NCBI RefSeq assembly: GCF_023702675.1 | Contig: NZ_CP098478.1 | Coordinates: forward strand, 3,658,001-3,722,000 | Length of the DNA: 64,000 bases | Source of the DNA: Acinetobacter sp. C26M | Lineage (GTDB): Bacteria > Pseudomonadota > Gammaproteobacteria > Pseudomonadales > Moraxellaceae | Reading direction: 5' to 3' | Shown here: in pieces, positions 1 to 64,000 of the stretch | Numbering within the stretch: position 1 is the first letter of the stretch | Layout of the letters: every line of letters starts with the position of its first letter | Made by a program: the position numbers and the translations under genes | Notes under the pieces: model-generated | What the model saw: only the letters and a program-made list of their open reading frames with translations | What the model was told of the DNA's origin: nothing | The model's database searches: none

Positions 1-912
1 ATAACCTGTTTTTGACAAGTTAATGTTCCAACCGCCATTACGCACCAGTGCATTGGTATTATTTGACTTGAGAACGCGATAACCTAAATTGAAATCATAG
101 GTTGGCGTGGTTGAAAATTGACGAATCAAACCATATTGCGACGCAGTACTGACTAGAATACCTAAATCACGTGCTGATGAGACATTATGTGGATCTAATC
201 CAGTAGATTCAGCATAACGTGTCGACGTCATACCCAATTGCCTCGCTTTAGCATTCATTGCAGCAATAAAGGCAGATCGACCACCTGGATAAGTGCGTGC
301 TAAAGCAGCGGCAGCTGGATTCTCAGACTTCATCAACGCAAACAAAAGTGCTTCAGCGCGATTCATGGTATCGCCCGCACGTAAGGTTGAACTTGAGTTC
401 TTACCCCCAGCACCAGCAAAATCAATTGACTCTAACGTAATTTCTTCTGACATGTTTAAACGTGCATCAGCCGTTACCACAGCGGTCATCAACTTAGTAA
501 TCGATGCAATAGGTACCGACATATTACTGTTTTTACTGTACAGCACTTCACCCGTTTGCGCATCCATCACCAAAGCAGCACGTGCATTGACAGAGGGTTG
601 ACTACTATACCCAAAGGTATCTCGAATCTGTGCGGACTGCTGCGGCGTACTTGAGGAAGTAATTGTTGCCGAACCACCATTACGCAATGTCGTCGTAACA
701 GAAGTTGAACCTTGTGGACTAATTTCTACAGGATCATCATCTTCCATAAACTGACTTGCATCACTTGCAGACCAATTCATCGAAGCTGAACCATTCACAC
801 GCGAAGAAGCTGGATTGTTATTCACAACCAGTTCAGCAAAACTTGTTGAGCTCCAGGCCAACAAGATAGACATGCTTAAAACATGCATGATAGATTTTTT
901 AGAATTTTTCAC
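1..912 (-). CDS. pbpG: D-alanyl-D-alanine endopeptidase PBP7/8 (3' part outside window)
   Basis: Partial gene: 304 codons are visible and it runs off the left edge. Read on the minus strand from a GTG at 912, it opens with a signal peptide (Lys-rich N terminus, hydrophobic core, cleavage near SFA-E) and then a Ser/Thr-rich linker. All three active-site motifs of penicillin-binding serine peptidases are present in order: SITK, S-E-N, and KTG at the window edge. The S11-family match and length suggest a periplasmic low-molecular-weight PBP that cleaves D-Ala-mDAP cross-links in peptidoglycan. A DacC-type carboxypeptidase is the alternative, but the SEN box and overall sequence favour PbpG. It is divergent from gacA, with about 210 bp between them. 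Confidence 0.85.
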   Translation of the reverse strand, partial: MKNSKKSIMHVLSMSILLAWSSTSFAELVVNNNPASSRVNGSASMNWSASDASQFMEDDDPVEISPQGSTSVTTTLRNGGSATITSSSTPQQSAQIRDTFGYSSQPSVNARAALVMDAQTGEVLYSKNSNMSVPIASITKLMTAVVTADARLNMSEEITLESIDFAGAGGKNSSSTLRAGDTMNRAEALLFALMKSENPAAAALARTYPGGRSAFIAAMNAKARQLGMTSTRYAESTGLDPHNVSSARDLGILVSTASQYGLIRQFSTTPTYDFNLGYRVLKSNNTNALVRNGGWNINLSKTGY

Positions 913-999
913 GACACAATACTCAACTCAGGACGCTGCACATTTGCGCTTAATACCATTATGCCTTACATTTGAACAAATCGGGTAAAGCTTTTATAG

Positions 1000-1011
1000 A
1001 CACAATTGTGT
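1000..1011. promoter_or_regulatory. 12-bp perfect palindrome between pbpG and gacA
   Basis: ACACAATTGTGT is a perfect palindrome in the 210-bp gap between the divergent pbpG and gacA genes, about 110 bp upstream of the gacA start. It could be an operator for a dimeric regulator. I cannot assign it to a family, and short AT-rich palindromes also arise by chance. Confidence 0.3.
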
Positions 1012-1122
1012 ACAACTATTCGCTAAAAACGAAGAATAGGATTGCTAATTTTGTGGTTTCATTGCAAGCTAATTTTGCTTTATGTAACAAAAAACCAGTT
1101 TTTTTGAAAAAAGGAGGTCTTC

Positions 1123-1758
1123 TTGATCACTGTTCTCGTTGTTGATGATCATGAACTCGTGCGCACAGGTATATGTCGTATGTTGGAAGACCACCCCGAT
1201 GTAGACGTCATTGGACAAGCCGAATCGGGTGAAGAAGCCATTGCTATAGTCCGTCAAAAGCACCCTCAGGTCGTATTGTTAGATGTGAATATGCCTGGTA
1301 TTGGCGGAGTGGAAACTACTCGTCGCTTATTACAAAGCGCACCTGAAACAAAAGTGATCGCTGTCAGTGGTCTTGCCGAAGAACCATACCCTTCACTGCT
1401 ATTAAAAGCAGGAGCGAAAGGCTACATCACTAAAGGTGCACCAATTTCTGAAATGGTTCGTGCTATTAATAAAGTGATGCAAGGCGGAAAATACTTTAGT
1501 GCAGATATTGCGGAACAATTAGCGAGCTCATATCTTTCGGATACGCAACAATCACCTTTCGATGCACTGTCAGAACGTGAGATGCAAGTCGCCATGATGG
1601 TCGTGAATTGTATTAGTGCCCAAGAAATCGCTGACAAATTATTCGTAAGCGTAAAAACTGTAAATACCTATCGGTATCGTATTTTTGAAAAATTGAGTAT
1701 TGATAGCGATGTCAAACTCACTCATCTTGCGATTCGTTATGGACTCATTAAACCTTAA
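1123..1758 (+). CDS. gacA: Response regulator GacA/UvrY (LuxR/FixJ type)
   Basis: A 211-residue two-domain regulator. The receiver domain (about 1-120) has the acidic pocket D8/D9, phospho-acceptor D54 in LLDVN, and a conserved Lys near residue 104. A LuxR-type helix-turn-helix follows (about 145-205; SEREMQV...SVKTVNTYRYRIFEKL). The start is TTG at 1123, supported by a strong AAGGAGG at 1111-1117 with 5-nt spacing; no better ATG exists. Length and sequence fit the GacA/UvrY/LetA family, which responds to a GacS/BarA-type hybrid kinase (not in this window) and activates genes of CsrA/RsmA-sequestering RNAs. Two such RNA genes with GacA-type upstream palindromes are found near 58-59 kb. It sits upstream of pilSR, but functional coupling to pili is not shown. 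Confidence 0.9.
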   Translation: MITVLVVDDHELVRTGICRMLEDHPDVDVIGQAESGEEAIAIVRQKHPQVVLLDVNMPGIGGVETTRRLLQSAPETKVIAVSGLAEEPYPSLLLKAGAKGYITKGAPISEMVRAINKVMQGGKYFSADIAEQLASSYLSDTQQSPFDALSEREMQVAMMVVNCISAQEIADKLFVSVKTVNTYRYRIFEKLSIDSDVKLTHLAIRYGLIKP

Positions 1759-1775
1759 AATAACAGTAAGCGCCT

Positions 1776-3341
1776 ATGTTAGGGAAAATTGCGTCGTCAG
1801 TTTCACAAACGGTCTATCGGCTTGGGGTTTGGTATAGCGGCTATCGGCTGATCATCTCGATTAGCCTGTTGTTAATTTATTTACTCACCGCCGAACAACT
1901 TTCCAGCAACTATGTTTATCCCTTCTTATATTTTTACACTTTAATTTGCTATATCACATTCAACATTTTTCAACTCTTTTTACTACAACTTGTTCCAATT
2001 CAAATCTCCAAGCAGCTGATTTTTATCTTTCTGATTGATGTCATTTGTCTGAGTTTAATCACCTTCTCTGCAGGTGGCCCAAATCTGCAACTCAGCTTAC
2101 TCTATGTCATTATTATTTTTTCTTCTGCGATTTTATTAAATGCTCACCTATCGCTGATCATTACTTTATTTGCCGTCATTATGGTGGTTTACCAGCGTTT
2201 TTTAGGTGACTTTTTTGCTGTTAATAATTTAAACCACCTCGGCAATAGTATTTTTCTCGCTTTCTTGTTTTTTGTAGTCCATGCCATTGGTCGCATCGCA
2301 GTCCAACGTTTTAAAATTTTAGAAACCTTAACTTTTCATCAGTCGATTGAAATCCACCAACTGCAAAATATTAACCGCTATATCTTAGAACAGATCGAAG
2401 ATGGTTATTTGGTACTGGATGAAAGCAATCATATTGTCTTAACCAATCCCGCAGCCAATACCTTATTAGGTATCCATTTACCAGTCTCTTTAGAAAAAAC
2501 ACCGCTGATTAAATTACAACCTGACCTGTTTGAACTTGTCCAATTCAGTGATCTAGAAGATGGCGAAGAATTTAGTTTTGAATCGCAACAAAGCCCATAT
2601 ACCATCAATGTTCGTGTTAAACATTTGATTGTGCCAGAACATGCCTTGGTCTTATTAATCTTAAAAGATGCACAAAAGCTGACTCAACAAGTCCAACAGC
2701 TAAAACTTGCCGCACTGGGTCAACTTTCTGCCAGTATTGCGCATGAAATTCGCAATCCTTTGGCTGCGATTGTACAAGCCAATGAACTATTTAAAGACAG
2801 TGATCCGCATCAACAAGAAATGCTGTCCCGCATGATCAATAAACAGGCCAAACGGATTGATAGTATCGTGCAAGATACCTTAGCAATGGCACGGAATAAA
2901 CCTACCGAATCACAAGAAATTGATCTAAGCTCTTTTTTTGAAAGTTTACTCAATGAAGATCTAACCGATGCTAAACAACAAATTCAAATTCAACTGACAG
3001 AACAGACCAGCATTTTATTTGATGAAAAACAATTACGCCAAGTGCTGATTAATTTAATTCGAAATGCATTACGACATAATGCAACTGACGCTCCTTATAT
3101 TGAAGTCGAAGTGCACGAAAAAGATGGTCGAACTTGCATTGATGTCATCGATTTTGGGACGGGTGTCTCAAAACGAGATATTTCTCAACTATTCAAACCA
3201 TTTTTTAGTACCGAAATTAAAGGAACTGGTTTAGGATTGTATTTGTCTCACACATTTTGTGAGGCCAATCATGCAAAGCTCACCTATATAGAGCGACAAC
3301 AAGGAGCATGCTTCAGGATTGAATGCTCTAAAATTCATTGA
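1776..3341 (+). CDS. pilS: Sensor histidine kinase PilS
   Basis: A 521-residue membrane kinase. The N terminus carries about six hydrophobic helices (residues about 25-175). A PAS-like linker follows (about 195-295), then the HisKA dimerisation domain with the H-box AHEIRNP (His near 322) and the HATPase domain with N box (LIRNALRH), G1 (DFGTG) and G2 (GTGLGL). The six-helix sensor and the adjacent sigma-54 activator identify it as PilS, which in Pseudomonas senses PilA in the inner membrane and controls type IV pilin transcription through PilR. It begins 17 bp after gacA and ends 22 bp before pilR. Confidence 0.92.
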   Translation: MLGKIASSVSQTVYRLGVWYSGYRLIISISLLLIYLLTAEQLSSNYVYPFLYFYTLICYITFNIFQLFLLQLVPIQISKQLIFIFLIDVICLSLITFSAGGPNLQLSLLYVIIIFSSAILLNAHLSLIITLFAVIMVVYQRFLGDFFAVNNLNHLGNSIFLAFLFFVVHAIGRIAVQRFKILETLTFHQSIEIHQLQNINRYILEQIEDGYLVLDESNHIVLTNPAANTLLGIHLPVSLEKTPLIKLQPDLFELVQFSDLEDGEEFSFESQQSPYTINVRVKHLIVPEHALVLLILKDAQKLTQQVQQLKLAALGQLSASIAHEIRNPLAAIVQANELFKDSDPHQQEMLSRMINKQAKRIDSIVQDTLAMARNKPTESQEIDLSSFFESLLNEDLTDAKQQIQIQLTEQTSILFDEKQLRQVLINLIRNALRHNATDAPYIEVEVHEKDGRTCIDVIDFGTGVSKRDISQLFKPFFSTEIKGTGLGLYLSHTFCEANHAKLTYIERQQGACFRIECSKIH

Positions 3342-3363
3342 TTAAATTAGGTTTCTCGGGGAA

Positions 3364-4800
3364 ATGGCAACAAAACAACCACTCGTCTTACTGGTAGATG
3401 ACGAAGAAGATTTATGTCTTCTAATGCAAATGACGCTTGCGCGTATGGGCATCAAGACACATCTCGCCTATCGGGTTGAACAAGCAAAAAAATTCTTTAC
3501 TGAGTTTCAGTATGATGCTTGTTTAACAGATTTAAACCTTCCTGATGGTAATGGTCTGGATCTGGTCAAACATGTGACACAGAACTATCCCAATACCCCT
3601 ATTGCGGTGTTGACTGCCTATGGCAATATGGATATTGCCATTGCTGCGTTAAAAGCAGGCGCATTTGACTTTGTCAGTAAACCTGTCAACCAAATGCACT
3701 TAGACCAATTAATTCAAAAAGCATTGAATCGTCCACAGCCAGAACAAGAAGCTGCTGAAACGGCTTTAGAAAATAAGTTGCTAATTGGACGTTCTGCACC
3801 CATTCAACAGTTACGCATCGCTTTAAAGAAAATTGCACGTTCTCAGGCGCCTGTATTTATTACCGGTGAATCAGGAACAGGTAAAGAAGTTGTTGCGAAT
3901 TTGGTACATCGCTTGAGTAACCGTAGTGAAGGACCTTTTATTGCCATTAACTGTGGTGCGATTCCAACAGAATTGATGGAAAGCGAGCTGTTCGGACATA
4001 AAAAAGGCAGTTTCACTGGTGCAACGCAGGATAAGCAAGGCCTGATTCTTTCCGCACATGGCGGTAGTTTATTCTTGGATGAAATCGCTGAACTGCCTTT
4101 AAATATGCAGGTTAAATTACTGCGTGCTGTACAGGAAAAGAAAATTCGCCCAGTCGGTTCAGATCAAGAAATCGATGTGGATTTCCGTGTGATTAGTGCC
4201 AGCCACCAAGACTTGGAGTTGTTGGTACAACAAGGTCGTTTCCGACAAGATTTATTCTTCCGTATTCATGTCATGGATATTGTGCTGCCTCCTTTACGTG
4301 AACGTGGGCAAGATATTCTGTTATTGGCGAATCACTTTATTCAAAAGATTAGTCAAGAATGGGATCTACCTGCGAAATCACTGTCTTCACGTGCAGAGCA
4401 GTTCTTATTGCAGCAATATTTTCCAGGTAATGTGCGTGAATTACGCAATATCATTGAACGTGCAATCACCCTCAGTGATGATGACAATATTGACTTGGCA
4501 CATCTCCAGACTGCACCTTTACGCAGTTCATTGGCAAACCCAACTGCTTCATTTACCAATGCTTCACCAGAAGAAGTAGAGCCCGTATCGCATTCTGCCA
4601 GCCCAGCGATGAGCTCGAAAAAGCTTCCACCTGAAGGTTTGGAACGTTATTTAGAGAATATTGAAAAAGAAATTCTTCTAAATGCACTGAACCTCACGCA
4701 TTGGAATCGAACTTTAGCTGCGAAGAAGTTAGGTATGACCTTTCGCTCGCTACGTTATCGTTTGAAGAAGTTTGGTTTAGATACTGAAGATGATGAATAA
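3364..4800 (+). CDS. pilR: Sigma-54-dependent response regulator PilR
   Basis: A 478-residue NtrC-family activator. The receiver domain (1-120) has D56 as probable phospho-acceptor. The AAA+ domain (about 140-380) has Walker A GESGTGKE at 168-175, the sigma-54-contacting loop as GSFTGA (Ser in place of the usual Ala), Walker B (SLFLDE) and an arginine-finger region (PLRERGQD). A Fis-type helix-turn-helix lies at the C terminus (about 435-470; NRTLAAKKLG). The partner is PilS just upstream and the family target is the pilA sigma-54 promoter, which is not in this window. Translation starts at ATG 3364. A bidirectional terminator follows. Confidence 0.92.
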   Translation: MATKQPLVLLVDDEEDLCLLMQMTLARMGIKTHLAYRVEQAKKFFTEFQYDACLTDLNLPDGNGLDLVKHVTQNYPNTPIAVLTAYGNMDIAIAALKAGAFDFVSKPVNQMHLDQLIQKALNRPQPEQEAAETALENKLLIGRSAPIQQLRIALKKIARSQAPVFITGESGTGKEVVANLVHRLSNRSEGPFIAINCGAIPTELMESELFGHKKGSFTGATQDKQGLILSAHGGSLFLDEIAELPLNMQVKLLRAVQEKKIRPVGSDQEIDVDFRVISASHQDLELLVQQGRFRQDLFFRIHVMDIVLPPLRERGQDILLLANHFIQKISQEWDLPAKSLSSRAEQFLLQQYFPGNVRELRNIIERAITLSDDDNIDLAHLQTAPLRSSLANPTASFTNASPEEVEPVSHSASPAMSSKKLPPEGLERYLENIEKEILLNALNLTHWNRTLAAKKLGMTFRSLRYRLKKFGLDTEDDE

Positions 4801-4811
4801 TCACTAAAAAT

Positions 4812-4836
4812 AAAGCCCCTCAACTGAAGGGGCTTT
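4812..4836. terminator. Bidirectional intrinsic terminator between pilR and ctpA
   Basis: The stem AAAGCCCCT / AGGGGCTTT has a short loop, with T-rich runs on both sides, and sits between the convergent stop codons of pilR (4800) and the protease gene (4842). It can serve both strands. Confidence 0.85.
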
Positions 4837-4841
4837 ATTTT

Positions 4842-6017
4842 TTAATAGCGACTTTTTAAAACTAAATCGGTGACATGTTCGAGATAATTATCTTCTTTCA
4901 TCTCAGCAGATAATGCATAGGTCTGATTTGGCTGAATACCTTGACCTTCAATCATATTGCCATTGGGGGTGTAATAATGTGAGACCGTCATTTGCAATGC
5001 AGCACCACTCGGTAAAGGGAATAACTTTTGTACCACGCCTTTACCATAACTATTTTCGCCTACCACCCATGCCCGCTTATGCTCTTTTAATGCCGCAGTA
5101 AAGACTTCCGCTGCAGATGCAGAGCGACGGTTAATAAGAATGCCTAATTTCATATTCTGAAATTCATTGGAAGGAAGTGCTTGGAATTGTTGATCACCTT
5201 CAGAACGGCTTTTCGTCGTGACAATTAAACCCTGATTTAAAAATAAGTCTGCAGCTTCGACTGAGGCTGAAAGTAAGCCACCTGGATTATTACGTAAATC
5301 GAACACCACAGCCTTAAGTTTGGTCGAACTATATTCTTCAATCAAACGCTTAATTTCATTGGCTGTATCTTGCTGAAAAACACGTATTTTCAGTACCAGT
5401 ACCTGATTATGTAATAAAACTGGTTCAATATCAGTCTCGACTTTCTTGTTTCTCACCAAAATGGTCGTACTATTATTCTCTGTTTGTATTTGTACAGTAC
5501 TTCCAATCGAACCGTAAAGCAGACCCTGTACTTGATCCTGATTTAAACTTTTAAGCTCTTGGTTATCCACTTTTAGAATGACTTGCCCATTGCGTAAACC
5601 GAGTTTACTCGAATCTGAACCTGACTTTAGATCTTGGATCTGCCACGTTTTCGAATGCGCATCATAATTTAAATTGAAATCGACAGATGCTAAATCACCT
5701 TCTGTATATTGAATCAGTTGACGATATTCTTCTGCAGATAAATAGCGGGAGTAACGATCTAGACCACTGACCAAACCTTTAATGGACTGTTGGAATAACG
5801 CATCATCTGACTTTTTATCGACATAGTTATCTTTAACAATGCCATAAATCTGTACAAATTGTTGAATGGACTCAATTGGAACTTCAGCATTACTCGACTG
5901 TGTTTCATCATTCGACCATCCTGAAGAATGGGGAACTGGCGCAGCTGAAAGACTATGTCCCCAACACATCAACAAACTTGCACATAACGCTCGGTAGATG
6001 TTGTTGTGTTGGGTCAT
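4842..6017 (-). CDS. ctpA: S41-family C-terminal processing peptidase
   Basis: A 391-residue exported serine protease. A signal peptide (cleavage near LSA-AP) is followed by an N-terminal helical region, a PDZ domain (about 115-190) and a tail-specific protease domain. The catalytic Ser is predicted at 301 in SASAAE and the catalytic Lys at 326 in YGKG, 25 residues apart as in E. coli Tsp. The length is that of the CtpA class and shorter than Tsp/Prc. It probably degrades periplasmic proteins such as cell-wall hydrolases. It follows gpmI by 9 bp on the same strand, as in many gamma-proteobacteria, so it is probably co-transcribed. Confidence 0.87.
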   Translation of the reverse strand: MTQHNNIYRALCASLLMCWGHSLSAAPVPHSSGWSNDETQSSNAEVPIESIQQFVQIYGIVKDNYVDKKSDDALFQQSIKGLVSGLDRYSRYLSAEEYRQLIQYTEGDLASVDFNLNYDAHSKTWQIQDLKSGSDSSKLGLRNGQVILKVDNQELKSLNQDQVQGLLYGSIGSTVQIQTENNSTTILVRNKKVETDIEPVLLHNQVLVLKIRVFQQDTANEIKRLIEEYSSTKLKAVVFDLRNNPGGLLSASVEAADLFLNQGLIVTTKSRSEGDQQFQALPSNEFQNMKLGILINRRSASAAEVFTAALKEHKRAWVVGENSYGKGVVQKLFPLPSGAALQMTVSHYYTPNGNMIEGQGIQPNQTYALSAEMKEDNYLEHVTDLVLKSRY

Positions 6018-6026
6018 TGATTCACC

Positions 6027-7571
6027 TTATTTTAAAGTAATTAAATTTTTGCCTTGCATTTCAGGCGGTACAGGAATGTTCATCAAATGCAGTAGTGTTG
6101 GCGCGACATCCGCCAAAACACCATCTTCAGCAATCGTTGCTTGGGTTGGGCCAACATAGATAAATGGCACCAATTCAGTGGTATGTTGGGTGTGAACCTG
6201 TCCACTATCATAGTCTTGCATTTGCTCTACATTACCATGATCCGCTGTAATTAACATATGTCCTTTGTTCGCCATCACTGCATCGTAGACACGACCTAGA
6301 CAGGTATCGACTGTTTCAACTGCTTTAACCGCAGCATCAAATACACCCGTATGCCCAACCATATCACCATTGGCATAGTTCACGACTAAAAGATCGAACT
6401 CACCTGAATTGATTGCATTCACCAGTTCATCCGTCACTTCATATGCGCTCATCTCTGGCTTTAAGTCATACGTTGCTACATTCGGTGATGGAATTAGAAT
6501 ACGTTTTTCACCTTCATACTCATCTTCACGACCACCACTAAAAAAGAAAGTCACGTGTGCATACTTCTCAGTTTCAGCAATACGCAATTGAGTTTTGCCT
6601 AAACCAGACAGGTATTCACCAATTGAGTTCTTAAGCCCTTCTGGCATATATGCCACTGGCGCATCAATACTGGCTTGATAACGTGTCAGCATGACAAATT
6701 TCGATAGATTCGGAACAACTTTACGCTCAAATCCAGCAAAATCTTTTTCAACAAAAGCACGGGTAATTTCACGCGCACGATCGGCACGGAAATTCATAAA
6801 AATAAGGCTGTCGCCATCTTGAACTTTGACAACTTCACCAATACGGGTTGCTTGAACAAACTCATCATTTTCATTCGCAGCATAAGCAAGTTCTAAACCT
6901 TCAACTGCTGAATTGGCTGCACGTACCGCCTCACCTTCTGTCATTAAGCGATAAGCTTGTTCAACACGATTCCAACGATTATCGCGATCCATTGCAAAGT
7001 AACGACCAATCATCGAAACGATACGACCCTGATTTGGGTATTGTGCAAATAAAGCATCTAATTTTTCTAATGAAGGCTTTGCACTACGTGGCGGTGTATC
7101 ACGTCCATCAAGAAAGGCATGCAGATATACCGTTGCACCACGTTTTAATGCAAGCTCGCACATTGCCACAATATGGTCTTCATGTGAATGAACACCACCT
7201 TGAGACAATAAGCCCATCACGTGTACAGCACCCTTGGCTGCTTTGGCTTTTTCTACAGCATCAACTAAAACTTCATGCTCAAAAAAATCACCTGTGCGGA
7301 TATCTTTAGTAATTCGGGTGAAGTCTTGGTACAGCACACGACCTGCACCTAAATTCATATGACCGACTTCAGAGTTACCCATTTGACCATCAGGAAGGCC
7401 GACATCTTCGCCTGAGCCTGAGATTAAACTATTTGGATGCTTGGCCTTCATCGCAGTAAGGTTTGGCGTTTTTGCCGCTAAAAAAGCATTATCTTCAACT
7501 GCTTCACGATGTCCTACACCATCCATAATTACGAGAACGTGAGGAATTTTGCCAGTATTTGCATCCGTCAT
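6027..7571 (-). CDS. gpmI: 2,3-bisphosphoglycerate-independent phosphoglycerate mutase
   Basis: This 514-residue enzyme interconverts 3- and 2-phosphoglycerate in glycolysis and gluconeogenesis using two Mn ions. The alkaline-phosphatase fold is recognised by VIMDGVG near the N terminus, the nucleophile Ser67 in GNSEVGH, the HSHEDH substrate loop, the RDTPP motif, and the metal site ADHGN near the C terminus. The frame opens at 7592, but I prefer the ATG at 7571: family members begin just before the [11 protein letters not shown] strand, and a weak AGAGA precedes it. It is probably in one operon with the downstream protease. Confidence 0.95.
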
Positions 7572-7688
7572 AATGGATTCTCTGTTTGTCATTTGATCGG
7601 CATATTTTACCGAAATTTAATCAAATTCTCCATGACCTGACTGATGGCTTTCATCAATCCTGATGATAGAGTCCTCATATAAAGCGAG

Positions 7689-8759
7689 TTATCGTGCTCG
7701 ATACAACAAATAACTACCAACCATAAAAATGAACACCACAGGCATAAGTACGAACCATGCAGGTGAAGGTGCGTAAACCAAACTTGCATAACCCAAAAAA
7801 TCTTGCAGATAGAAGAAGCCTAAGCCTGTGAACAGTGAAATTACCAAACGGAAACCCATTGACTGTTGACGTAATGGTCCAAAAATAAAGGAACACGCAA
7901 TCAACACCAAGGTAATTAAAGAAAATGGTGATGTCACTTTCTGCCAGAAAGCCAATTCATAAGTCTTCGGAACCTGACTATATTCATCCATATAACGCAT
8001 AAAGCTAATCAACTGACTTGGCGATAAATCTTCAGGATCTAAAGTCACCATATGCACATACTTCGGCTGTAATGCTAAGCCAAGTGATTGCTGCTCATGA
8101 TCTGTTTTAATAGCATTGCCTTGCGCCAGTAAATCCACTTGATGCGATTGAAACAATTGCCATTCGCCATCTTTAATAAATTGCCCTTTTTCAGCAGTTA
8201 CAAAGGACTGCAAACGATAGTCCTGATCAAAATCAATCGTTTGAATATTGCGTAACTGGCCTTGTGAGTTGGCATAATCAATATAAATAAAGCGCTGTCC
8301 TTCACGAGACCAATAGCCTTTGACTTCACCCAAAGCCGCTACACTACGTTGTTTTTTAATACTTTGTGCTTTTTCATTGGTATAAGGAATAACCCATTCA
8401 CTCAATACAAAAGACAGTACGATTAATAACAGCGCTGAACGCATCACCCAGCCAACAATTCGCCATAAACTGATGCCAACAGAACGCATCACAATCAGTT
8501 CACTATTCGAAGCAAGCGCCCCCAGTCCTAAAACAGAACCAATCAATGCAGCAACAGGCAGGATTTCATACAAATAACGTGGCGCACCCCACATCACAAA
8601 TAGAAAAGCCTGCCATGCATTATAGTTGGGTTTCAGTGAACCCAATTCACCAAGGTAAGTAAATAATACTTGCAGAAAAGATAACACCAGCGTTGTTCCT
8701 AGCATGGCTAGAACCGTGGTTTTTGTCACATGTTTGGCGACTATTCGACGTGCTAGCAT
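7689..8759 (-). CDS. lptG: LPS export ABC transporter permease LptG
   Basis: This 356-residue inner-membrane subunit of the LptB2FG complex extracts lipopolysaccharide or lipooligosaccharide and feeds it to LptC. Six membrane helices (three N-terminal, three C-terminal) flank a periplasmic beta-jellyroll domain (about 130-265). The N-terminal helices include VLGLGALASNSELIVMRSVG, the coupling-helix region typical of the YjgP/YjgQ family. Its ATG overlaps the lptF stop by one base (TAATG), which indicates translational coupling. Confidence 0.92.
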   Translation of the reverse strand: MLARRIVAKHVTKTTVLAMLGTTLVLSFLQVLFTYLGELGSLKPNYNAWQAFLFVMWGAPRYLYEILPVAALIGSVLGLGALASNSELIVMRSVGISLWRIVGWVMRSALLLIVLSFVLSEWVIPYTNEKAQSIKKQRSVAALGEVKGYWSREGQRFIYIDYANSQGQLRNIQTIDFDQDYRLQSFVTAEKGQFIKDGEWQLFQSHQVDLLAQGNAIKTDHEQQSLGLALQPKYVHMVTLDPEDLSPSQLISFMRYMDEYSQVPKTYELAFWQKVTSPFSLITLVLIACSFIFGPLRQQSMGFRLVISLFTGLGFFYLQDFLGYASLVYAPSPAWFVLMPVVFIFMVGSYLLYRAR

Positions 8760-9859
8760 TACAACCCCACTCGCTGCATACTTTTCTTAATTTTAGGTCC
8801 CAATTTTTGTTTACGTGCAAAAATTGCGGCTGCAATGGCATATACCAAAATTACAGCTGGATAAGCCCAAATGTCCAACTCTTCTTTACTGATTCTGGTC
8901 TTAATCGCGATCAATACCACAATTAAGCTAGCAAAAATAAAGATCGCAGGGATCAAGCGATAATAACGCCCTTGACGAGGACTCACTTCAGACAATGCGA
9001 CAGCAAGCATCAAAGCCACAATAATAATAAATGGCCCAAAAATCCGCCAACCTAACTCACTACGCACCACTGAGTCATCCCGTTTCTGCCATAGCTTAGA
9101 CATTGATAAAGCTTCTACATCATCACTTTCAAACTTCACATCTTTATCATTTTCCAAGCGTAGTCGATAAGACTGGAACTCTGCCTGAATATAACGTGGC
9201 TGATTTGGATAAATCTCGTAACGGCGTCCTTGAACCAAGTCCACAACATTTGCCGTATCATTAGCAACTTCAACACGAGTGGCTTCTTTCGCCAAAATCA
9301 TGATGTCTGGCTTATCTTCTTGGTTAGATTTTTGATAGAAGAAAATCTCTTTTAAGTTCTTACGATCTTCAGACAATGAATCTGCATAAATTGTAAAAGG
9401 ACCTGAGGAAATAAACTCCTTCGGACGAACCAAATCAAAGCCCGTTCGTACCGCTTGTGTACTGGTCAGTTTTTCAAACTCACGCAAGCCCCATGGACCC
9501 ATCCAAATCATTAAACAGGTTTGCACCACCAGATATACCAACGTCATTGGTAACAGCAGGCGTGCTAATTGGTTACGGCTCACACCACTACCATTTAACA
9601 CCGCCATTTCATGGTCAACATACAGACGCCCAAACACCAACATCAAGGCAATAAAGAAACCCAAAGGAAGAATCAGTGTTAAAAACTCAGGTAGGCGGTA
9701 ACCGATAATGCTAAATAGAATATTTGCATCTAAACGGCCTTGAGCCGCGACGCCAAAATACTTGATTAAACGCCCGCCCATCATAATCAAGGTTAATAAA
9801 CCAATGACTACGAGAGATGTCGAAACCACCTGTTTGACGAGATAACGCCGAATAATCAA
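8759..9859 (-). CDS. lptF: LPS export ABC transporter permease LptF
   Basis: This 366-residue partner of LptG has the same six-helix plus periplasmic jellyroll layout. The coupling-helix region reads GRLYVDHEMAVLNGSGVS. The start is TTG at 9859, preceded by GGAAG with normal spacing; no in-frame ATG lies close upstream. It is the first gene of lptF-lptG and is divergent from pepA across about 150 bp, the same divergence seen in many gamma-proteobacteria. Confidence 0.92.
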   Translation of the reverse strand: MIIRRYLVKQVVSTSLVVIGLLTLIMMGGRLIKYFGVAAQGRLDANILFSIIGYRLPEFLTLILPLGFFIALMLVFGRLYVDHEMAVLNGSGVSRNQLARLLLPMTLVYLVVQTCLMIWMGPWGLREFEKLTSTQAVRTGFDLVRPKEFISSGPFTIYADSLSEDRKNLKEIFFYQKSNQEDKPDIMILAKEATRVEVANDTANVVDLVQGRRYEIYPNQPRYIQAEFQSYRLRLENDKDVKFESDDVEALSMSKLWQKRDDSVVRSELGWRIFGPFIIIVALMLAVALSEVSPRQGRYYRLIPAIFIFASLIVVLIAIKTRISKEELDIWAYPAVILVYAIAAAIFARKQKLGPKIKKSMQRVGL

Positions 9860-10013
9860 AGTAATACTTCCAAAAAGACCAATTGAAGGTAACGCTAGTT
9901 TACCCGAATGTTAAAAATATAAAACCTATCGCTTGTTGCGGATTGCAACCTCATATCTGAAAGTGTTTAATGGACTTATCTATCTTTTTCATTCATTAGG
10001 TTCTATACAAACA

Positions 10014-11462
10014 ATGAAATTTACACTTCAAAACGCATTCCCCACTCAGGCGTCTAGCGAATCTTTGTGGATTTTGGTTGATTCAGAACAATTACAACAG
10101 AACTTAAACATCTATCAAATCAATCATCTAGAACAAGTACTCGATGCAACCCAATTCAAAGCAAGCTTTAATGAAAACCTAGCCCTGATTGCGAATATTG
10201 CGATTCAAGCCAATGCGCAATTATTAGGGCTTGGAAAAAGTACAGAGTTGAAAGCGACAAAATTAGCAAAACTTGCACAAAGTATTATCAAATCATCACA
10301 AAATAAATTTAAACAAATTAGTGTCGATCTTTCAGCACTGCCGACCGATTTACATTCCCTGTTTGTTTTGAGTCTCACCCAAGCCGCTTATGGTTATGAC
10401 GAATTTAAATCGAAAAAGAATGAGTCTGTCTTAGAAACCATTCACCTGATCGCTAACCAAACTGAATTAGATGATGCCCAATTGAATCTGATTCATGCAG
10501 TGCAATCTGGACAAAATTATGCCCGTGACCTAGGTAATCGTCCTGGAAATATTTGCTTCCCAGAATATCTGGCTGATCAAGCGCTCGCACTCGCTGCACA
10601 ATATCCAGACTTGTTAAAAGTGACCGTTCTTGATGAACAGCAAATCGCTGATCTGGGTATGTATGCATTCCTTGCGGTTAGCAAAGGTTCTGAACGCCCA
10701 GGTCGTATTGTCACACTTGAATACAATGCTCAAATTGAACAAGCTCCTGTTGTATTGGTTGGTAAAGGCGTGACTTTTGATACAGGTGGTATTTCATTAA
10801 AACCAAGCTTAGGCATGGACGAAATGAAATTTGATATGTGTGGCGCAGCTTCTGTTCTTGGAACCATTCAAGCACTATGCGAAGCACAATTGCCAATTCA
10901 TGTGGTTGGTGCGATTGCTGCTGCTGAAAATATGCCATCTGGGCGCGCAACTCGTCCGGGTGATATTGTCACCAGCATGAGCGGTCAGACCATTGAAATT
11001 CTAAATACCGATGCTGAAGGCCGTTTAGTCCTGTGTGATACCCTCACCTACATCAAACGCTTTAACCCAGCGTTGGTGATTGATATTGCAACTTTGACTG
11101 GTGCTTGTGTTGTGGCTCTAGGTAAAGTCGTAAGCGGTCTATTCTCACCAGATGATGAACTTGCTCAAGACTTACAACAGGCAGGCGAACAATCACTTGA
11201 CCGTGTATGGCGTATGCCTGTGATGGAAGAGTATCAAGAATTACTCGACTCCCCGTTTGCCGATATTGCGAACATTGGCGGACCATATGGTGGTGCAATT
11301 ACAGCCGCATGTTTCCTTGAACGTTTTACTCGTGATTATCGCTGGGCACATCTCGATGTCGCAGGTACAGCGTGGTTATCGGGTGCAGCCAAAGGTGCAA
11401 CAGGTCGTCCAGTGCCATTGCTGATGCAATTCTTGGCCAATCGTGTTGCAACGAAAAACTAA
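10014..11462 (+). CDS. pepA: Leucyl aminopeptidase (M17)
   Basis: A 482-residue cytosolic di-metal aminopeptidase that removes N-terminal residues from peptides. The C-terminal catalytic domain shows [16 protein letters not shown] and the signature NTDAEGRL, which contain the metal ligands and catalytic residues of M17 enzymes. The open frame extends to 9933, but ATG 10014 matches the family length; the extra N-terminal codons show no family similarity. In E. coli PepA also binds DNA in Xer recombination; whether this one does cannot be judged. holC follows 3 bp downstream. Confidence 0.93.
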
Positions 11463-11465
11463 AAC

Positions 11466-11873
11466 ATGCCACAAATCAGCTTTTATCTATTTGAAAATAG
11501 TACAGAACGGCAAGTCGAAAGTGCTTGCCGTTTATGCCGTAAAATCCTGAATCAACACCCCCATATTTGGTGGTTATGTAAAGATTCAGAGTTACAAACT
11601 GAGTTGGATGAAAAACTTTGGAGTTTTGATCCGCTCAGTTTTATCCCACACGGTATTGACCAGCCCAATAGCCCTGTATGTATTTCAGCAGAACTCCCCC
11701 CATCCAATGATTGGATCGTGTTTAATTTTAACAATCATGCACTTGAACAAGCTCAAGATTTTCGCCACATTATCGAGATTATTGAAAATAATGAAACCGC
11801 GAAACAAATCGGGCGGGAAAAGTTTAAAATGTATCGCCGTTTAGGTATCGAGCCGCGAACGTTTAAATTATAA
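11466..11873 (+). CDS. holC: DNA polymerase III subunit chi
   Basis: A 135-residue protein with the HolC pattern: an N-terminal MPQISFYLF strand, CRLCRKIL helix, HIWWLC, then SFIPH and a C-terminal basic YRRLGIEP segment. Chi links the clamp loader through psi (HolD) to single-stranded DNA-binding protein. It directly follows pepA (3 bp), the order found in E. coli (pepA-holC-valS); here valS is replaced by a coiled-coil protein gene. Confidence 0.88.
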   Translation: MPQISFYLFENSTERQVESACRLCRKILNQHPHIWWLCKDSELQTELDEKLWSFDPLSFIPHGIDQPNSPVCISAELPPSNDWIVFNFNNHALEQAQDFRHIIEIIENNETAKQIGREKFKMYRRLGIEPRTFKL

Positions 11874-11908
11874 ATCGGCAACCAAGAACATCATGTGAGG
11901 AGTGTCTT

Positions 11909-12535
11909 GTGGCATTAAATGTAGGTCAAGACTTTAAAAAACGTTGGTTAAATGCACCTGAAGCTGTACGCCAGACTTATCAGGACGATTTGGCACGTAT
12001 CTGCGATCTATTATTACCACAAACGCCAATCCAAACTTGGACACAGCAAGAAGAGAACGCTCAACAAATTTCTCAACAACGTATTGATCAAGCCTATGCT
12101 GACTTAAAAGCGGAATTGATTGAACAAGCACGTATTCGTAAACAACTGGCTTTGGAAAAGGCTTTAGAAGAGAAGCGTGCAGCCGCAGCAGCGTATGCAG
12201 CGCAATTGCAAGCCGATGAAGCCCGTCAATTTGAACAACAGACTGAAAACCTGCTTGCCTTACGTAGTCATATTGATCAGGAAATTGCACAGCAAACAGA
12301 ACGCTATCAAAGTAACCCTGAACAGCCAAGTGTGGATTATTCACGAGGCCAAAGTGTGATGATTGATGATCAGCAAATTCTATCTGAACTGGAAAGCGTT
12401 CGAGTTCGACTCGAACTTGAAGCAGAAGGTTTAATTGAGCAAGCCGTCACTGTGTTTAGAGCAAAACTACATGCACTCGCGCAAGATGAAATTGAATATA
12501 TTCTGAAAAACAGTGAATTTTCAGAAGATAAGTAA
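11909..12535 (+). CDS. Unknown Gln/Glu/Ala-rich coiled-coil protein
   Basis: A 208-residue soluble protein of unknown function. The start is GTG at 11909, with TGAGGAG at 11896-11902. No signal peptide or membrane helix is visible. Residues about 50-125 are rich in Q, E, A, K and R with heptad-like spacing, consistent with a long coiled coil; the tail is acidic. It is the third gene of a pepA-holC-unknown unit, ended by a strong terminator. Linkage to holC hints at a replication or housekeeping role, but nothing in the sequence proves it. Confidence 0.75.
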   Translation: MALNVGQDFKKRWLNAPEAVRQTYQDDLARICDLLLPQTPIQTWTQQEENAQQISQQRIDQAYADLKAELIEQARIRKQLALEKALEEKRAAAAAYAAQLQADEARQFEQQTENLLALRSHIDQEIAQQTERYQSNPEQPSVDYSRGQSVMIDDQQILSELESVRVRLELEAEGLIEQAVTVFRAKLHALAQDEIEYILKNSEFSEDK

Positions 12536-12536
12536 G

Positions 12537-12567
12537 AAAAAAGCCCAGTTCAAACTGGGCTTTTTTT
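12537..12567 (+). terminator. Intrinsic terminator of pepA-holC-11909 unit
   Basis: The stem AAGCCCAGTT / AACTGGGCTT with a two-base loop is followed by T7. The A-rich left side could also act for the convergent ribE transcript. Confidence 0.85.
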
Positions 12568-12579
12568 AGGTTCAATCTT

Positions 12580-13239
12580 TTATTTTAAAAAACCGTTTTC
12601 AGCTAAAAAAGCCATACTGATATTCGATTCGGTTTTTTGCTCTGCGGCCTTATCACCTAACAATAAACGCTCGATATAACGCGCCAGTACATCCACTTCC
12701 AAATTGACTTTGCTGCCGACTTGCCACGTGCCAATATTGGTACGTTCCGCAGTATGTGGAATTAAATTCAAGCTTAAGATATTGCCACGCAAATGGTTAA
12801 TGGTCAGACTAATCCCATCGACTGTGACTGAGCCTTTTTCTGCCAGATATTTAGCTAATTCAACAGGTGCTGTCACTTCAAAATACAATGAGCGTGCATC
12901 ATGTCGTACTAAGGTAATTTCACCTAAACCATCGACATGTCCACTCACGATATGCCCACCAAAACGTGTGGTTGGAAGCATCGCTTTTTCCACATTGACG
13001 GCTTGACCAACTTTCCATTGACCTAATGTGGTACGGTTTAAACTCTCACGCGAAACATCAGCCGCATACCAGTTTTCACCCCATTCAATTACGGTCAGAC
13101 AGATCCCGTTGGTGGCAATCGAATCACCCAAATGTACATCAGACATATCCAAATCAGTTTGAATACGCAAACGAACGTCACCACCTACACTCTGTAGGCT
13201 CTCAACCTTACCTAAACTTTCAATAATGCCTGTAAACAT
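12580..13239 (-). CDS. ribE: Riboflavin synthase alpha chain
   Basis: A 219-residue enzyme that dismutates two 6,7-dimethyl-8-ribityllumazine molecules to riboflavin. It shows the internal duplication of two lumazine-binding barrels: MFTGIIESLG at the start with GICLTV in the first half, and GGHIVSGHVDG near 95 with GISLTIN in the second. The C-terminal tail after residue 195 is probably the trimerisation helix. It is a stand-alone gene; ribD lies 2.7 kb upstream on the same strand, separated by glpF and the methyltransferase. Confidence 0.92.
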   Translation of the reverse strand: MFTGIIESLGKVESLQSVGGDVRLRIQTDLDMSDVHLGDSIATNGICLTVIEWGENWYAADVSRESLNRTTLGQWKVGQAVNVEKAMLPTTRFGGHIVSGHVDGLGEITLVRHDARSLYFEVTAPVELAKYLAEKGSVTVDGISLTINHLRGNILSLNLIPHTAERTNIGTWQVGSKVNLEVDVLARYIERLLLGDKAAEQKTESNISMAFLAENGFLK

Positions 13240-13345
13240 GGGAGTTTCAACCTATCTTTATCGCAGTATGTACCACTGTAAAGAAGATACCTTAAAGCAA
13301 AGATCTTGATATAACAAGGCATGTACAGTCCAAATACAGGCAAAT

Positions 13346-13370
13346 AAAAAGGGCAATCAATTGACTGCCC
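13346..13370 (-). terminator. Intrinsic terminator after the aquaporin gene
   Basis: Read on the minus strand, GGGCAGTCA pairs with TGATTGCCC around AATT and is followed by T5. It lies about 25 bp past the stop of the gene at 13395. Confidence 0.75.
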
Positions 13371-13394
13371 TTCATTTTATTCATCTGGTCTTTA

Positions 13395-14231
13395 TTACAT
13401 TTCAGACACTTGTTTCTCAGTCGTCGCTTTAACTTCAACTTTATGATTCACCAAGAAATGACTAAAGAATAATTTATATCCGAGCACACCTAAGCAAGCG
13501 CCAACAATCGGTGCAATAATCGGGACGATGAAATATGGAATATCGCGTCCACCAGTAAATGCAACAGGCCCCCAACCAGAGAAATAAGCCACAATTTTTG
13601 GGCCGAAATCACGGGCAGGATTCATGGCAAAACCAGTCAATGGACCAAAAGATGCACCAATCACTGCAACCAATAGACCGACTAAAATTGGCGCCAAAGC
13701 ACCGCGTGGCAAGCCATTACTATCATCACCAATTGCCATAATCAACCAAAGCAACAACATGGTAATAAACATTTCCACCATGAACGCTTGACCAATCGAC
13801 AATAAATGATGTGGATAGGTCGAGAAAACCCCTGCCAACTCTAGGCTTTCCACACTACCGCGTACCATGTGATGGGTCTGCTCATAATCCACAAATAAAT
13901 TGCTGTACAGACTATAAACCAACAATGCACCAACAGCGGCACCAGCCACTTGAGCAATAATATAGAACGGCACTTTACGTTTATCGAAGCCTGCAAAGAG
14001 TGCCAGTGCAATCGTTACCGCAGGATTGAGATGTGCCCCAGAAATACCTGCCGATAGATAGACCGCTAGCGCAACAGCCAAACCCCACACAATGCTGATT
14101 TCCCACAAACCTAAACTCGCCCCAGCAAGTTTAAGTGCAGCCACCACACCAATACCAAATGATAAAAAAATTGCGGTAGCAAAAAATTCAGCTACACATT
14201 GCCCCAATAAGGTGGGTTCCGAGCGACTCAT
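13395..14231 (-). CDS. glpF: MIP-family aquaporin/glycerol facilitator
   Basis: A 278-residue channel with six membrane helices and two half-helices carrying the NPA boxes: SGAHLNPAVT (about 65-75) and GFAMNPARDFGP (about 203-214). The Asp after the second NPAR is characteristic of aquaglyceroporins (GlpF) rather than water-only channels, so glycerol uptake is the likely role. No glpK or glpD neighbour is present, which weakens the substrate call. An AGAGG site precedes the ATG. Confidence 0.82.
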   Translation of the reverse strand: MSRSEPTLLGQCVAEFFATAIFLSFGIGVVAALKLAGASLGLWEISIVWGLAVALAVYLSAGISGAHLNPAVTIALALFAGFDKRKVPFYIIAQVAGAAVGALLVYSLYSNLFVDYEQTHHMVRGSVESLELAGVFSTYPHHLLSIGQAFMVEMFITMLLLWLIMAIGDDSNGLPRGALAPILVGLLVAVIGASFGPLTGFAMNPARDFGPKIVAYFSGWGPVAFTGGRDIPYFIVPIIAPIVGACLGVLGYKLFFSHFLVNHKVEVKATTEKQVSEM

Positions 14232-14590
14232 AACAACCTCTCTTGGTCATCGCTGCAAATAGGCAAGACCCTAAATTAAGCTCGGCAAACTATAGTTATT
14301 TTCAGATACGGTCAATATTATTTGGTAAAAATTTGAACGAATGGTTAAACTATTTCCAGTTTTATATTAAGTGAACACAATGATAAAAACAGGGGGAGAA
14401 ATAAGAGTATATAATTGTTTTAAATCATTATTTTTTAATTATAAACTTATAACGTCTAATTTAAATGCATGACTTCGCATGTATAAACACATTAAAATTT
14501 GATAGATATTTACTATAAAAACATAGATTTATCTCAAAAACCGATTTTATTCATCTAATTATCCGATACAACATCAAAATCGGATACAAA
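14232..14590. other. AT-rich intergenic region with an inverted repeat
   Basis: About 360 bp without a convincing gene, between glpF (transcribed leftward from 14231) and the methyltransferase terminator. It is very AT-rich. Near its right end CCGATTTT (14541-14548) and AAAATCGG (14576-14583) form an inverted repeat with a 27-nt spacer, and a TCCGAT / ATCGGA pair is nested in it. This could be a regulator site or a weak hairpin. The glpF promoter should lie in the left part; no clear -35/-10 stands out. Confidence 0.4.
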
Positions 14591-14619
14591 AACACCACCT
14601 TGTTGTGCAAAGTGGTGTT
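14586..14619 (-). terminator. Intrinsic terminator of the ribD-methyltransferase operon
   Basis: On the minus strand AACACCAC pairs with GTGGTGTT across a short loop and is followed by T5. It starts about 10 bp past the methyltransferase stop. Confidence 0.8.
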
Positions 14620-14628
14620 CGATTCGGC

Positions 14629-15921
14629 TTACCAAAGTGCGAGTTGGGTACTGTTCCCCGTAGTATCAACTCCACCCAATTCAGCGAAGTGATATAACTG
14701 CCCGAGCAGCTGTCGCAACGGCGGACCTGATTTTGAATGCGTATCCGTAATCACGATGAACTCAAGTACGCGGGCGCGATCAGATTGACGCTGTTTACTC
14801 ACCCGATAACGCGGAACATCTTGAGTCAGCAAAGTTACTTTGCCGCGTTTTAAATTGGCAGTCAGCAGGTCTTTCGGCTCTATATTTCCATCCGTCGAAT
14901 AACTGGTCAAAATATAACGTGCATTAATAGTAGCCAATAACTTTTCATAGGCCTCTTTGGCATACTTAGAAGAGTTATAAGGACTTGGACGCTCTTTGCG
15001 CCATGCCCGATCGATACCACTCTTAAAACCTTTAGTATCTGGCGATGGTAAATCCACCTGATCCCATAAAGTCAGCGCATTTAATACATGATAATTACTA
15101 CTGTATGCATGCTGATTATACGGTGGGTCCAAATAAGCAACATCGACTTCGAAACCACTCATTTGATTGGCCAGATGCTGCGCATCAACACACCACATTT
15201 CAGCAGCAGGACGTTTAGGATCACCAATCTCACAGAAACGACTTGGTGTCAGCCATAACAGTGATTCAATTCGTTCTAAAGCCGTTTGAGTACGTCCACC
15301 CCAGCCTTGATGGAAGCTTTTAAAGACACCGCTGGTATTACTGACAAAACTGGCTGAATATAAGAGAGGAGCTAATAAGGCACTCATTTCGACATCATTG
15401 ATTGCACCCTGCGCTTGCCATGTTGCAATCTGCTGACGGATCGCATCAATACGCATGCCATTACGGCGTTTGAAGAACAAACGGTCACGGGCAGGATCAT
15501 AAACATCGTCATTACGTGGACATAAATTATGTGTGACCCAACCTTTGACTTCAGGCAAACGGTTTAGATAATCAATCGCTTTTTGATAACCACCCAGCTC
15601 TTTAAAAGCAGGTGCATCCACACAGGCTAAAATAGCATGGTTCAATGCATGGCTATACGGTTCCCAGTCATTGGCAATGACACGATAACCATTCTGGCGC
15701 GCCAAACGCGAGACAACGCCACTCCCCGCAAAGAAATCCGCAAAAATCGGTGGATTCTTTTTCTTACTGTTCAGTGTGCCTGTAATCTCAAGTGCTTCTA
15801 AAATGAGGTGAAGCAATCGACGCTTATTGCCCAGATAAGGCACTAACTGATGAAAAAGATATTCGTCTGTCGTACGCGCGGCATGACGACGTTTGTGATA
15901 AACCGATGGTTCTGGATTCAT
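14629..15921 (-). CDS. Orphan DNA adenine (N6) methyltransferase, AamA-like
   Basis: A 430-residue protein with amino-methyltransferase motifs in alpha (D12-like) order: the AdoMet-binding FADFFAGSGVVSR with acidic NDWEPY after the next strand (about 55-85), and the catalytic DPPYNQHAYS near 270. A target-recognition region lies between them and the C terminus is basic. No restriction endonuclease gene is adjacent, so it looks like an orphan methylase. From memory, A. baumannii has a characterised orphan adenine methyltransferase, AamA (A1S_0222, GAATTC); this gene may be its ortholog, which I could not verify. Its start overlaps the ribD stop by 4 bp (ATGA), so it is translationally coupled to riboflavin synthesis. 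Confidence 0.85.
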   Translation of the reverse strand: MNPEPSVYHKRRHAARTTDEYLFHQLVPYLGNKRRLLHLILEALEITGTLNSKKKNPPIFADFFAGSGVVSRLARQNGYRVIANDWEPYSHALNHAILACVDAPAFKELGGYQKAIDYLNRLPEVKGWVTHNLCPRNDDVYDPARDRLFFKRRNGMRIDAIRQQIATWQAQGAINDVEMSALLAPLLYSASFVSNTSGVFKSFHQGWGGRTQTALERIESLLWLTPSRFCEIGDPKRPAAEMWCVDAQHLANQMSGFEVDVAYLDPPYNQHAYSSNYHVLNALTLWDQVDLPSPDTKGFKSGIDRAWRKERPSPYNSSKYAKEAYEKLLATINARYILTSYSTDGNIEPKDLLTANLKRGKVTLLTQDVPRYRVSKQRQSDRARVLEFIVITDTHSKSGPPLRQLLGQLYHFAELGGVDTTGNSTQLALW

Positions 15922-17018
15922 ATCATCTCTTGGATAGGGAGCAATCTTAGGCGAATATCTTGCCCAAGTTGGGTTACATCAACCAACTCAAAACGAAGTT
16001 GCTCTGCCATCTTGCTAAATTCAGCACTGAACATAGCTCGCGCAGATTGACCAAGTAAAGTTGGTGCAACATAACTTATCATTTCATCAACCAAACCTTG
16101 CTGTAAAAAGGCAGTTGATAAGGTTGCGCCAGCCTCAACCAATACGTCATAAACTTGGTATTGTTGAGATAAGGTCTGCAATAATTGATTTAAAGCTTGC
16201 GGTGGCAATTGTATCACGCCTAAATCAGCAAGTTCTTGACGAAATGGTGTCATCACCATCACTGTTTCTGGATTTTGTAAAATCTTTGCTGAAAGCGGTA
16301 GTCGTCCTTGGCGATCCAATACAATACGCTTCGGCTGCACCACGGTACTTAGCTCAATACCATCCAATGCACGTACATTCAGCTCACAATCATCCGCTAA
16401 AACGGTTTGAATACCAGTAATCACCGCACCTGAAATAGCACGCCAATGCTGTACATCTTGTCGAGCTACCGTGCCAGTAATCCACTTCGACTCACCTGAA
16501 GCCATCGCGGTACGACCATCTAGACTTGATGCAATTTTTAAACGCACATAAGGCAAACCCGTTGACATAGCCTTTAAAAAGCCAAAGTTGAGCGTTTTTG
16601 CACTTTCCGTACAAATCCCCGTTTCAACCTCAATACCCGCATCTTGTAGAATTTTCACACCCTTGCCCGCAACCAGTGGATTTGGATCTGAACAGGCAAT
16701 TACGACTTTCTTCACTTGAGCTTTGACCAAAGCTTCAGCACAAGGTGGTGTTCGACCATAATGTGCACACGGTTCTAAGGTTACATACGCAGTGGCACCT
16801 TTAGCATTGTCACCCGCTTGGCGCAGGGCAAAAACTTCCGCATGCGGCTGACCCGCTTTAGGGTGATAGCCTTCCCCAATCAACTGACCGTCTTTGACAA
16901 TCACACAACCCACATTTGGATTTGGTTTGGTCGAATAGAGACCATTCCGAGCCAAAGCAATGGCTTGTTGCATCCAGTACTGTTGTTCGGATAAATGCTC
17001 TTGGGTTAACTCAGACAT
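15918..17018 (-). CDS. ribD: Bifunctional riboflavin deaminase-reductase
   Basis: A 366-residue two-domain enzyme for steps two and three of riboflavin synthesis. The N-terminal cytidine-deaminase fold has the zinc site HAEVFAL (near 80) and EPCAHYGRTPPCAEAL (near 105-120). The C-terminal NADPH-dependent reductase domain (about 150-360) begins PYVRLKIASSLDGRTA. It lies 12 bp downstream of nrdR, a common bacterial arrangement, and overlaps the methyltransferase by 4 bp. Confidence 0.94.
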   Translation of the reverse strand: MSELTQEHLSEQQYWMQQAIALARNGLYSTKPNPNVGCVIVKDGQLIGEGYHPKAGQPHAEVFALRQAGDNAKGATAYVTLEPCAHYGRTPPCAEALVKAQVKKVVIACSDPNPLVAGKGVKILQDAGIEVETGICTESAKTLNFGFLKAMSTGLPYVRLKIASSLDGRTAMASGESKWITGTVARQDVQHWRAISGAVITGIQTVLADDCELNVRALDGIELSTVVQPKRIVLDRQGRLPLSAKILQNPETVMVMTPFRQELADLGVIQLPPQALNQLLQTLSQQYQVYDVLVEAGATLSTAFLQQGLVDEMISYVAPTLLGQSARAMFSAEFSKMAEQLRFELVDVTQLGQDIRLRLLPIQEMI

Positions 17019-17030
17019 GATTTCTCGAAT

Positions 17031-17495
17031 TTAAGCTTCATTTTCACGTTGTTGCATTTGCTCAATCTGGTGGCGAAATGCTTCTACATCTTGGAAATCC
17101 TGATACACAGAGGCAAATCTAACGTAGGCGACATGATCCAATGCAAATAATGCCTGCATCACAATTTCACCAATGGTTCTGGATTTGACATCACGCTCGC
17201 CTAGACGACGAATCTGCGATTGAATATCACTGAGTACCGTTTCAATTTGTTCTTGAGTGACAGGACGTTTTTGTAAGGCATGCATTAAGGAACGACGCAA
17301 TTTTTCCTCGTCAAACGGCTCACTTTTACCATCCGATTTGATGACGCGTGGCATCACTACATCATAACTTTCAAAGGTGGTAAAACGCTCCCCACAAATA
17401 ACACACTCACGACGACGACGAATCTGGCAGCCTTCGGCAGCCAAACGGGAGTCTATGACTTTACTATCAGCAGCGTTACAAAATGGACAATGCAT
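17031..17495 (-). CDS. nrdR: Transcriptional repressor NrdR
   Basis: A 154-residue ATP/dATP-sensing repressor of ribonucleotide reductase genes. The zinc ribbon has CPFC at residues 3-6 and CVIC at 31-34, with the RRRREC DNA-binding region between; the ATP-cone domain spans about 50-140 ([14 protein letters not shown]). Length and order are standard. It heads the nrdR-ribD-methyltransferase unit. Confidence 0.95.
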
Positions 17496-17576
17496 AGTTG
17501 CGCGATTATTTACTCACTTTGCTTAAGTGTAGCAAAGTTTCTTCATTTGCTGAACTAGCACCCAAAAGGCATAAAA

Positions 17577-17600
17577 AAAACAGCCCGATTAGGCTGTTTT
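17577..17600 (-). terminator. Intrinsic terminator after amtB
   Basis: AAAACAGCC / GGCTGTTTT hairpin with T-runs on both flanks, between the amtB stop (17623) and the nrdR start. On the minus strand it ends the glnK-amtB transcript. Confidence 0.85.
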
Positions 17601-17622
17601 TTTAAATTGGACGTTCTGCCAA

Positions 17623-19029
17623 TTATTCGATACGTTCGCCATGTTGGCTAAGGTCAAGACCCATACGCTCATCATCAGCGCTGACACGGATACCAATCAC
17701 CAAATCAATCACTTTCAGGATAATGAAGGTTACAATTGCGCTATATGCGATTGTTGCTAATACACCTTCAATTTGTACCCATAATTGACCAGCAAAAGTC
17801 GGAGCTAGTGCAACATTAGCCGCTTTGATGATTTCATCGCTATAGAAGATCCCTGTAAGAATCGCACCGACAATACCACCTACTGCGTGTAAACCGAATG
17901 CATCCAAGGCATCATCCGCTTTAAGTAGGCGTTTCAGGGCAGTAATCCCCCAGAAGCACACCACGCCACCAATCAAGCCCATGATTAAGGCACCACCAAC
18001 ACCGACGAAACCAGCAGCAGGCGTAATCACAACCAAACCAGCAACTGCACCTGATGCGCCACCAAGTACTGATGCTTTACCACGAATTAGACGTTCTACA
18101 ATTAGCCAAGAGAATGCAGCAGCGGCAGCAGCAACTTGAGTTACAAGAATCGCCATACTTGCACGCGCACCAGCACCTAACGCACTACCACCGTTAAAGC
18201 CGAACCAACCTACCCAAATCAAGCTTGCACCAATAACCGTTAAAGTTAAGTTATGTGGAGCCATTGATTCACGGCCTAAACCAGTACGTTTACCTAGCAT
18301 ATAAGCTGCAACTAAACCTGCAACACCTGCGTTAATATGGACAACGGTACCACCCGCAAAATCTAATGCACCCGCTTTGAATAACCAGCCATCAGCCGCC
18401 CATACCCAGTGAGTGATTGGTGCATAAACCAAAATTACCCATACTGCGATAAAAGCCATAAATGCTGAATATTTCATACGATCTGCAATCGAACCGCTGA
18501 TAATCGCAACCGTGATGATCGCAAACGTCATTTGGAAAATAACAAATAAGCTTTCAGGAATTGTTCCACTTAAGGCATCGAATGCAACGCCATTCAACAT
18601 CGCCTTGCCCAAGTCACCAACATAAGCACCTGAACCAGAGAAAGCTAAGGAGTATCCTGCAATCACCCAGATTAAGCTGACCAAGATTGCTGCTGAAAGG
18701 CTGAACATCATGGTACTAAGAACGTTTTTCTTACGGACCATACCACCATAGAACAGCGCCAAACCAGGAATAGTCATCAACAGAACGAGTGCTGTTGAAA
18801 CAAGAACCCAAGCTGTATCACCTGTATCTACTGTCGCCACAGCAGCTGGCGCAGCTTCTTCAGCAACAGGCGCTTCAACTGCAACAATTTCAGTTGTTGC
18901 AGTGCCCGTGTCCGCTACGGCTACAGTTTGTTCAGTCGCTGGTGTTGATGCAGCATCTTCTGCCCAAACCACCGCTGAACCACCTAAGAGTGCGCCAGAT
19001 AGACTGAGCGCCATAAGCATTTTTTTCAT
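17623..19029 (-). CDS. amtB: Ammonium transporter
   Basis: A 468-residue inner-membrane ammonia/ammonium channel. A signal peptide (cleavage near VWA-ED) is followed by a roughly 45-residue low-complexity A/V/T/E-rich periplasmic stretch and then eleven membrane helices. Family signatures include GLALFYGGMVRKKNVLS, FQMTFAIIT (Phe gate region), and the twin pore His regions THWVW and HAVGG. Trimers are inhibited by GlnK, whose gene lies 68 bp upstream on the same strand, the conserved glnK-amtB order. A GGGGGA site precedes the ATG. Confidence 0.94.
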   Translation of the reverse strand: MKKMLMALSLSGALLGGSAVVWAEDAASTPATEQTVAVADTGTATTEIVAVEAPVAEEAAPAAVATVDTGDTAWVLVSTALVLLMTIPGLALFYGGMVRKKNVLSTMMFSLSAAILVSLIWVIAGYSLAFSGSGAYVGDLGKAMLNGVAFDALSGTIPESLFVIFQMTFAIITVAIISGSIADRMKYSAFMAFIAVWVILVYAPITHWVWAADGWLFKAGALDFAGGTVVHINAGVAGLVAAYMLGKRTGLGRESMAPHNLTLTVIGASLIWVGWFGFNGGSALGAGARASMAILVTQVAAAAAAFSWLIVERLIRGKASVLGGASGAVAGLVVITPAAGFVGVGGALIMGLIGGVVCFWGITALKRLLKADDALDAFGLHAVGGIVGAILTGIFYSDEIIKAANVALAPTFAGQLWVQIEGVLATIAYSAIVTFIILKVIDLVIGIRVSADDERMGLDLSQHGERIE

Positions 19030-19097
19030 TCGTGTCCCCCAACCTTATTTTGTGAGCTATTTCTCTTAATTTCTAACTCAGCAAAGTTTGTGCCAAT

Positions 19098-19550
<453 letters not shown>

Positions 19551-19711
19551 TTAGCCTTGAAGATGTAGATAGTGCACTGAAAATAAGTTTCATTTCACGA
19601 TATTGAATAAAATCATAGAGTCACTCATCCTTCTGTCCCGAACTGTGCTAGAGGATTAGATCCAGCAGTGATACACTGAGTAGCAAATGTACATAACCTA
19701 TTGAGCACTTT

Positions 19712-19939
19712 ATGATTGAGACTCTTTTACAGGCAATTTTGCAGCAAGTAGACCAACCTAAAAAAGATTTAGAAAAAAACTTACGTGCATTATTGAATGA
19801 AAGTATCGAAAAACTAGATCTTGTCTCTAAGCAAGAACTCGACCGTCAAAGAACTGCACTCAATATAGCCAATCAACGCCTTACTGAACTTCAGCAACAG
19901 ATGAAAATACTTGAGGAAATCGTTCAGAATAAAAAATAA
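19712..19939 (+). CDS. ubiK: Ubiquinone biosynthesis accessory factor UbiK (BMFP family)
   Basis: A 75-residue helical protein. The N-terminal amphipathic helix (MIETLLQAILQQV) and the C-terminal coiled coil (about 40-72; ANQRLTELQQQMKILEE) are the layout of YqiC/UbiK, which binds UbiJ and assists the soluble Ubi complex. It is followed 69 bp later by comM, as in other Acinetobacter and gamma-proteobacteria. Confidence 0.85.
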   Translation: MIETLLQAILQQVDQPKKDLEKNLRALLNESIEKLDLVSKQELDRQRTALNIANQRLTELQQQMKILEEIVQNKK

Positions 19940-20008
19940 GCACCAATTCGGTGCAATCAGCACTGGAAAATGATTAAAAATAAAGCACCACAATGGAACA
20001 ATAATAAG

Positions 20009-21496
20009 ATGTCTTTTGCCAAGATCTATACGAGAGGCTTATTGGGGCTACATGCCCCGCAAATTGAAGTTGAAGTCCACATTAGTTCAGGCTTGCCTTC
20101 ACTCACAATTGTCGGGTTACCCGAAGCTGCAGTACGTGAAAGTAAAGACCGTGTCCGCTCAGCCATCATTAATAGCGGTTTTCAGTTTCCAACCAAGCGC
20201 TTAACCATTAATTTAGCGCCTGCGGATTTACCTAAAGATGGTTCCAGACTCGACTTACCGATTGCGCTCGGTATTCTGATCGCTTCAGGACAGTTACCAG
20301 AAAATAGCACTGAAGGCTTTGAATTTATTGGTGAACTGGCATTAGATGGACATTTACGCCCCATATCAGGTGCATTGACCATTGCGATGGCTTGTCAACA
20401 CGCCCAACATCGCTTATTACTACCAACTGCAAATTTAGATGAAGCCAACCAGCTTCCCAATTTTGAAGTCTATGCAGCCAATCATCTACAAGAGGTTTGT
20501 GCACATTTTTCGGGCAATTCCCAGATTCAAGCTGCACCACAAAGAATAACCGCAGCCGCCTCCTATTATCAATTCGATCTTGCCGATGTAAAAGGACAAC
20601 TTCGCCCACGTCGTGCTTTGGAAATTGCTGCCGCCGGTGGGCACTCATTATTGTTTAAAGGGCCCCCAGGGACTGGAAAAACACTGTTGGCTTCACGCCT
20701 TCCTTCTATTTTGCCCCCTTTGAATGCACGCGAAAACTTAGAAGTTGCAAGTATTTATTCGGTTGCTAACGCACAACATACTTTTGGACAAAGACCATTT
20801 AGAGCACCACACCATACCGCATCTGCAATTGCTTTGGTTGGCGGTGGTTCCCAGCCCAAACCTGGTGAAATCACCTTGGCGCATTTAGGTGTTTTATTTT
20901 TGGATGAGTTGCCTGAGTTTGACCGAAAAGTCCTCGAAGTCTTACGTCAACCACTGGAGTCCAAAGAGATTGTGATTTCACGAGCAGCACGGCAAATGAC
21001 CTTTCCTGCAAATTTTCAATTTATTGCCGCAATGAATCCTTGTCCTTGTGGTTATGCTTTTAATCAAGATAGCCGCTGCCAATGTTCAGCAGAAAGCATT
21101 CAGCGTTATCAAAATCGAATTTCTGGTCCTTTATTAGATCGTATTGATTTGCACATTGATGTACCGCCCTTACAGGCACAAGAATTACAGGATCGAACCC
21201 CAACCGAAAACTCTGACACGGTACGACAACGGGTTATCCATGCTTATGAAAAACAGATCCAAAGACAACAGTGTTTAAATCAGGCACTCTCACCCAAATT
21301 ATTAGAACAGCATGCTTCGTTAGATAACAGCTCGACGAAAATTATTGAAATGGCACAACAGCGGCTCAACCTTTCTGCTCGTGCCTATCATCGGGTGTTA
21401 AGAGTGGCTCGAACCATTGCAGATTTAGCTCAGAGTGAGTCAATCAGTAGTCAACATATTACTGAAGCATTGTCCTATCGCGGCCAGCAAAAATAA
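20009..21496 (+). CDS. comM: Competence-associated AAA+ helicase ComM (YifB family), intact
   Basis: A 495-residue protein in the Mg-chelatase-like AAA+ family; in naturally transformable bacteria it promotes branch migration during integration of incoming DNA. An N-terminal Lon-like S5 fold (about 1-170) precedes the ATPase core with Walker A GPPGTGKTLLASR (about 218), Walker B LGVLFLDELPEF, sensor regions and the zinc-like cluster NPCPCGY...CQCS. The frame opens at 19970, but MSFAKIYTRG at 20009 is the family start. In many A. baumannii strains this gene is interrupted by AbaR-type resistance islands; here the frame is uninterrupted. Confidence 0.93.
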   Translation: MSFAKIYTRGLLGLHAPQIEVEVHISSGLPSLTIVGLPEAAVRESKDRVRSAIINSGFQFPTKRLTINLAPADLPKDGSRLDLPIALGILIASGQLPENSTEGFEFIGELALDGHLRPISGALTIAMACQHAQHRLLLPTANLDEANQLPNFEVYAANHLQEVCAHFSGNSQIQAAPQRITAAASYYQFDLADVKGQLRPRRALEIAAAGGHSLLFKGPPGTGKTLLASRLPSILPPLNARENLEVASIYSVANAQHTFGQRPFRAPHHTASAIALVGGGSQPKPGEITLAHLGVLFLDELPEFDRKVLEVLRQPLESKEIVISRAARQMTFPANFQFIAAMNPCPCGYAFNQDSRCQCSAESIQRYQNRISGPLLDRIDLHIDVPPLQAQELQDRTPTENSDTVRQRVIHAYEKQIQRQQCLNQALSPKLLEQHASLDNSSTKIIEMAQQRLNLSARAYHRVLRVARTIADLAQSESISSQHITEALSYRGQQK

Positions 21497-21522
21497 AAAA
21501 GCGACCTAAAGATCGCTTTTTT
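21493..21522. terminator. Intrinsic terminator between comM and TorF-type porin 1
   Basis: GCGA / TCGC stem extended by A and T runs on both sides, located between convergent stop codons (21496 and 21538), so it can serve both. Confidence 0.75.
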
Positions 21523-21537
21523 ATTGATAAGAATAAG

Positions 21538-22326
21538 TTAGAACGCATAACCAAGGGCTAATACCACTTTATTCTTTTGTTTGGTTTCATCACGAGTATA
21601 ACCACCGAAAATATAATCCAGACTCCAAGTTGCGCCCGTATTGCCCAATGGGTGCGATAAACCCAGTGTTGCATGACGGAAGGCAAAATCTGTTTTGGTC
21701 ACATCACCAGCTTTGGCTTGATAAGCCAGATATTCATCGTCGTCGCCATAATAATAGGCTGCAACTTGTGCTTTCCCTGTAAAACCACCTGCAAGTTTTG
21801 GCGCATACGTCGCCAAGAAATAGGTATCGCCCTTGTTTCCAAAGGTAACATTATTTAATAAGGTCTGTGCGGTAATGCTGAAATCTTTATAACTTAGCCC
21901 CAAGATGGTTTCATAGCCTGTCGACTCCCAACCTGGATAATAGTAATAAACCGTTCCCCCAATTTGATAGCCAAGATCTTCGGTAATTTTGCCTTTATAT
22001 CCTGCATAAAAATCATTCTCGAAGGACTTTTTCTCTTCCTTCACATCGGTTGGGGAAGTATTAAAATCAGCATAGGCAGCGGTTAAAGTCGAAAACCAAT
22101 AGCCCAGATAGAATCCACTGTCATGACTATAATCCAGCCCCCCTTGAACCGCTGGTGTATCGCTTTCTGGCGAGTTGGTCATGCCACGTAAATTATAGCT
22201 AGACACAACATTAACATTTCCTGTAATTGTGCCAGGAAATGGTAGTTTAGTTTCCTCAGCCAAACTCAAAGTTGATGCTGTGGTCAGCATTCCCAGTACA
22301 GCAGCCTTGCATGCAAATTTCATCAT
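21538..22326 (-). CDS. TorF-family putative porin, copy 1
   Basis: A 262-residue exported protein with a cleavable signal peptide (cleavage near SLA-EE), no membrane helix afterwards, many alternating aromatic beta-strands, and a terminal Phe (YAF), as expected for an outer-membrane beta-barrel. The opening strand GNVNVVSSYNLRGMTNSPESD is typical of the TIGR02001/TorF family. The transported solute is unknown. It is a paralog of the gene at 23580; both share the MMKFACKA start, a GGGGGAGA ribosome site and a sigma-54-type promoter. The permease gene between them may handle a related solute. Confidence 0.8.
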   Translation of the reverse strand: MMKFACKAAVLGMLTTASTLSLAEETKLPFPGTITGNVNVVSSYNLRGMTNSPESDTPAVQGGLDYSHDSGFYLGYWFSTLTAAYADFNTSPTDVKEEKKSFENDFYAGYKGKITEDLGYQIGGTVYYYYPGWESTGYETILGLSYKDFSITAQTLLNNVTFGNKGDTYFLATYAPKLAGGFTGKAQVAAYYYGDDDEYLAYQAKAGDVTKTDFAFRHATLGLSHPLGNTGATWSLDYIFGGYTRDETKQKNKVVLALGYAF

Positions 22327-22394
22327 ATTGGTCTCCCCCTATATTTTAGATACTCAATTGATTTTTAAGTTTTAAATTGCATCACCAGCTATTT

Positions 22395-22411
22395 AGCAAA
22401 TGCTGTGCCAA
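22395..22411 (-). promoter_or_regulatory. Sigma-54 promoter of TorF-type porin 1
   Basis: On the minus strand the sequence is TTGGCACAGCATTTGCT: the -24 GG (22409-22408) and -12 GC (22397-22396) elements have exactly 10 nt between them, and the flanks match YTGGCAC-N5-TTGCW. The predicted start is near 22384, leaving a 5' leader of about 60 nt. A 15-bp block (GTTTTAAATTGCATC, 22369-22383 on the plus strand) near the start site is also conserved in the second copy. Confidence 0.8.
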
Positions 22412-22731
22412 GCTTAAATAAAAATAAATACCAATAAAATCAATAACTAAAAAGTGAAAGGTGAAATTTTTGGTTTATAGCGGTATTTGTATTGCAAAAA
22501 ATAAGGAAATCTTGCAACCAAAATGGGCTATTGGTACTCGACATAGCGCACAAAAGCACTGTTTTAGCCGAGTAAAGAACTTTCATTCATTCAAACCTTT
22601 ATTTTTAATCTGCATAAAAAAACAACAAAGCCAAGCAAACAATGTTTTAATCATGCCGTTAGATTGTTATTTAAAACACTGAATAAAACATACACAACAA
22701 TATCATTTGTCCTCAGATTGGCTGATTTTTT
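22412..22731. other. Upstream region of TorF-type porin 1 and the TSUP gene
   Basis: About 320 bp without a convincing gene. It should contain the activator site for the leftward sigma-54 promoter and the rightward promoter of the TSUP permease. The word GCACAAAAGCAC lies at 22548, about 140 bp upstream of the sigma-54 element; a related GCACAAAAAA word sits at a similar distance (about 147 bp) from the second porin promoter. A 73-codon open frame here lacks a ribosome site and family features. Confidence 0.35.
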
Positions 22732-23496
22732 ATGATCAACGAAACCGCCCTATTTACTTTAGGACTCTTTGCCTTCTGTGGTGGCCTAATCGATGCCGCA
22801 GTAGGTGGTGGTGGTTTAGTACAAATTCCAGCGCTGTTACATGCATTGCCACAGCATAGTATTGCAACTGTTTTTGGCACCAATAAATTAGCAGTTTGGG
22901 CTGGAACTACAGCCTCGATTTTTAGATATGTTCGTAAAATCACTTTTGTGTGGAAGCTTCTGATTCCCACGATGCTAGCAGCATTTATATTCGCATTTAT
23001 TGGTGCAATGACCACTGCCTATATACCAAAACAATTGATGACGTATGTCATTTTCTTTTTACTCATCATGATGGCCATTTATACTTTTTTAAAGAAGGAC
23101 TTAGGTGCACAAAGTACTTATGTCAAATGCGGGCATAAAGAAATCTGTCTCGGCATCCTTTTTGGAGGATTAATAGGCTTTTATGATGGTATTTTTGGAC
23201 CTGGGAGTGGCAGCTTTCTTCTTTTTCTATTCGTCAAAGTGTTTGGTTTTGATTTTCTCAATGCATCTGCCTCCGCAAAAATTGTAAACCTTGGGACATT
23301 TAGCGCAGCACTGTTATTTTTTATCCCTACAGGTCATGTCTTGTGGGAAATCGGATTAACAATCGCCGCCTGTAATATCATGGGTTCTTTAGTGGGTGTT
23401 TTTCTGGCATTACGCTATGGCAGCCAATTTATCAGATTATTTTTTCTTGTCCTTTTAGTTTTTCTGATTATCAGAATGGGGCTATCTATATTTTAA
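22732..23496 (+). CDS. TSUP-family (TauE/SafE) membrane permease
   Basis: A 254-residue inner-membrane protein with about eight helices in two repeats. Each repeat begins with the family glycine motif (DAAVGGGGLVQIPALL near 20 and FYDGIFGPGSGSFLL near 150). TSUP members export or import sulfite, sulfoacetate, taurine-related or other small organic anions; the substrate cannot be inferred. It lies between two paralogous outer-membrane porin genes transcribed the other way, which may hint at a shared solute. Confidence 0.85.
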   Translation: MINETALFTLGLFAFCGGLIDAAVGGGGLVQIPALLHALPQHSIATVFGTNKLAVWAGTTASIFRYVRKITFVWKLLIPTMLAAFIFAFIGAMTTAYIPKQLMTYVIFFLLIMMAIYTFLKKDLGAQSTYVKCGHKEICLGILFGGLIGFYDGIFGPGSGSFLLFLFVKVFGFDFLNASASAKIVNLGTFSAALLFFIPTGHVLWEIGLTIAACNIMGSLVGVFLALRYGSQFIRLFFLVLLVFLIIRMGLSIF

Positions 23497-23525
23497 TCAG
23501 GCTTAATACCTCTATGCTCAAGAAA

Positions 23526-23556
23526 TAAAAAAGCCAGCAACAATGCTGGCTTTTTT
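23526..23556. terminator. Bidirectional terminator between TSUP gene and TorF-type porin 2
   Basis: AAAAAAGCCAGCA / TGCTGGCTTTTTT with a 4-nt loop; symmetric A/T flanks serve both convergent genes. Confidence 0.9.
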
Positions 23557-23579
23557 ATTTCTTAATTACTCAAAGAAAC

Positions 23580-24353
23580 TTAGAATGCTTTAGTTAGAGT
23601 AAACACTGCACCTGTTTCAGTACCACGTTTATATGGTTGAGCATCCGCGTCAATATTGGTTCCCACAGCTGCTAACTCAGCCGTTAAACCAGATACCGAT
23701 TTGACACTATAAGTTACCCCAACTTTCCAGTCCACATAGTTGTCATCTTCAGCACCAGTGTCACTAAAGTCATAGTTATCCACTTTGGTGTAACCCACAC
23801 TTGCCACACCACCAAAACCAGTATCTGCAAAAGGCACATTATAGGTTGCATTTACATACCAACCGTTTTCGTCAGTACCTGCAAAATCATTGGTATAGTT
23901 CAAAGCACCTAGTAAACTGTCGCCAGATGCCAATACATTTTTAAAACCTAGCTTAGCGTATAACTCTAACCAGTTTATATCCGATGAACTTGGATAACCG
24001 TAGTACCATAAACCCACATCTAAAGTCGGTTTACCAGCAAATGGAAGTTCAGTTGCATAACCGACATATGGATCAAGCTCTAAATGAGTTGGGTTGTCTG
24101 CACTAAAATGTACATTTGAAGCCCAAACACCCGCATATAAGCCAGATGAATGCGTTAATGCGAATCCACCTTGTACTGCAGGATCACCTTCAGTTTGAGT
24201 AATACCACGATAACGATAATCAGTCGTTAACGCAGCGGTTCCAGAAAAGCTAAGGCCGTATTGAGATAATGTATTTGTTTCTTCCGCCATAGCAAAAGTC
24301 GAAGTCACTGCACAAATACTCAACGCGATTGCTTTACATGCAAATTTCATCAT
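23580..24353 (-). CDS. TorF-family putative porin, copy 2
   Basis: A 257-residue exported beta-barrel protein. The signal peptide begins MMKFACKAIALS and is cleaved near AMA-EE; the first strand reads TAALTTDYRYRGITQTEGDP, the TIGR02001/TorF signature, and the last residue is Phe (TKAF). The frame opens at 24368, but ATG 24353 aligns with the paralog and has GGGGGAGA in front. It is preceded by its own sigma-54-type promoter. The substrate is unknown. Confidence 0.82.
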   Translation of the reverse strand: MMKFACKAIALSICAVTSTFAMAEETNTLSQYGLSFSGTAALTTDYRYRGITQTEGDPAVQGGFALTHSSGLYAGVWASNVHFSADNPTHLELDPYVGYATELPFAGKPTLDVGLWYYGYPSSSDINWLELYAKLGFKNVLASGDSLLGALNYTNDFAGTDENGWYVNATYNVPFADTGFGGVASVGYTKVDNYDFSDTGAEDDNYVDWKVGVTYSVKSVSGLTAELAAVGTNIDADAQPYKRGTETGAVFTLTKAF

Positions 24354-24416
24354 ATTGATCTCCCCCATGATGGATATTCGACTGATTTATGTTTTAAATT
24401 GCATCGCAAAGTAATT

Positions 24417-24433
24417 AGCAATTGCTGTGCCAA
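24417..24433 (-). promoter_or_regulatory. Sigma-54 promoter of TorF-type porin 2
   Basis: On the minus strand: TTGGCACAGCAATTGCT, with GG (24431-24430) and GC (24419-24418) separated by exactly 10 nt. It is almost the same sequence as the promoter of copy 1, and the same GTTTTAAATTGCATC block (24391-24405, plus strand) follows it. Confidence 0.82.
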
Positions 24434-25093
24434 CTTTATAAAAACTGCGTTAAATCTCGATCTTGTCTCATAAAGGTGCTGAAGTTCAATCAAGAGTGTC
24501 TTGGAATTGGCACTTATCAAAAACAAATCAGTTTTTTTGAACTATTTAGAAGCAACAGAAAAATATAGAACATTTATTGCACAAAAAAGATGCATAGTAT
24601 TTGGGGTCAAATCAACTGAGCCGCTCAAAAGACAAGCATTTTATGGAAAAAAGCAGCGATGTATCATAAAGGTGCATTGGCAAAAAACTTAAATTAACCT
24701 GAACATCTGTAACTTTTGGATTGATCAGTCACTGCCATTCGTCGGGATGGTATTTTTTGCAAACCGATACGCTTATTTTTTAAACAAAGAAAAAATAACT
24801 CATTAAATAAAAAGAAAAAATAATGCAATAAATCACATATTTTTATAAAAATAAATCAAAAAATATACAGCTTATTTTACAACCAAAATAAATTAAATTA
24901 GATATAAAAATCATTATCTTAAATTTAATTTGATGTTTTTTTAAACGAGAAACAAATCATAAAATTATATAAGTATTTTATTTAATATTAATTAAATTAT
25001 TTTAATAAAAATCTATCTTTTTTATGCATAACTTATACAATTGGTCAAAATTTCGGTTCTATCCCAAATTTATTTTTTTTAATGAGGCGAGCT
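24434..25093. other. Long AT-rich region upstream of the OprD-type porin
   Basis: 660 bp without a convincing gene. The left part should hold the activator site for the leftward sigma-54 promoter (a GCACAAAAAA word at 24579). From about 24770 to 25080 the DNA is extremely AT-rich with repeated A/T tracts, as in xenogeneic-silencer (H-NS-like) targets or UP elements; the rightward OprD promoter must lie here. A 63-codon open frame at 24501-24692 has no ribosome site and I do not call it. Confidence 0.4.
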
Positions 25094-26440
25094 ATGCCAA
25101 AGGCAAATAAACTTACTTTAGCGGTTTTGATTAATGCCGCGTTAATTACCTCAACATATGCAAGCGAACAAAGCGAAGCAAAAGGACTTGTTGAAGATGC
25201 CAAAGGGGATATTTTATTCCGTACTGGTTATTTAAATCGTGACAAAAAGAATGGTGTCGAAGACACTAGCTCATATGCTCAGACGGCAATGGTAAAACTG
25301 GAAACTGGTTTTACTCAAGGTTTAGTTGGCTTTGGTGCGGGTATTATTGGTGATGCGTCTTTTAAATTAGGCTCAAACAAAAATGCTGGTAACGGCATGA
25401 TCCCACGCGAACGCCTAAATGGTGTAGATGGTGCGGGTGACGCATATGACCATTGGGCACGTGGTGGCGGTTTTGTAAAAGCACGTATTTCTAATACGAC
25501 CGTGACCTACGGTACACAAATCCTTGATTTACCTGTTTTAGCAAGTAACACTGCTCGTCTAGTTCCTGAATATTTTGAAGGTGTACTAGCAAACAGCCGT
25601 GAAATTAATGGCTTAGAGTTAACTGCAGGTAAATTCACAAAAAACCAATATTCTGACCAAATTAAATCTGATGGCAACCGCTTAGACCAAGCAGTCGTTT
25701 GGGGTGCTAAATACAAAGTAAACGATCAATTAAATACAGCTTACTACGGTACTGATATCAAAGATCGTTTAGAACGTCATTACGCAAACGTGAACTTTAA
25801 ACAAGCTTTAGCTAATAATAGTTCATTAACTTATGACTTTAGCGGTTACCATACTGACTGGGATCGTAAATCAAATGACAGCCTATATTCTTATATTGGT
25901 TCAGCAGATGATAAGTTCCAAAACTCTATTTGGGCAATATCTACAACATATAACACTGGCCCACATACTGTAATGGTTGCCTATCAACAAAACAGTGGTA
26001 ATGCTGGTTATGACTATGGTCTTGGTAAAGGTGTAGGTGATGGTCACCAGACAATCTACCTTCCAAACTCTTACCTATCTGACTTTATTGGTAACGATGA
26101 AAAATCTGCTCAACTTCAATATAGCCTTGATTTTGGTAGCTTCGGTGTACCAGGCTTAAGCTGGACTACAGCCTTTGTCTATGGCTGGGATATCGATGCA
26201 AATGCAGCAGTTAAAAATGCAAGTGATCAGGTTATTGCCCGTGTACGTACAGCAGATAATGCAACTGAACGTGAATTCTTTAACCAAGTGAAATACACCG
26301 TTCAATCTGGTTTTGCCAAAGATGCGAGCTTACGTTTACGTCACTCGTACTACCGTGCAAGCGATGCGTATGATCAGACTTATATCGGTGATACCAACGA
26401 ATGGCGTATCTGGCTTGATATCCCTGTGAAATTATTCTAA
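25094..26440 (+). CDS. OprD-family outer-membrane porin
   Basis: A 448-residue barrel protein. The signal peptide (MPKANKLTLAVLINAALI) is cleaved near TYA-SE. The mature part has the OprD pattern: FRTGYLNRDKKNG, a long loop with GAGDAYDHWARGGGFVKARISNTTVTYGTQ, and the C-terminal LRHSYYRASDAYD...NEWRIWLDIPVKLF ending in Phe. OprD porins in Acinetobacter and Pseudomonas take up basic amino acids or small carboxylates; the exact ligand is unknown. ATG 25094 is preferred over 25082, because TGAGG at 25083-25087 is correctly spaced for it. Confidence 0.87.
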   Translation: MPKANKLTLAVLINAALITSTYASEQSEAKGLVEDAKGDILFRTGYLNRDKKNGVEDTSSYAQTAMVKLETGFTQGLVGFGAGIIGDASFKLGSNKNAGNGMIPRERLNGVDGAGDAYDHWARGGGFVKARISNTTVTYGTQILDLPVLASNTARLVPEYFEGVLANSREINGLELTAGKFTKNQYSDQIKSDGNRLDQAVVWGAKYKVNDQLNTAYYGTDIKDRLERHYANVNFKQALANNSSLTYDFSGYHTDWDRKSNDSLYSYIGSADDKFQNSIWAISTTYNTGPHTVMVAYQQNSGNAGYDYGLGKGVGDGHQTIYLPNSYLSDFIGNDEKSAQLQYSLDFGSFGVPGLSWTTAFVYGWDIDANAAVKNASDQVIARVRTADNATEREFFNQVKYTVQSGFAKDASLRLRHSYYRASDAYDQTYIGDTNEWRIWLDIPVKLF

Positions 26441-26461
26441 TTCACAGTTGATCAAGCAATA

Positions 26462-26495
26462 AAAAAACTCCATTCAAATGAATGGAGTTTTTTTT
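26462..26495. terminator. Bidirectional terminator between oprD-like gene and ppa
   Basis: AAAAACTCCATTC / GAATGGAGTTTTT hairpin with T8 on the plus strand and T-rich sequence on the minus strand, between convergent genes. Confidence 0.88.
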
Positions 26496-26540
26496 ATGAC
26501 CAGATTTTAAATTTTTAAACTCTGGTCGAGCATCTCAAAG

Positions 26541-27068
26541 TTACTTTTTAGCAGCTTCGATTGCTTTAAGTACTTCAGCTTTCGCAACGTCAGCACCTTC
26601 CCAACCACTGATTTTTACCCACTTACCAGGCTCTAAATCTTTGTAGTGAGCAAAGAAATGCTCAACTTGGCTGATCAATAATGGCGGAAGATCCGTATAT
26701 TCTTGAACATCTTTATAAAGTGGAGATAATTTTTCGTGTGGAACAGCGATTAATTTCGCATCGATACCACCATCATCTTCCATTTTTAATTTGCCTACTG
26801 GACGGCAACGAATCACAGAACCAGCAGCAACAGGATGTGGAGTTACAACAAGTACGTCTAATGGGTCACCATCTTCAGACAATGTATTTGGTACATAACC
26901 GTAGTTTGCTGGGTAGAACATTGCTGTACCCATGAAACGGTCTACAAATAACGCATCTGAATCTTTATCGATTTCATATTTGATTGGCGCTGCATTTGCA
27001 GGAATTTCGATGATGACATAGATGTCATTAGGTGCGTCTTTACCCGCAGGAATATTGCTATAACTCAT
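26541..27068 (-). CDS. ppa: Inorganic pyrophosphatase
   Basis: This 175-residue family I soluble pyrophosphatase hydrolyses PPi to two phosphates and pulls biosynthetic reactions forward. The active-site motif DGDPLDVLV (about 67-75) carries Mg-binding Asp residues; YGYVPNTL precedes it and the E/D-rich strand [11 protein letters not shown] is near the start. Length is as in E. coli Ppa. Monocistronic, with a terminator after it. Confidence 0.95.
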
Positions 27069-27184
27069 ATCAACACTCGTTTAATATTGTGAAGTCAGAT
27101 GTAAATCGGACAGATTATAACGTGAATACAATGAAAATGATGCTAGATATGCAAACAGCTGGAGAATTTTATAACCAACGGCAA

Positions 27185-27598
27185 TCAGGTCATTTTGATT
27201 GTGATCACGAACAGTAAAATTGGACAAAGCAGAGAGAAAAACCAAATGATTGAACGTAAAGTCGCTAAATTGGCTAGATAACAAATGCCGTAAATCACAC
27301 GGAATACGATGTAAGCCCAGCCCAAGGTAAGAATAAAGCGTTCCGGCACAACCATATATTCTGCCATCAAAATCGCAGCAATAAACAAAGGTAAACTTTC
27401 AAAGCTATTTTGTTGCACGGCATTGGCTCGTGCAGACAACCCTGTTGTTTTAGCTAAAAACTCGCGCGGATTTTGATTATCTTTTGCTTGAAAACCACCT
27501 TTTGATTTTGCAATCAAGGTAAATACATACGGCAACAAACATGCGACTATAATCATCAATATAATGCCGCTAATACCTTGCATGCTGACATCCATCAT
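27185..27598 (-). CDS. MAPEG-family membrane protein
   Basis: A 137-residue protein with four predicted helices, matching the size and layout of bacterial MAPEG proteins (relatives of microsomal glutathione transferases). Family hallmarks are NPREFLAKTTGLSARANAVQQNSFESLPLF, where the N-Q-N-E region contributes to glutathione binding, and the final helices around YIVFRVIYGICYLA. The enzymatic role in Acinetobacter is unknown. It is the upstream neighbour of ppa on the same strand, with about 115 bp between them. Confidence 0.82.
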   Translation of the reverse strand: MMDVSMQGISGIILMIIVACLLPYVFTLIAKSKGGFQAKDNQNPREFLAKTTGLSARANAVQQNSFESLPLFIAAILMAEYMVVPERFILTLGWAYIVFRVIYGICYLANLATLRSIIWFFSLLCPILLFVITIKMT

Positions 27599-27733
27599 TT
27601 GAAGTTCTTCTGATCATGCTATCATAATCTATAATTTATTGAACTTTCATTTATGCTTGTTCTACAAGCGTTTCTTTTACACCGCGTTTTTGTGTAAAAG
27701 TTGTGTTTTTTCATACAGTTTTAAGGTCAAACT

Positions 27734-28126
27734 ATGCAGCAGCAAGATCAAAAAGAAATGTTTGATGTTTTGGCACAACAACGACAACATCAACTCTTGG
27801 TTGATCGTGTGCTGAAAGTTGTGCTCCCTATCATGGCATTTCTACTCAGTGTGATTTGCGCCAATCTAAATTGGCAATCCACCTTAGGCACATTTGTGAT
27901 TCTAACTATTGCCTTTTATGCCGTTGGCATTTACCGTTTGACTCTATGGCACTGGCTAGCAGGAATTGTGCTGTATGCTATTGCTGATAATTATTTTAGC
28001 TTTAATGGCATTGATCCAACCCGTTTACGTTTCCAACTCGCGACGATGGTGGTTTTTGTCGGCATTGTCGGTATTGGACGACCTTATATAGACCGCTGGT
28101 TAATGAAATCAAATAGCACCAAATAA
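27734..28126 (+). CDS. Small hypothetical inner-membrane protein
   Basis: A 130-residue protein of unknown function. A charged Q/D/K-rich N terminus (1-25) precedes about four hydrophobic segments (about 33-50, 52-70, 75-90 and 100-120) and the C terminus is basic. No catalytic motif is visible. It is divergent from the MAPEG gene and ends in a strong terminator. Confidence 0.7.
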   Translation: MQQQDQKEMFDVLAQQRQHQLLVDRVLKVVLPIMAFLLSVICANLNWQSTLGTFVILTIAFYAVGIYRLTLWHWLAGIVLYAIADNYFSFNGIDPTRLRFQLATMVVFVGIVGIGRPYIDRWLMKSNSTK

Positions 28127-28132
28127 ATCCAA

Positions 28133-28167
28133 ATAAAAAAAACGCTGCGATTGCAGCGTTTTTTTAT
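28133..28167. terminator. Bidirectional terminator between 27734 gene and fadD
   Basis: AACGCTGC / GCAGCGTT with a 4-nt loop, A8 before and T7 after, between convergent genes. Confidence 0.9.
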
Positions 28168-28176
28168 TTACTGTAC

Positions 28177-29856
28177 TTAAGCTGGTTTACGTAAGTCTTT
28201 ACGTAAGATTTTACCTACGTTTGACTTCGGTAATTCTTCCATAAACTCAACATAACGTGGGCACTTATAACCTGTTAGGTTTTGTTTTGCATAAGCAATA
28301 ATTTCTTCAGTGGTTAAAGAAGGATCTTTTTTCACGATGAATAATTTTGGCACTTCACCTGATTTTTCATCTGGAACGCCAATTGCAGCCACTTCCAATA
28401 CTTTAGGATGTTTCGCAATCACTTCTTCAATTTCACTTGGATAAACGTTAAAACCAGATACCAAGATCATGTCTTTCTTACGGTCAACAATCTTCACATA
28501 ACCACGTGAATCCATGACACCGATATCACCTGTACGGAAGAAATTATCAGCAGTCATGACTTTTGCTGTTTCATCTGGACGGTTCCAATAACCTTTCATG
28601 ACTTGTGGACCACGGATTGAGATCTCACCTTGTTCACCCAGTGCGACTTCATTACCGTCATCATCCAAGATCGCAACTTCAGTTAATGGTAATGGAATAC
28701 CAATGGTGCCACTGAATTCAGTTGTTGCAGGTGGATTCGCTGTTGCAACAGGCGAAGTCTCAGATAGACCATAACCTTCAATAATGGTTGTACCTGTGAT
28801 CTTTTTCCATGCTGCCGCAGTTGAAGGCAATACCGCCATACCACCGCCCATCGCCATCTTCAGATTGCTATGGTCAAGTTGTTTGAACTCTTCATTGTTC
28901 ACTAAAGCATTAAACAATGTGTTTACTGCTGGGAAGAATGATGGCTGGTATTTACGTAATTCACCAACCACTGCTGGCAAGTCACGTGGATTTGGAATCA
29001 AGATATTCGCTTGGCCTTTATACATACCGTAAAGCGCACATACCATGAACGCAAAGATGTGATAAAGCGGTAATGCACAAACAATGCGGTCACCTTTGGC
29101 ACTGTCAGAAGCACCAAACTTACTTGAGAAAATTGCTTCACACTGAAGTAAATTTGCAACAAGGTTACGATGCGTCAATTCAGCACCTTTAGAAACACCT
29201 GTTGTACCACCTGTGTATTGCAGTACAGCCGTATCGCTCAAAGTTAAACTTGGACGTTTATAATTGCTTGGATTAGCTTTATTTAATGCAGCATTAAATT
29301 TAGTGTGACCTGGGATATTCCACGCTGGGATTTGCTTACGAACTTTACGTAACACAAAGTTGACCAATGTGCCTTTCAGCGTACCCAACATATCACCCAC
29401 TGAAGCCACCACAACATGCTTCACGGGTGTTTTACCAATAATGCTTTGATAAACGCTGGCAAAGTTTTCAATGATCACCAATGCTTCCGCACCAGAGTCA
29501 TTCAATTGATGCTCAAGCTCACGCGCTGTGTACAATGGATTCACGTTTACAAGCACTAAACCTGCGCGAAACACACCTAAAGCCACCACTGGATATTGGA
29601 AAACGTTCGGCATCATTACCGCAACACGTGTTCCTTTTGCTAAGCCTAAGCTTTGTAAATAAGCAGCAAATTTACGGCTAGCGACTTCTAATTCATTAAA
29701 CGTTAAAACTTTATCCATGAAGATAAAGGCATCGCGTGAACCAAATTTTTGGAAATTGCGTTCAAAAATATCAACAAGTGAGGTGTTTTCAGCAGGCAGT
29801 TCAACTGTTTCTGGAATTCCTGTCTTTTGGTATTCAGCAAACCAAATCTTTTCCAT
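28177..29856 (-). CDS. fadD: Long-chain fatty acid-CoA ligase
   Basis: A 559-residue ANL-superfamily enzyme that activates fatty acids to acyl-CoA at the inner membrane. Motifs: P-loop YTGGTTGVSKGAEL (about 213), the A4/A5 region GYGLSETSPV, the FACS signature with WNRPDET and FRTGDIGV, and the C-terminal catalytic Lys in KSNVGKILRK. Upstream there is a small inverted repeat (29892-29904) that could bind a fatty-acid-responsive repressor. Other long-chain ligases share these motifs, but length and N terminus favour FadD. Confidence 0.9.
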   Translation of the reverse strand: MEKIWFAEYQKTGIPETVELPAENTSLVDIFERNFQKFGSRDAFIFMDKVLTFNELEVASRKFAAYLQSLGLAKGTRVAVMMPNVFQYPVVALGVFRAGLVLVNVNPLYTARELEHQLNDSGAEALVIIENFASVYQSIIGKTPVKHVVVASVGDMLGTLKGTLVNFVLRKVRKQIPAWNIPGHTKFNAALNKANPSNYKRPSLTLSDTAVLQYTGGTTGVSKGAELTHRNLVANLLQCEAIFSSKFGASDSAKGDRIVCALPLYHIFAFMVCALYGMYKGQANILIPNPRDLPAVVGELRKYQPSFFPAVNTLFNALVNNEEFKQLDHSNLKMAMGGGMAVLPSTAAAWKKITGTTIIEGYGLSETSPVATANPPATTEFSGTIGIPLPLTEVAILDDDGNEVALGEQGEISIRGPQVMKGYWNRPDETAKVMTADNFFRTGDIGVMDSRGYVKIVDRKKDMILVSGFNVYPSEIEEVIAKHPKVLEVAAIGVPDEKSGEVPKLFIVKKDPSLTTEEIIAYAKQNLTGYKCPRYVEFMEELPKSNVGKILRKDLRKPA

Positions 29857-29891
29857 AATGCCATTATCTCCGAGTGGTAATCCTTAAAAAT

Positions 29892-29904
29892 GTAACAACG
29901 TTAC
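29892..29904. promoter_or_regulatory. Inverted repeat upstream of fadD
   Basis: GTAAC-AAC-GTTAC, 36 bp upstream of the fadD start. The symmetry and position suit a TetR- or GntR-type repressor of fatty-acid degradation, but I cannot assign it to a specific regulator. Confidence 0.35.
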
Positions 29905-30012
29905 GTCCATGACAAAACATTTTTTTTAACTTTTTGAATTGCCCTGTCAATCTATTCAAACAATATGAATACATTGTCATATATAACGTATTTGTATCAC
30001 AGAATACTAGCC

Positions 30013-32232
30013 TTATCTCTGAATGAAGAGTCTATTTGCTTTTTGATATCCACGTGGTAAAAGTTGCCCCTTTGTTGCTCTTTTTCCTAGATATTTTTGT
30101 AAATCATCGCCTTTCAGTTTTAGATGCTGTTGTCCTGCAGCGACTTGGATTATTTCATCTAACGTCAGGGTTGTCATGGATAAAATTTGCTCTTTTTCAT
30201 CAAGTTGTATCAACTTGTTACCTTTACCTTTATTCAGAACTGGAAGTTCAGCTAAATCAATAATCAATAAACGTCCTGATGAACTTAGAATCGCAACATG
30301 AGTTGCCTGCTGAATCGGCAGTAATGGCAAAGCAGTTCCCTTATCTGCAACTGTCAAGAATGCCTTACCTGCTTTGGCATTGGTATCCAATTGCGCGGCC
30401 TGGGTTTTAAAGCCGTAACCTTTTGAGCTGACAGCGAGTAATTCATTATTATCATCCTCAATAAAGACTTGGATAAATGAAACACCACTGGCTGGAGACA
30501 GTTTTGAACTAAGCGGCTCACCTAAGCCACGAGCAGAAGGCAAACTGCTAATCGGCAAGGCATAACTACGTCCTGTTTGATCTAAGAAGTACACACGCTG
30601 ATTGGTTTTACCCACCGCATGACTTAAATATTGGTCTCCCGCTCGGAAGTTAAGATTTGCAGCATCTACTTCCGCCCCTTTGGCAGCACGCACCCAACCT
30701 GCTTCTGACAAGACCACAGTCACCGCTTCTGCTGGCATTAAATCTTGTTCTTTAATCTGAACCGCGTCTGCGCGAGCAACGATTGGTGAACGACGATCGT
30801 CACCAAATTTTTTCGCGTCTTCTTTTAACTCACTGATAATAAGATTTTTCAATGATTCAGGATTTGCCAATTGCTCACGAATAATGGCAGCTTTAGCTTC
30901 CAGTTCTTCTTGCTCACGGCGAATTTCCATTTCTTCAAGTTTGGCTAAATGGCGGAGCTTGAGTTCTAAAATGGCTTCAGCTTGAATTTCATCAATGCCA
31001 AAATGCTGCATCAATTCAGGTTTTGGCTGGTCTTCTTCACGAATAATCCGAATCACGGTATCAATATCTAAGTAGGCAATTAAAAGACCAGCCAAGATAT
31101 GTAAACGCTTTTCAATTTTGGTTAAATGATATTGCAAACGACGCGTTACCGTTTGCTTACGGATCTCAATCCACTCTAACAAGATTCGGCGAATCGATTT
31201 CACCTGTGGGCGACCGTCGGCTCCAATCATGTTCAGGTTGACACGATAGCTTGATTCCAAATCAGTCGTCGCAAACAAGTGACTCATTACCGTTTCTGCA
31301 TCGACACGATTCGAGCGCAGCACAATTACCAAACGCGTTGGATTCCGATGATCAGATTCATCACGAATATCGGCAACCAGTGGCAACTTCTTGGCAATCA
31401 TTTGATCGGCAATTTGGGTCACAACCTTTGAACCAGAAACCTGATAGGGTAATTCGCTAATCACGATTTCATTTTTCTCGACCGTATATACTGCTCGAAC
31501 ACGGTAACTACCACGACCTGTGGTTTGAATTTTCAGTAATTCTTCAGGCGGAGTAATAATTTCAGCTTTGGTCGGTAAATCTGGCGCAGGAATATATTCT
31601 GCTAATTTTTCATCTGTGGTTTCAGGATTGCGAATCAGTGCAATCGTGCCTTTCACCACTTCACGCAAGTTATGTGGTGGGATATCGGTTGCCATCCCTA
31701 CCGCGATACCCGTGGTACCATTCAATAAAATATTGGGAATACGTGCAGGCAACGTGATTGGCTCTTTCATTGAACCATCGAAGTTATCTTGCCATTCACT
31801 GGTGCCCTGCCCAAGCTCACTCAGCAATAATTCACTATAAGCCGAAAGTTTAGCTTCGGTATAACGCATTGCCGCGAATGATTTTGGATCATCAGGTGAA
31901 CCCCAGTTGCCCTGACCCTCAACCAGTGGGTAACGATAGCTAAATGGCTGTGCCATCAACACCATCGCTTCATAACAGGCTGAGTCACCATGCGGATGGT
32001 ATTTACCGAGTACGTCACCGACGGTACGTGCCGATTTTTTCGGCTTACCCGTCGATTTTAAGCCCAGCTCGCTCATCGCATAGACAATACGGCGCTGTAC
32101 AGGTTTTAAACCATCACTGATATGGGGCAATGCACGATCCATAATCACGTACATGGCATAGTTCAAGTAAGCCTGTTCAGTGAATTCGGCTACGGAACGG
32201 TTTTCTGTTGCATGATGTGCAAGGCTGGTCAT
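30013..32232 (-). CDS. parC: DNA topoisomerase IV subunit A
   Basis: A 739-residue type IIA topoisomerase subunit that decatenates daughter chromosomes with ParE. The N-terminal breakage-reunion domain has catalytic Tyr124 in [10 protein letters not shown] and the quinolone-resistance region [14 protein letters not shown], with Ser84 and Glu88 both in the susceptible state. A long coiled-coil tower domain (about 360-480) is followed by a beta-pinwheel C-terminal domain. parE is not adjacent, as usual in Acinetobacter. Confidence 0.95.
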
Positions 32233-32352
32233 TTCAGCGAGTCATCCAAAATCATTTATTATCGTCAATGTTTTGTATGCTATGTGGATGAAAGCGTTGT
32301 GACAAGTCCTTGTTGTTGTTTAAACGTCAAATGGTGTCTTAGGAAGATTACA

Positions 32353-32457
32353 ATGCCTCAAAACTTAAACATTCTTCATGATTTAGAAGCTGACAAGTGG
32401 CATAAAGCCGCTATTCAAGATAATATTTTTTGCTCTTGTCATATATTTTTCTTTTAA
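32353..32457 (+). CDS. Candidate 34-residue small protein
   Basis: A short open frame starting at ATG 32353, with AGGAAG at 32341-32346 in good position, lying between the divergent parC start and the convergent TRIC-like gene. The peptide has a polar first half (NILHDLEADKWHKAAIQ) and a Cys/Phe-rich hydrophobic end. No homolog is recognised, and it might be a remnant or a chance frame. Confidence 0.3.
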   Translation: MPQNLNILHDLEADKWHKAAIQDNIFCSCHIFFF

Positions 32458-32467
32458 CTTAGAAAAA

Positions 32468-33112
32468 TCAATGCTCATCTGTGGAAGAAGCAGACTCGGC
32501 ATCATCTTCTTTATAAATAAATTTCGGCATTTCCAAACCAAAATAAATTGCAATCAAACGTAGCGTAAAGCCAAATACCAAGGTAAAAATCACAGTAAGA
32601 TCGTGTGGTAAACCGACTTCCAAGCATACCCAATAACAAATTACCGCAACAAAGGAAATACTGGCATAGAGCTCACGACGGAACACCAAAGGGACGTCAT
32701 TACACAGAATATCGCGCAGAATACCACCCGACACTCCAGTGAGTACCCCTGCAACCGCTGACACCACAAAACCATGCCCCATCGACAAGGCAATCTGGCA
32801 ACCAATAATAGTAAAACCAATTAAACCTAAGGCATCGAGTACCAAGAAGATATTACGCAGATGGCGCATCCATTTGGCAATAATAATCGTGACAAAGGCA
32901 GCAATACAGGTCAGTACTAAATATTCAGGATGCTTGACCCAGGTTAAAGGATAATGCCCGAGCAGCACATCACGTACTGAGCCACCACCTAATGCCGTGA
33001 CACAGGCAATCAGTACCACACCAAACCAGTCCATACTGCGTCGACCTGCGGACAATGCACCTGTCATCGCTTCCGCAGTAATGGCAATAATATAAATTAC
33101 GGTGAGTAACAT
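32468..33112 (-). CDS. TRIC-type (UPF0126/YadS) cation channel family protein
   Basis: A 214-residue inner-membrane protein with about seven helices in two repeats, each containing a glycine-rich motif: GALSAGRRSMDWFGVV with GGGSVRDVLLG, and FTIIGCQIAL with TGVSGGILRDIL. This duplicated G-G-x-x-R-D pattern is the hallmark of the TRIC/UPF0126 family, K-permeable trimeric channels in structural work. The physiological role in bacteria is not settled. Confidence 0.85.
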   Translation of the reverse strand: MLLTVIYIIAITAEAMTGALSAGRRSMDWFGVVLIACVTALGGGSVRDVLLGHYPLTWVKHPEYLVLTCIAAFVTIIIAKWMRHLRNIFLVLDALGLIGFTIIGCQIALSMGHGFVVSAVAGVLTGVSGGILRDILCNDVPLVFRRELYASISFVAVICYWVCLEVGLPHDLTVIFTLVFGFTLRLIAIYFGLEMPKFIYKEDDAESASSTDEH

Positions 33113-33164
33113 CTGCCTACATCCCTAAATCAGGCGTAAAAGTGTGCGCTATTCTAAGACAAAC

Positions 33165-33635
33165 TTAGATGAATTGCGCACAACATTGCTTAAATTTTTT
33201 CCCTGAGCCACAAATGCAGGGTTGTTTCATGGTGATTTGCATGTCTAGAGTCGGGTCAAGGAAATACCACTGTTGTTGATGCAATACAAAATGTGAAATT
33301 TCATGATGAATATGGGCCTGTTTACCATCATGATAATGTGCCTTGAACTCAACCAGCGCATGGGTTTTATCCAGCTTGGGTTGATGCTGCACCACGTCCA
33401 GTTTGAGCCATTGATTCGATTGGCTCCAGTCGGCAATCGCTGCCCGATCTAAAGCGCTTTGCTGCCCCAAGGCTGTCGTTTGCAGAATATAGTCAATCTG
33501 TTGCAATGCAAAAGCACTATAACGTGAGCGCATCAATTGCTCCGCAGTTTGAGCAACTTGCTGTTTTAAGTGCAACGGCTGACAACATGCAGCATATCGC
33601 CCCTGCCCACATGGACAATTTTGTGATGGTGTCAT
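33165..33635 (-). CDS. YchJ-family protein with two SEC-C zinc motifs
   Basis: A 156-residue protein with a SEC-C motif at each end (CPCGQGRYAACC near the N terminus and CICGSGKKFKQCC at the C terminus) and the NTF2-like YchJ middle domain (LMRSRYSAFALQQIDYILQT). The function is unknown; SEC-C binds zinc. The longer frame uses a TTG at 33641; ATG 33635 is preferred. Confidence 0.82.
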   Translation of the reverse strand: MTPSQNCPCGQGRYAACCQPLHLKQQVAQTAEQLMRSRYSAFALQQIDYILQTTALGQQSALDRAAIADWSQSNQWLKLDVVQHQPKLDKTHALVEFKAHYHDGKQAHIHHEISHFVLHQQQWYFLDPTLDMQITMKQPCICGSGKKFKQCCAQFI

Positions 33636-33652
33636 TTCCAATTCTCAAATGA

Positions 33653-33704
33653 AAATAGCCCTGAGAAAAACCTTGTACCACAAGGTCAAACTCAAAGGCT
33701 ATTT
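33653..33704 (-). terminator. Three-tier hairpin after the TerC-type gene
   Basis: Nested stems AAATAGCC/GGCTATTT, TGAG/CTCA and ACCTTGT/ACAAGGT (3-nt loop) form one 52-nt hairpin 13 bp past the stop of the TerC-type gene. On the minus strand it is followed only by TTTTC, so it may be a terminator or a 3' stabilising structure. Confidence 0.5.
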
Positions 33705-33716
33705 GCTAAAGCTTAA

Positions 33717-35300
33717 TTATTTCTCGGTTGTCTTCTCTTTCGCAAGGATGCGCACTTTTTCAATCTTGTGCCCATCCATTGTCACCACTTCAAAACGATA
33801 GCCATCGACTTCAATCATGTCACCATTTTCAGGTAAACGACCCAGATGGAATAAGATATAACCCGACAAGGTTGAGTATTCTTCGCTTTCGTCGACCAAA
33901 TCTTTGCCCAATAACAAAGAAACGTGACGAATGTCGGTTGAACCTTCTAACAACATAGAACCGTCATCTAGACTTTCTGCAGTTGCTTCCAATTCATCTT
34001 CATCAGGGAATTCACCCGCAATCGCTTCTAGCATATCAATTGGAGTGGCTATCCCTTCAATCGAACCATATTCGTTCAGGACAATCGCCATTTGTAATGG
34101 TGCTTGACGTAATTGCTCCATCACCATCAACACTTGTGCATTTTCATGCACAATCACAGGTTCGCGTAAGTGTTTACTGAAATCAATCGCACCAGTTTCG
34201 ATATATTCATTCAATACTTTATGGGTGAGAACAATACCTTCGATATTGTCTAACTCACCACGGGCAATGATCAAACGCGAATGGGTCATTGCCATTAAAC
34301 GTTCTTTTAACTCAGCTGGATCATCATCCAAGTCTAGCCACTCCAACTCTGGACGCGGTGTCATCACCGACTTGACTGGACGCTCAGATAAACCCAATAC
34401 CCCTTGAACCAAGACACTGTGATATACGCCATTGTCTTCATCAAAGACTTCTTTGGCATAAGCTTGAGTCGCTAAAACATCTTCTGCTTCTTTGTTCTGA
34501 CTTTCGTTACCATTGCCCTTACTGCCCAACATACGCAGTACGGCAGAGGCGGTGCGGTAACGTAAATCGGTGGTCGTCACCAATTTCTCTTGGTTACGAC
34601 GCATGGTTTGGTTGACCATTTCCACCAACACCGAGAAACCAATCGCAGCGTATAAATAACCTTTTGGAATATGGAAACCAAAGCCTTCAACCACCAATGA
34701 GAAACCAATCATCATCAGGAAGCCAAGACACAGAATCACCACGGTTGGGTGCTTATTCACAAAGTCCATCAGTGGTTTTGATGCCCAAAGCATAATACCA
34801 ACAGCAATAATCATTGCCAGCATCATTACACTTTGATGCTTCACCATACCAACCGCAGTAATCACACTATCTAAAGAAAAGACTGCATCTAAAACTACAA
34901 TCTGAACAATAACCATCCAGAAAGTGGCATGCACTGGATTTTCTTCTTTCAGTGTTTGGTGCCCCTCAATTCGCTCATGCAGCTCCATGGTGCCCTTAAA
35001 TAATAAGAACACACCACCAAACAATAAAATTAGGTCACGACCAGAAAAGGCATGATCAAAAATATGAAACAGTGGTTCAGTGAGTGTCACGACCCATGCA
35101 ATTGCCGCAAGCAATCCCAAACGCATCAGCAAGGCGAGAATCAAACCTACTCTACGAGCAGCATTGCGTTGTTCTGGTGGTAATTTCTCTGCCAGAATTG
35201 CAATAAAAACGAGGTTATCAATACCTAATACAATTTCAAGCACCACCAATGTGGCTAAGCCAACCCATGCAGCTGGATCAGACATCCATTCAAGAATCAT
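33717..35300 (-). CDS. TerC-family membrane protein fused to CBS and CorC domains (YoaE/YegH type)
   Basis: This 527-residue protein has seven membrane helices of the TerC fold (about 1-235) with the metal-coordinating acidic segments [14 protein letters not shown] and [15 protein letters not shown] pair of CBS domains follows (about 305-425; [12 protein letters not shown]) and a CorC/HlyC C-terminal domain (about 440-520). TerC proteins are linked to manganese export and tellurite resistance in other bacteria; the ligand here is unknown. Monocistronic, with the hairpin above at its 3' end. Confidence 0.87.
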
Positions 35301-35626
35301 TGAGGTGACCCCTCTGCAAAATCAGCAATATTGTTATGAAGTTGAGATTTTAAAAGGTCGGCACAAACAGCCAAAACATTTTTTTTAGGAAATAAGAACA
35401 ATGCGGAGCGACAACAACCACTACTCATAGAGGGACAAAGATTAATAAAAGGATTTTCAGTATAGGCAAGATTGCAGTGAAATTCATCTTTTTTTGTGTT
35501 GAGGATGTTTTCAAATTCTTTCGAGGTACATCAAAAGCCCATTGTATGTAAAGTGTGCATAAAACTGTCACAAACCTGATTTAGCCTAGACAAGCACAAT
35601 GAAAATGATAAGGTGAAAATAAACGA
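35301..35626. other. Intergenic region between the TerC-type gene and the LOG-family gene
   Basis: 326 bp between divergent genes. I see no RNA gene, repeat or convincing small frame (the longest with a ribosome site is about ten codons). Promoters for both neighbours must lie here. Confidence 0.4.
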
Positions 35627-36250
35627 ATGAATAGTGTATTAAGAATGACAGAGAAAAAAAGCATTAACCCGACTCCCATAACGACCCAATCTCTTATTGC
35701 GCTATATTGCGGTTCACGTACAGGCAACAAGCCAATTTACCGAGACAAGGCCATTGAACTTGCCCAGCATATTGCCAATCAAGGCTTCGGTATAGTCTAC
35801 GGTGGTGCCAGTATTGGCTTAATGGGACAAGTGGCAGATACCGTACTGGAACATAGTGGCGAAGTAGTTGGTGTGATACCAGAATTTATGCTGGATTATG
35901 AAATTGCCCACCATAAACTAACCGAACTGCATATTGTCAGTAGCATGCATGAACGCAAAGCCCTAATGGCTGAACGTGCCAGTGCCTTTATTGCTCTACC
36001 AGGTGGTTTGGGAACTTTTGAAGAGATTCTGGAAATTGCCACTTGGGGACAACTCAACCAGCACCAGAAACCGATGATCATTTATAACGTAAACCGTTTT
36101 TATGATGCCTTGATTGCACAGCTTGATCATGCGGTTGAAGAAGGCTTCTTACCACCGCAGCACCGTGCCAAAGTGATTATTTGTGAAACACTGGAACAGA
36201 TTTCAAGTGTGATTAAAAACTTAAATACACCCAGCCATATTGAAGTTTAA
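35627..36250 (+). CDS. LOG-family (TIGR00730) nucleotide phosphoribohydrolase
   Basis: A 207-residue Rossmann-like protein with the family signature PGGLGTFEEILEI (about 126-138) and the N-terminal YCGSRTG and VYGGASIGLMG glycine loops. Family members hydrolyse AMP or cytokinin riboside monophosphates to base plus ribose 5-phosphate. The start at ATG 35627 has AAGGTG upstream; ATG 35645 is possible. Followed by a terminator. Confidence 0.85.
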   Translation: MNSVLRMTEKKSINPTPITTQSLIALYCGSRTGNKPIYRDKAIELAQHIANQGFGIVYGGASIGLMGQVADTVLEHSGEVVGVIPEFMLDYEIAHHKLTELHIVSSMHERKALMAERASAFIALPGGLGTFEEILEIATWGQLNQHQKPMIIYNVNRFYDALIAQLDHAVEEGFLPPQHRAKVIICETLEQISSVIKNLNTPSHIEV

Positions 36251-36261
36251 AACCACCCCAT

Positions 36262-36298
36262 ATAAAAAAAGCGGATCACATCGACCCGCTTTTTTTAT
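36262..36298. terminator. Bidirectional terminator
   Basis: AAAAAAAGCGG / CCGCTTTTTTT hairpin between the convergent stops at 36250 and 36308. Confidence 0.85.
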
Positions 36299-36307
36299 AT
36301 CTAAGAC

Positions 36308-38104
36308 TTATTGTACATTCACTTGATATACCGCAGTTGAACCACTGACTTCATTACCCACCACCAATAAAGGCTTGCCGTTTGGTGAGTCTTTTGCTGT
36401 TATGAAAATCAAACCTTCGGGTCCTAAATCGCCCTGTTTTGCAGCATCGGTTTCAACAAAATTACGCGTCGTAAAATATTCAATAAACTTCGGTTTATTC
36501 GGTGTGCTAATGTCATACACCATCACCCCACTCATCCGCTCTAAGCCAATAAAAGCAAAAGTTTTCTTCCCAATCGTACCGATAGCAATACCCTCAGGCT
36601 CAGGACCTTTAGCTGCACTTCGTTTATCAAACGCTACTTCCTCATGATCAGTATTAAAGTAATTCGGGAAAAGCTCTGCTATTTTCTTTTCGAATTCGCT
36701 ACCAGAGTCCCAGATCATTTGACCTTGAGTATTCCAGATACTGAATGAACGTGCACCATAAGCGTAAAGCTTGTCATAGACCAAATAACCATCTGCATCC
36801 AGTTTTGGGGTACCATCCGCAGACATCTGGTAACCCTTGGTCCAAGTTACTTTTAAACGGCCTAATTGGCTATCTTCACGACATCCTTTTGCATCTGTTG
36901 TCGTTGCCCCACAATAACCAAATACTGCGGCATTCAATCTCGCACCTTTGACGCCCACCGCAATTTTCTGCAAATGTGCTGGATATTCGTCTTTCACTTT
37001 ATTGGTAAAACCACTGCTCTTGAATAAATCTTTCACACGTATTTCTTCGACAAAACCTTTGCTGGTATCACCGCCAAAATATGCATCTGAATCTTTTAAC
37101 CAAGCTCTTGCATCACCTTCATTCGCAGTAACCAAATAGGTTTGACCATTGGCTTGATAATTGGCAATCGAGTCAGGTTGATACATACCAACCAAGCCAG
37201 CCCATGTTTTGATATCGATCTTTTTGTCTTTATCACTGACATCCAGTTCATTACCAATTTGCCCATGATCTTTATAACCCAATGGATAAATATCGGTGAC
37301 TTTCTGCTGAGCGATATCTATTCGTGCAATCGCATTGTTTTCTTGCAGCGTGACCCACGCAGTTTTGCTGTCTGCAGAAATGGTTATATATTCTGGTTCT
37401 AAATCCTGAGCCACACTCGCATTTGGTCCAAAAATACGCACACCTTTAGCGATTAAATCCGCCTTTTGTGTATTCCATGCCTTAAAGTCCGCTACGCTGG
37501 CTTTGGGCTGTTGAATATTGCTGATATCAATAATGCTGACTGAACCTTCAGGATCAACTGAGTAGTCATCATTTGGTTCACCTTCATTGGCGACCAAAAC
37601 AGTTTTGCCATCTGGGCTAAAAGTCAACATATCGGGCAAAGAACCCACGGTAACTTTGCTGATAAAACTTAAGTCTTTGGCATTAAAAAATACCACAATA
37701 CCTGTATCAGTTTTTTTCTCGGCTTGGACCGCAATCGCAACAATGCCATTTTTAACCGCAACGCTGTTCACTTCCGAATTGGCTAAATAAGTACGGGCAG
37801 AAAGCTCTGCAAGATGAACTGGCTTTTCAGGTTTAGATGCATCTAAGACATCGACTAAGCCCTTTTGGGCATTAACCACAAAGAGCCGTTTGCTAGCGGC
37901 ATCATAAGCGGGAATTTCAGCAGCACTTTTAGCGAAAACATTGGTTTCATAGCGCCCCAATAAACTTAACTTAATCGTTTCAGGCGTTGCTTCGACCACT
38001 TCCTCTACTGGAGTGTTTGTTTTGTGATTGTCGTTGTCATCATTACACGCCACTAACCCCACCGACAGTAACGCTGTCAGTAACACTGAAATCTTAAATT
38101 TCAT
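36308..38104 (-). CDS. Choice-of-anchor I lipoprotein, Pho-regulated candidate
   Basis: A 598-residue exported protein. The signal peptide ends in a lipobox (VGLVAC), so it is probably a lipoprotein, followed by an acidic Asn/Asp-rich linker. The body is a repeat-rich beta-propeller-like choice-of-anchor I domain (SFSPDGKTVLVANEGEPNDDY, YLVTANEGDARAW, GPEPEGIAIG). Such proteins are often found with phosphatases; no catalytic residues can be assigned. The start is ATG 38104 rather than the TTG at 38110. A four-unit 11-bp Pho-box array lies 57-100 bp upstream, so induction by phosphate starvation is likely. Confidence 0.82.
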   Translation of the reverse strand: MKFKISVLLTALLSVGLVACNDDNDNHKTNTPVEEVVEATPETIKLSLLGRYETNVFAKSAAEIPAYDAASKRLFVVNAQKGLVDVLDASKPEKPVHLAELSARTYLANSEVNSVAVKNGIVAIAVQAEKKTDTGIVVFFNAKDLSFISKVTVGSLPDMLTFSPDGKTVLVANEGEPNDDYSVDPEGSVSIIDISNIQQPKASVADFKAWNTQKADLIAKGVRIFGPNASVAQDLEPEYITISADSKTAWVTLQENNAIARIDIAQQKVTDIYPLGYKDHGQIGNELDVSDKDKKIDIKTWAGLVGMYQPDSIANYQANGQTYLVTANEGDARAWLKDSDAYFGGDTSKGFVEEIRVKDLFKSSGFTNKVKDEYPAHLQKIAVGVKGARLNAAVFGYCGATTTDAKGCREDSQLGRLKVTWTKGYQMSADGTPKLDADGYLVYDKLYAYGARSFSIWNTQGQMIWDSGSEFEKKIAELFPNYFNTDHEEVAFDKRSAAKGPEPEGIAIGTIGKKTFAFIGLERMSGVMVYDISTPNKPKFIEYFTTRNFVETDAAKQGDLGPEGLIFITAKDSPNGKPLLVVGNEVSGSTAVYQVNVQ

Positions 38105-38160
38105 GATCAAATTCCATACAATTTATTCTGTATGGCTAATCTAGTCGTTGGTGATGCAAA

Positions 38161-38204
38161 TTAGATGACACTTTAATGTCAGTTTCATGACCACTCTTTG
38201 ACAA
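38161..38204 (-). promoter_or_regulatory. Pho-box array upstream of the choice-of-anchor I gene
   Basis: On the minus strand, four consecutive 11-bp units: TTGTCAAAGAG, TGGTCATGAAA, CTGACATTAAA and GTGTCATCTAA. Each resembles the PhoB consensus CTGTCATAAAA in phase. The array could in principle also affect the divergent MFS gene at 38269. Confidence 0.75.
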
Positions 38205-38268
38205 TTTTAGGCTTTATTTCACGCACAGTTGCATTAAACTAAAACTGCCTTTTTATCCATCATGGCTC

Positions 38269-39657
38269 ATGACAACGACAACACATCAAGCGGTACAGCC
38301 TGAATTCCGAATGTTGGTGCTCTTGGTCTCGATTGGCTTTTTTATGCAAGCCTTGGACACCACCATCGTCAACACGGCAATTCCTGCCATGGCAGTACAA
38401 CTCAATGAAAATCCCCTGCAAATGCATGGTGTCATTGTAGCCTATGTGCTGTCGGTTGCAGCATGTATCCCTTTAAGTGGTTGGTTGGCTGATCGCTTCG
38501 GTATTCGTAATATCTATCTGAGTTCCATGGTGATTTTCAGCTTGGCCTCGCTTGGCTGTGGCTTATCACAAAACCTAGAACAATTATTATTTTTCCGCGT
38601 CATTCAAGGCATCGGTGGTGCTTTGCTGATGCCCGTAGGGCGTTTGGCTTTATTAAAACTGATCCCACGCTCCCAATTTCTGTCTGCCATGAGTCTGATG
38701 AGCCTTGCAGGTTTGATTGGTCCATTAATGGGACCGACCTTGGGTGGTTGGCTAGTTGAAGTGACAACCTGGCACTGGATTTTTTTGATTAATCTGCCAA
38801 TGGGTCTACTCGGCATGATCATGACTTTTAAAGTCATGCCGAACCAGAAAGAGCCAACAGTCAAATCCTTCGATTTAAGCGGTTTTATCCTGTTAATGGT
38901 CGCAATGGTTGGTCTGTCTTTAGGGATTGAAAATATTGCTTCATCTCAATATTCCAGCCTGATCAGTATTGGTCTACTCATTGCAGGATTGTTTGCAGCA
39001 ATAGGCTATGCCTACCATGCGCATACGCATCAAAATGCGCTCTTTCATGGTCGCCTATTTCGCTACAAAATTTTCTCGATTGGCGTATTGGGCAATTTCT
39101 TTGCCCGTCTCGGCAGTAATGCGATTCCGTTCATCTTGCCATTGATGTTACAAGTGGCTTTTGGTTTCGAGCCGTTCATTACTGGCTTAATGATGATTCC
39201 AATGGTATTAGGCTCATTATTTTCCAAACCGATTATTCGCCCTTTGATTCAACGGGTCGGCTATCGTCGTTTTCTACTGACCAATACCGTCTTGGTTGGT
39301 TTGTGCATCGCCAGTTTTTCATTGATGACAGCCGCGATACCGCTTTGGTTGAAAGTGCTACACCTGTTTATCTTCGGTACACTCAATTCGCTACAATTTG
39401 TCGGCATGAATACCCTGACCCTGAAAGACTTAGCACAACAAGATGCCAGCAGTGGCAATAGCTTCTTATCCATGATTATGATGCTTTCAATGAGTATCGG
39501 GGTAGCGTTGGCAGGGACACTGATTAATGTGTTTGGGCAACACCTCTCAAGTGCATCACTAAGTACGGCATTCCATGCCACCTTGATCACACTTGGCTGT
39601 ATTAACATCATTACCGCACTGGTATTTTGGCAAATCCCCAAAGAAACTACAGATTAA
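38269..39657 (+). CDS. MFS transporter, DHA2 drug:proton antiporter type
   Basis: A 462-residue permease with about 14 hydrophobic helices. The motif after helix 1 (MQALDTTIVNTAIPAM) is the DHA2 motif D1, and motif A is GWLADRFGIRN; motif C-like glycines (GLIGPLMGPTLGGW) point to an exporter. It resembles E. coli MdtD in length and sequence style. The drug or metabolite is unknown. It is divergent from the Pho-box lipoprotein gene. The next gene starts 50 bp downstream. Confidence 0.85.
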   Translation: MTTTTHQAVQPEFRMLVLLVSIGFFMQALDTTIVNTAIPAMAVQLNENPLQMHGVIVAYVLSVAACIPLSGWLADRFGIRNIYLSSMVIFSLASLGCGLSQNLEQLLFFRVIQGIGGALLMPVGRLALLKLIPRSQFLSAMSLMSLAGLIGPLMGPTLGGWLVEVTTWHWIFLINLPMGLLGMIMTFKVMPNQKEPTVKSFDLSGFILLMVAMVGLSLGIENIASSQYSSLISIGLLIAGLFAAIGYAYHAHTHQNALFHGRLFRYKIFSIGVLGNFFARLGSNAIPFILPLMLQVAFGFEPFITGLMMIPMVLGSLFSKPIIRPLIQRVGYRRFLLTNTVLVGLCIASFSLMTAAIPLWLKVLHLFIFGTLNSLQFVGMNTLTLKDLAQQDASSGNSFLSMIMMLSMSIGVALAGTLINVFGQHLSSASLSTAFHATLITLGCINIITALVFWQIPKETTD

Positions 39658-39706
39658 AGCGAAGAACCTAGAATTCGAGCCAATAAACAGAATAAGGAAA
39701 AGTAAA

Positions 39707-40675
39707 ATGATCGTTCCCCAACATTGGGCAGAGGCCAAAACAAAAACCAAGATTGCAGGGCGACAATACACCATTAAACGCTTTGGTTGGTCAGATCAAA
39801 ACCTTGCAGCAGCGCAATCGCATGCCGAGCAACGTGTAGCCGAAGCAATTGAAAGGATTAAGGCTGGTGAAAATATCCGAAGAATCGACCATAAAATTCC
39901 CTACAATGGTGCCGAAGGTGTACCAATCAGAGAACAGATTATTGCTCAGCATGATGATGTCATTATCACGCGAAACTCCTACGGCGCATTATGCTTAAAT
40001 ACCCCAGATGTGTTATTTGCAGATATCGATTTCGAATACGTACCTCGCTTTAGACTATATCTGTTGGCTTTTTCATTATTAATGCTGCTCGCGAGTATTG
40101 GGGCTGTTTACTTTGGTTCATGGATGATCTTGGGAATTGGATTGATTGTTTCCCTTATCTTGACAGGGCTAGTTGGCAAAGGGCTGTTCTATTTACAAAG
40201 CAAGTTGTTTGGAACTCCTGAACAGCGTGCATTGTCATCGATTCAGGATTTCTCTCAACAGCATCCCACATGGCATTTACGTGTTTATCTCACGCCAAAA
40301 GGTTATCGTGTGTTGGTAATGCATCAGATCTTTGAACCTAAAAGTAATGAAGCTCAATTATTATTTAACGCCATTCATGCAGATCCCAACTACGTCAGAA
40401 TGTGTAAAAACCAGAATTGCTTCCGAGCCAGAATCAGCCCAAAACCTTGGCGAATTGGTGTGAATCGCTTAGCACTCGGGGTCTGGCCCGTCAGCGAAGC
40501 ACGTTTAGTGATACGTGAAAACTGGGTTCGAGACTATCAGAAACAAGCTGAGAACTATGCATCATGCAAATTTGTGGCACAATTAGGCAGTCAGGTCACC
40601 CACATGAAGGCGAAGCGAGTACAATCTCTACATGACCAATACTGTAAATCTGACACTCGCTTAGACATCGCATAA
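39707..40675 (+). CDS. Unknown protein with a two-helix membrane hairpin
   Basis: A 322-residue protein I do not recognise. The start is ATG 39707 (TAAGGA before it); the frame is open further upstream but overlaps the MFS gene. A charged N-terminal domain ends in LFADIDFE (about 102-109), immediately followed by two hydrophobic helices (about 115-165), then a soluble C-terminal domain with HLRVYLTPKGYRVLVMH, a Cys/Arg-rich NCFRARISPKPWRI and a basic tail. Short spacing on both sides suggests co-transcription with the GH25 gene. The D-x-D plus T-x-x-G-Y-R order faintly recalls nucleotidyl-transferring folds such as primase-like domains; that is speculation. Confidence 0.7.
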   Translation: MIVPQHWAEAKTKTKIAGRQYTIKRFGWSDQNLAAAQSHAEQRVAEAIERIKAGENIRRIDHKIPYNGAEGVPIREQIIAQHDDVIITRNSYGALCLNTPDVLFADIDFEYVPRFRLYLLAFSLLMLLASIGAVYFGSWMILGIGLIVSLILTGLVGKGLFYLQSKLFGTPEQRALSSIQDFSQQHPTWHLRVYLTPKGYRVLVMHQIFEPKSNEAQLLFNAIHADPNYVRMCKNQNCFRARISPKPWRIGVNRLALGVWPVSEARLVIRENWVRDYQKQAENYASCKFVAQLGSQVTHMKAKRVQSLHDQYCKSDTRLDIA

Positions 40676-40685
40676 TACAAATGAT

Positions 40686-41447
40686 ATGGCAAAAAAATCG
40701 ATAAAATTTCCACGCACTCAACATTACCCGACTTATGCCAGTATCGGTTTAGCCGTTATGTTGGGTGTGGTCAGTTACTTTGGTTTGTTCTATCAGCAAA
40801 AGGCCTCGGCACAAGATTATTCCATCCGTGGCTTTGATGTGTCTCATCATCAAGGTGAGATTAACTGGAACAAAATCTCGCCGATGCAATATCAATTCGT
40901 TTATTTAAAAGCCACGGAAGGCGGTGATTTTAGAGATCGTAACTTTCAGAAAAACTGGCTCAAAGCACGTGAACGTGGCCTGCATGTGGGTGCTTATCAT
41001 TTTTATCGGCTGTGTCGTGATGGCGCCATACAAGCTGAAAATTTTATTGCGACCGTTCCGAAAAAAGCCGATGCCCTACCACCTGTGATCGATTTGGAAT
41101 ATGACAGTAACTGCATCAACACCTATACCAAAGAGCAGCTACTCAAAGAAATTCAGGTCATGCATGACCAACTGCAACAACATTATGGTAAACAGCCGAT
41201 TTTTTATATTTCCAAAAGCTTTTACCACATTGTTTTGATGGGAAACTTTAATCAGACCCCACTTTGGGTTCGTGATTATGAAGGTAAACCTGAACTCAAA
41301 GATGGTCGACAATGGCTGTTTTGGCAGCATAGCAGCCAAGGCAAAATCGATGGCATTCCTAAAACCGTGGATTTAAATGTTTATGCCGAATCCCCAAAAC
41401 AATGGCGGATTTTTCTGAAAACACAAGGCATTGAAGATGCCAAATGA
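40686..41447 (+). CDS. GH25-family N-acetylmuramidase (lysozyme)
   Basis: A 253-residue membrane-anchored or secreted peptidoglycan hydrolase. An N-terminal hydrophobic helix (about 18-37) is followed by the GH25 barrel: [30 protein letters not shown] and the catalytic VIDLEYD, with a final YVNVY-like VDLNVYAES. It cleaves the MurNAc-GlcNAc bond. Its last codons overlap the dinB start by 11 bp, so the genes are co-transcribed. Confidence 0.88.
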
Positions 41448-42504
41448 GCTACGCAAAATCATCCATATTGATATGGATGCCTTTTATGCCTCAGTTGAGC
41501 TCAAAGATCGCCCAGATCTGAAAGATTTACCTGTGGTGATTTCCTCACATCATCCAAGAGCCGTCATTGCCGCAGCGTCTTATCCTGCCCGTGTCTTTGG
41601 ACTCCGTTCTGCCATGTCGATGGGACAAGCCAAAAAACTCTGCCCGCAAGTCATCGTGATCGAACCGAATTTTGAAAAATATCGCGAAGTTTCTGCTCAA
41701 ATTCATCAGATTTTTCAGCAATACACATCCTTAATTGAACCGCTTTCTTTAGATGAAGCCTATTTGGATGTGACTGAAAACTTAAAAAATATTGCCAGTG
41801 CCACGGAAGTCGCTACACAGATCCGTGCTGATATTTTTGCAGTCACAGGACTGACCGCCTCTGCGGGCGTGGCACCAAATAAGTTTTTGGCAAAAATTGC
41901 CTCGGATTGGAATAAACCCAATGGCTTATTTGTGATTAAACCCAATCAGGTGCTACGTTTTATTCAAGATTTAGCCTTGAATAAAATTCCTGGGGTGGGG
42001 AAAGTCACCCAAGAACGACTGCAACAACTGAATTTACATACCTTGGGCGATCTGCAAAAAATCGACGAAAATGTGCTGATTCATCATTTTGGAAAGTACG
42101 GCAAACAACTGTATTTATATGCACAAGGCATTGATCATCGACCAGTCAAAGCGGAGCGGGAACGTCAGCAGATTTCTAAGGAAATTACTTTTGACGATGA
42201 TTACACTCTTGCTCAATGCAGCCATGCATGGCAGCCATTGACTGAACAAGTCTGGCGCAGCCTGAATAAAAAGCAGCTGACTGCCCGTGGTGTAACCGTC
42301 AAACTCAAGCTTAAAAATTTCCAAGTCTTACAGCACAGTAAAAGCTTTAAACAGCCACTGCAATCGCAACAAGACTTGGGACAAGTGCTATTACAACTGC
42401 TCGATGAAATGCATATCGACCCAGAATTTCAATTTCGTCTGGTTGGGGTAGGTGTTTATCAATTACAACCGCTACAGGAAGAATCACAACTTTCTTTATG
42501 GTGA
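41437..42504 (+). CDS. dinB: DNA polymerase IV
   Basis: A 355-residue Y-family translesion polymerase. Catalytic residues are visible in [11 protein letters not shown] and [10 protein letters not shown]; the thumb has the helix-hairpin-helix KIPGVGKVT, and the little-finger domain is C-terminal (about 240-345). ATG 41437 has ACAAGG upstream and is preferred over the TTG at 41431. A beta-clamp motif appears to end the protein (QLSLW). No LexA box was seen, consistent with the absence of a classical LexA in Acinetobacter. Confidence 0.93.
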
Positions 42505-42807
42505 TGCGGTTTTTTTGTACAACCATACAATACTGACTGAAATTTATGTTTGCTTTTTATCCAATTTTCAGTACTCTAAACAGCGCAATAACATTATCCG
42601 TGTGACTTGCTTTGCTAAAGAAATCCTCACTTTTAGCATCTGCTCCTGTGGTTGGCGTGACGATCAAATCCGAATATTACAGGGCACTTCAAGTGTTCTT
42701 TATCAAGCCCCCTTCCCTATAAATATCTCAATTTAATCCTGCTCTCCTTGGCTACTTCAGTTAAACTCAGTTCATAAAACTAGAATATTTACGATTACGA
42801 TTCGCTT
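42505..42807. other. Intergenic region upstream of creB
   Basis: 303 bp. The long open frame crossing it begins inside dinB in another frame and shows no protein features. No hairpin or known RNA is visible. The creBC promoter is expected here. Confidence 0.4.
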
Positions 42808-43527
42808 ATGAAGCAAAAACAAATTCTCTGTGTCGAAGATGAAGCTGCCATTGTCCTGCCGCTACGTTATGCGCTTGAGCGTGAAGGCTGGTCAGTCAGT
42901 TGGGCCAATACAGGCACACAGGCACTGCAATTACTGACGCAACAATCCTTTGATTTTATTATTTTAGATGTCGGACTCCCTGATCTGAATGGTTTCGAAG
43001 TCTGCAAACAATTACGCCAGAAAGACCAAACTCCTTTGCTATTTTTAACAGCACGTGATGATGAAATTGATCGAGTGGTCGGTCTAGAAATTGGTGCAGA
43101 TGATTATTGCAGTAAACCGTTTAGTGCTCGTGAGATTGTGGCGAGAATTAAAGCGATTTGGCGCAGGATGGAAGTTCAGGCTCAGCCTGTTACAACATCT
43201 GTACCAACACCAGAAACTGAAGTCATTTTGCAATCAGCAATCTGGTCATGTAACCCACAGTCCTTGCAAATTAATTATCATCAGCAGGCACTACAACTGA
43301 CTCGCTATGAATACCGCTTGTTATTTTTATTGATTCAACATCCAGAACAGGTATTTAGCCGTCAACAATTGATGGATCATATTTGGGAACATCCTGAACA
43401 TAGCTTAGAACGTACCGTCGACACCCATATCAAAAGTTTAAGGCAAAAGCTCAAACAGATTACTCCACATGATGATCCGATTCGAACCCATCGTGGCTTT
43501 GGCTATAGTTTGATGAAGTTGGGCTAA
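42808..43527 (+). CDS. creB: Response regulator CreB (OmpR family)
   Basis: A 239-residue regulator with receiver domain (about 1-118; D54 as probable phospho-acceptor in IILDVGLPD; Lys in SKPFSA) and winged-helix DNA-binding domain (about 145-237; LTRYEYRLL...RTVDTHIKSLRQKL). The neighbours creC and creD make the identity secure. CreB activates genes carrying TTCAC-N6-TTCAC tags; one perfect tag precedes creD. In Pseudomonas and Aeromonas relatives (BlrA) this system affects beta-lactamase expression and envelope stress. Confidence 0.88.
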   Translation: MKQKQILCVEDEAAIVLPLRYALEREGWSVSWANTGTQALQLLTQQSFDFIILDVGLPDLNGFEVCKQLRQKDQTPLLFLTARDDEIDRVVGLEIGADDYCSKPFSAREIVARIKAIWRRMEVQAQPVTTSVPTPETEVILQSAIWSCNPQSLQINYHQQALQLTRYEYRLLFLLIQHPEQVFSRQQLMDHIWEHPEHSLERTVDTHIKSLRQKLKQITPHDDPIRTHRGFGYSLMKLG

Positions 43528-43530
43528 AGC

Positions 43531-44997
43531 ATGTCAATCTTTGTCCGTATCTGGTTTTTCTTTAGCTTGGTGGTGGTACTGAGTCTAGGTTTTATCGCTT
43601 ATACCCTAACCCAGCAAGTGAAACCCAATGTACGACAAGTGGTTGAAGATACCCTCGCTGAAAATGCCAATATCATTGCCCAACTGATTGCGGAAGATGT
43701 CTATCACCATCAGGTGGATACGCCCGAATTTGATCAAAAAATTCAGGCAGCTTTATCTCGTCAACTGAATGCTACCATTTGGCAGCATCGCAAAGAACAG
43801 ATTAACCAACAACTGTACATAACTGATCCCAAAGGCATCGTGATTTACGACTCGGAAGGCGAAGCTGTTGGGCAAGACTATTCGAAATGGAATGATGTCT
43901 ACTTAACACTACGCGGCAAATACGGCGCACGTTCAACGGCAACCAATCCCTATGATCGCAATAGCAGTGTCATGCATATTGCAGCTCCGATTATTTACCA
44001 ACAGCAATTGCTCGGTGTGGTCAGTATTGGTAAACCCAATCAGTCGGTACAACCTTATATCGAGCGCGCTGAACAGCAACTAATTTATCAAGCCCTCTGG
44101 ATTGCAGCGCTCAGCTTATTATTGGCGAGCATGGTAGCGTATTGGCTAAGACATAGTATTGATCGCGTCCGACGCTATGCACAGGCATTGGCACCCGTGA
44201 ATCAGGCACCTTTCTTTTATTCAGCTAAAGAACTCAATCAAGTGACTCAAGCACTGAGCGAAATGCGGGAAAAACTGGAAGATCGTGGCTATGTGGAGAA
44301 CTATGTCAATACATTGACCCATGAACTCAAGAGCCCCCTCACTGCGATTCAAGCCAGCGCTGAATTACTTCAAGATGATTTACCACTGGCGGATCAGCAA
44401 CAGTTTGCCCATCATATTATGCAGCAAAGTCAGCGTTTGCAGTCCTTGATTGAACGAATGTTGTTACTAACGCGCCTCGAAAAAAATCAGCATGTTTTAG
44501 AGTTTCAAGACTTAGACCTAAACGAGCTCATTCAACAATGCTTTCAGCAACAGCATACTGCTTTGCAACTGAAACAGATCCAAATACAACTTGATCTGCC
44601 CCAATACTGTTCGATCCATGCCGATCCCTTTTGGCTAAAACAAGCACTGAATAATCTGTTAGATAACGCCAGAGATTTCTGTCCTCCACAAGGGAAAATC
44701 GCAGTTCAAGTTCAACAAGACCTAACACATCAAAGCATCACCTTGCTGTTTTTTAATGAAGGCGATGCGATTCCTGAATATGCCTTAACCCGTGTATTTG
44801 AGACCTACTTTTCTCTACCGCGTCCGCATAATCAGCAACGCAGTACTGGCATTGGGCTGAGTATCGTCCAACAGATTATTCAGCAACACCACAGTCAGAT
44901 TAGCATCCAAAATATTGAAGCGAATCGCCTCGGCTTCTTAGCAACACATCAATCTGGTGTGCTCTTGACCCTCACACTTCACACAAACTTCACTTAA
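43531..44997 (+). CDS. creC: Sensor kinase CreC
   Basis: A 488-residue kinase. A first membrane helix (about 8-28), a periplasmic CreC-type sensor (about 30-185), a second helix (about 188-210), then HAMP-like linker, H-box LTHELKSPLTAI (near 266) and the HATPase N box (NNLLDNARDF) and G2 (GIGLSI). It begins 3 bp after creB. Its final codons contain the CreB binding tag that serves creD. Confidence 0.88.
   Translation: MSIFVRIWFFFSLVVVLSLGFIAYTLTQQVKPNVRQVVEDTLAENANIIAQLIAEDVYHHQVDTPEFDQKIQAALSRQLNATIWQHRKEQINQQLYITDPKGIVIYDSEGEAVGQDYSKWNDVYLTLRGKYGARSTATNPYDRNSSVMHIAAPIIYQQQLLGVVSIGKPNQSVQPYIERAEQQLIYQALWIAALSLLLASMVAYWLRHSIDRVRRYAQALAPVNQAPFFYSAKELNQVTQALSEMREKLEDRGYVENYVNTLTHELKSPLTAIQASAELLQDDLPLADQQQFAHHIMQQSQRLQSLIERMLLLTRLEKNQHVLEFQDLDLNELIQQCFQQQHTALQLKQIQIQLDLPQYCSIHADPFWLKQALNNLLDNARDFCPPQGKIAVQVQQDLTHQSITLLFFNEGDAIPEYALTRVFETYFSLPRPHNQQRSTGIGLSIVQQIIQQHHSQISIQNIEANRLGFLATHQSGVLLTLTLHTNFT
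44978..44993 (+). promoter_or_regulatory. CreB binding tag upstream of creD
   Basis: TTCAC-ACAAAC-TTCAC, a perfect match to the cre/blr tag TTCAC-N6-TTCAC, placed 62 bp before the creD start and overlapping the last codons of creC. It implies that creD has its own CreB-activated promoter. Confidence 0.85.
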
Positions 44998-45054
44998 GCT
45001 TCAAGCCGAACTCATTCGAAGCACATATCGCATATAGATACTGGTCATATCCTA

Positions 45055-46467
45055 ATGACCATGGAATTTCATATGCGTCGCAATTTTATCAATCTTAAAA
45101 TCGGAGCCATTCTGTTCCTGATTTTGATTTTTTATATTGGTTTGTTTTTTATTTCGAGCTTGGTCTCAGAACGCCAAAGCTATCAACAACAAGTTATTCG
45201 CGACATTGCCAATGAACAAATTCGTCCACAGCAAATTGTTGCACCCTATTTAAAACTACCCTATCAAGTGCAAACCACCTGTACCGATGAACAAAAGAAA
45301 AGCTATACCTGTACGCAAACCCTGTTCGTTGCTATCGGAGCTGAATCGACCGACTGGAATGCACAATTTAAGGTTTCGGACAGTACTTATAGACGCAATA
45401 TTTATAAAGCGATCAGCTATCAAAACTTGATGTCAGGCAAAGGTACATTCAAGGCCATCGATAACGAAACAAAACGTGATTATTTGTGGGAACAAGCTGA
45501 AATTATTTTCCCAATCCAAGATGCGCGTGGGCTGAATGCCAAACCTGTATTCAATATTGATGGCCAAGTCTATAAGTTCGACTTTTCAGAACAAAGCCAA
45601 GGACAACGCGGTTTTGACCTGATGCACCTGACAGCGAAGCAGTACCCTGAACTGGTGCAAAAGTTCCAGCAGGGTTTTAAGTTTGGCCTGCAATTCGAGC
45701 TTGAAGGACTCAGTGAATTCAGCTTCATTCCGACCAGTTATGAAATGACCTATCAAGCCACAGGTAACTGGGGCGATGTTAAATATGATGGGCAAAGCCT
45801 ACCCTTTAAAAAATCCAGTGAAAAACGCCAATTCCAAGCGGACTGGAAAAATATCGCACTGGGTAAACGTAATTTAGAAAATGTGTCACTGTGCGAAAAT
45901 AGCCAATGCTTTTATAAAACTTTAAATGCTCAAGATCCACTACCAACCGCATCGGTAGAAACATACGATTCAGGCACGCCAGCAACTATCTCTGGCATTT
46001 CGACTCAATTCCTAGAGCCTGTCAATATCTATACCCAAACCGATCGTGCCATTAAATACGGTGTGATGGTGATCATCATTACCTTTGGTTGCTTCTTTCT
46101 GTTTGAGGTTTTAAAACAACTCAAAATCCACCCTGTGCAATATGCACTGGTTGCCATGGCGCAAGGGGTTTTCTTTGTTCTGCTACTTTCGATCAGTGAA
46201 TATTACGCCTTTTCAATCGCCTATCTAGCAGCAGCAATCGCTTGTATTAGTCTCATCACATGGTATTTATATTTTGTGGTCAAAGGGATTAAACCTGCGC
46301 TGCTATTCGGGATTTTGCTCGGTGTGCTCTACGGCATGATGTATCTATTACTGCAATCCAGTGGTAAGACCTTCTTATTTGGCTCCATCCTGTCCTTCAT
46401 CCTGATTGCCTGCGTCATGTTCATCACCCGTCATGTCAACTGGTACCAATCCGAACAACAAAGCTAA
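45055..46467 (+). CDS. creD: Inner-membrane protein CreD
   Basis: A 470-residue protein with an N-terminal membrane helix (about 15-36), a large periplasmic domain (about 40-335) and five or six C-terminal helices (about 340-462). The conserved beginning of the TM block (KYGVMVIIITFGCFFLFE) and YYAFSIAYLAAA match CreD/Cet. CreD is the main output gene of CreBC and is linked to envelope integrity and colicin or beta-lactam response. Met codons 3 and 7 are alternative starts. Confidence 0.88.
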   Translation: MTMEFHMRRNFINLKIGAILFLILIFYIGLFFISSLVSERQSYQQQVIRDIANEQIRPQQIVAPYLKLPYQVQTTCTDEQKKSYTCTQTLFVAIGAESTDWNAQFKVSDSTYRRNIYKAISYQNLMSGKGTFKAIDNETKRDYLWEQAEIIFPIQDARGLNAKPVFNIDGQVYKFDFSEQSQGQRGFDLMHLTAKQYPELVQKFQQGFKFGLQFELEGLSEFSFIPTSYEMTYQATGNWGDVKYDGQSLPFKKSSEKRQFQADWKNIALGKRNLENVSLCENSQCFYKTLNAQDPLPTASVETYDSGTPATISGISTQFLEPVNIYTQTDRAIKYGVMVIIITFGCFFLFEVLKQLKIHPVQYALVAMAQGVFFVLLLSISEYYAFSIAYLAAAIACISLITWYLYFVVKGIKPALLFGILLGVLYGMMYLLLQSSGKTFLFGSILSFILIACVMFITRHVNWYQSEQQS

Positions 46468-46482
46468 TAAAAATATATCGGG

Positions 46483-46507
46483 GCGAAGTAATGTCTTCGC
46501 TTCTTTC
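46483..46507 (+). terminator. Weak intrinsic terminator after creD
   Basis: GCGAAG-TAATGT-CTTCGC hairpin followed by TTCTTTC, 16 bp after the creD stop. Confidence 0.5.
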
Positions 46508-46531
46508 ACTGCATTGATAAGGAATAACACC

Positions 46532-46735
46532 ATGTACCAAACAACTTATTTAGCGTTAAAGCAACTTAAACAGCTATGTCCCTTACATAGCTCGATTGCA
46601 AGCTGTCTGAATCAATTACGGCAAGCCAAAATCCAATTTCTGAATCTGGGGAATATTATTATTTGCCCACAACAACGCTGTATTTTGGTTTTCAAACATC
46701 GTAACTTAATGGAAATAGAAAGTTTTTTAGCCTGA
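46532..46735 (+). CDS. Small hypothetical protein
   Basis: A 67-residue frame with ATG 46532 and AAGGAATA about 9 bp upstream. The peptide has an N-terminal helix rich in Leu and Gln and a strand-like NIIICPQQRCILVFKHRN segment, with four Cys in total. No homolog is recognised. Placement between the creD terminator and ridA is compatible with a real small gene; evidence is limited to the ribosome site. Confidence 0.45.
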   Translation: MYQTTYLALKQLKQLCPLHSSIASCLNQLRQAKIQFLNLGNIIICPQQRCILVFKHRNLMEIESFLA

Positions 46736-46809
46736 TTTATAGAAAATTACATTGCAGCTGAATAGCATCAAGTACAATCCCCACTATACTTTTCGATTTG
46801 GGAATCACT

Positions 46810-47163
46810 ATGTCTGTGCAACGCCTTCATGTCACATCACGTTATTGCGAAGTTGCAATTTCAGGAAATCTTGTTCATCTAGCAGGCCAATTGGCTGATG
46901 ATACCAGCGTTGATGTAACCGCACAGACACAGCAAACATTGGATAATATTGATCGTTTATTGGCAGAAGCAGGCACAGATAAAACCCATATTTTATCTGT
47001 GCTGATCTTTTTAAAAGACATTGAAAAAGATTATGCAGCGATGAATGCAGTATGGGATGCATGGATTGCTGAGGGGCATCCCCCAGCACGTACCTGCGTC
47101 GAATCTAAACTCTATGCACCTGATGTACTGGTTGAAATGACCGTGACTGCTGTTCTGCCTTAA
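46810..47163 (+). CDS. RidA-family (YjgF) protein
   Basis: A 117-residue trimeric enamine/imine deaminase family protein. Motifs: VHLAGQLADD, TQQTLDNIDRLL, and the C-terminal PARTCVESKLYAPDVLVEM with the substrate-binding Arg. It resembles the RidA subfamilies that lack the full RidA signature, so it may be a Rid-like paralog. ATG 46810 is preferred over the TTG at 46798. It converges with the DUF2726 gene with a 4-bp overlap of stops. Confidence 0.85.
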   Translation: MSVQRLHVTSRYCEVAISGNLVHLAGQLADDTSVDVTAQTQQTLDNIDRLLAEAGTDKTHILSVLIFLKDIEKDYAAMNAVWDAWIAEGHPPARTCVESKLYAPDVLVEMTVTAVLP

Positions 47164-47699
47164 TAAGATTTCACTGCAAAATCGTTATATTTCAGCATGC
47201 GATCTGCTTTAGGCATCGACATTGAGCTTGTGGTTGAAGCTGCTACAGGTGCAGCTTCAAACAGATCAGGCACTAGATCCTCTCTGAGTTCCTGTTCAGT
47301 TGGAATGCTGCTATAACGCAACACGCGATAGCCTGCCAATTCAAGCAAACTGTCTTGATAGTGCTTTTGATGCAGACGATTGACATAGGATTCATCTGCA
47401 ATCTCAATAATTGCAAGCACTTGATGCTGTTGGTCTAAAACGACAAAATCCGCAACCAAACCTTGATATTTACGACGTGTATGCGCAAATTTAGTGGTCA
47501 GTAAGGCATCAAAAGAAACATGTGCCAACACGGTATGACGTGGTAAAACAGCTTGTAAGCGCATCAAGGTAATTTGTTCTGCGATATTCAAAATACCACG
47601 GCGTTTTAACGGACTATCCTGACGCCTATTTTGTTGTAGGCGGCGAAGTGCAAGTGCTGTGATCAACAGCAACCCAACTGTTGTTATAAAATAATACAT
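47160..47699 (-). CDS. Membrane-anchored DUF2726 protein
   Basis: A 179-residue protein with one N-terminal membrane helix (about 2-18), a basic stretch, and the DUF2726 fold (about 40-140; LLTTKFAHTRRKYQGLVADFVVLD, ILAIIEIADESY), which is restriction-endonuclease-like in shape with conserved D and E. The role is unknown. AAGGGA precedes the ATG. Confidence 0.8.
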   Translation of the reverse strand: MYYFITTVGLLLITALALRRLQQNRRQDSPLKRRGILNIAEQITLMRLQAVLPRHTVLAHVSFDALLTTKFAHTRRKYQGLVADFVVLDQQHQVLAIIEIADESYVNRLHQKHYQDSLLELAGYRVLRYSSIPTEQELREDLVPDLFEAAPVAASTTSSMSMPKADRMLKYNDFAVKSY

Positions 47700-47965
47700 T
47701 TCTAACTAATCCCTTTAGATTTTTTATAATCATTTTGGCTTTATGCCAATTTTTTTAATCAAGAACATCGATAGCAAAGTCATTTTGCAGTGCAAACTTA
47801 AGTTTTTTAATCGTGTTTTCCTAGACGACCAAAGTCGTAATAGCCCTCTGCACTTTATTTATAATCATTCACAATCCAAGATTCAAGTCGTTATTGTCAG
47901 TTTATGTTTCTATAGACGATAGTTTTGCGATCAAATTGTGATCACATGACAATTTAGGCATAAAA
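47700..47965. other. Intergenic region with hairpins
   Basis: About 270 bp between the DUF2726 start and the ygiQ terminator. It contains TTGGC-TTTAT-GCCAA followed by T7 on the plus strand (about 47734-47757) and a small ACGAC/GTCGT hairpin near 47823-47838. There is no obvious plus-strand gene to terminate, so an unrecognised plus-strand transcript is possible but unproven. Confidence 0.35.
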
Positions 47966-47989
47966 AAAGAAGGCATGAACTCTCATGCC
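47966..47989 (-). terminator. Intrinsic terminator after ygiQ
   Basis: On the minus strand GGCATGA-GAGT-TCATGCC is followed by a T-rich tail (TTCTTTTTTT). It lies 15 bp past the stop at 48005. Confidence 0.85.
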
Positions 47990-48004
47990 CTCTTCAATAC
48001 AAAA

Positions 48005-50386
48005 TTAACGATGTGCTTTGGTCTTAGACTTTGGCTTTCCTGAAAATGGTCTTTTCTCACCCGTTTCACGTGGTGGTAAACCATTATGTTGGGTTAAGAC
48101 CTGTCCTTTTTGCGGACGCTGTTGACCTGACTGCGAACGAGATTGGCCTTGACCACGTTTTGCAGAATCCCCTGCAACAGATGAATTCTTTTTGCGTGCC
48201 GATTTATATTCACCTTCAGCAGTCCCTTGTGGCTGATAAGTTGGAATCAAATGCTGTTTTGAATTTCCGATGAGGTCCGCACGTCCCATTTCCTTCAAGG
48301 CTTCACGCAATAAGGGCCAGTTATTTGGATCATGGTAACGCAAGAATGCTTTATGCAAACGGCGACGTTTTTCACCTTTCACAATATCCACATTTTCCGT
48401 ATAGCGTGCTACTTTAGACAGCGGATTCTTGCCTGAATAATACATTGTGGTCGCAGTAGCCATTGGCGATGGATAGAAGGTCTGCACCTGATCGGCACGG
48501 AAACCATTTTTCTTTAACCAAATCGCCAAGTTCATCATGTCGTAATCCGTCGTGCCCGGATGCGCAGCAATAAAGTATGGAATTAAATACTGTTCTTTAC
48601 CTGCTTCCTTACTGAAACGCTCAAACATTTGCTTAAAACGATCATAAGTCCCGATACCAGGTTTCATCATCTTCGATAATGGGCCATTTTCGGTATGCTC
48701 AGGCGCAATTTTCAGGTAACCACCGACATGATGCTGAACCAACTCTTTCACATATTCAGGGTTTAAGACCGCAAGGTCATAACGCAGACCTGAACCAATC
48801 AGAATCTTCTTCACCCCTTTGATTTCACGTGCTTTACGATAAAGCTGAACCAAAGGTGCATGGTCGGTATGTAAGTTCTGACAAACACCTGGATAAACAC
48901 ACGATGGTTTACGGCAATTCTTTTCAATTTCAGGATCGTTACAGTGCAAACGGTACATGTTTGCCGTTGGTCCACCTAAGTCCGAGATAATCCCAGTGAA
49001 GTTAGGTGCAGTATCACGGATCTTTTCAATTTCACGTAAAATCGAATCTTCCGAGCGGTTTTGGATAATACGACCTTCATGCTCGGTAATCGAACAAAAG
49101 GTACAACCACCAAAACAGCCACGCATGATATTGACCGAGAACTTGATCATATCAAATGCTGGGAAACGTGCATTCGCATAAGATGGGTGCGGTAAGCGTG
49201 CATAAGGTAAATCAAATACATAGTCCATTTCCTCAGTAGTGAGAGGAATTGGCGGTGGATTGATCCAGACGTCACGCTCACCATGACGCTGTACCAAAGC
49301 TCGTGCATTACCAGGGTTAGTTTCAAGATGCAAAATACGGTTGGCATGGGCATAAAGCACCTGATCATCCGCAACTTCTTCAAAAGAAGGTAAACGGATT
49401 ACCGCCAATTCACGTGGTGGTAATTTATGTTTAATTGCTTTGGATGGAGCAGGCTTTAACTGCACAATTTGGGTATCAGGATCAAGCTGATCACCTTCAC
49501 GTACGATTGGATTTGCCACAAATTCTTTTTGGAAATTTTGATACTGTGCCAAGGAGTTGCCTTTTTCTTTTTCAACTTCACAGCCATCAATATCTTCAGT
49601 CATGACATAGGGGTTGATAATTGGATCCACACGTCCAATGGTATCAATGTCATTACTGGCAATTTCAACAAATTTTGCTTTCGATGCTTTATTGTGCTTA
49701 TTAATAATAAATGCGGTACCACGGACATCGGTAATCTCGTGAACTTTTTCGCCTTTGGCTAAACGATGCATCACGTCAATAATCGCACGCTCGCCATTAC
49801 CATACATCAGCAAATCAGCCTTTGAATCCATCAAGATTGAGCGACGGACTTTATCAGACCAATAATCATAATGTGCAATACGACGTAAACTGCCTTCAAT
49901 GCCACCCAATAACACTGGAACATCTGGAAAGGCTTCACGACAACGCTGACAGTAAACCGTTGCAGCACGGTCTGGACGTTTATTCGCTTCATTATTTGGT
50001 GAATACGCATCATCAGAGCGGATTTTACGATCTGCCGTATAACGGTTGATCATCGAGTCCATATTCCCTGCGGTCACACCCCATGCAATGGTTGGCTTAC
50101 CTAAAACACGGAAGCTTTCTACATTGGTCCAGTCTGGTTGCGCAATGATTCCAACACGGAAACCTTGTGCTTCAAGCACACGTCCAATCACACCAGATAC
50201 AAAAGATGGATGGTCAATATAAGCATCGCCACAAACTAAAATAAAGTCACATGCATCCCAGCCGAGTAGATCCATTTCTTCTCGTGACATCGGCAAAAAT
50301 GGTGCGGGTTCAAAACACGACGCCCAATATTTGTCGTAATCAAACAGCGCTTTAGGCGCAGTCTGCATGGTATAGGCAGTAGACAT
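48005..50386 (-). CDS. YgiQ-family radical SAM protein
   Basis: A 793-residue protein of the UPF0313/YgiQ family. An N-terminal Rossmann-like domain (about 1-330) precedes the radical SAM core with the 4Fe-4S motif CFGGCTFC (near 425) and a C-terminal extension (about 650-793) that ends in a basic, low-complexity Arg/Lys/Gln-rich tail. The reaction and substrate of YgiQ are unknown. Monocistronic. Confidence 0.9.
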
Positions 50387-50592
50387 AGCTTGCGAATCTC
50401 GGCTAGCAGATGAAGGAGAGACATTTATCGGGGTTGGTTGTATTTTAACCCCTAAAATGAAAGCCGATCATTTTAACATGAATTTCATTCATTTTCCCTG
50501 TTTATAAAACATTCAGGAACAAGGAGATAACAATTTATTTGTATAAAGTTTAATCAAAATATCAATAACAGCAATCAGACCACACTTTGTGA

Positions 50593-50979
50593 TCAATATG
50601 ATGCCTGACTCGTTATTTCATTCGATCGGATCAGCTCTTTCACCGTATAACCCGATTCTATATAACCTTGACCTTCTGAAATGGTCTGACCATTCGCCAA
50701 AGTTGCTTCTAAACGATATCCGCCCTCACCCTTTACGAAGAATTGCGTTTCTATCGTCTTGTTATTTTCTAAGGGCTGGAAAAATATCTCATGCTGCACA
50801 CCTGCTGTTTCCACATGTAGCTTCAGCTTACTAATCGTTTGCCCGCTGTGATTTGAGATTTGCATGTGGACTAAGGGCTGAAACCAATAATTAAAGCCCG
50901 CAGTTAAAGCACCAGCAAAAAAACTGATCAACAGTGCGATCAGCAAAATGATGATATATAGCAGTTTCTTGAATCTCAT
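50593..50979 (-). CDS. Hypothetical single-helix membrane protein
   Basis: A 128-residue protein starting at ATG 50979 (CAGGTG before it; the frame extends to 51027). One N-terminal membrane helix with a basic leader (MRFKKLLYIIILLIALLI) is followed by a periplasmic beta-rich domain (VHMQISNHSGQTISKLKLHV). It lies 64 bp downstream of the TonB receptor gene on the same strand, so it may belong to the same iron-regulated transcript. No family recognised. Confidence 0.7.
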   Translation of the reverse strand: MRFKKLLYIIILLIALLISFFAGALTAGFNYWFQPLVHMQISNHSGQTISKLKLHVETAGVQHEIFFQPLENNKTIETQFFVKGEGGYRLEATLANGQTISEGQGYIESGYTVKELIRSNEITSQASY

Positions 50980-51042
50980 AAACACCTGACCCATCATCTG
51001 AATGGATGATTGTGAAGCAACAATCATCCATGAGGCCTTATA

Positions 51043-53313
51043 TTAAAACTTAGCGCGCAGCGTGAGCTTCATATTTCTTGGCTCACCATAACGATTAGAG
51101 TCCGTTGTTAAATACGAGTAGTATTTTTTATCAAGGACATTATTGGCATTAACAGCAATCGTAATATTTTCACTCAAAGGATAACTCGCCATCAGGTTAA
51201 CTAATGCATAACCTTCCTGTTTAGCTGGCTTAGAACCATAGCGTCCGACTAGCCATTCGCTTTGGTAATTGACCCCGCCACCAACGGTTAGATTGTTCGC
51301 TAACTTGTAAGTCGCAAATAAACGCGCAATATGTTCAGGTGTGGTTTCATTGAAGGTCTGACCTTGCTTGCTCACATCTTTCTTATATTCTGTCGTATTG
51401 TAAGTATAGCCTGCCGAAAGATTTAAATGTGGTAATACTTCCCCACGTAGTTCCGTTTCAATACCCTCACTAATTACTTCTCCAGCTGCAACATTACAGT
51501 ACCCTTCTCCACCATTAAAAGCACACTGGCCTTTGCTGCTTTGATCTTGGAAAGCACGATTGATTTGGTTGGTTCTAAAAGCAGCAATTGAGGCAATTAG
51601 CTTATCGTCATTAAAGCTCCCTTTTACCCCAATTTCATAGACGTTGCCCTGAACTGGATCAAGCAATTTCTCATTACGATCTTTGACATTCTGCACCACA
51701 AAAGTATCAGTGAAGCTTGCATAACCCGTATATGTATCATTGAAGTCATAAGTTAAACCCACATAAGGCGTCCAGATATTATCTTTCTTATAATGAACCG
51801 CACGACTATCAACAAACTGACCTGTAACATTACTTTGATATTCTGAGTCATATTTGAATTGGCTCTCACGTACGCCTGTAATCAATTTTAATGAATCAGC
51901 TAAGTTCCAACGAGTGGTCAGATAAAATCCCGTTTGCTCGGTTGTTAAATATGAACGACCGCCATCTTTATCATAACGCGGCGCAGCATAAGGCAAGTTG
52001 TAAGGGCTAAAACTAAATACATTCACTAGCATTTGCTCAACACCAGCAGGTTTAGTCTTGGCTTGTCGATCCCACAATGAGCCATCTGCCATTATGGTAT
52101 CCCAACTACTCCACTGACCAGGAGTATCACTTTTCTGATGATTGATCCCTGCAACAAGCTCATGTTCACGTCCTAACAAGCTAAATGCGCCTTTAGTAAA
52201 GAAATCGAATACATCTAATTGCTGGTTATAACGGTAGCCATATTTGTTGATTGTTGCCTTCGGATTATTCTTATCAATTGCACCTGTGTTAGCAAAAGCA
52301 AGACTGGTAAAGGCCATATCCATATCGATATCAGCTCTTAAATAACTACCCTTTACCATCCATCCATTCTCAAACTGATGAGTTAAATCAATAAAAGCCT
52401 GGCTATTTTTCTTGTCCCAAAAGTCTCGATAATCACAACCACAATTATTCCTATCCAGTCCTATATCAGAACCATCTGAATAACGTGGTAAACTATTCAC
52501 AGGCACCGCATGTTCTTTTTGTTGGGAATAGCCAAAATTCAGCAAAGTATTTTTTGTCAGATCTGCGCTGATAATCCCGTAAAGTAAATTGCTGTCACGT
52601 GTGACAGCTTTCATCCATGAATCACCGTCTTGATAAGCTAAAACCAGTCGCCCCCTTACACTCCCAGATTCATTCAAACGGTTGGAAACATCGACTTCCC
52701 CACGAACAGTATTCCATGAGCCATAACTCACTGCACCGCTAGCGTGAAAATCTGCTGTTGGTTTTTTACGAATCAGATTCACTGTACCAGCCGGCTCTCC
52801 TGAACCTTGTAATAAGCCTGCTGCACCGCGCAAAACTTCAACACTCTCCAGCATCGCCATATCTGGCTTTGAAGAAGCCACATTAGTCGCATTGACTGCA
52901 ACACCATCATATTGCATCAAATTGGAGTTCCATCCATCTCCCATATTGAAACCACGTATTGAGAAGTTGGTGCGTTCGGTGTTATCGCCCGTTAAAATGA
53001 TCCCTGTAGTATTTAATAAAGCTTCACCTAAATTGGTTGCCCCCATGTCCTCCATTTGCTTTTGAGTAATCACAGAAACCGACTGAGGTGTTTCTTTAAT
53101 ACTCAGGTTGAGTTTGGTTGATGTACTGGCTTTTTTCTTGGTGTAATTATTTTCTAAGCCATCCTCCGCTGTGACCACAATAGTCGGTAATACATCTGTT
53201 TGTGTGGTTGTTGAGTCCGTAGCTGCGTAGCTTGTACCGATCCAACAACTATAGAGTGCAAGATAAATAATACTTTTAGGAAAAATTCGAGATTGAGAGA
53301 TAGGATACTGCAT
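51043..53313 (-). CDS. TonB-dependent siderophore receptor
   Basis: A 756-residue outer-membrane receptor. Signal peptide cleaved near SYA-AT; probable TonB box near DVLPTIVVTA; plug domain (about 60-205; SVSVITQKQMEDMGATNLGEAL and VEVLRGAAGLLQGSGEPAGTVNL); 22-strand barrel ending in Phe (LTLRAKF). The plug resembles hydroxamate-type receptors (FhuE/FpvA-like), but the ligand cannot be read. The frame opens at 53325; ATG 53313 is chosen because GGAG is spaced 6 nt from it. A Fur box lies just upstream, so iron repression is expected. Confidence 0.9.
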   Translation of the reverse strand: MQYPISQSRIFPKSIIYLALYSCWIGTSYAATDSTTTQTDVLPTIVVTAEDGLENNYTKKKASTSTKLNLSIKETPQSVSVITQKQMEDMGATNLGEALLNTTGIILTGDNTERTNFSIRGFNMGDGWNSNLMQYDGVAVNATNVASSKPDMAMLESVEVLRGAAGLLQGSGEPAGTVNLIRKKPTADFHASGAVSYGSWNTVRGEVDVSNRLNESGSVRGRLVLAYQDGDSWMKAVTRDSNLLYGIISADLTKNTLLNFGYSQQKEHAVPVNSLPRYSDGSDIGLDRNNCGCDYRDFWDKKNSQAFIDLTHQFENGWMVKGSYLRADIDMDMAFTSLAFANTGAIDKNNPKATINKYGYRYNQQLDVFDFFTKGAFSLLGREHELVAGINHQKSDTPGQWSSWDTIMADGSLWDRQAKTKPAGVEQMLVNVFSFSPYNLPYAAPRYDKDGGRSYLTTEQTGFYLTTRWNLADSLKLITGVRESQFKYDSEYQSNVTGQFVDSRAVHYKKDNIWTPYVGLTYDFNDTYTGYASFTDTFVVQNVKDRNEKLLDPVQGNVYEIGVKGSFNDDKLIASIAAFRTNQINRAFQDQSSKGQCAFNGGEGYCNVAAGEVISEGIETELRGEVLPHLNLSAGYTYNTTEYKKDVSKQGQTFNETTPEHIARLFATYKLANNLTVGGGVNYQSEWLVGRYGSKPAKQEGYALVNLMASYPLSENITIAVNANNVLDKKYYSYLTTDSNRYGEPRNMKLTLRAKF

Positions 53314-53327
53314 GAGATTCTCCATTT

Positions 53328-53346
53328 AAAATGAGAATCATTATCT
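53328..53346 (-). promoter_or_regulatory. Fur box of the TonB receptor gene
   Basis: On the minus strand AGATAATGATTCTCATTTT, very close to the GATAATGATWATCATTATC consensus. It lies 15-33 bp upstream of the chosen start. Confidence 0.85.
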
Positions 53347-53504
53347 TTATATTTTACATTTAAACAACATTTATGTTCATATTTTATGCATTATTTTCTG
53401 CTTTAGCTTATCAACGCTGTAAATAAAGGAGACTTAACTTTTATTCAGGAAACATTGACTGTTTAGAAAACCGGAATAAAACACTCTCTAAATATCCTCT
53501 CCAA

Positions 53505-54716
53505 TTATTCGAATAATAGAGTCTTGGACTTTAACCGCAACGCTAAAAATAGCCCCATTGCTAGAACCACAACCACCATAAGACTTATCCCCGTCCAGCC
53601 ATAATTTTCCCAAACTAACCCTCCACTACTGCCAAGCAAACTTGAGCCGATGTAATAGCAAAATAAATAGAGTGAAGATGCGACAGCCCGATACTGAACA
53701 GCTTGAACAGAAACCCAACTGCTGGCTGTCGAATGTGCCGCAAAAAATGAAAAAGTAAAAATAGTGAGACCCAGTAAGATGCTCCAAAGCGACGGAATCA
53801 AGGTGATCAATAAACCAATAATCATCATCACCAGTAATACAGGTAACACTTTATCGCGCCCATATTTAAAGCCCCATTGTGCGGCTTTGGGTGAGCTATA
53901 AATCCCTGCCAGATAGGCAATCGAAATCAAACCAATCCATGTTTGCGATAGATGAAACGGTGCTTCTAATAAGTGGTAACTGATGTAGTTAAAGACCGTG
54001 ACCAAGCAGCCCATTAAAATAAAACCTTGGGCAAATAAAATACGTAGTTTCGGGTCTTTTAGATTTTGCTCAAATGCTGCTTTAAAACGTGAGAATCGGA
54101 ACGGAAATGGTTTGAAATGCTGTGATTTAGGTAATAACAGATAGAATAAGCAGGCAATCACAAAATTCAGAAAACCAATAATATAGGTTGCTGATTGCCA
54201 AGAAATAAAATCAACCAAAACCCCTGCAATCAGACGCCCACCCATGCCACCAATCGCTGTGCCTGAGATATAAAGCCCCATGGCAAAACCGATATCTTTC
54301 TGCGCAATCTCTTCTCCAATATAAGTCATTGCCACTGCGGCAACCCCACTGACCGCCAGACCAATCAAAACACGGGTACTAAGAAAGATTTCCCAAATCG
54401 GAAAAGAAGCACTAATCAGCAATAAAATCGAGACCAGAAATAAGGCAAATACCATAATCGGTTTACGCCCAAAACGGTCAGAAATAAAGCCTGTAAATAG
54501 CAGACCGATAGCCAACGCGATGGTAGAAAAAGAAAGGGGGAAACTACTGTGGGTCGGGGTGACATGAAAGAATTCTGCAAAAATCGGCATCATCGGCTGT
54601 ACACAGTACAATGAGGAAAATGACGCGAAACCAGCGAAGAACAATGACCATAAAATCGCAGTAAACGATTTCGAACCATATTCAATATGGGTTGGGCGTA
54701 TAACTGATTCAGACAT
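53505..54716 (-). CDS. MFS transporter (YnfM-like)
   Basis: A 403-residue permease with 12 hydrophobic helices and motif A GFISDRFGRKP. Helix 5 has the antiporter-type glycine pattern GTAIGGMGGRLIAGV. The length and N terminus (SLYCVQPMMPIFAEFF) resemble the YnfM/AraJ-like group of exporters; the substrate is unknown. GGAG precedes the ATG. Its neighbours have no obvious link. Confidence 0.82.
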   Translation of the reverse strand: MSESVIRPTHIEYGSKSFTAILWSLFFAGFASFSSLYCVQPMMPIFAEFFHVTPTHSSFPLSFSTIALAIGLLFTGFISDRFGRKPIMVFALFLVSILLLISASFPIWEIFLSTRVLIGLAVSGVAAVAMTYIGEEIAQKDIGFAMGLYISGTAIGGMGGRLIAGVLVDFISWQSATYIIGFLNFVIACLFYLLLPKSQHFKPFPFRFSRFKAAFEQNLKDPKLRILFAQGFILMGCLVTVFNYISYHLLEAPFHLSQTWIGLISIAYLAGIYSSPKAAQWGFKYGRDKVLPVLLVMMIIGLLITLIPSLWSILLGLTIFTFSFFAAHSTASSWVSVQAVQYRAVASSLYLFCYYIGSSLLGSSGGLVWENYGWTGISLMVVVVLAMGLFLALRLKSKTLLFE

Positions 54717-54794
54717 CGGAACTCCTTATGCCCGATCAGTATACGCCTTCGACCGAAATGCGGAATGATCATTTCGGCCATTTTTATCAAATGT

Positions 54795-56063
54795 TTAAAA
54801 TAATGCTTTAGGCAGATGAATCTGAATCATTTCATTATCATCGGCAAGTTTGGCATTGCGGCCCGATGAACCTGGAAAATTGTTGTCATTCAATACCGTC
54901 AAAGTGGTGCCATTTTCAATAATCACATCTTCAATGGTTTCAAATGGGAAGGCAAACACCTTACCTGTACCAATATCCCCTTCACGTGCTGTGCCATACA
55001 GCCCATTTGGATTGGCAATTTTCATTAAGTCGACCAAGTCTTCGCGTGCCACTACCTGCTTCGGTTCATTGAATTTAATCCGAATCAGTTTCTTATGGCC
55101 GCCGAGATTATTTTGACTCACATCGCGCTCAATAATGATGCCTTCTTTGTCATTAAACAGTTGGAAGTCGCCAATATTGGTGGCTTTGCTGTCGAGTACG
55201 AACCAATAATAAACACCCGTATAGGCTTTCTTCTGAAGATCAAATTGCGAGATCAGCAGTCTACCTGTCGAGTCATTCAGCAATGGCTTTTCCAGCAGCG
55301 GATACAGGTATTTGCCATCTGGTGAAATCGCCATGCCTTCAAAACCACTACTGCGCCCCACCAATGGCTCAACATAATTGATATTGGCTTTATTCAGTTG
55401 ATTTTGCGGTGAGCGTAACTCTTGGCTCGGATTAAATGGATTTGGTAAAGCAATCGGAGCATCTAACAACACACCATCTGCTGAGAAATGTAGCAAGAAT
55501 GGGCCAAATTCATCACCAATCCAATAGGTACCATCTGGCGCACGTTGCATCGATTCAGGATCAAAATCCGCCCCAGTCAATAAGCGTTCTGCCGTATTAC
55601 CATTCACAATCTCAAAAGGAATCCGTTTATTTGGATCACGTAATTGAATGAAGCTTTGTACGGATACTTGTCCCGTGCCTTTGCTTTTGGTTTTAAAATC
55701 GGCTTTGATTTTATAAATGCGTAATAAGAAATCAGCAGAGTTATCCTGCGTGCCAAAACCATTATCGGCCATGGCCATATAACTGCCATCCTCATTTTTT
55801 AAGGCAGCAGAAAAACCTTGTACGGGTTGCCCTTTAAAAGGAGGATAAATGCCATTGGCACCACTCACCGCTTTACCTGAATCTGGTCCAACGGCATAGG
55901 TTGCGACAGGAAGCTTGGCGAAAGAAATCAGCGTAGGTTCTGTGACTTTGTCTGTCGATGTATTCTGATCTTGATTATTGTCATCATTATTACAGGCAGT
56001 TAAACCCAAAGCACTACAGCAAAATAAGGCCAATAAAGTTTTCTTGTTCATCATTTTATACAT
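54795..56063 (-). CDS. Phytase-like esterase-domain lipoprotein, Pho-regulated candidate
   Basis: A 422-residue lipoprotein: the signal peptide ends in the lipobox GLTAC followed by a D/N-rich linker. The body belongs to the 'esterase-like activity of phytase' family, a beta-propeller-type fold (YMAMADNGFGTQDNSADF, DPESMQRAPDGTYWIGDEFGPFLLHFSADG, GFEGMAISPDGKYLYPLLE). Such proteins are thought to act on phosphoesters, and a Pho-box array upstream agrees with a role in phosphate scavenging. Met 4 or Met 5 may be the true start. Confidence 0.82.
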   Translation of the reverse strand: MYKMMNKKTLLALFCCSALGLTACNNDDNNQDQNTSTDKVTEPTLISFAKLPVATYAVGPDSGKAVSGANGIYPPFKGQPVQGFSAALKNEDGSYMAMADNGFGTQDNSADFLLRIYKIKADFKTKSKGTGQVSVQSFIQLRDPNKRIPFEIVNGNTAERLLTGADFDPESMQRAPDGTYWIGDEFGPFLLHFSADGVLLDAPIALPNPFNPSQELRSPQNQLNKANINYVEPLVGRSSGFEGMAISPDGKYLYPLLEKPLLNDSTGRLLISQFDLQKKAYTGVYYWFVLDSKATNIGDFQLFNDKEGIIIERDVSQNNLGGHKKLIRIKFNEPKQVVAREDLVDLMKIANPNGLYGTAREGDIGTGKVFAFPFETIEDVIIENGTTLTVLNDNNFPGSSGRNAKLADDNEMIQIHLPKALF

Positions 56064-56094
56064 TTGGTAAAAATTTACGCAAATTAAAACAAGT

Positions 56095-56149
56095 TTTTAT
56101 GACGCTTTTACTGCAATAAAATGAAGTCTTTATGGCGAAAAGATGACAA
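56095..56149 (-). promoter_or_regulatory. Pho-box array upstream of the phytase-like gene
   Basis: On the minus strand, five consecutive 11-bp units: TTGTCATCTTT, TCGCCATAAAG, ACTTCATTTTA, TTGCAGTAAAA and GCGTCATAAAA. They follow the PhoB consensus CTGTCATAAAA in phase; units one and five are the best. The array ends 32 bp from the start codon. Confidence 0.75.
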
Positions 56150-56201
56150 TGCTACGCGACATTTTATCTTAGCAATCACCGCCACTACCGCAGCACCCAC
56201 C

Positions 56202-56609
56202 TTACTCAAGCTTGATCGGTTGATATTCACCAGCAATCGCAGCTTTTAAAAAGTTTTGAAAGGTTGGGCATTGCATATGATTTTCTGCAGGGCATACCGC
56301 AGCATGTCTCAGTCCTTGGCTGATAAAGTGCAGACGTCGGGTCATTTGTTCCAGTTGCTCTGCTTTCTCATTCAGCATGAATCGGTCCAATTCGGGCTGA
56401 CCACTTTCCCCAAACATATGTGCAATTTCATTGAGAGAAAAACCTGCTGCTCGCCCCAAAGCAATCAATGCCAATTGATCCAAGACGTGCTTGCCATATT
56501 GTCGACGTAATCCATGGCGGCCTATTGATCTAATTAAACCCTTTTCCTCATAAAAGCGTAAGGTTGAGGTCGTCACATTTGCCCGTTTAGCAACTTCTCC
56601 AATATCCAT
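56202..56609 (-). CDS. MerR-family transcriptional regulator
   Basis: A 135-residue regulator: winged helix-turn-helix (1-70; MDIGEVAKRANVTTSTLRFYEEKGL), dimerisation helix (about 75-105), and a short effector tail with two Cys (CPAENHMQC, about 112-120) that might sense redox or a thiol-reactive ligand. It is divergent from a three-gene cassette with a 16-bp palindrome between them. The family resemblance is to SoxR/NmlR-like members, but the SoxR iron-sulfur cluster (four Cys) is absent. Confidence 0.85.
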   Translation of the reverse strand: MDIGEVAKRANVTTSTLRFYEEKGLIRSIGRHGLRRQYGKHVLDQLALIALGRAAGFSLNEIAHMFGESGQPELDRFMLNEKAEQLEQMTRRLHFISQGLRHAAVCPAENHMQCPTFQNFLKAAIAGEYQPIKLE

Positions 56610-56619
56610 AAAAAACCCC

Positions 56620-56640
56620 TTGACTTCAAGTTGACTTGAA
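56620..56640. promoter_or_regulatory. MerR-type operator between merR and the DUF2938 cassette
   Basis: A perfect palindrome TTCAAGT-TG-ACTTGAA (56625-56640) directly overlaps a -35-like TTGACT (56620-56625) reading toward the 56692 gene. The core CAAGTTgACTTG resembles the SoxR site. MerR proteins act on operators lying in a long -35/-10 spacer; the -10 here is poorly defined. Confidence 0.75.
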
Positions 56641-56691
56641 CTTGCACACTATCTTTATCTCGTTTTATCCAGAAAAGATCAAGGTGAAAAA

Positions 56692-57183
56692 ATGAAAACT
56701 ACTGAACTATTATTCCAAATCCTCTGTTTAGGTGTTGGCGCCACGCTGATCATGGATATTTGGCTATTTATTTTAAAAAAACTCAATCAGCCCACCTTAA
56801 ATTTTGCCTTACTGGGTCGTTGGGTCGGTTGGATGTTTCGAGGCAAATTCATCCATACATCGATTGCGCAAAGCCCTGCCATTCAAAGGGAATATGCCTT
56901 GGGTTGGCTGGCACATTACAGTGTCTGCATCCTCTTCGCGCTCAGCTTTATCCTGATTGTAGGAGATGTATGGTTACGGCAGCCTCAATTTAGCTCCGCG
57001 TTTATTTTCGGGGTGATTACAGTGCTCATTCCCTTTTTCATCATGCAACCGGCCATGGGCGCAGGTATTGCCTCATCTAAAACCGCACAACCTTTGCACA
57101 ACTGCCTACGAAGTCTGATTAACCACGGTATTTTTGGCTGTGGTTTATATCTCAGCGCTCAATTGCTTGCACTGTTTCACTGA
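56692..57183 (+). CDS. DUF2938 membrane protein
   Basis: A 163-residue protein with four membrane helices (about 8-27, 72-92, 102-122, 138-160). Its sequence pattern (GVGATLIMDIWLF, GWLAHYSVCILFA, FIMQPAMGAGIASSKT) is that of DUF2938. The role is unknown. It is the first gene of a MerR-controlled cassette. Confidence 0.82.
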   Translation: MKTTELLFQILCLGVGATLIMDIWLFILKKLNQPTLNFALLGRWVGWMFRGKFIHTSIAQSPAIQREYALGWLAHYSVCILFALSFILIVGDVWLRQPQFSSAFIFGVITVLIPFFIMQPAMGAGIASSKTAQPLHNCLRSLINHGIFGCGLYLSAQLLALFH

Positions 57184-57194
57184 GGGATCAAACC

Positions 57195-57770
57195 GTGAAA
57201 TCAATTGCCGTTATTTATCATAGCCGTCAAGGTCATACCCAATTTATTGCCCAACAGATTCAACTCGGAGCAGCACAAGTTGAACAGGTTAAAATTGATT
57301 TATTCACCGCTGAACAGTTGATGTCTCAACCCGAGCTACTCTGTCCCTATGATGGACTGATTTGGGGTTCACCAACCTATCTGGGTGGAGTTTCTGGCAC
57401 ATTGAAACAACTGATGGATGCCACTGGCCCATTATGGAAGAAGCAGGCATTTAAAGGAAAGTTAGCCGCTGGATTTACTGTTTCCTCACTGCCCGCAGGC
57501 GATAAGCAATCCACCTTGATTTCACTTTTCACCTTTGCAATGCAACACGGTATGATATGGGTGGGCAACCCAATTTTACCTGAGCAGCATCAAGGTGTTC
57601 CATATACACAAGCTGCCAATCGTCTCGGGTCATGGTCAGGTCTTATGGCACAAGCTGAACATGCCAGTCCGGCAAATGCTTTTGATTTTGGTGATATTAA
57701 AACGGCTCAGCTATTTGGGAAAAATTTTGCATTCAACTTAAGTGCATATCAAGGAGTGATATTCAGGTGA
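57195..57770 (+). CDS. Flavodoxin-fold NAD(P)H:quinone oxidoreductase (WrbA-like)
   Basis: A 191-residue FMN-binding protein. The phosphate-binding loop is SRQGHT at the end of strand one (IAVIYHSRQGHTQ), and GSPTYLGGVSGTLKQLMD is the WrbA/flavodoxin signature. It likely reduces quinones by two electrons. It starts 11 bp after the DUF2938 gene and overlaps the next gene by 4 bp, so the three genes form one operon that may protect against electrophiles or quinones. Confidence 0.85.
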   Translation: MKSIAVIYHSRQGHTQFIAQQIQLGAAQVEQVKIDLFTAEQLMSQPELLCPYDGLIWGSPTYLGGVSGTLKQLMDATGPLWKKQAFKGKLAAGFTVSSLPAGDKQSTLISLFTFAMQHGMIWVGNPILPEQHQGVPYTQAANRLGSWSGLMAQAEHASPANAFDFGDIKTAQLFGKNFAFNLSAYQGVIFR

Positions 57771-57985
57771 AAGCAGCAAGTCTTTTATTTCCATTGATTT
57801 TATCTTGCATGATGTCTTTTTTAATCTCTGGCATCACCACATTAAAGGCAGTGGGTTTTATCGATCATTTCTTTGCGATGTGGATGTCAGCATGGATCGT
57901 GGCTTGGATGTTTGCCTTTCCTAGCGTATTGGTCTGCGCGCCAATTGCACAAAGATTGGTGGGCTGGATTCTAAAGAAACGCTGA
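57767..57985 (+). CDS. DUF2798 small membrane protein
   Basis: A 72-residue protein with two helices (about 5-25 and 38-60). GTG start overlapping the previous stop by 4 bp (GTGA). The pattern LILSCMMSFLISGITTL...WMSAWIVAWMFAFPSVL is the DUF2798 signature. The role is unknown; last gene of the cassette. Confidence 0.82.
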   Translation: MKAASLLFPLILSCMMSFLISGITTLKAVGFIDHFFAMWMSAWIVAWMFAFPSVLVCAPIAQRLVGWILKKR

Positions 57986-57994
57986 TTTGCACTT

Positions 57995-58012
57995 TGTAAG
58001 TAAAAGCCTACA
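57995..58012 (+). promoter_or_regulatory. GacA upstream activating sequence of sRNA copy 1
   Basis: TGTAAG-TAAAAG-CCTACA, 11 of 12 defined bases of the GacA/UvrY consensus TGTAAG-N6-CTTACA. A TATACT -10 lies at 58034-58039. Both half-sites are unchanged in copy 2, where two of the changes fall in the N6 spacer. Confidence 0.85.
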
Positions 58013-58045
58013 ATAACTGTGGTGATTGGCGAATATACTGAATGA

Positions 58046-58187
58046 GATAGATTCACTAATATATCAATCATAGAGAGATAGGATGTCTCATTCAGAACAA
58101 CAAGAAACACAGGATGTGGTCGTTGACAGGAGTTGGCGGCAAGAAACCAAATATCAGAAAGCCTCGACAGGATGTCGGGGCTTTTTT
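58046..58187 (+). ncRNA. CsrB/RsmX-type CsrA-sequestering small RNA, copy 1
   Basis: An RNA of about 140 nt (5' end inferred from the -10). Four hairpins present GGA in the loop: 58075-58089 (GAGAUA-GGA-UGUCUC), 58108-58118 (CACA-GGA-UGUG), 58122-58137 (GUUGAC-AGGA-GUUGGC) and 58160-58182, a 10-bp stem with loop GGA followed by U5, which is also the terminator. Three loops read AGGAUGU, as in high-affinity CsrA sites, and all carry CAGGA or UAGGA, matching the CsrB repeat CAGGA(U/C/A)G. The GacA-type palindrome upstream supports this class. The 5' end is not certain. Confidence 0.85.
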
Positions 58188-58188
58188 A
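58160..58188 (+). terminator. Terminator of sRNA copy 1
   Basis: AGCCUCGACA / UGUCGGGGCU, 10 bp with GGA loop, followed by U5. The two copies diverge two bases after the U-run (58190 and 59068), as expected if transcription ends here. Confidence 0.9.
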
Positions 58189-58300
58189 TTCAGCTTAATA
58201 TCTAAAACTAAACGATTTACCTCTATAGATTGCATTGACTCCCATCGGCTTGCTCCCTACCATCCGCATGTTTTATCAATGACGGTCAAATTTTTCTACG

Positions 58301-58864
58301 ATGATAATTTACAAAAAATTTTCTTTTTCTCGCTTTCACATTACTTTTGCTAAATTAAGTCTCATTTTTTTAAGTACTTACTTCACTGTCGCGTGTACGA
58401 CAACCAAAGCACCTACGGTAAATCATTCCCAAAAATTATCTTCTGGTATTCAAAATGCTTTTTCCGTATCACCAACAACCGCAAATCGGGTCGCTCCAAT
58501 CATCCTGCAAACGGCTGAGCGTCACAATATTTCACCACATTTATTGGCTGCACTGATTCGTCAAGAGTCTAGCTATAGAACTCGTGCACGCTCTTCAGCA
58601 GATGCCGTGGGTTTAACCCAAGTACGCCCAAAATTTTGGCAACAGTTCTGTCCTGGTGATTTATATGATGAACACGTCAACATCAATTGTGGTGCCTACA
58701 TTTTAGCGAATTACTATCAATCGACAGGTGATTGGTCAAAAGCCCTCGGTTATTACAATGTTGGCCCTACAGGATATCGAAGAAGTCCATACATGCGTCA
58801 GCAAGCTGAACGCTATGCCAGCTCAGTCAAACGCCATGAACAAAGTTTAAAAGAAGCACTATAA
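58301..58864 (+). CDS. Lytic transglycosylase (SLT domain) lipoprotein, copy 1
   Basis: A 187-residue lipoprotein (lipobox TVAC after a hydrophobic leader). The SLT domain (about 65-180) has the catalytic Glu in IRQESSYRTRARS, GLTQVRPKFW, and the Tyr motif YYNVGPTGY. It would cleave peptidoglycan between MurNAc and GlcNAc with 1,6-anhydro product formation. It is about 60% identical to the gene at 59203. It lies about 110 bp downstream of the sRNA terminator; whether it has its own promoter is unclear. No strong ribosome site is visible. Confidence 0.85.
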   Translation: MIIYKKFSFSRFHITFAKLSLIFLSTYFTVACTTTKAPTVNHSQKLSSGIQNAFSVSPTTANRVAPIILQTAERHNISPHLLAALIRQESSYRTRARSSADAVGLTQVRPKFWQQFCPGDLYDEHVNINCGAYILANYYQSTGDWSKALGYYNVGPTGYRRSPYMRQQAERYASSVKRHEQSLKEAL

Positions 58865-58872
58865 AGCCCTGT

Positions 58873-58890
58873 TGTAAGCAAAAACCTACA
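58873..58890 (+). promoter_or_regulatory. GacA upstream activating sequence of sRNA copy 2
   Basis: TGTAAG-CAAAAA-CCTACA, the same half-sites as copy 1 with a changed spacer; 11 of 12 consensus bases. A TATACC -10 lies at 58912-58917. Confidence 0.85.
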
Positions 58891-58923
58891 ATAACTGCGG
58901 TGATTGCCGAATATACCGAATGA

Positions 58924-59065
58924 GCTAAATTCACTAATATATCAAGTATAGAGAGACAGGATGTCTCATTCAGAACAACAAGAAACACAGGATGTGGTCG
59001 TTGACAGGAGTTGGCGGCAAGAAACCAAATATCAGAAAGCCTCGACAGGATGTCGGGGCTTTTTT
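58924..59065 (+). ncRNA. CsrB/RsmX-type CsrA-sequestering small RNA, copy 2
   Basis: The same RNA architecture as copy 1, at an offset of 878 bp. Hairpins are at 58953-58967 (GAGACA-GGA-UGUCUC, perfectly paired), 58986-58996, 59000-59015 and 59038-59060 (terminator with GGA loop). In the first hairpin the U of copy 1 is a C here, changing U-G to C-G without disturbing the stem. The last 110 nt of the unit are identical to copy 1. Confidence 0.85.
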
Positions 59066-59066
59066 A
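59038..59066 (+). terminator. Terminator of sRNA copy 2
   Basis: Same 10-bp stem with GGA loop and U5 as copy 1. Confidence 0.9.
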
Positions 59067-59202
59067 TGACCCTCTCAAATCCAACCATGACCGTAAAATA
59101 ACTACTATTGACTCCCCTAAACTGAGTGCATACCATCCTTATACTTCTGTTTGGTATCGGGTTCAGGTTTTGCACATCACATCGACTTCTTCTGATCAAC
59201 AT

Positions 59203-59745
59203 ATGGCTTTTAAACCATTTGCCTCAATCATTTTAAAGATCAGCCTTGTTGTGCTTGCAATCAGTCTATCTGCATGTAGCAGTTTAAGCGGATCCTTTGC
59301 CAATCGCTCGAATCAACTTTCATCAGGCTTACAAAATGCCTATTCCGTTTCGCCTAGCACAGCAAATCGTTTATCACCCATGATTATCCAAAGTGCTGAG
59401 CGTTATGATGTATCACCGACTTTACTCGCCGCGCTGATTCGCCAAGAATCGAACTACAACAGTTCAGCGCGCTCACCAACAGGGGCAATCGGTTTAACCC
59501 AGATTATTTCCAGCCATTGGCGTCAGTCTTGCCCTGGCAATCTCTATGATGAGAATGTCAATATTAACTGTGGTGCACATGTGCTCTCGACCTACTATAG
59601 ATCTGCTGGCAGTTGGTCTAAAGCAGTGGCCTATTACAATGTCGGACCGACAGGTTACGAACGCAGTTTTTGGACGCGGCATAAAGCCAAGAAATATGCT
59701 CGTTCGGTTAAACATCACGAAAAAAACTTGAAAAAAGCACTTTAA
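59203..59745 (+). CDS. Lytic transglycosylase (SLT domain) lipoprotein, copy 2
   Basis: A 180-residue lipoprotein starting at ATG 59203 (MAFKPFASIILK...; lipobox LSAC). The frame is open from 59011, but those codons run through the sRNA terminator. The SLT domain has catalytic Glu in IRQESNYNSSARS, GLTQIISSHW and YYNVGPTGY. It is a paralog of the 58301 gene with divergence spread over the whole length. Followed by a strong terminator. Confidence 0.87.
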   Translation: MAFKPFASIILKISLVVLAISLSACSSLSGSFANRSNQLSSGLQNAYSVSPSTANRLSPMIIQSAERYDVSPTLLAALIRQESNYNSSARSPTGAIGLTQIISSHWRQSCPGNLYDENVNINCGAHVLSTYYRSAGSWSKAVAYYNVGPTGYERSFWTRHKAKKYARSVKHHEKNLKKAL

Positions 59746-59750
59746 AATCA

Positions 59751-59780
59751 AAAAAAACCATGCTTAAAGCATGGTTTTTT
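59751..59780. terminator. Bidirectional terminator between slt copy 2 and cysK
   Basis: AAAAACCATGC-TTAA-GCATGGTTTTT with A7 and T6 flanks, between convergent stops. Confidence 0.88.
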
Positions 59781-59798
59781 ATGGGCTGAATAACGAAA

Positions 59799-60800
59799 TT
59801 AAGCTTCGTCAAACAAACCTTCAAATAAAACTGAAGATAAATAACGTTCACCACTATCTGGTAAAATCACCACAATGGTTTTGCCTTCATTTTCAGGACG
59901 TTCAGCAATTTGCGCTGCTGCCGCTAATGCTGCACCACTAGAAATGCCAACTAAAATCCCTTCTTGGGTTGCACACTTTCTTGCCCACTCAATTGCATCA
60001 GTACTATTCACGGGTAAAACTTCATCAACCAAATCTAGGTCTAAGTTTTTAGGAATAAAATTCGCACCAATCCCTTGAATTTTGTGTGGTGCAGGTGTGA
60101 TGCTTTCTCCACGTTTAGTTTGCGTGATGATTGGTGATTCCGCAGGTTCAACCGCAACTGAATACAATGGTTTATTTTGAACTTGCTCAAAATAACGTGA
60201 AATACCTGTAATAGTTCCACCAGTTCCTACACCAGCAACCAAGATATCCACTTGACCATTGGTTGCCTGCCAAATTTCAGGGCCAGTGGTGTCTGTATGA
60301 ATCTGTGGATTGGCTGGGTTCTCGAATTGTTGCGGCAAGAAATATTGTTCAGGATTTTCAGTGGCTAAACGAACAGCCTCATCCACCGCACCTTTCATAC
60401 CTTTGGCTGGGTCAGTCAGAACCAGATCTGCACCTAATGCTTTTAATACTTTTCTACGCTCTAAACTCATACTTGCAGGCATAGTCAAGGTAATTGGATA
60501 ACCTTTTGCTGCTGCAACGAATGCCAAAGCAATGCCTGTATTACCACTGGTCGGTTCAACAATATGCATACCTGTTTTAAGAACACCACGTTTTTCCGCA
60601 TCTGCAATCAACGCTGCACCAATACGACATTTTACTGAAAATGCAGGGTTACGGCTTTCTACTTTTGCCAGTACCGTTGCACCCGTTTTAATGAGGCGAT
60701 TGATACGAACTAAAGGTGTATTACCAATCGCTTCGGCATTATTTGAATAAACTGCGATACCTAGGTTGGCAGGTGTTGGAAATTGCTGATCGGTCGACAT
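59799..60800 (-). CDS. cysK: Cysteine synthase A
   Basis: This 333-residue PLP enzyme forms cysteine from O-acetylserine and sulfide. The PLP Lys is Lys57 in [11 protein letters not shown], the substrate loop is [11 protein letters not shown], and the phosphate-binding glycines are [10 protein letters not shown]. The ATG has AAGGAAATAA before it. A Fur-box-like palindrome lies at 60823-60839, so iron control is possible. A CysM-type enzyme is less likely. Confidence 0.93.
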
Positions 60801-60822
60801 GTTATTTCCTTATTAGATTTGG

Positions 60823-60839
60823 AATGATTCTCAATCATT
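60823..60839 (-). promoter_or_regulatory. Fur-box-like palindrome upstream of cysK
   Basis: AATGATT-CTC-AATCATT on the plus strand; on the minus strand the context reads TATAATGATTGAGAATCATT, a moderate match to the Fur consensus. It is 23 bp from the cysK start codon. Confidence 0.5.
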
Positions 60840-60990
60840 ATAGGCTTGTCAGCCAAGGAGGAAAGTAGAAAACGTTAAGATTTATGAAAAGTTATAAATT
60901 ATCGAAGTGAAATACCAACCTATTCTTATCTTTATGCGGTCTTTTACTTGAAATAATTTTATTAGATATGAATACCCTACATAGTTTTTA

Positions 60991-61533
60991 CTACCAAAGT
61001 TCGCCCTCTCTCCAATCCGCGCAAATAGCATCATCAGCTGTGTTATGTGATAGTAACTCTTTCAACTTTACACTCAATGGATACAACAGAATTTCATGCT
61101 CATCTGTCAGATAAGTAGAGGCATTTTGTTTGATATATAAATCCCCCGACCAAGATGTCCAACCTAGTTTTTTATAAAATCCATCATCTTCAGGCTGTAA
61201 TGCAGTAAGTTCATAACCCAAAGTAGTTAAAGCATCGATTAAATATCTTAATAATTGTGATGCAAGCCCCTTCCCCCGCATCCTGTAATCAGTCGTCACA
61301 TATTCCACATAAGCAGTTTTTACACTGGTATCGTCATTAACAATGAACATTCGATCCGTCCATAGAGCGTGCGATACAATCTTTTCATCCAATATACCGA
61401 CTAGATGGGAAGCCGTTTGCATGAAGGCATATTGACTCCAAGGATCTTCATCAAAAGCTGTAAAGCATAACTCAGCAATCTGTTCTCGCTGTAGTTTATG
61501 CAGATCTTGAGCGGTGATAATTTTAAATTGCAT
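60991..61533 (-). CDS. GNAT acetyltransferase resembling AAC(2')-I
   Basis: A 180-residue acetyltransferase. The acetyl-CoA loop is YRMRGKGLASQLL (about 100-112), after the VEYVTTD strand. The C-terminal half has the order ELTALQPEDDGFYKKLGWTSWSGDLYI, then CADWREGELW at the end, which mirrors AAC(2')-I aminoglycoside 2'-N-acetyltransferases (DDGQKLYHSVGW...CDFRGGDQW in the Providencia enzyme, from memory). It may be a chromosomal housekeeping relative with another substrate. No mobile element is next to it. Confidence 0.75.
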   Translation of the reverse strand: MQFKIITAQDLHKLQREQIAELCFTAFDEDPWSQYAFMQTASHLVGILDEKIVSHALWTDRMFIVNDDTSVKTAYVEYVTTDYRMRGKGLASQLLRYLIDALTTLGYELTALQPEDDGFYKKLGWTSWSGDLYIKQNASTYLTDEHEILLYPLSVKLKELLSHNTADDAICADWREGELW

Positions 61534-61636
61534 GAACTGATGCTCAATTCAAATTGTTTATATCTTAAGCAAGAAAAGGAAGAGTATGAAAGTTTTTAGT
61601 CAAATCTAATTAGAATAAATAAAATTCCGCGCAATA

Positions 61637-61671
61637 AAAAACACCCCAACCTCTCTCGAGATTGGGGTGTT
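61637..61671 (-). terminator. rRNA operon terminator
   Basis: On the minus strand AACACCCCAA / TTGGGGTGTT with a 12-nt loop, followed by T5. It lies just past the 5S gene. Confidence 0.88.
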
Positions 61672-61682
61672 TAGATTTAAAA

Positions 61683-61796
61683 GCTGGCGATGACTTACTC
61701 TCACATGGCAAGTGCCACACTACCATCAGCGCTAAGAGGTTTCACTTCTGAGTTCGGGAAGGGATCAGGTGGTTCACTCTTGCTATTGTCGCCAGC
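61683..61796 (-). rRNA. rrf: 5S ribosomal RNA
   Basis: About 114 nt. The ends GCTGGCGA / TCGCCAGC form the terminal helix; internal landmarks read on the minus strand include CCCGAACUCAGAAGUGAAAC and GAUGGUAGUGUGG. Part of the rRNA operon, with 23S upstream. Confidence 0.95.
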
Positions 61797-61957
61797 AAAC
61801 TGTTTTGGTTTTGGGTGGTCTTACGTTTTTTGCCACTTAGTACCGAAAGAGTTATTAACGGATTAGTTAATTGAGTCGGTATTGTAACTAGATTTCACAC
61901 TAAATCAAGTTATGTATTGAATTTATCTTGAATACAACAACTGTTTGGGTGTTGTAT

Positions 61958-64000
<2,043 letters not shown>

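Follow-up and report, generated by a model that had tools for sequence, protein, structure and literature searches.

Predicted CsrA-sponge RNAs of Acinetobacter: a multicopy gene family, most likely GacA activated, with a lineage on dif modules

What is the role of two short RNA genes, each with four hairpins, that stand one behind the other in the genome of Acinetobacter sp. C26M, and is the pair a local feature or part of a larger family? A preliminary description of the locus proposed CsrA-sequestering RNAs of the CsrB/RsmX kind that might be undescribed. Judging from sequence comparison, we consider it highly probable that both units are GacA-activated CsrA-sponge RNA genes of this kind. 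The family to which they belong most likely consists of such sponges, multiplied within genomes and carried by dif modules.

The tandem RNA genes and their copies in the source genome

Within the window, by which we mean the whole 64-kb stretch of DNA analyzed, the two predicted CsrA-sponge RNAs occupy 58067..58191 (RNA 1) and 58945..59069 (RNA 2), both on the + strand. These borders are the extent of the match to a covariance model, R1 (139.5 bits for each), and RNA 1 is among the six copies from which that model was built. The predicted fold has hairpins at 58075-58089, 58108-58118, 58119-58140, and 58156-58186 in RNA 1 and at 58953-58967, 58986-58996, 58997-59018, and 59034-59064 in RNA 2. 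Every GGA of the two units lies in a predicted hairpin loop (starts at 58081, 58112, 58129, and 58170 and at 58959, 58990, 59007, and 59048, respectively), so direct reading and folding bear out the two tandem RNAs with four GGA hairpins each. Three of the four loops per unit read AGGAUGU, as had been described, and the third loop reads AGGAGUU. None of 200 dinucleotide shuffles per unit folded as well as the 125-nt unit (z of −4.05 and −4.82). The last hairpin of each unit is GC rich, conserved, and continues into a T tract, consistent with its having been described as doubling as the terminator. A consensus terminator scan of 57950-59150 reported none, in our opinion because A−U pairs probably pull the T tract into the stem.

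The homology of the two units extends further upstream than position 58046, where the preliminary description had set the start, and the length of 140 nt given there shortens to about 120 to 125 nt by the model match. High identity begins at a palindrome, TGTAAGTAAAAGCCTACA before RNA 1 (57995..58012, +) and TGTAAGCAAAAACCTACA before RNA 2 (58873..58890, +), and ends at the T tract, beyond which the units diverge. We call this palindrome, or box, GacA-type after what we take to be the GacA box consensus. A −10 element, TAATAT, is predicted at 58057..58062 (+) for RNA 1 from the constant box spacing in seven copies, and at 58935..58940 (+) for RNA 2. A sigma-70 consensus scan found no promoter where one would be expected for either RNA, in our opinion because the −10 element lacks a good −35. 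By count alone the palindrome is at chance level (three in 64 kb at up to two mismatches, with 2.94 expected), but what exceeds chance is the constant position that it takes ahead of almost all copies.

The preliminary description saw only part of the set: the tandem pair itself stands, but it makes up two of seven copies in the genome. A whole-genome BLAST with RNA 1 located six of them, and R1, built from these six, found a seventh. The five copies outside the pair (c3, c4, c5, c6, and c7) lie at 3885513(+), 26262(−), 97417(+), 101456(+), and 102875(+). The seven score from 139.5 to 92.6 bits, and the next match in the genome scores 32.1 bits. Each of the seven carries the palindrome and, with almost unvarying spacing, a −10-like element (TAATAT, TATTAT, or TATCAT). 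Three copies fall within 6 kb (97417-103010; L005, L065, and L071), and two of these have pdif-like sites, 340 and 235 bp upstream; a cluster of three is likewise present in A. baumannii X4-300. The cluster in the source genome is an apparent chromosomal landing zone for RNA modules.

The partners expected of a Csr sponge are present. The source genome has one csrA, whose product differs from E. coli CsrA at two of the first 52 residues. Open frames around csrA are 87 to 142 aa long in the listed genomes (87 aa here) versus 61 aa for E. coli CsrA, and the Acinetobacter protein seems to have a longer C-terminal tail. The best match to E. coli UvrY in the genome is a window gene at 1123..1758 (+), a gacA homologue and the predicted activator (48% identity; response regulator and LuxR-type domains). 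As called, it has a TTG start; genes of the pilS and pilR type come after it (window 1123-4800), and it lies 56 kb from the RNA pair, both being inside the same window. For GacS/BarA, a hybrid kinase of 947 aa is the best candidate. In A. baumannii, gacS is far from gacA, which adjoins another sensor kinase, according to passages of PMC5295007.

Each unit is followed by a gene for an SLT-domain (lytic transglycosylase-like) protein (PF01464), at 58301..58864 (+) behind RNA 1 and at 59203..59745 (+) behind RNA 2, the start codon of the latter having been chosen by us. The two proteins are 56% identical, and thus RNA and SLT gene were likely duplicated as a block. Paired strong matches 860 to 892 bp apart occur in twelve other genomes of the 175-genome listing (G140, G166, G032, G096, G097, G074, G132, G025, G171, G172, G008, and G040). 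Because each SLT gene begins 110 to 135 bp behind its unit on the same strand, the units might be taken for cis-acting leaders or attenuators of these genes. The neighbors of the other copies do not fit, and we rejected this reading as very improbable. No SLT gene adjoins c3 to c7, behind which the nearest large annotated-type open reading frame is on the opposite strand. The plasmid copies described below precede toxin-antitoxin, methylase, Fic, or other genes, and each unit is closed by a strong terminator.

Conservation in the genus and relation to known RNAs

Among 175 Acinetobacter genomes, 170 have R1 matches at an E value of ≤0.001. There are 1,062 matches, a count that includes some opposite-strand echoes of the self-complementary terminator; the median per genome is 6 (zeros counted), and 15 genomes have ten or more. 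In a re-search of the eight highest genomes and the source genome, where counts for drafts may include plasmids, G126 had 13 RNA copies of at least 67 bits and the source genome (G000) 7 that score 92 bits or more. At 57 bits or more, copies numbered 11 in G128 and G121, 10 in G159, 8 in G174, G109, and G108, and 7 in G113. The five genomes with no R1 match (1.9 to 2.8 Mb) gave 33 bits at best in a harder search, and all five possess CsrA and GacA. A weak place in one of them (L049 in G005) is preceded at 90 bp by a perfect box, and such genomes may therefore contain diverged members.

Outside the genus, a family-wide search gave 1 to 3 weak matches in each of nine genomes of two other genera (E values of 6.6e-5 to 6.6e-4), which we did not count as members. 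A pattern scan of one genome per species (84,980 species) returned 48 stretches, every one of them titled Acinetobacter; A. pittii, A. nosocomialis, A. calcoaceticus, and A. seifertii are represented. CsrA was found in 173 of the 175 genomes, with one match each (169 of 169 good genomes), and GacA, at an E value of ≤1e-40, in 174. The sole genome without such a GacA match, G169, has four RNA matches all the same; loss of gacA or an assembly gap is possible there.

Structure, loops, and box all appear to be under selection. In 92 matches from 73 loci (87 distinct rows), standard pairs fill 95.4% of pair cells, and 26 of the 32 stem pairs show two-sided changes. The cells with such changes number 381, against a mean of 141.8 in shuffles, and none of 500 shuffles equals any of the five covariation measures. 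The alignment was fitted to the model structure, which biases these counts toward pairing; sliding the partner by 1 to 3 columns lowers pairing to 39 to 52%. GGA is present in hairpins 1, 2, 3, and 4 of 89, 88, 88, and 87 copies, respectively. Loss of the GGA loops in relatives, which the preliminary description had named as evidence against its reading, was checked, and all four are kept in 81 of the 92 copies. A box with at most one mismatch lies 70 to 72 bp upstream of 69 of 73 distinct loci (74 given), whereas among 354 control pieces, each of 125 bp, 3 have one anywhere. Among the exceptions, L072 has the right half only, L090 has none, and L104 has, by eye, a near-box one base short; L092, at a contig edge, was scored boxless in the count, and its box is present by eye.

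These data bear on two further readings. A repeat family without function could account for the high copy number and the mobile lineage, but hardly for two-sided stem changes, constant loops, a fixed box, and near-universal presence in the genus, and we give it next to no credence. GacA-controlled RNAs that act mainly by base pairing, with or without Hfq and with the GGA loops secondary, would agree with the A-rich linkers that are single stranded in the predicted fold and with the broad Hfq network of A. baumannii (passages of PMC12802169). It is the GGA loops and stems, however, that are conserved, while the linkers vary, so that such a role is improbable. For sequestration of CsrA by these RNAs, as originally proposed, the two-sided stem changes with constant GGA loops and the GacA-type box at a fixed distance provide support, as do the single CsrA in the genome and the GacA in the window.

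How, then, do these RNAs relate to those already described? Several of the features that mark Csr/Rsm sponges as a functional class were found here: several evolutionarily kept GGA hairpin loops and an intrinsic terminator and, by sequence, a GacA/UvrY-type box upstream and both GacA and CsrA in the genome. The Acinetobacter RNA differs from CsrB/Rsm RNAs in its size of ~120 nt, in its fixed set of four hairpins, of which the last is the terminator, in its many copies per genome, and in having a dif-module and plasmid lineage. It is also matched by none of the Rfam models of these families. The Rfam check suggested in the preliminary description gave no match to CsrB, CsrC, RsmX, RsmY, or RsmZ at gathering score across the window, nor any to the CsrB/Rsm models at E values of ≤10 in 57900-59200.

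The suggestion that the RNAs may be undescribed was too strong. Passages of PMC5568370 (2017; Table 2) list two predicted RsmA-regulating RNAs in A. baylyi ADP1 and mention still earlier predictions of other such RNAs in that strain. They share genus and predicted function with the RNAs described here, and one of them (− strand, about 25 kb) resembles copy c4 at 26 kb (−) in position. These were, however, two loci of one strain in a classifier listing, compared here by position, and the passages describe neither a family nor box geometry, copy number, or plasmids. In a 2025 paper, a “CsrB-like small RNA” is drawn for A. baylyi by citation only (PMC12442408). Thus, from the ADP1 predictions and this drawing, the Csr-sponge kind of RNA is already known in Acinetobacter.

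Expressed homologues have probably been recorded as well. RNA sequencing of A. baumannii AB5075 defined Group 3 Art, four homologous transcripts of 128 to 147 nt, at 236,876(+), 3,057,837(−), 3,766,134(+), and 3,863,958(+), as given in passages of PMC5320573 (2016). In A. baumannii X4-300, whose chromosome-sized record is filed among plasmids, R1 has six matches, at 2,514,193(−), 3,226,252(+), 3,364,803-3,366,602(+) (three), and 3,717,317(+). The AB5075 transcripts and the X4-300 copies agree in order, strands, and, roughly, spacing. The first interval is 708 kb in AB5075 versus 712 kb in X4-300, the second 98 versus 139 kb (41 kb apart), and the third, which spans the origin, no less than 332 kb (from the last entry of the table) versus about 352 kb. 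Within each set the RNAs are homologous and have conserved hairpins, those of AB5075 being four expressed ones, and Group 3 is most likely this family, as judged from positions; this agreement again tempers the claim that the RNAs are undescribed. The accessible text of PMC5320573 does not link Group 3 to CsrA, a word that has 0 occurrences there by search, and in the open-licence literature we found no paper tying the two together. What is new, as far as our search extended, is the RNA family itself, its copy number, the constant position of the box, the probable identity of Group 3, and the plasmid and dif-module lineage.

A plasmid and dif-module lineage

BLAST of RNA 1 against PLSDB at an E value of ≤1e-5 returned 36 records, all Acinetobacter and three of them chromosome sized. 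With box and RNA of c5 as the query, an E value of ≤1e-20 gave 153 records (152 from Acinetobacter, one from Klebsiella grimontii); in 103 of these the match spans at least 80% of the query. At an E value of ≤0.01, 238 records had any match and only 33 covered at least 80% of the RNA, three of these being chromosome sized. The 238 include 14 Klebsiella, 3 Raoultella, and 1 Enterobacter record, from which one Klebsiella plasmid was read. Three A. baumannii records of 3.7 to 4.1 Mb (NZ_CP064203.1, NZ_CP104448.1, and NZ_CP077849.1) are filed as plasmids and distort plasmid counts from PLSDB.

We read 20 plasmid copies, hand-picked across the ranking. R1 matches all of them (52 to 100 bits), 19 have the box with at most one mismatch at 71 bp (the exception is L159), and AGGA occurs four or more times in 17 and three times in 3. 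Covariation is weaker in this set, the sequences of which are closer to each other than those of the genus-wide set: 88.3% of cells are paired, 7 pairs show two-sided changes (11 of 500 shuffles reach 7), and the number of pair types shows no excess over shuffles (459 of 500 reach it).

XerC/D sites of 28 bp were called with what we take to be the pdif consensus. In 18 of the 20 plasmid copies, all but L159 and L164, a pdif-like site precedes the RNA by 325 to 343 bp in the same relative orientation; in 342,945 bases of shuffled sequence, 5 such sites arose. Conservation extends to the spacer that separates pdif from box, where two inverted repeats lie ~75 to 310 bp before the RNA. One, terminator-like and conserved, is AGCCGACTT...AAGTCGGCT, and the other is found around TTATCCCC...GGGATAA. 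Given the conserved spacer, the modules share an end of ~465 bp consisting of pdif, spacer, box, and RNA, behind which lie different genes (vapBC, higBA- or relE-type, methylase, Fic, and others).

The same layout is present at chromosomal copy c5 of the source genome. Among 79 genome copies, 8 have a pdif-like site 200 to 450 bp upstream, seven of them at 325 to 340 bp. A strict pattern of pdif and box occurs at 41 places in 32 of the 175 genomes, and the reversed pattern at 0 in 175. Seven such places checked by coordinates (in G000, G033, G113, G143 [two], G166, and G174) all lie in front of an R1 match. Near the window pair, ~1.5 kb of sequence to either side of RNA 1 contains no 28-bp XerC/D site. 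A tree of 107 distinct copies, which is short of columns and leaves 51 of its 104 inner branches open, served only to split the copies into lineages; it places the window pair in one that comprises 47 rows and no plasmid copies. The 20 plasmid copies are in the other lineage, with five label changes, at least four of them forced by well-supported branches.

Two plasmids are unusual. NZ_CP055417.1 (L168), a small, mobilizable plasmid of 5,585 bp from Klebsiella grimontii, has a full copy with box and pdif at 5384-5585, beside a catalase gene; its terminator loop ACATCCTGT is the inverse of the usual ACAGGATGT, with one GGA lost. In NZ_CP066122.1 (L159; A. bereziniae, 1707-2624), the RNA lies immediately behind the end of an IS6-family transposase gene, and box and pdif are missing, while the four hairpins are kept.

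We do not claim carriage by phages. H71, the one read from seven “phages” records, looks like a misnamed bacterial contig, its neighbors (flavodoxin-like, slt, and cysK) being those of the window. The record named “Acinetobacter phage MD-2021a” (CAKLQF020000032.1; L163) has bacterial neighbors with the gene names cueR, wrbA, slt, cysK, and aac and is probably a misnamed bacterial contig.

The shared module end might serve XerC/D recombination or plasmid maintenance and not CsrA, a role for which ColE1 cer and its Rcd RNA are a precedent. This would concern the plasmid and dif lineage only, and we regard it as unlikely but worth keeping in view. The distance to pdif is fixed in 18 of the 20 copies, the spacer is conserved with its inverted repeats, and L159 keeps the RNA without box and pdif. 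Diverged plasmid copies, however, retain the box (19 of 20) and three to four or more GGA hairpins, and only 8 of 79 chromosomal copies have pdif nearby; a recombination role, moreover, need not rule out a sponge role. The plasmid copies are likely sponges as well. The fuller proposal, that plasmids and dif modules carry working GacA-driven CsrA sponges whose total copies set the CsrA activity of the host, we consider evenly balanced.

The proposed circuit and its significance

In the circuit that we propose, GacS, likely the hybrid kinase at about 648 to 650 kb, would phosphorylate GacA. From the fixed box, GacA may be expected to bind TGTAnG-N6-CnTACA ~65 bp before the predicted start and thereby to activate a weak promoter. 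The resulting RNA of about 120 nt would end at hairpin 4, and its loops would bind CsrA, freeing mRNAs under CsrA control. With seven copies here and 13 strong ones in G126, RNA output might scale with gene dosage. The second gene lineage, which resides on pdif modules, could give plasmids a handle on the CsrA regulon of their hosts.

Mobile DNA that acts on host Csr/Rsm control is known from RsmQ, a CsrA-like protein of a Pseudomonas plasmid (passages of PMC9928087); RsmQ is a protein, whereas the Acinetobacter element is a sponge RNA by prediction. Published Acinetobacter dif modules are, like those described here, XerC/D-bounded cassettes of plasmids and chromosomes with toxin-antitoxin and other genes (passages of PMC13141974, PMC12907356, and PMC6449649). 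They differ in that a word search of the available text reveals no small RNA: “RNA” occurs 0, 0, and 1 times, respectively, the single occurrence concerning toxins. We found no paper on a Csr sponge on mobile DNA in the open-licence literature. If the proposal holds, this would be the first Csr sponge on mobile DNA and among the largest Csr-sponge gene sets in one genome.

The presumed target is an important one. For growth on rich medium, A. baumannii is stated to require CsrA (passages of PMC12802169, citing others), and csrA, hfq, and rnd are often mutated in laboratory evolution of A. baylyi (passages of PMC11426457). No Rfam family is matched by the RNAs presumed to restrain CsrA in Acinetobacter. 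With the genes, box, and copy numbers reported here, the Gac-Csr circuit of the genus becomes testable, the laboratory strain ADP1 included. The copies on dif modules suggest a link between plasmid and host at the RNA level.
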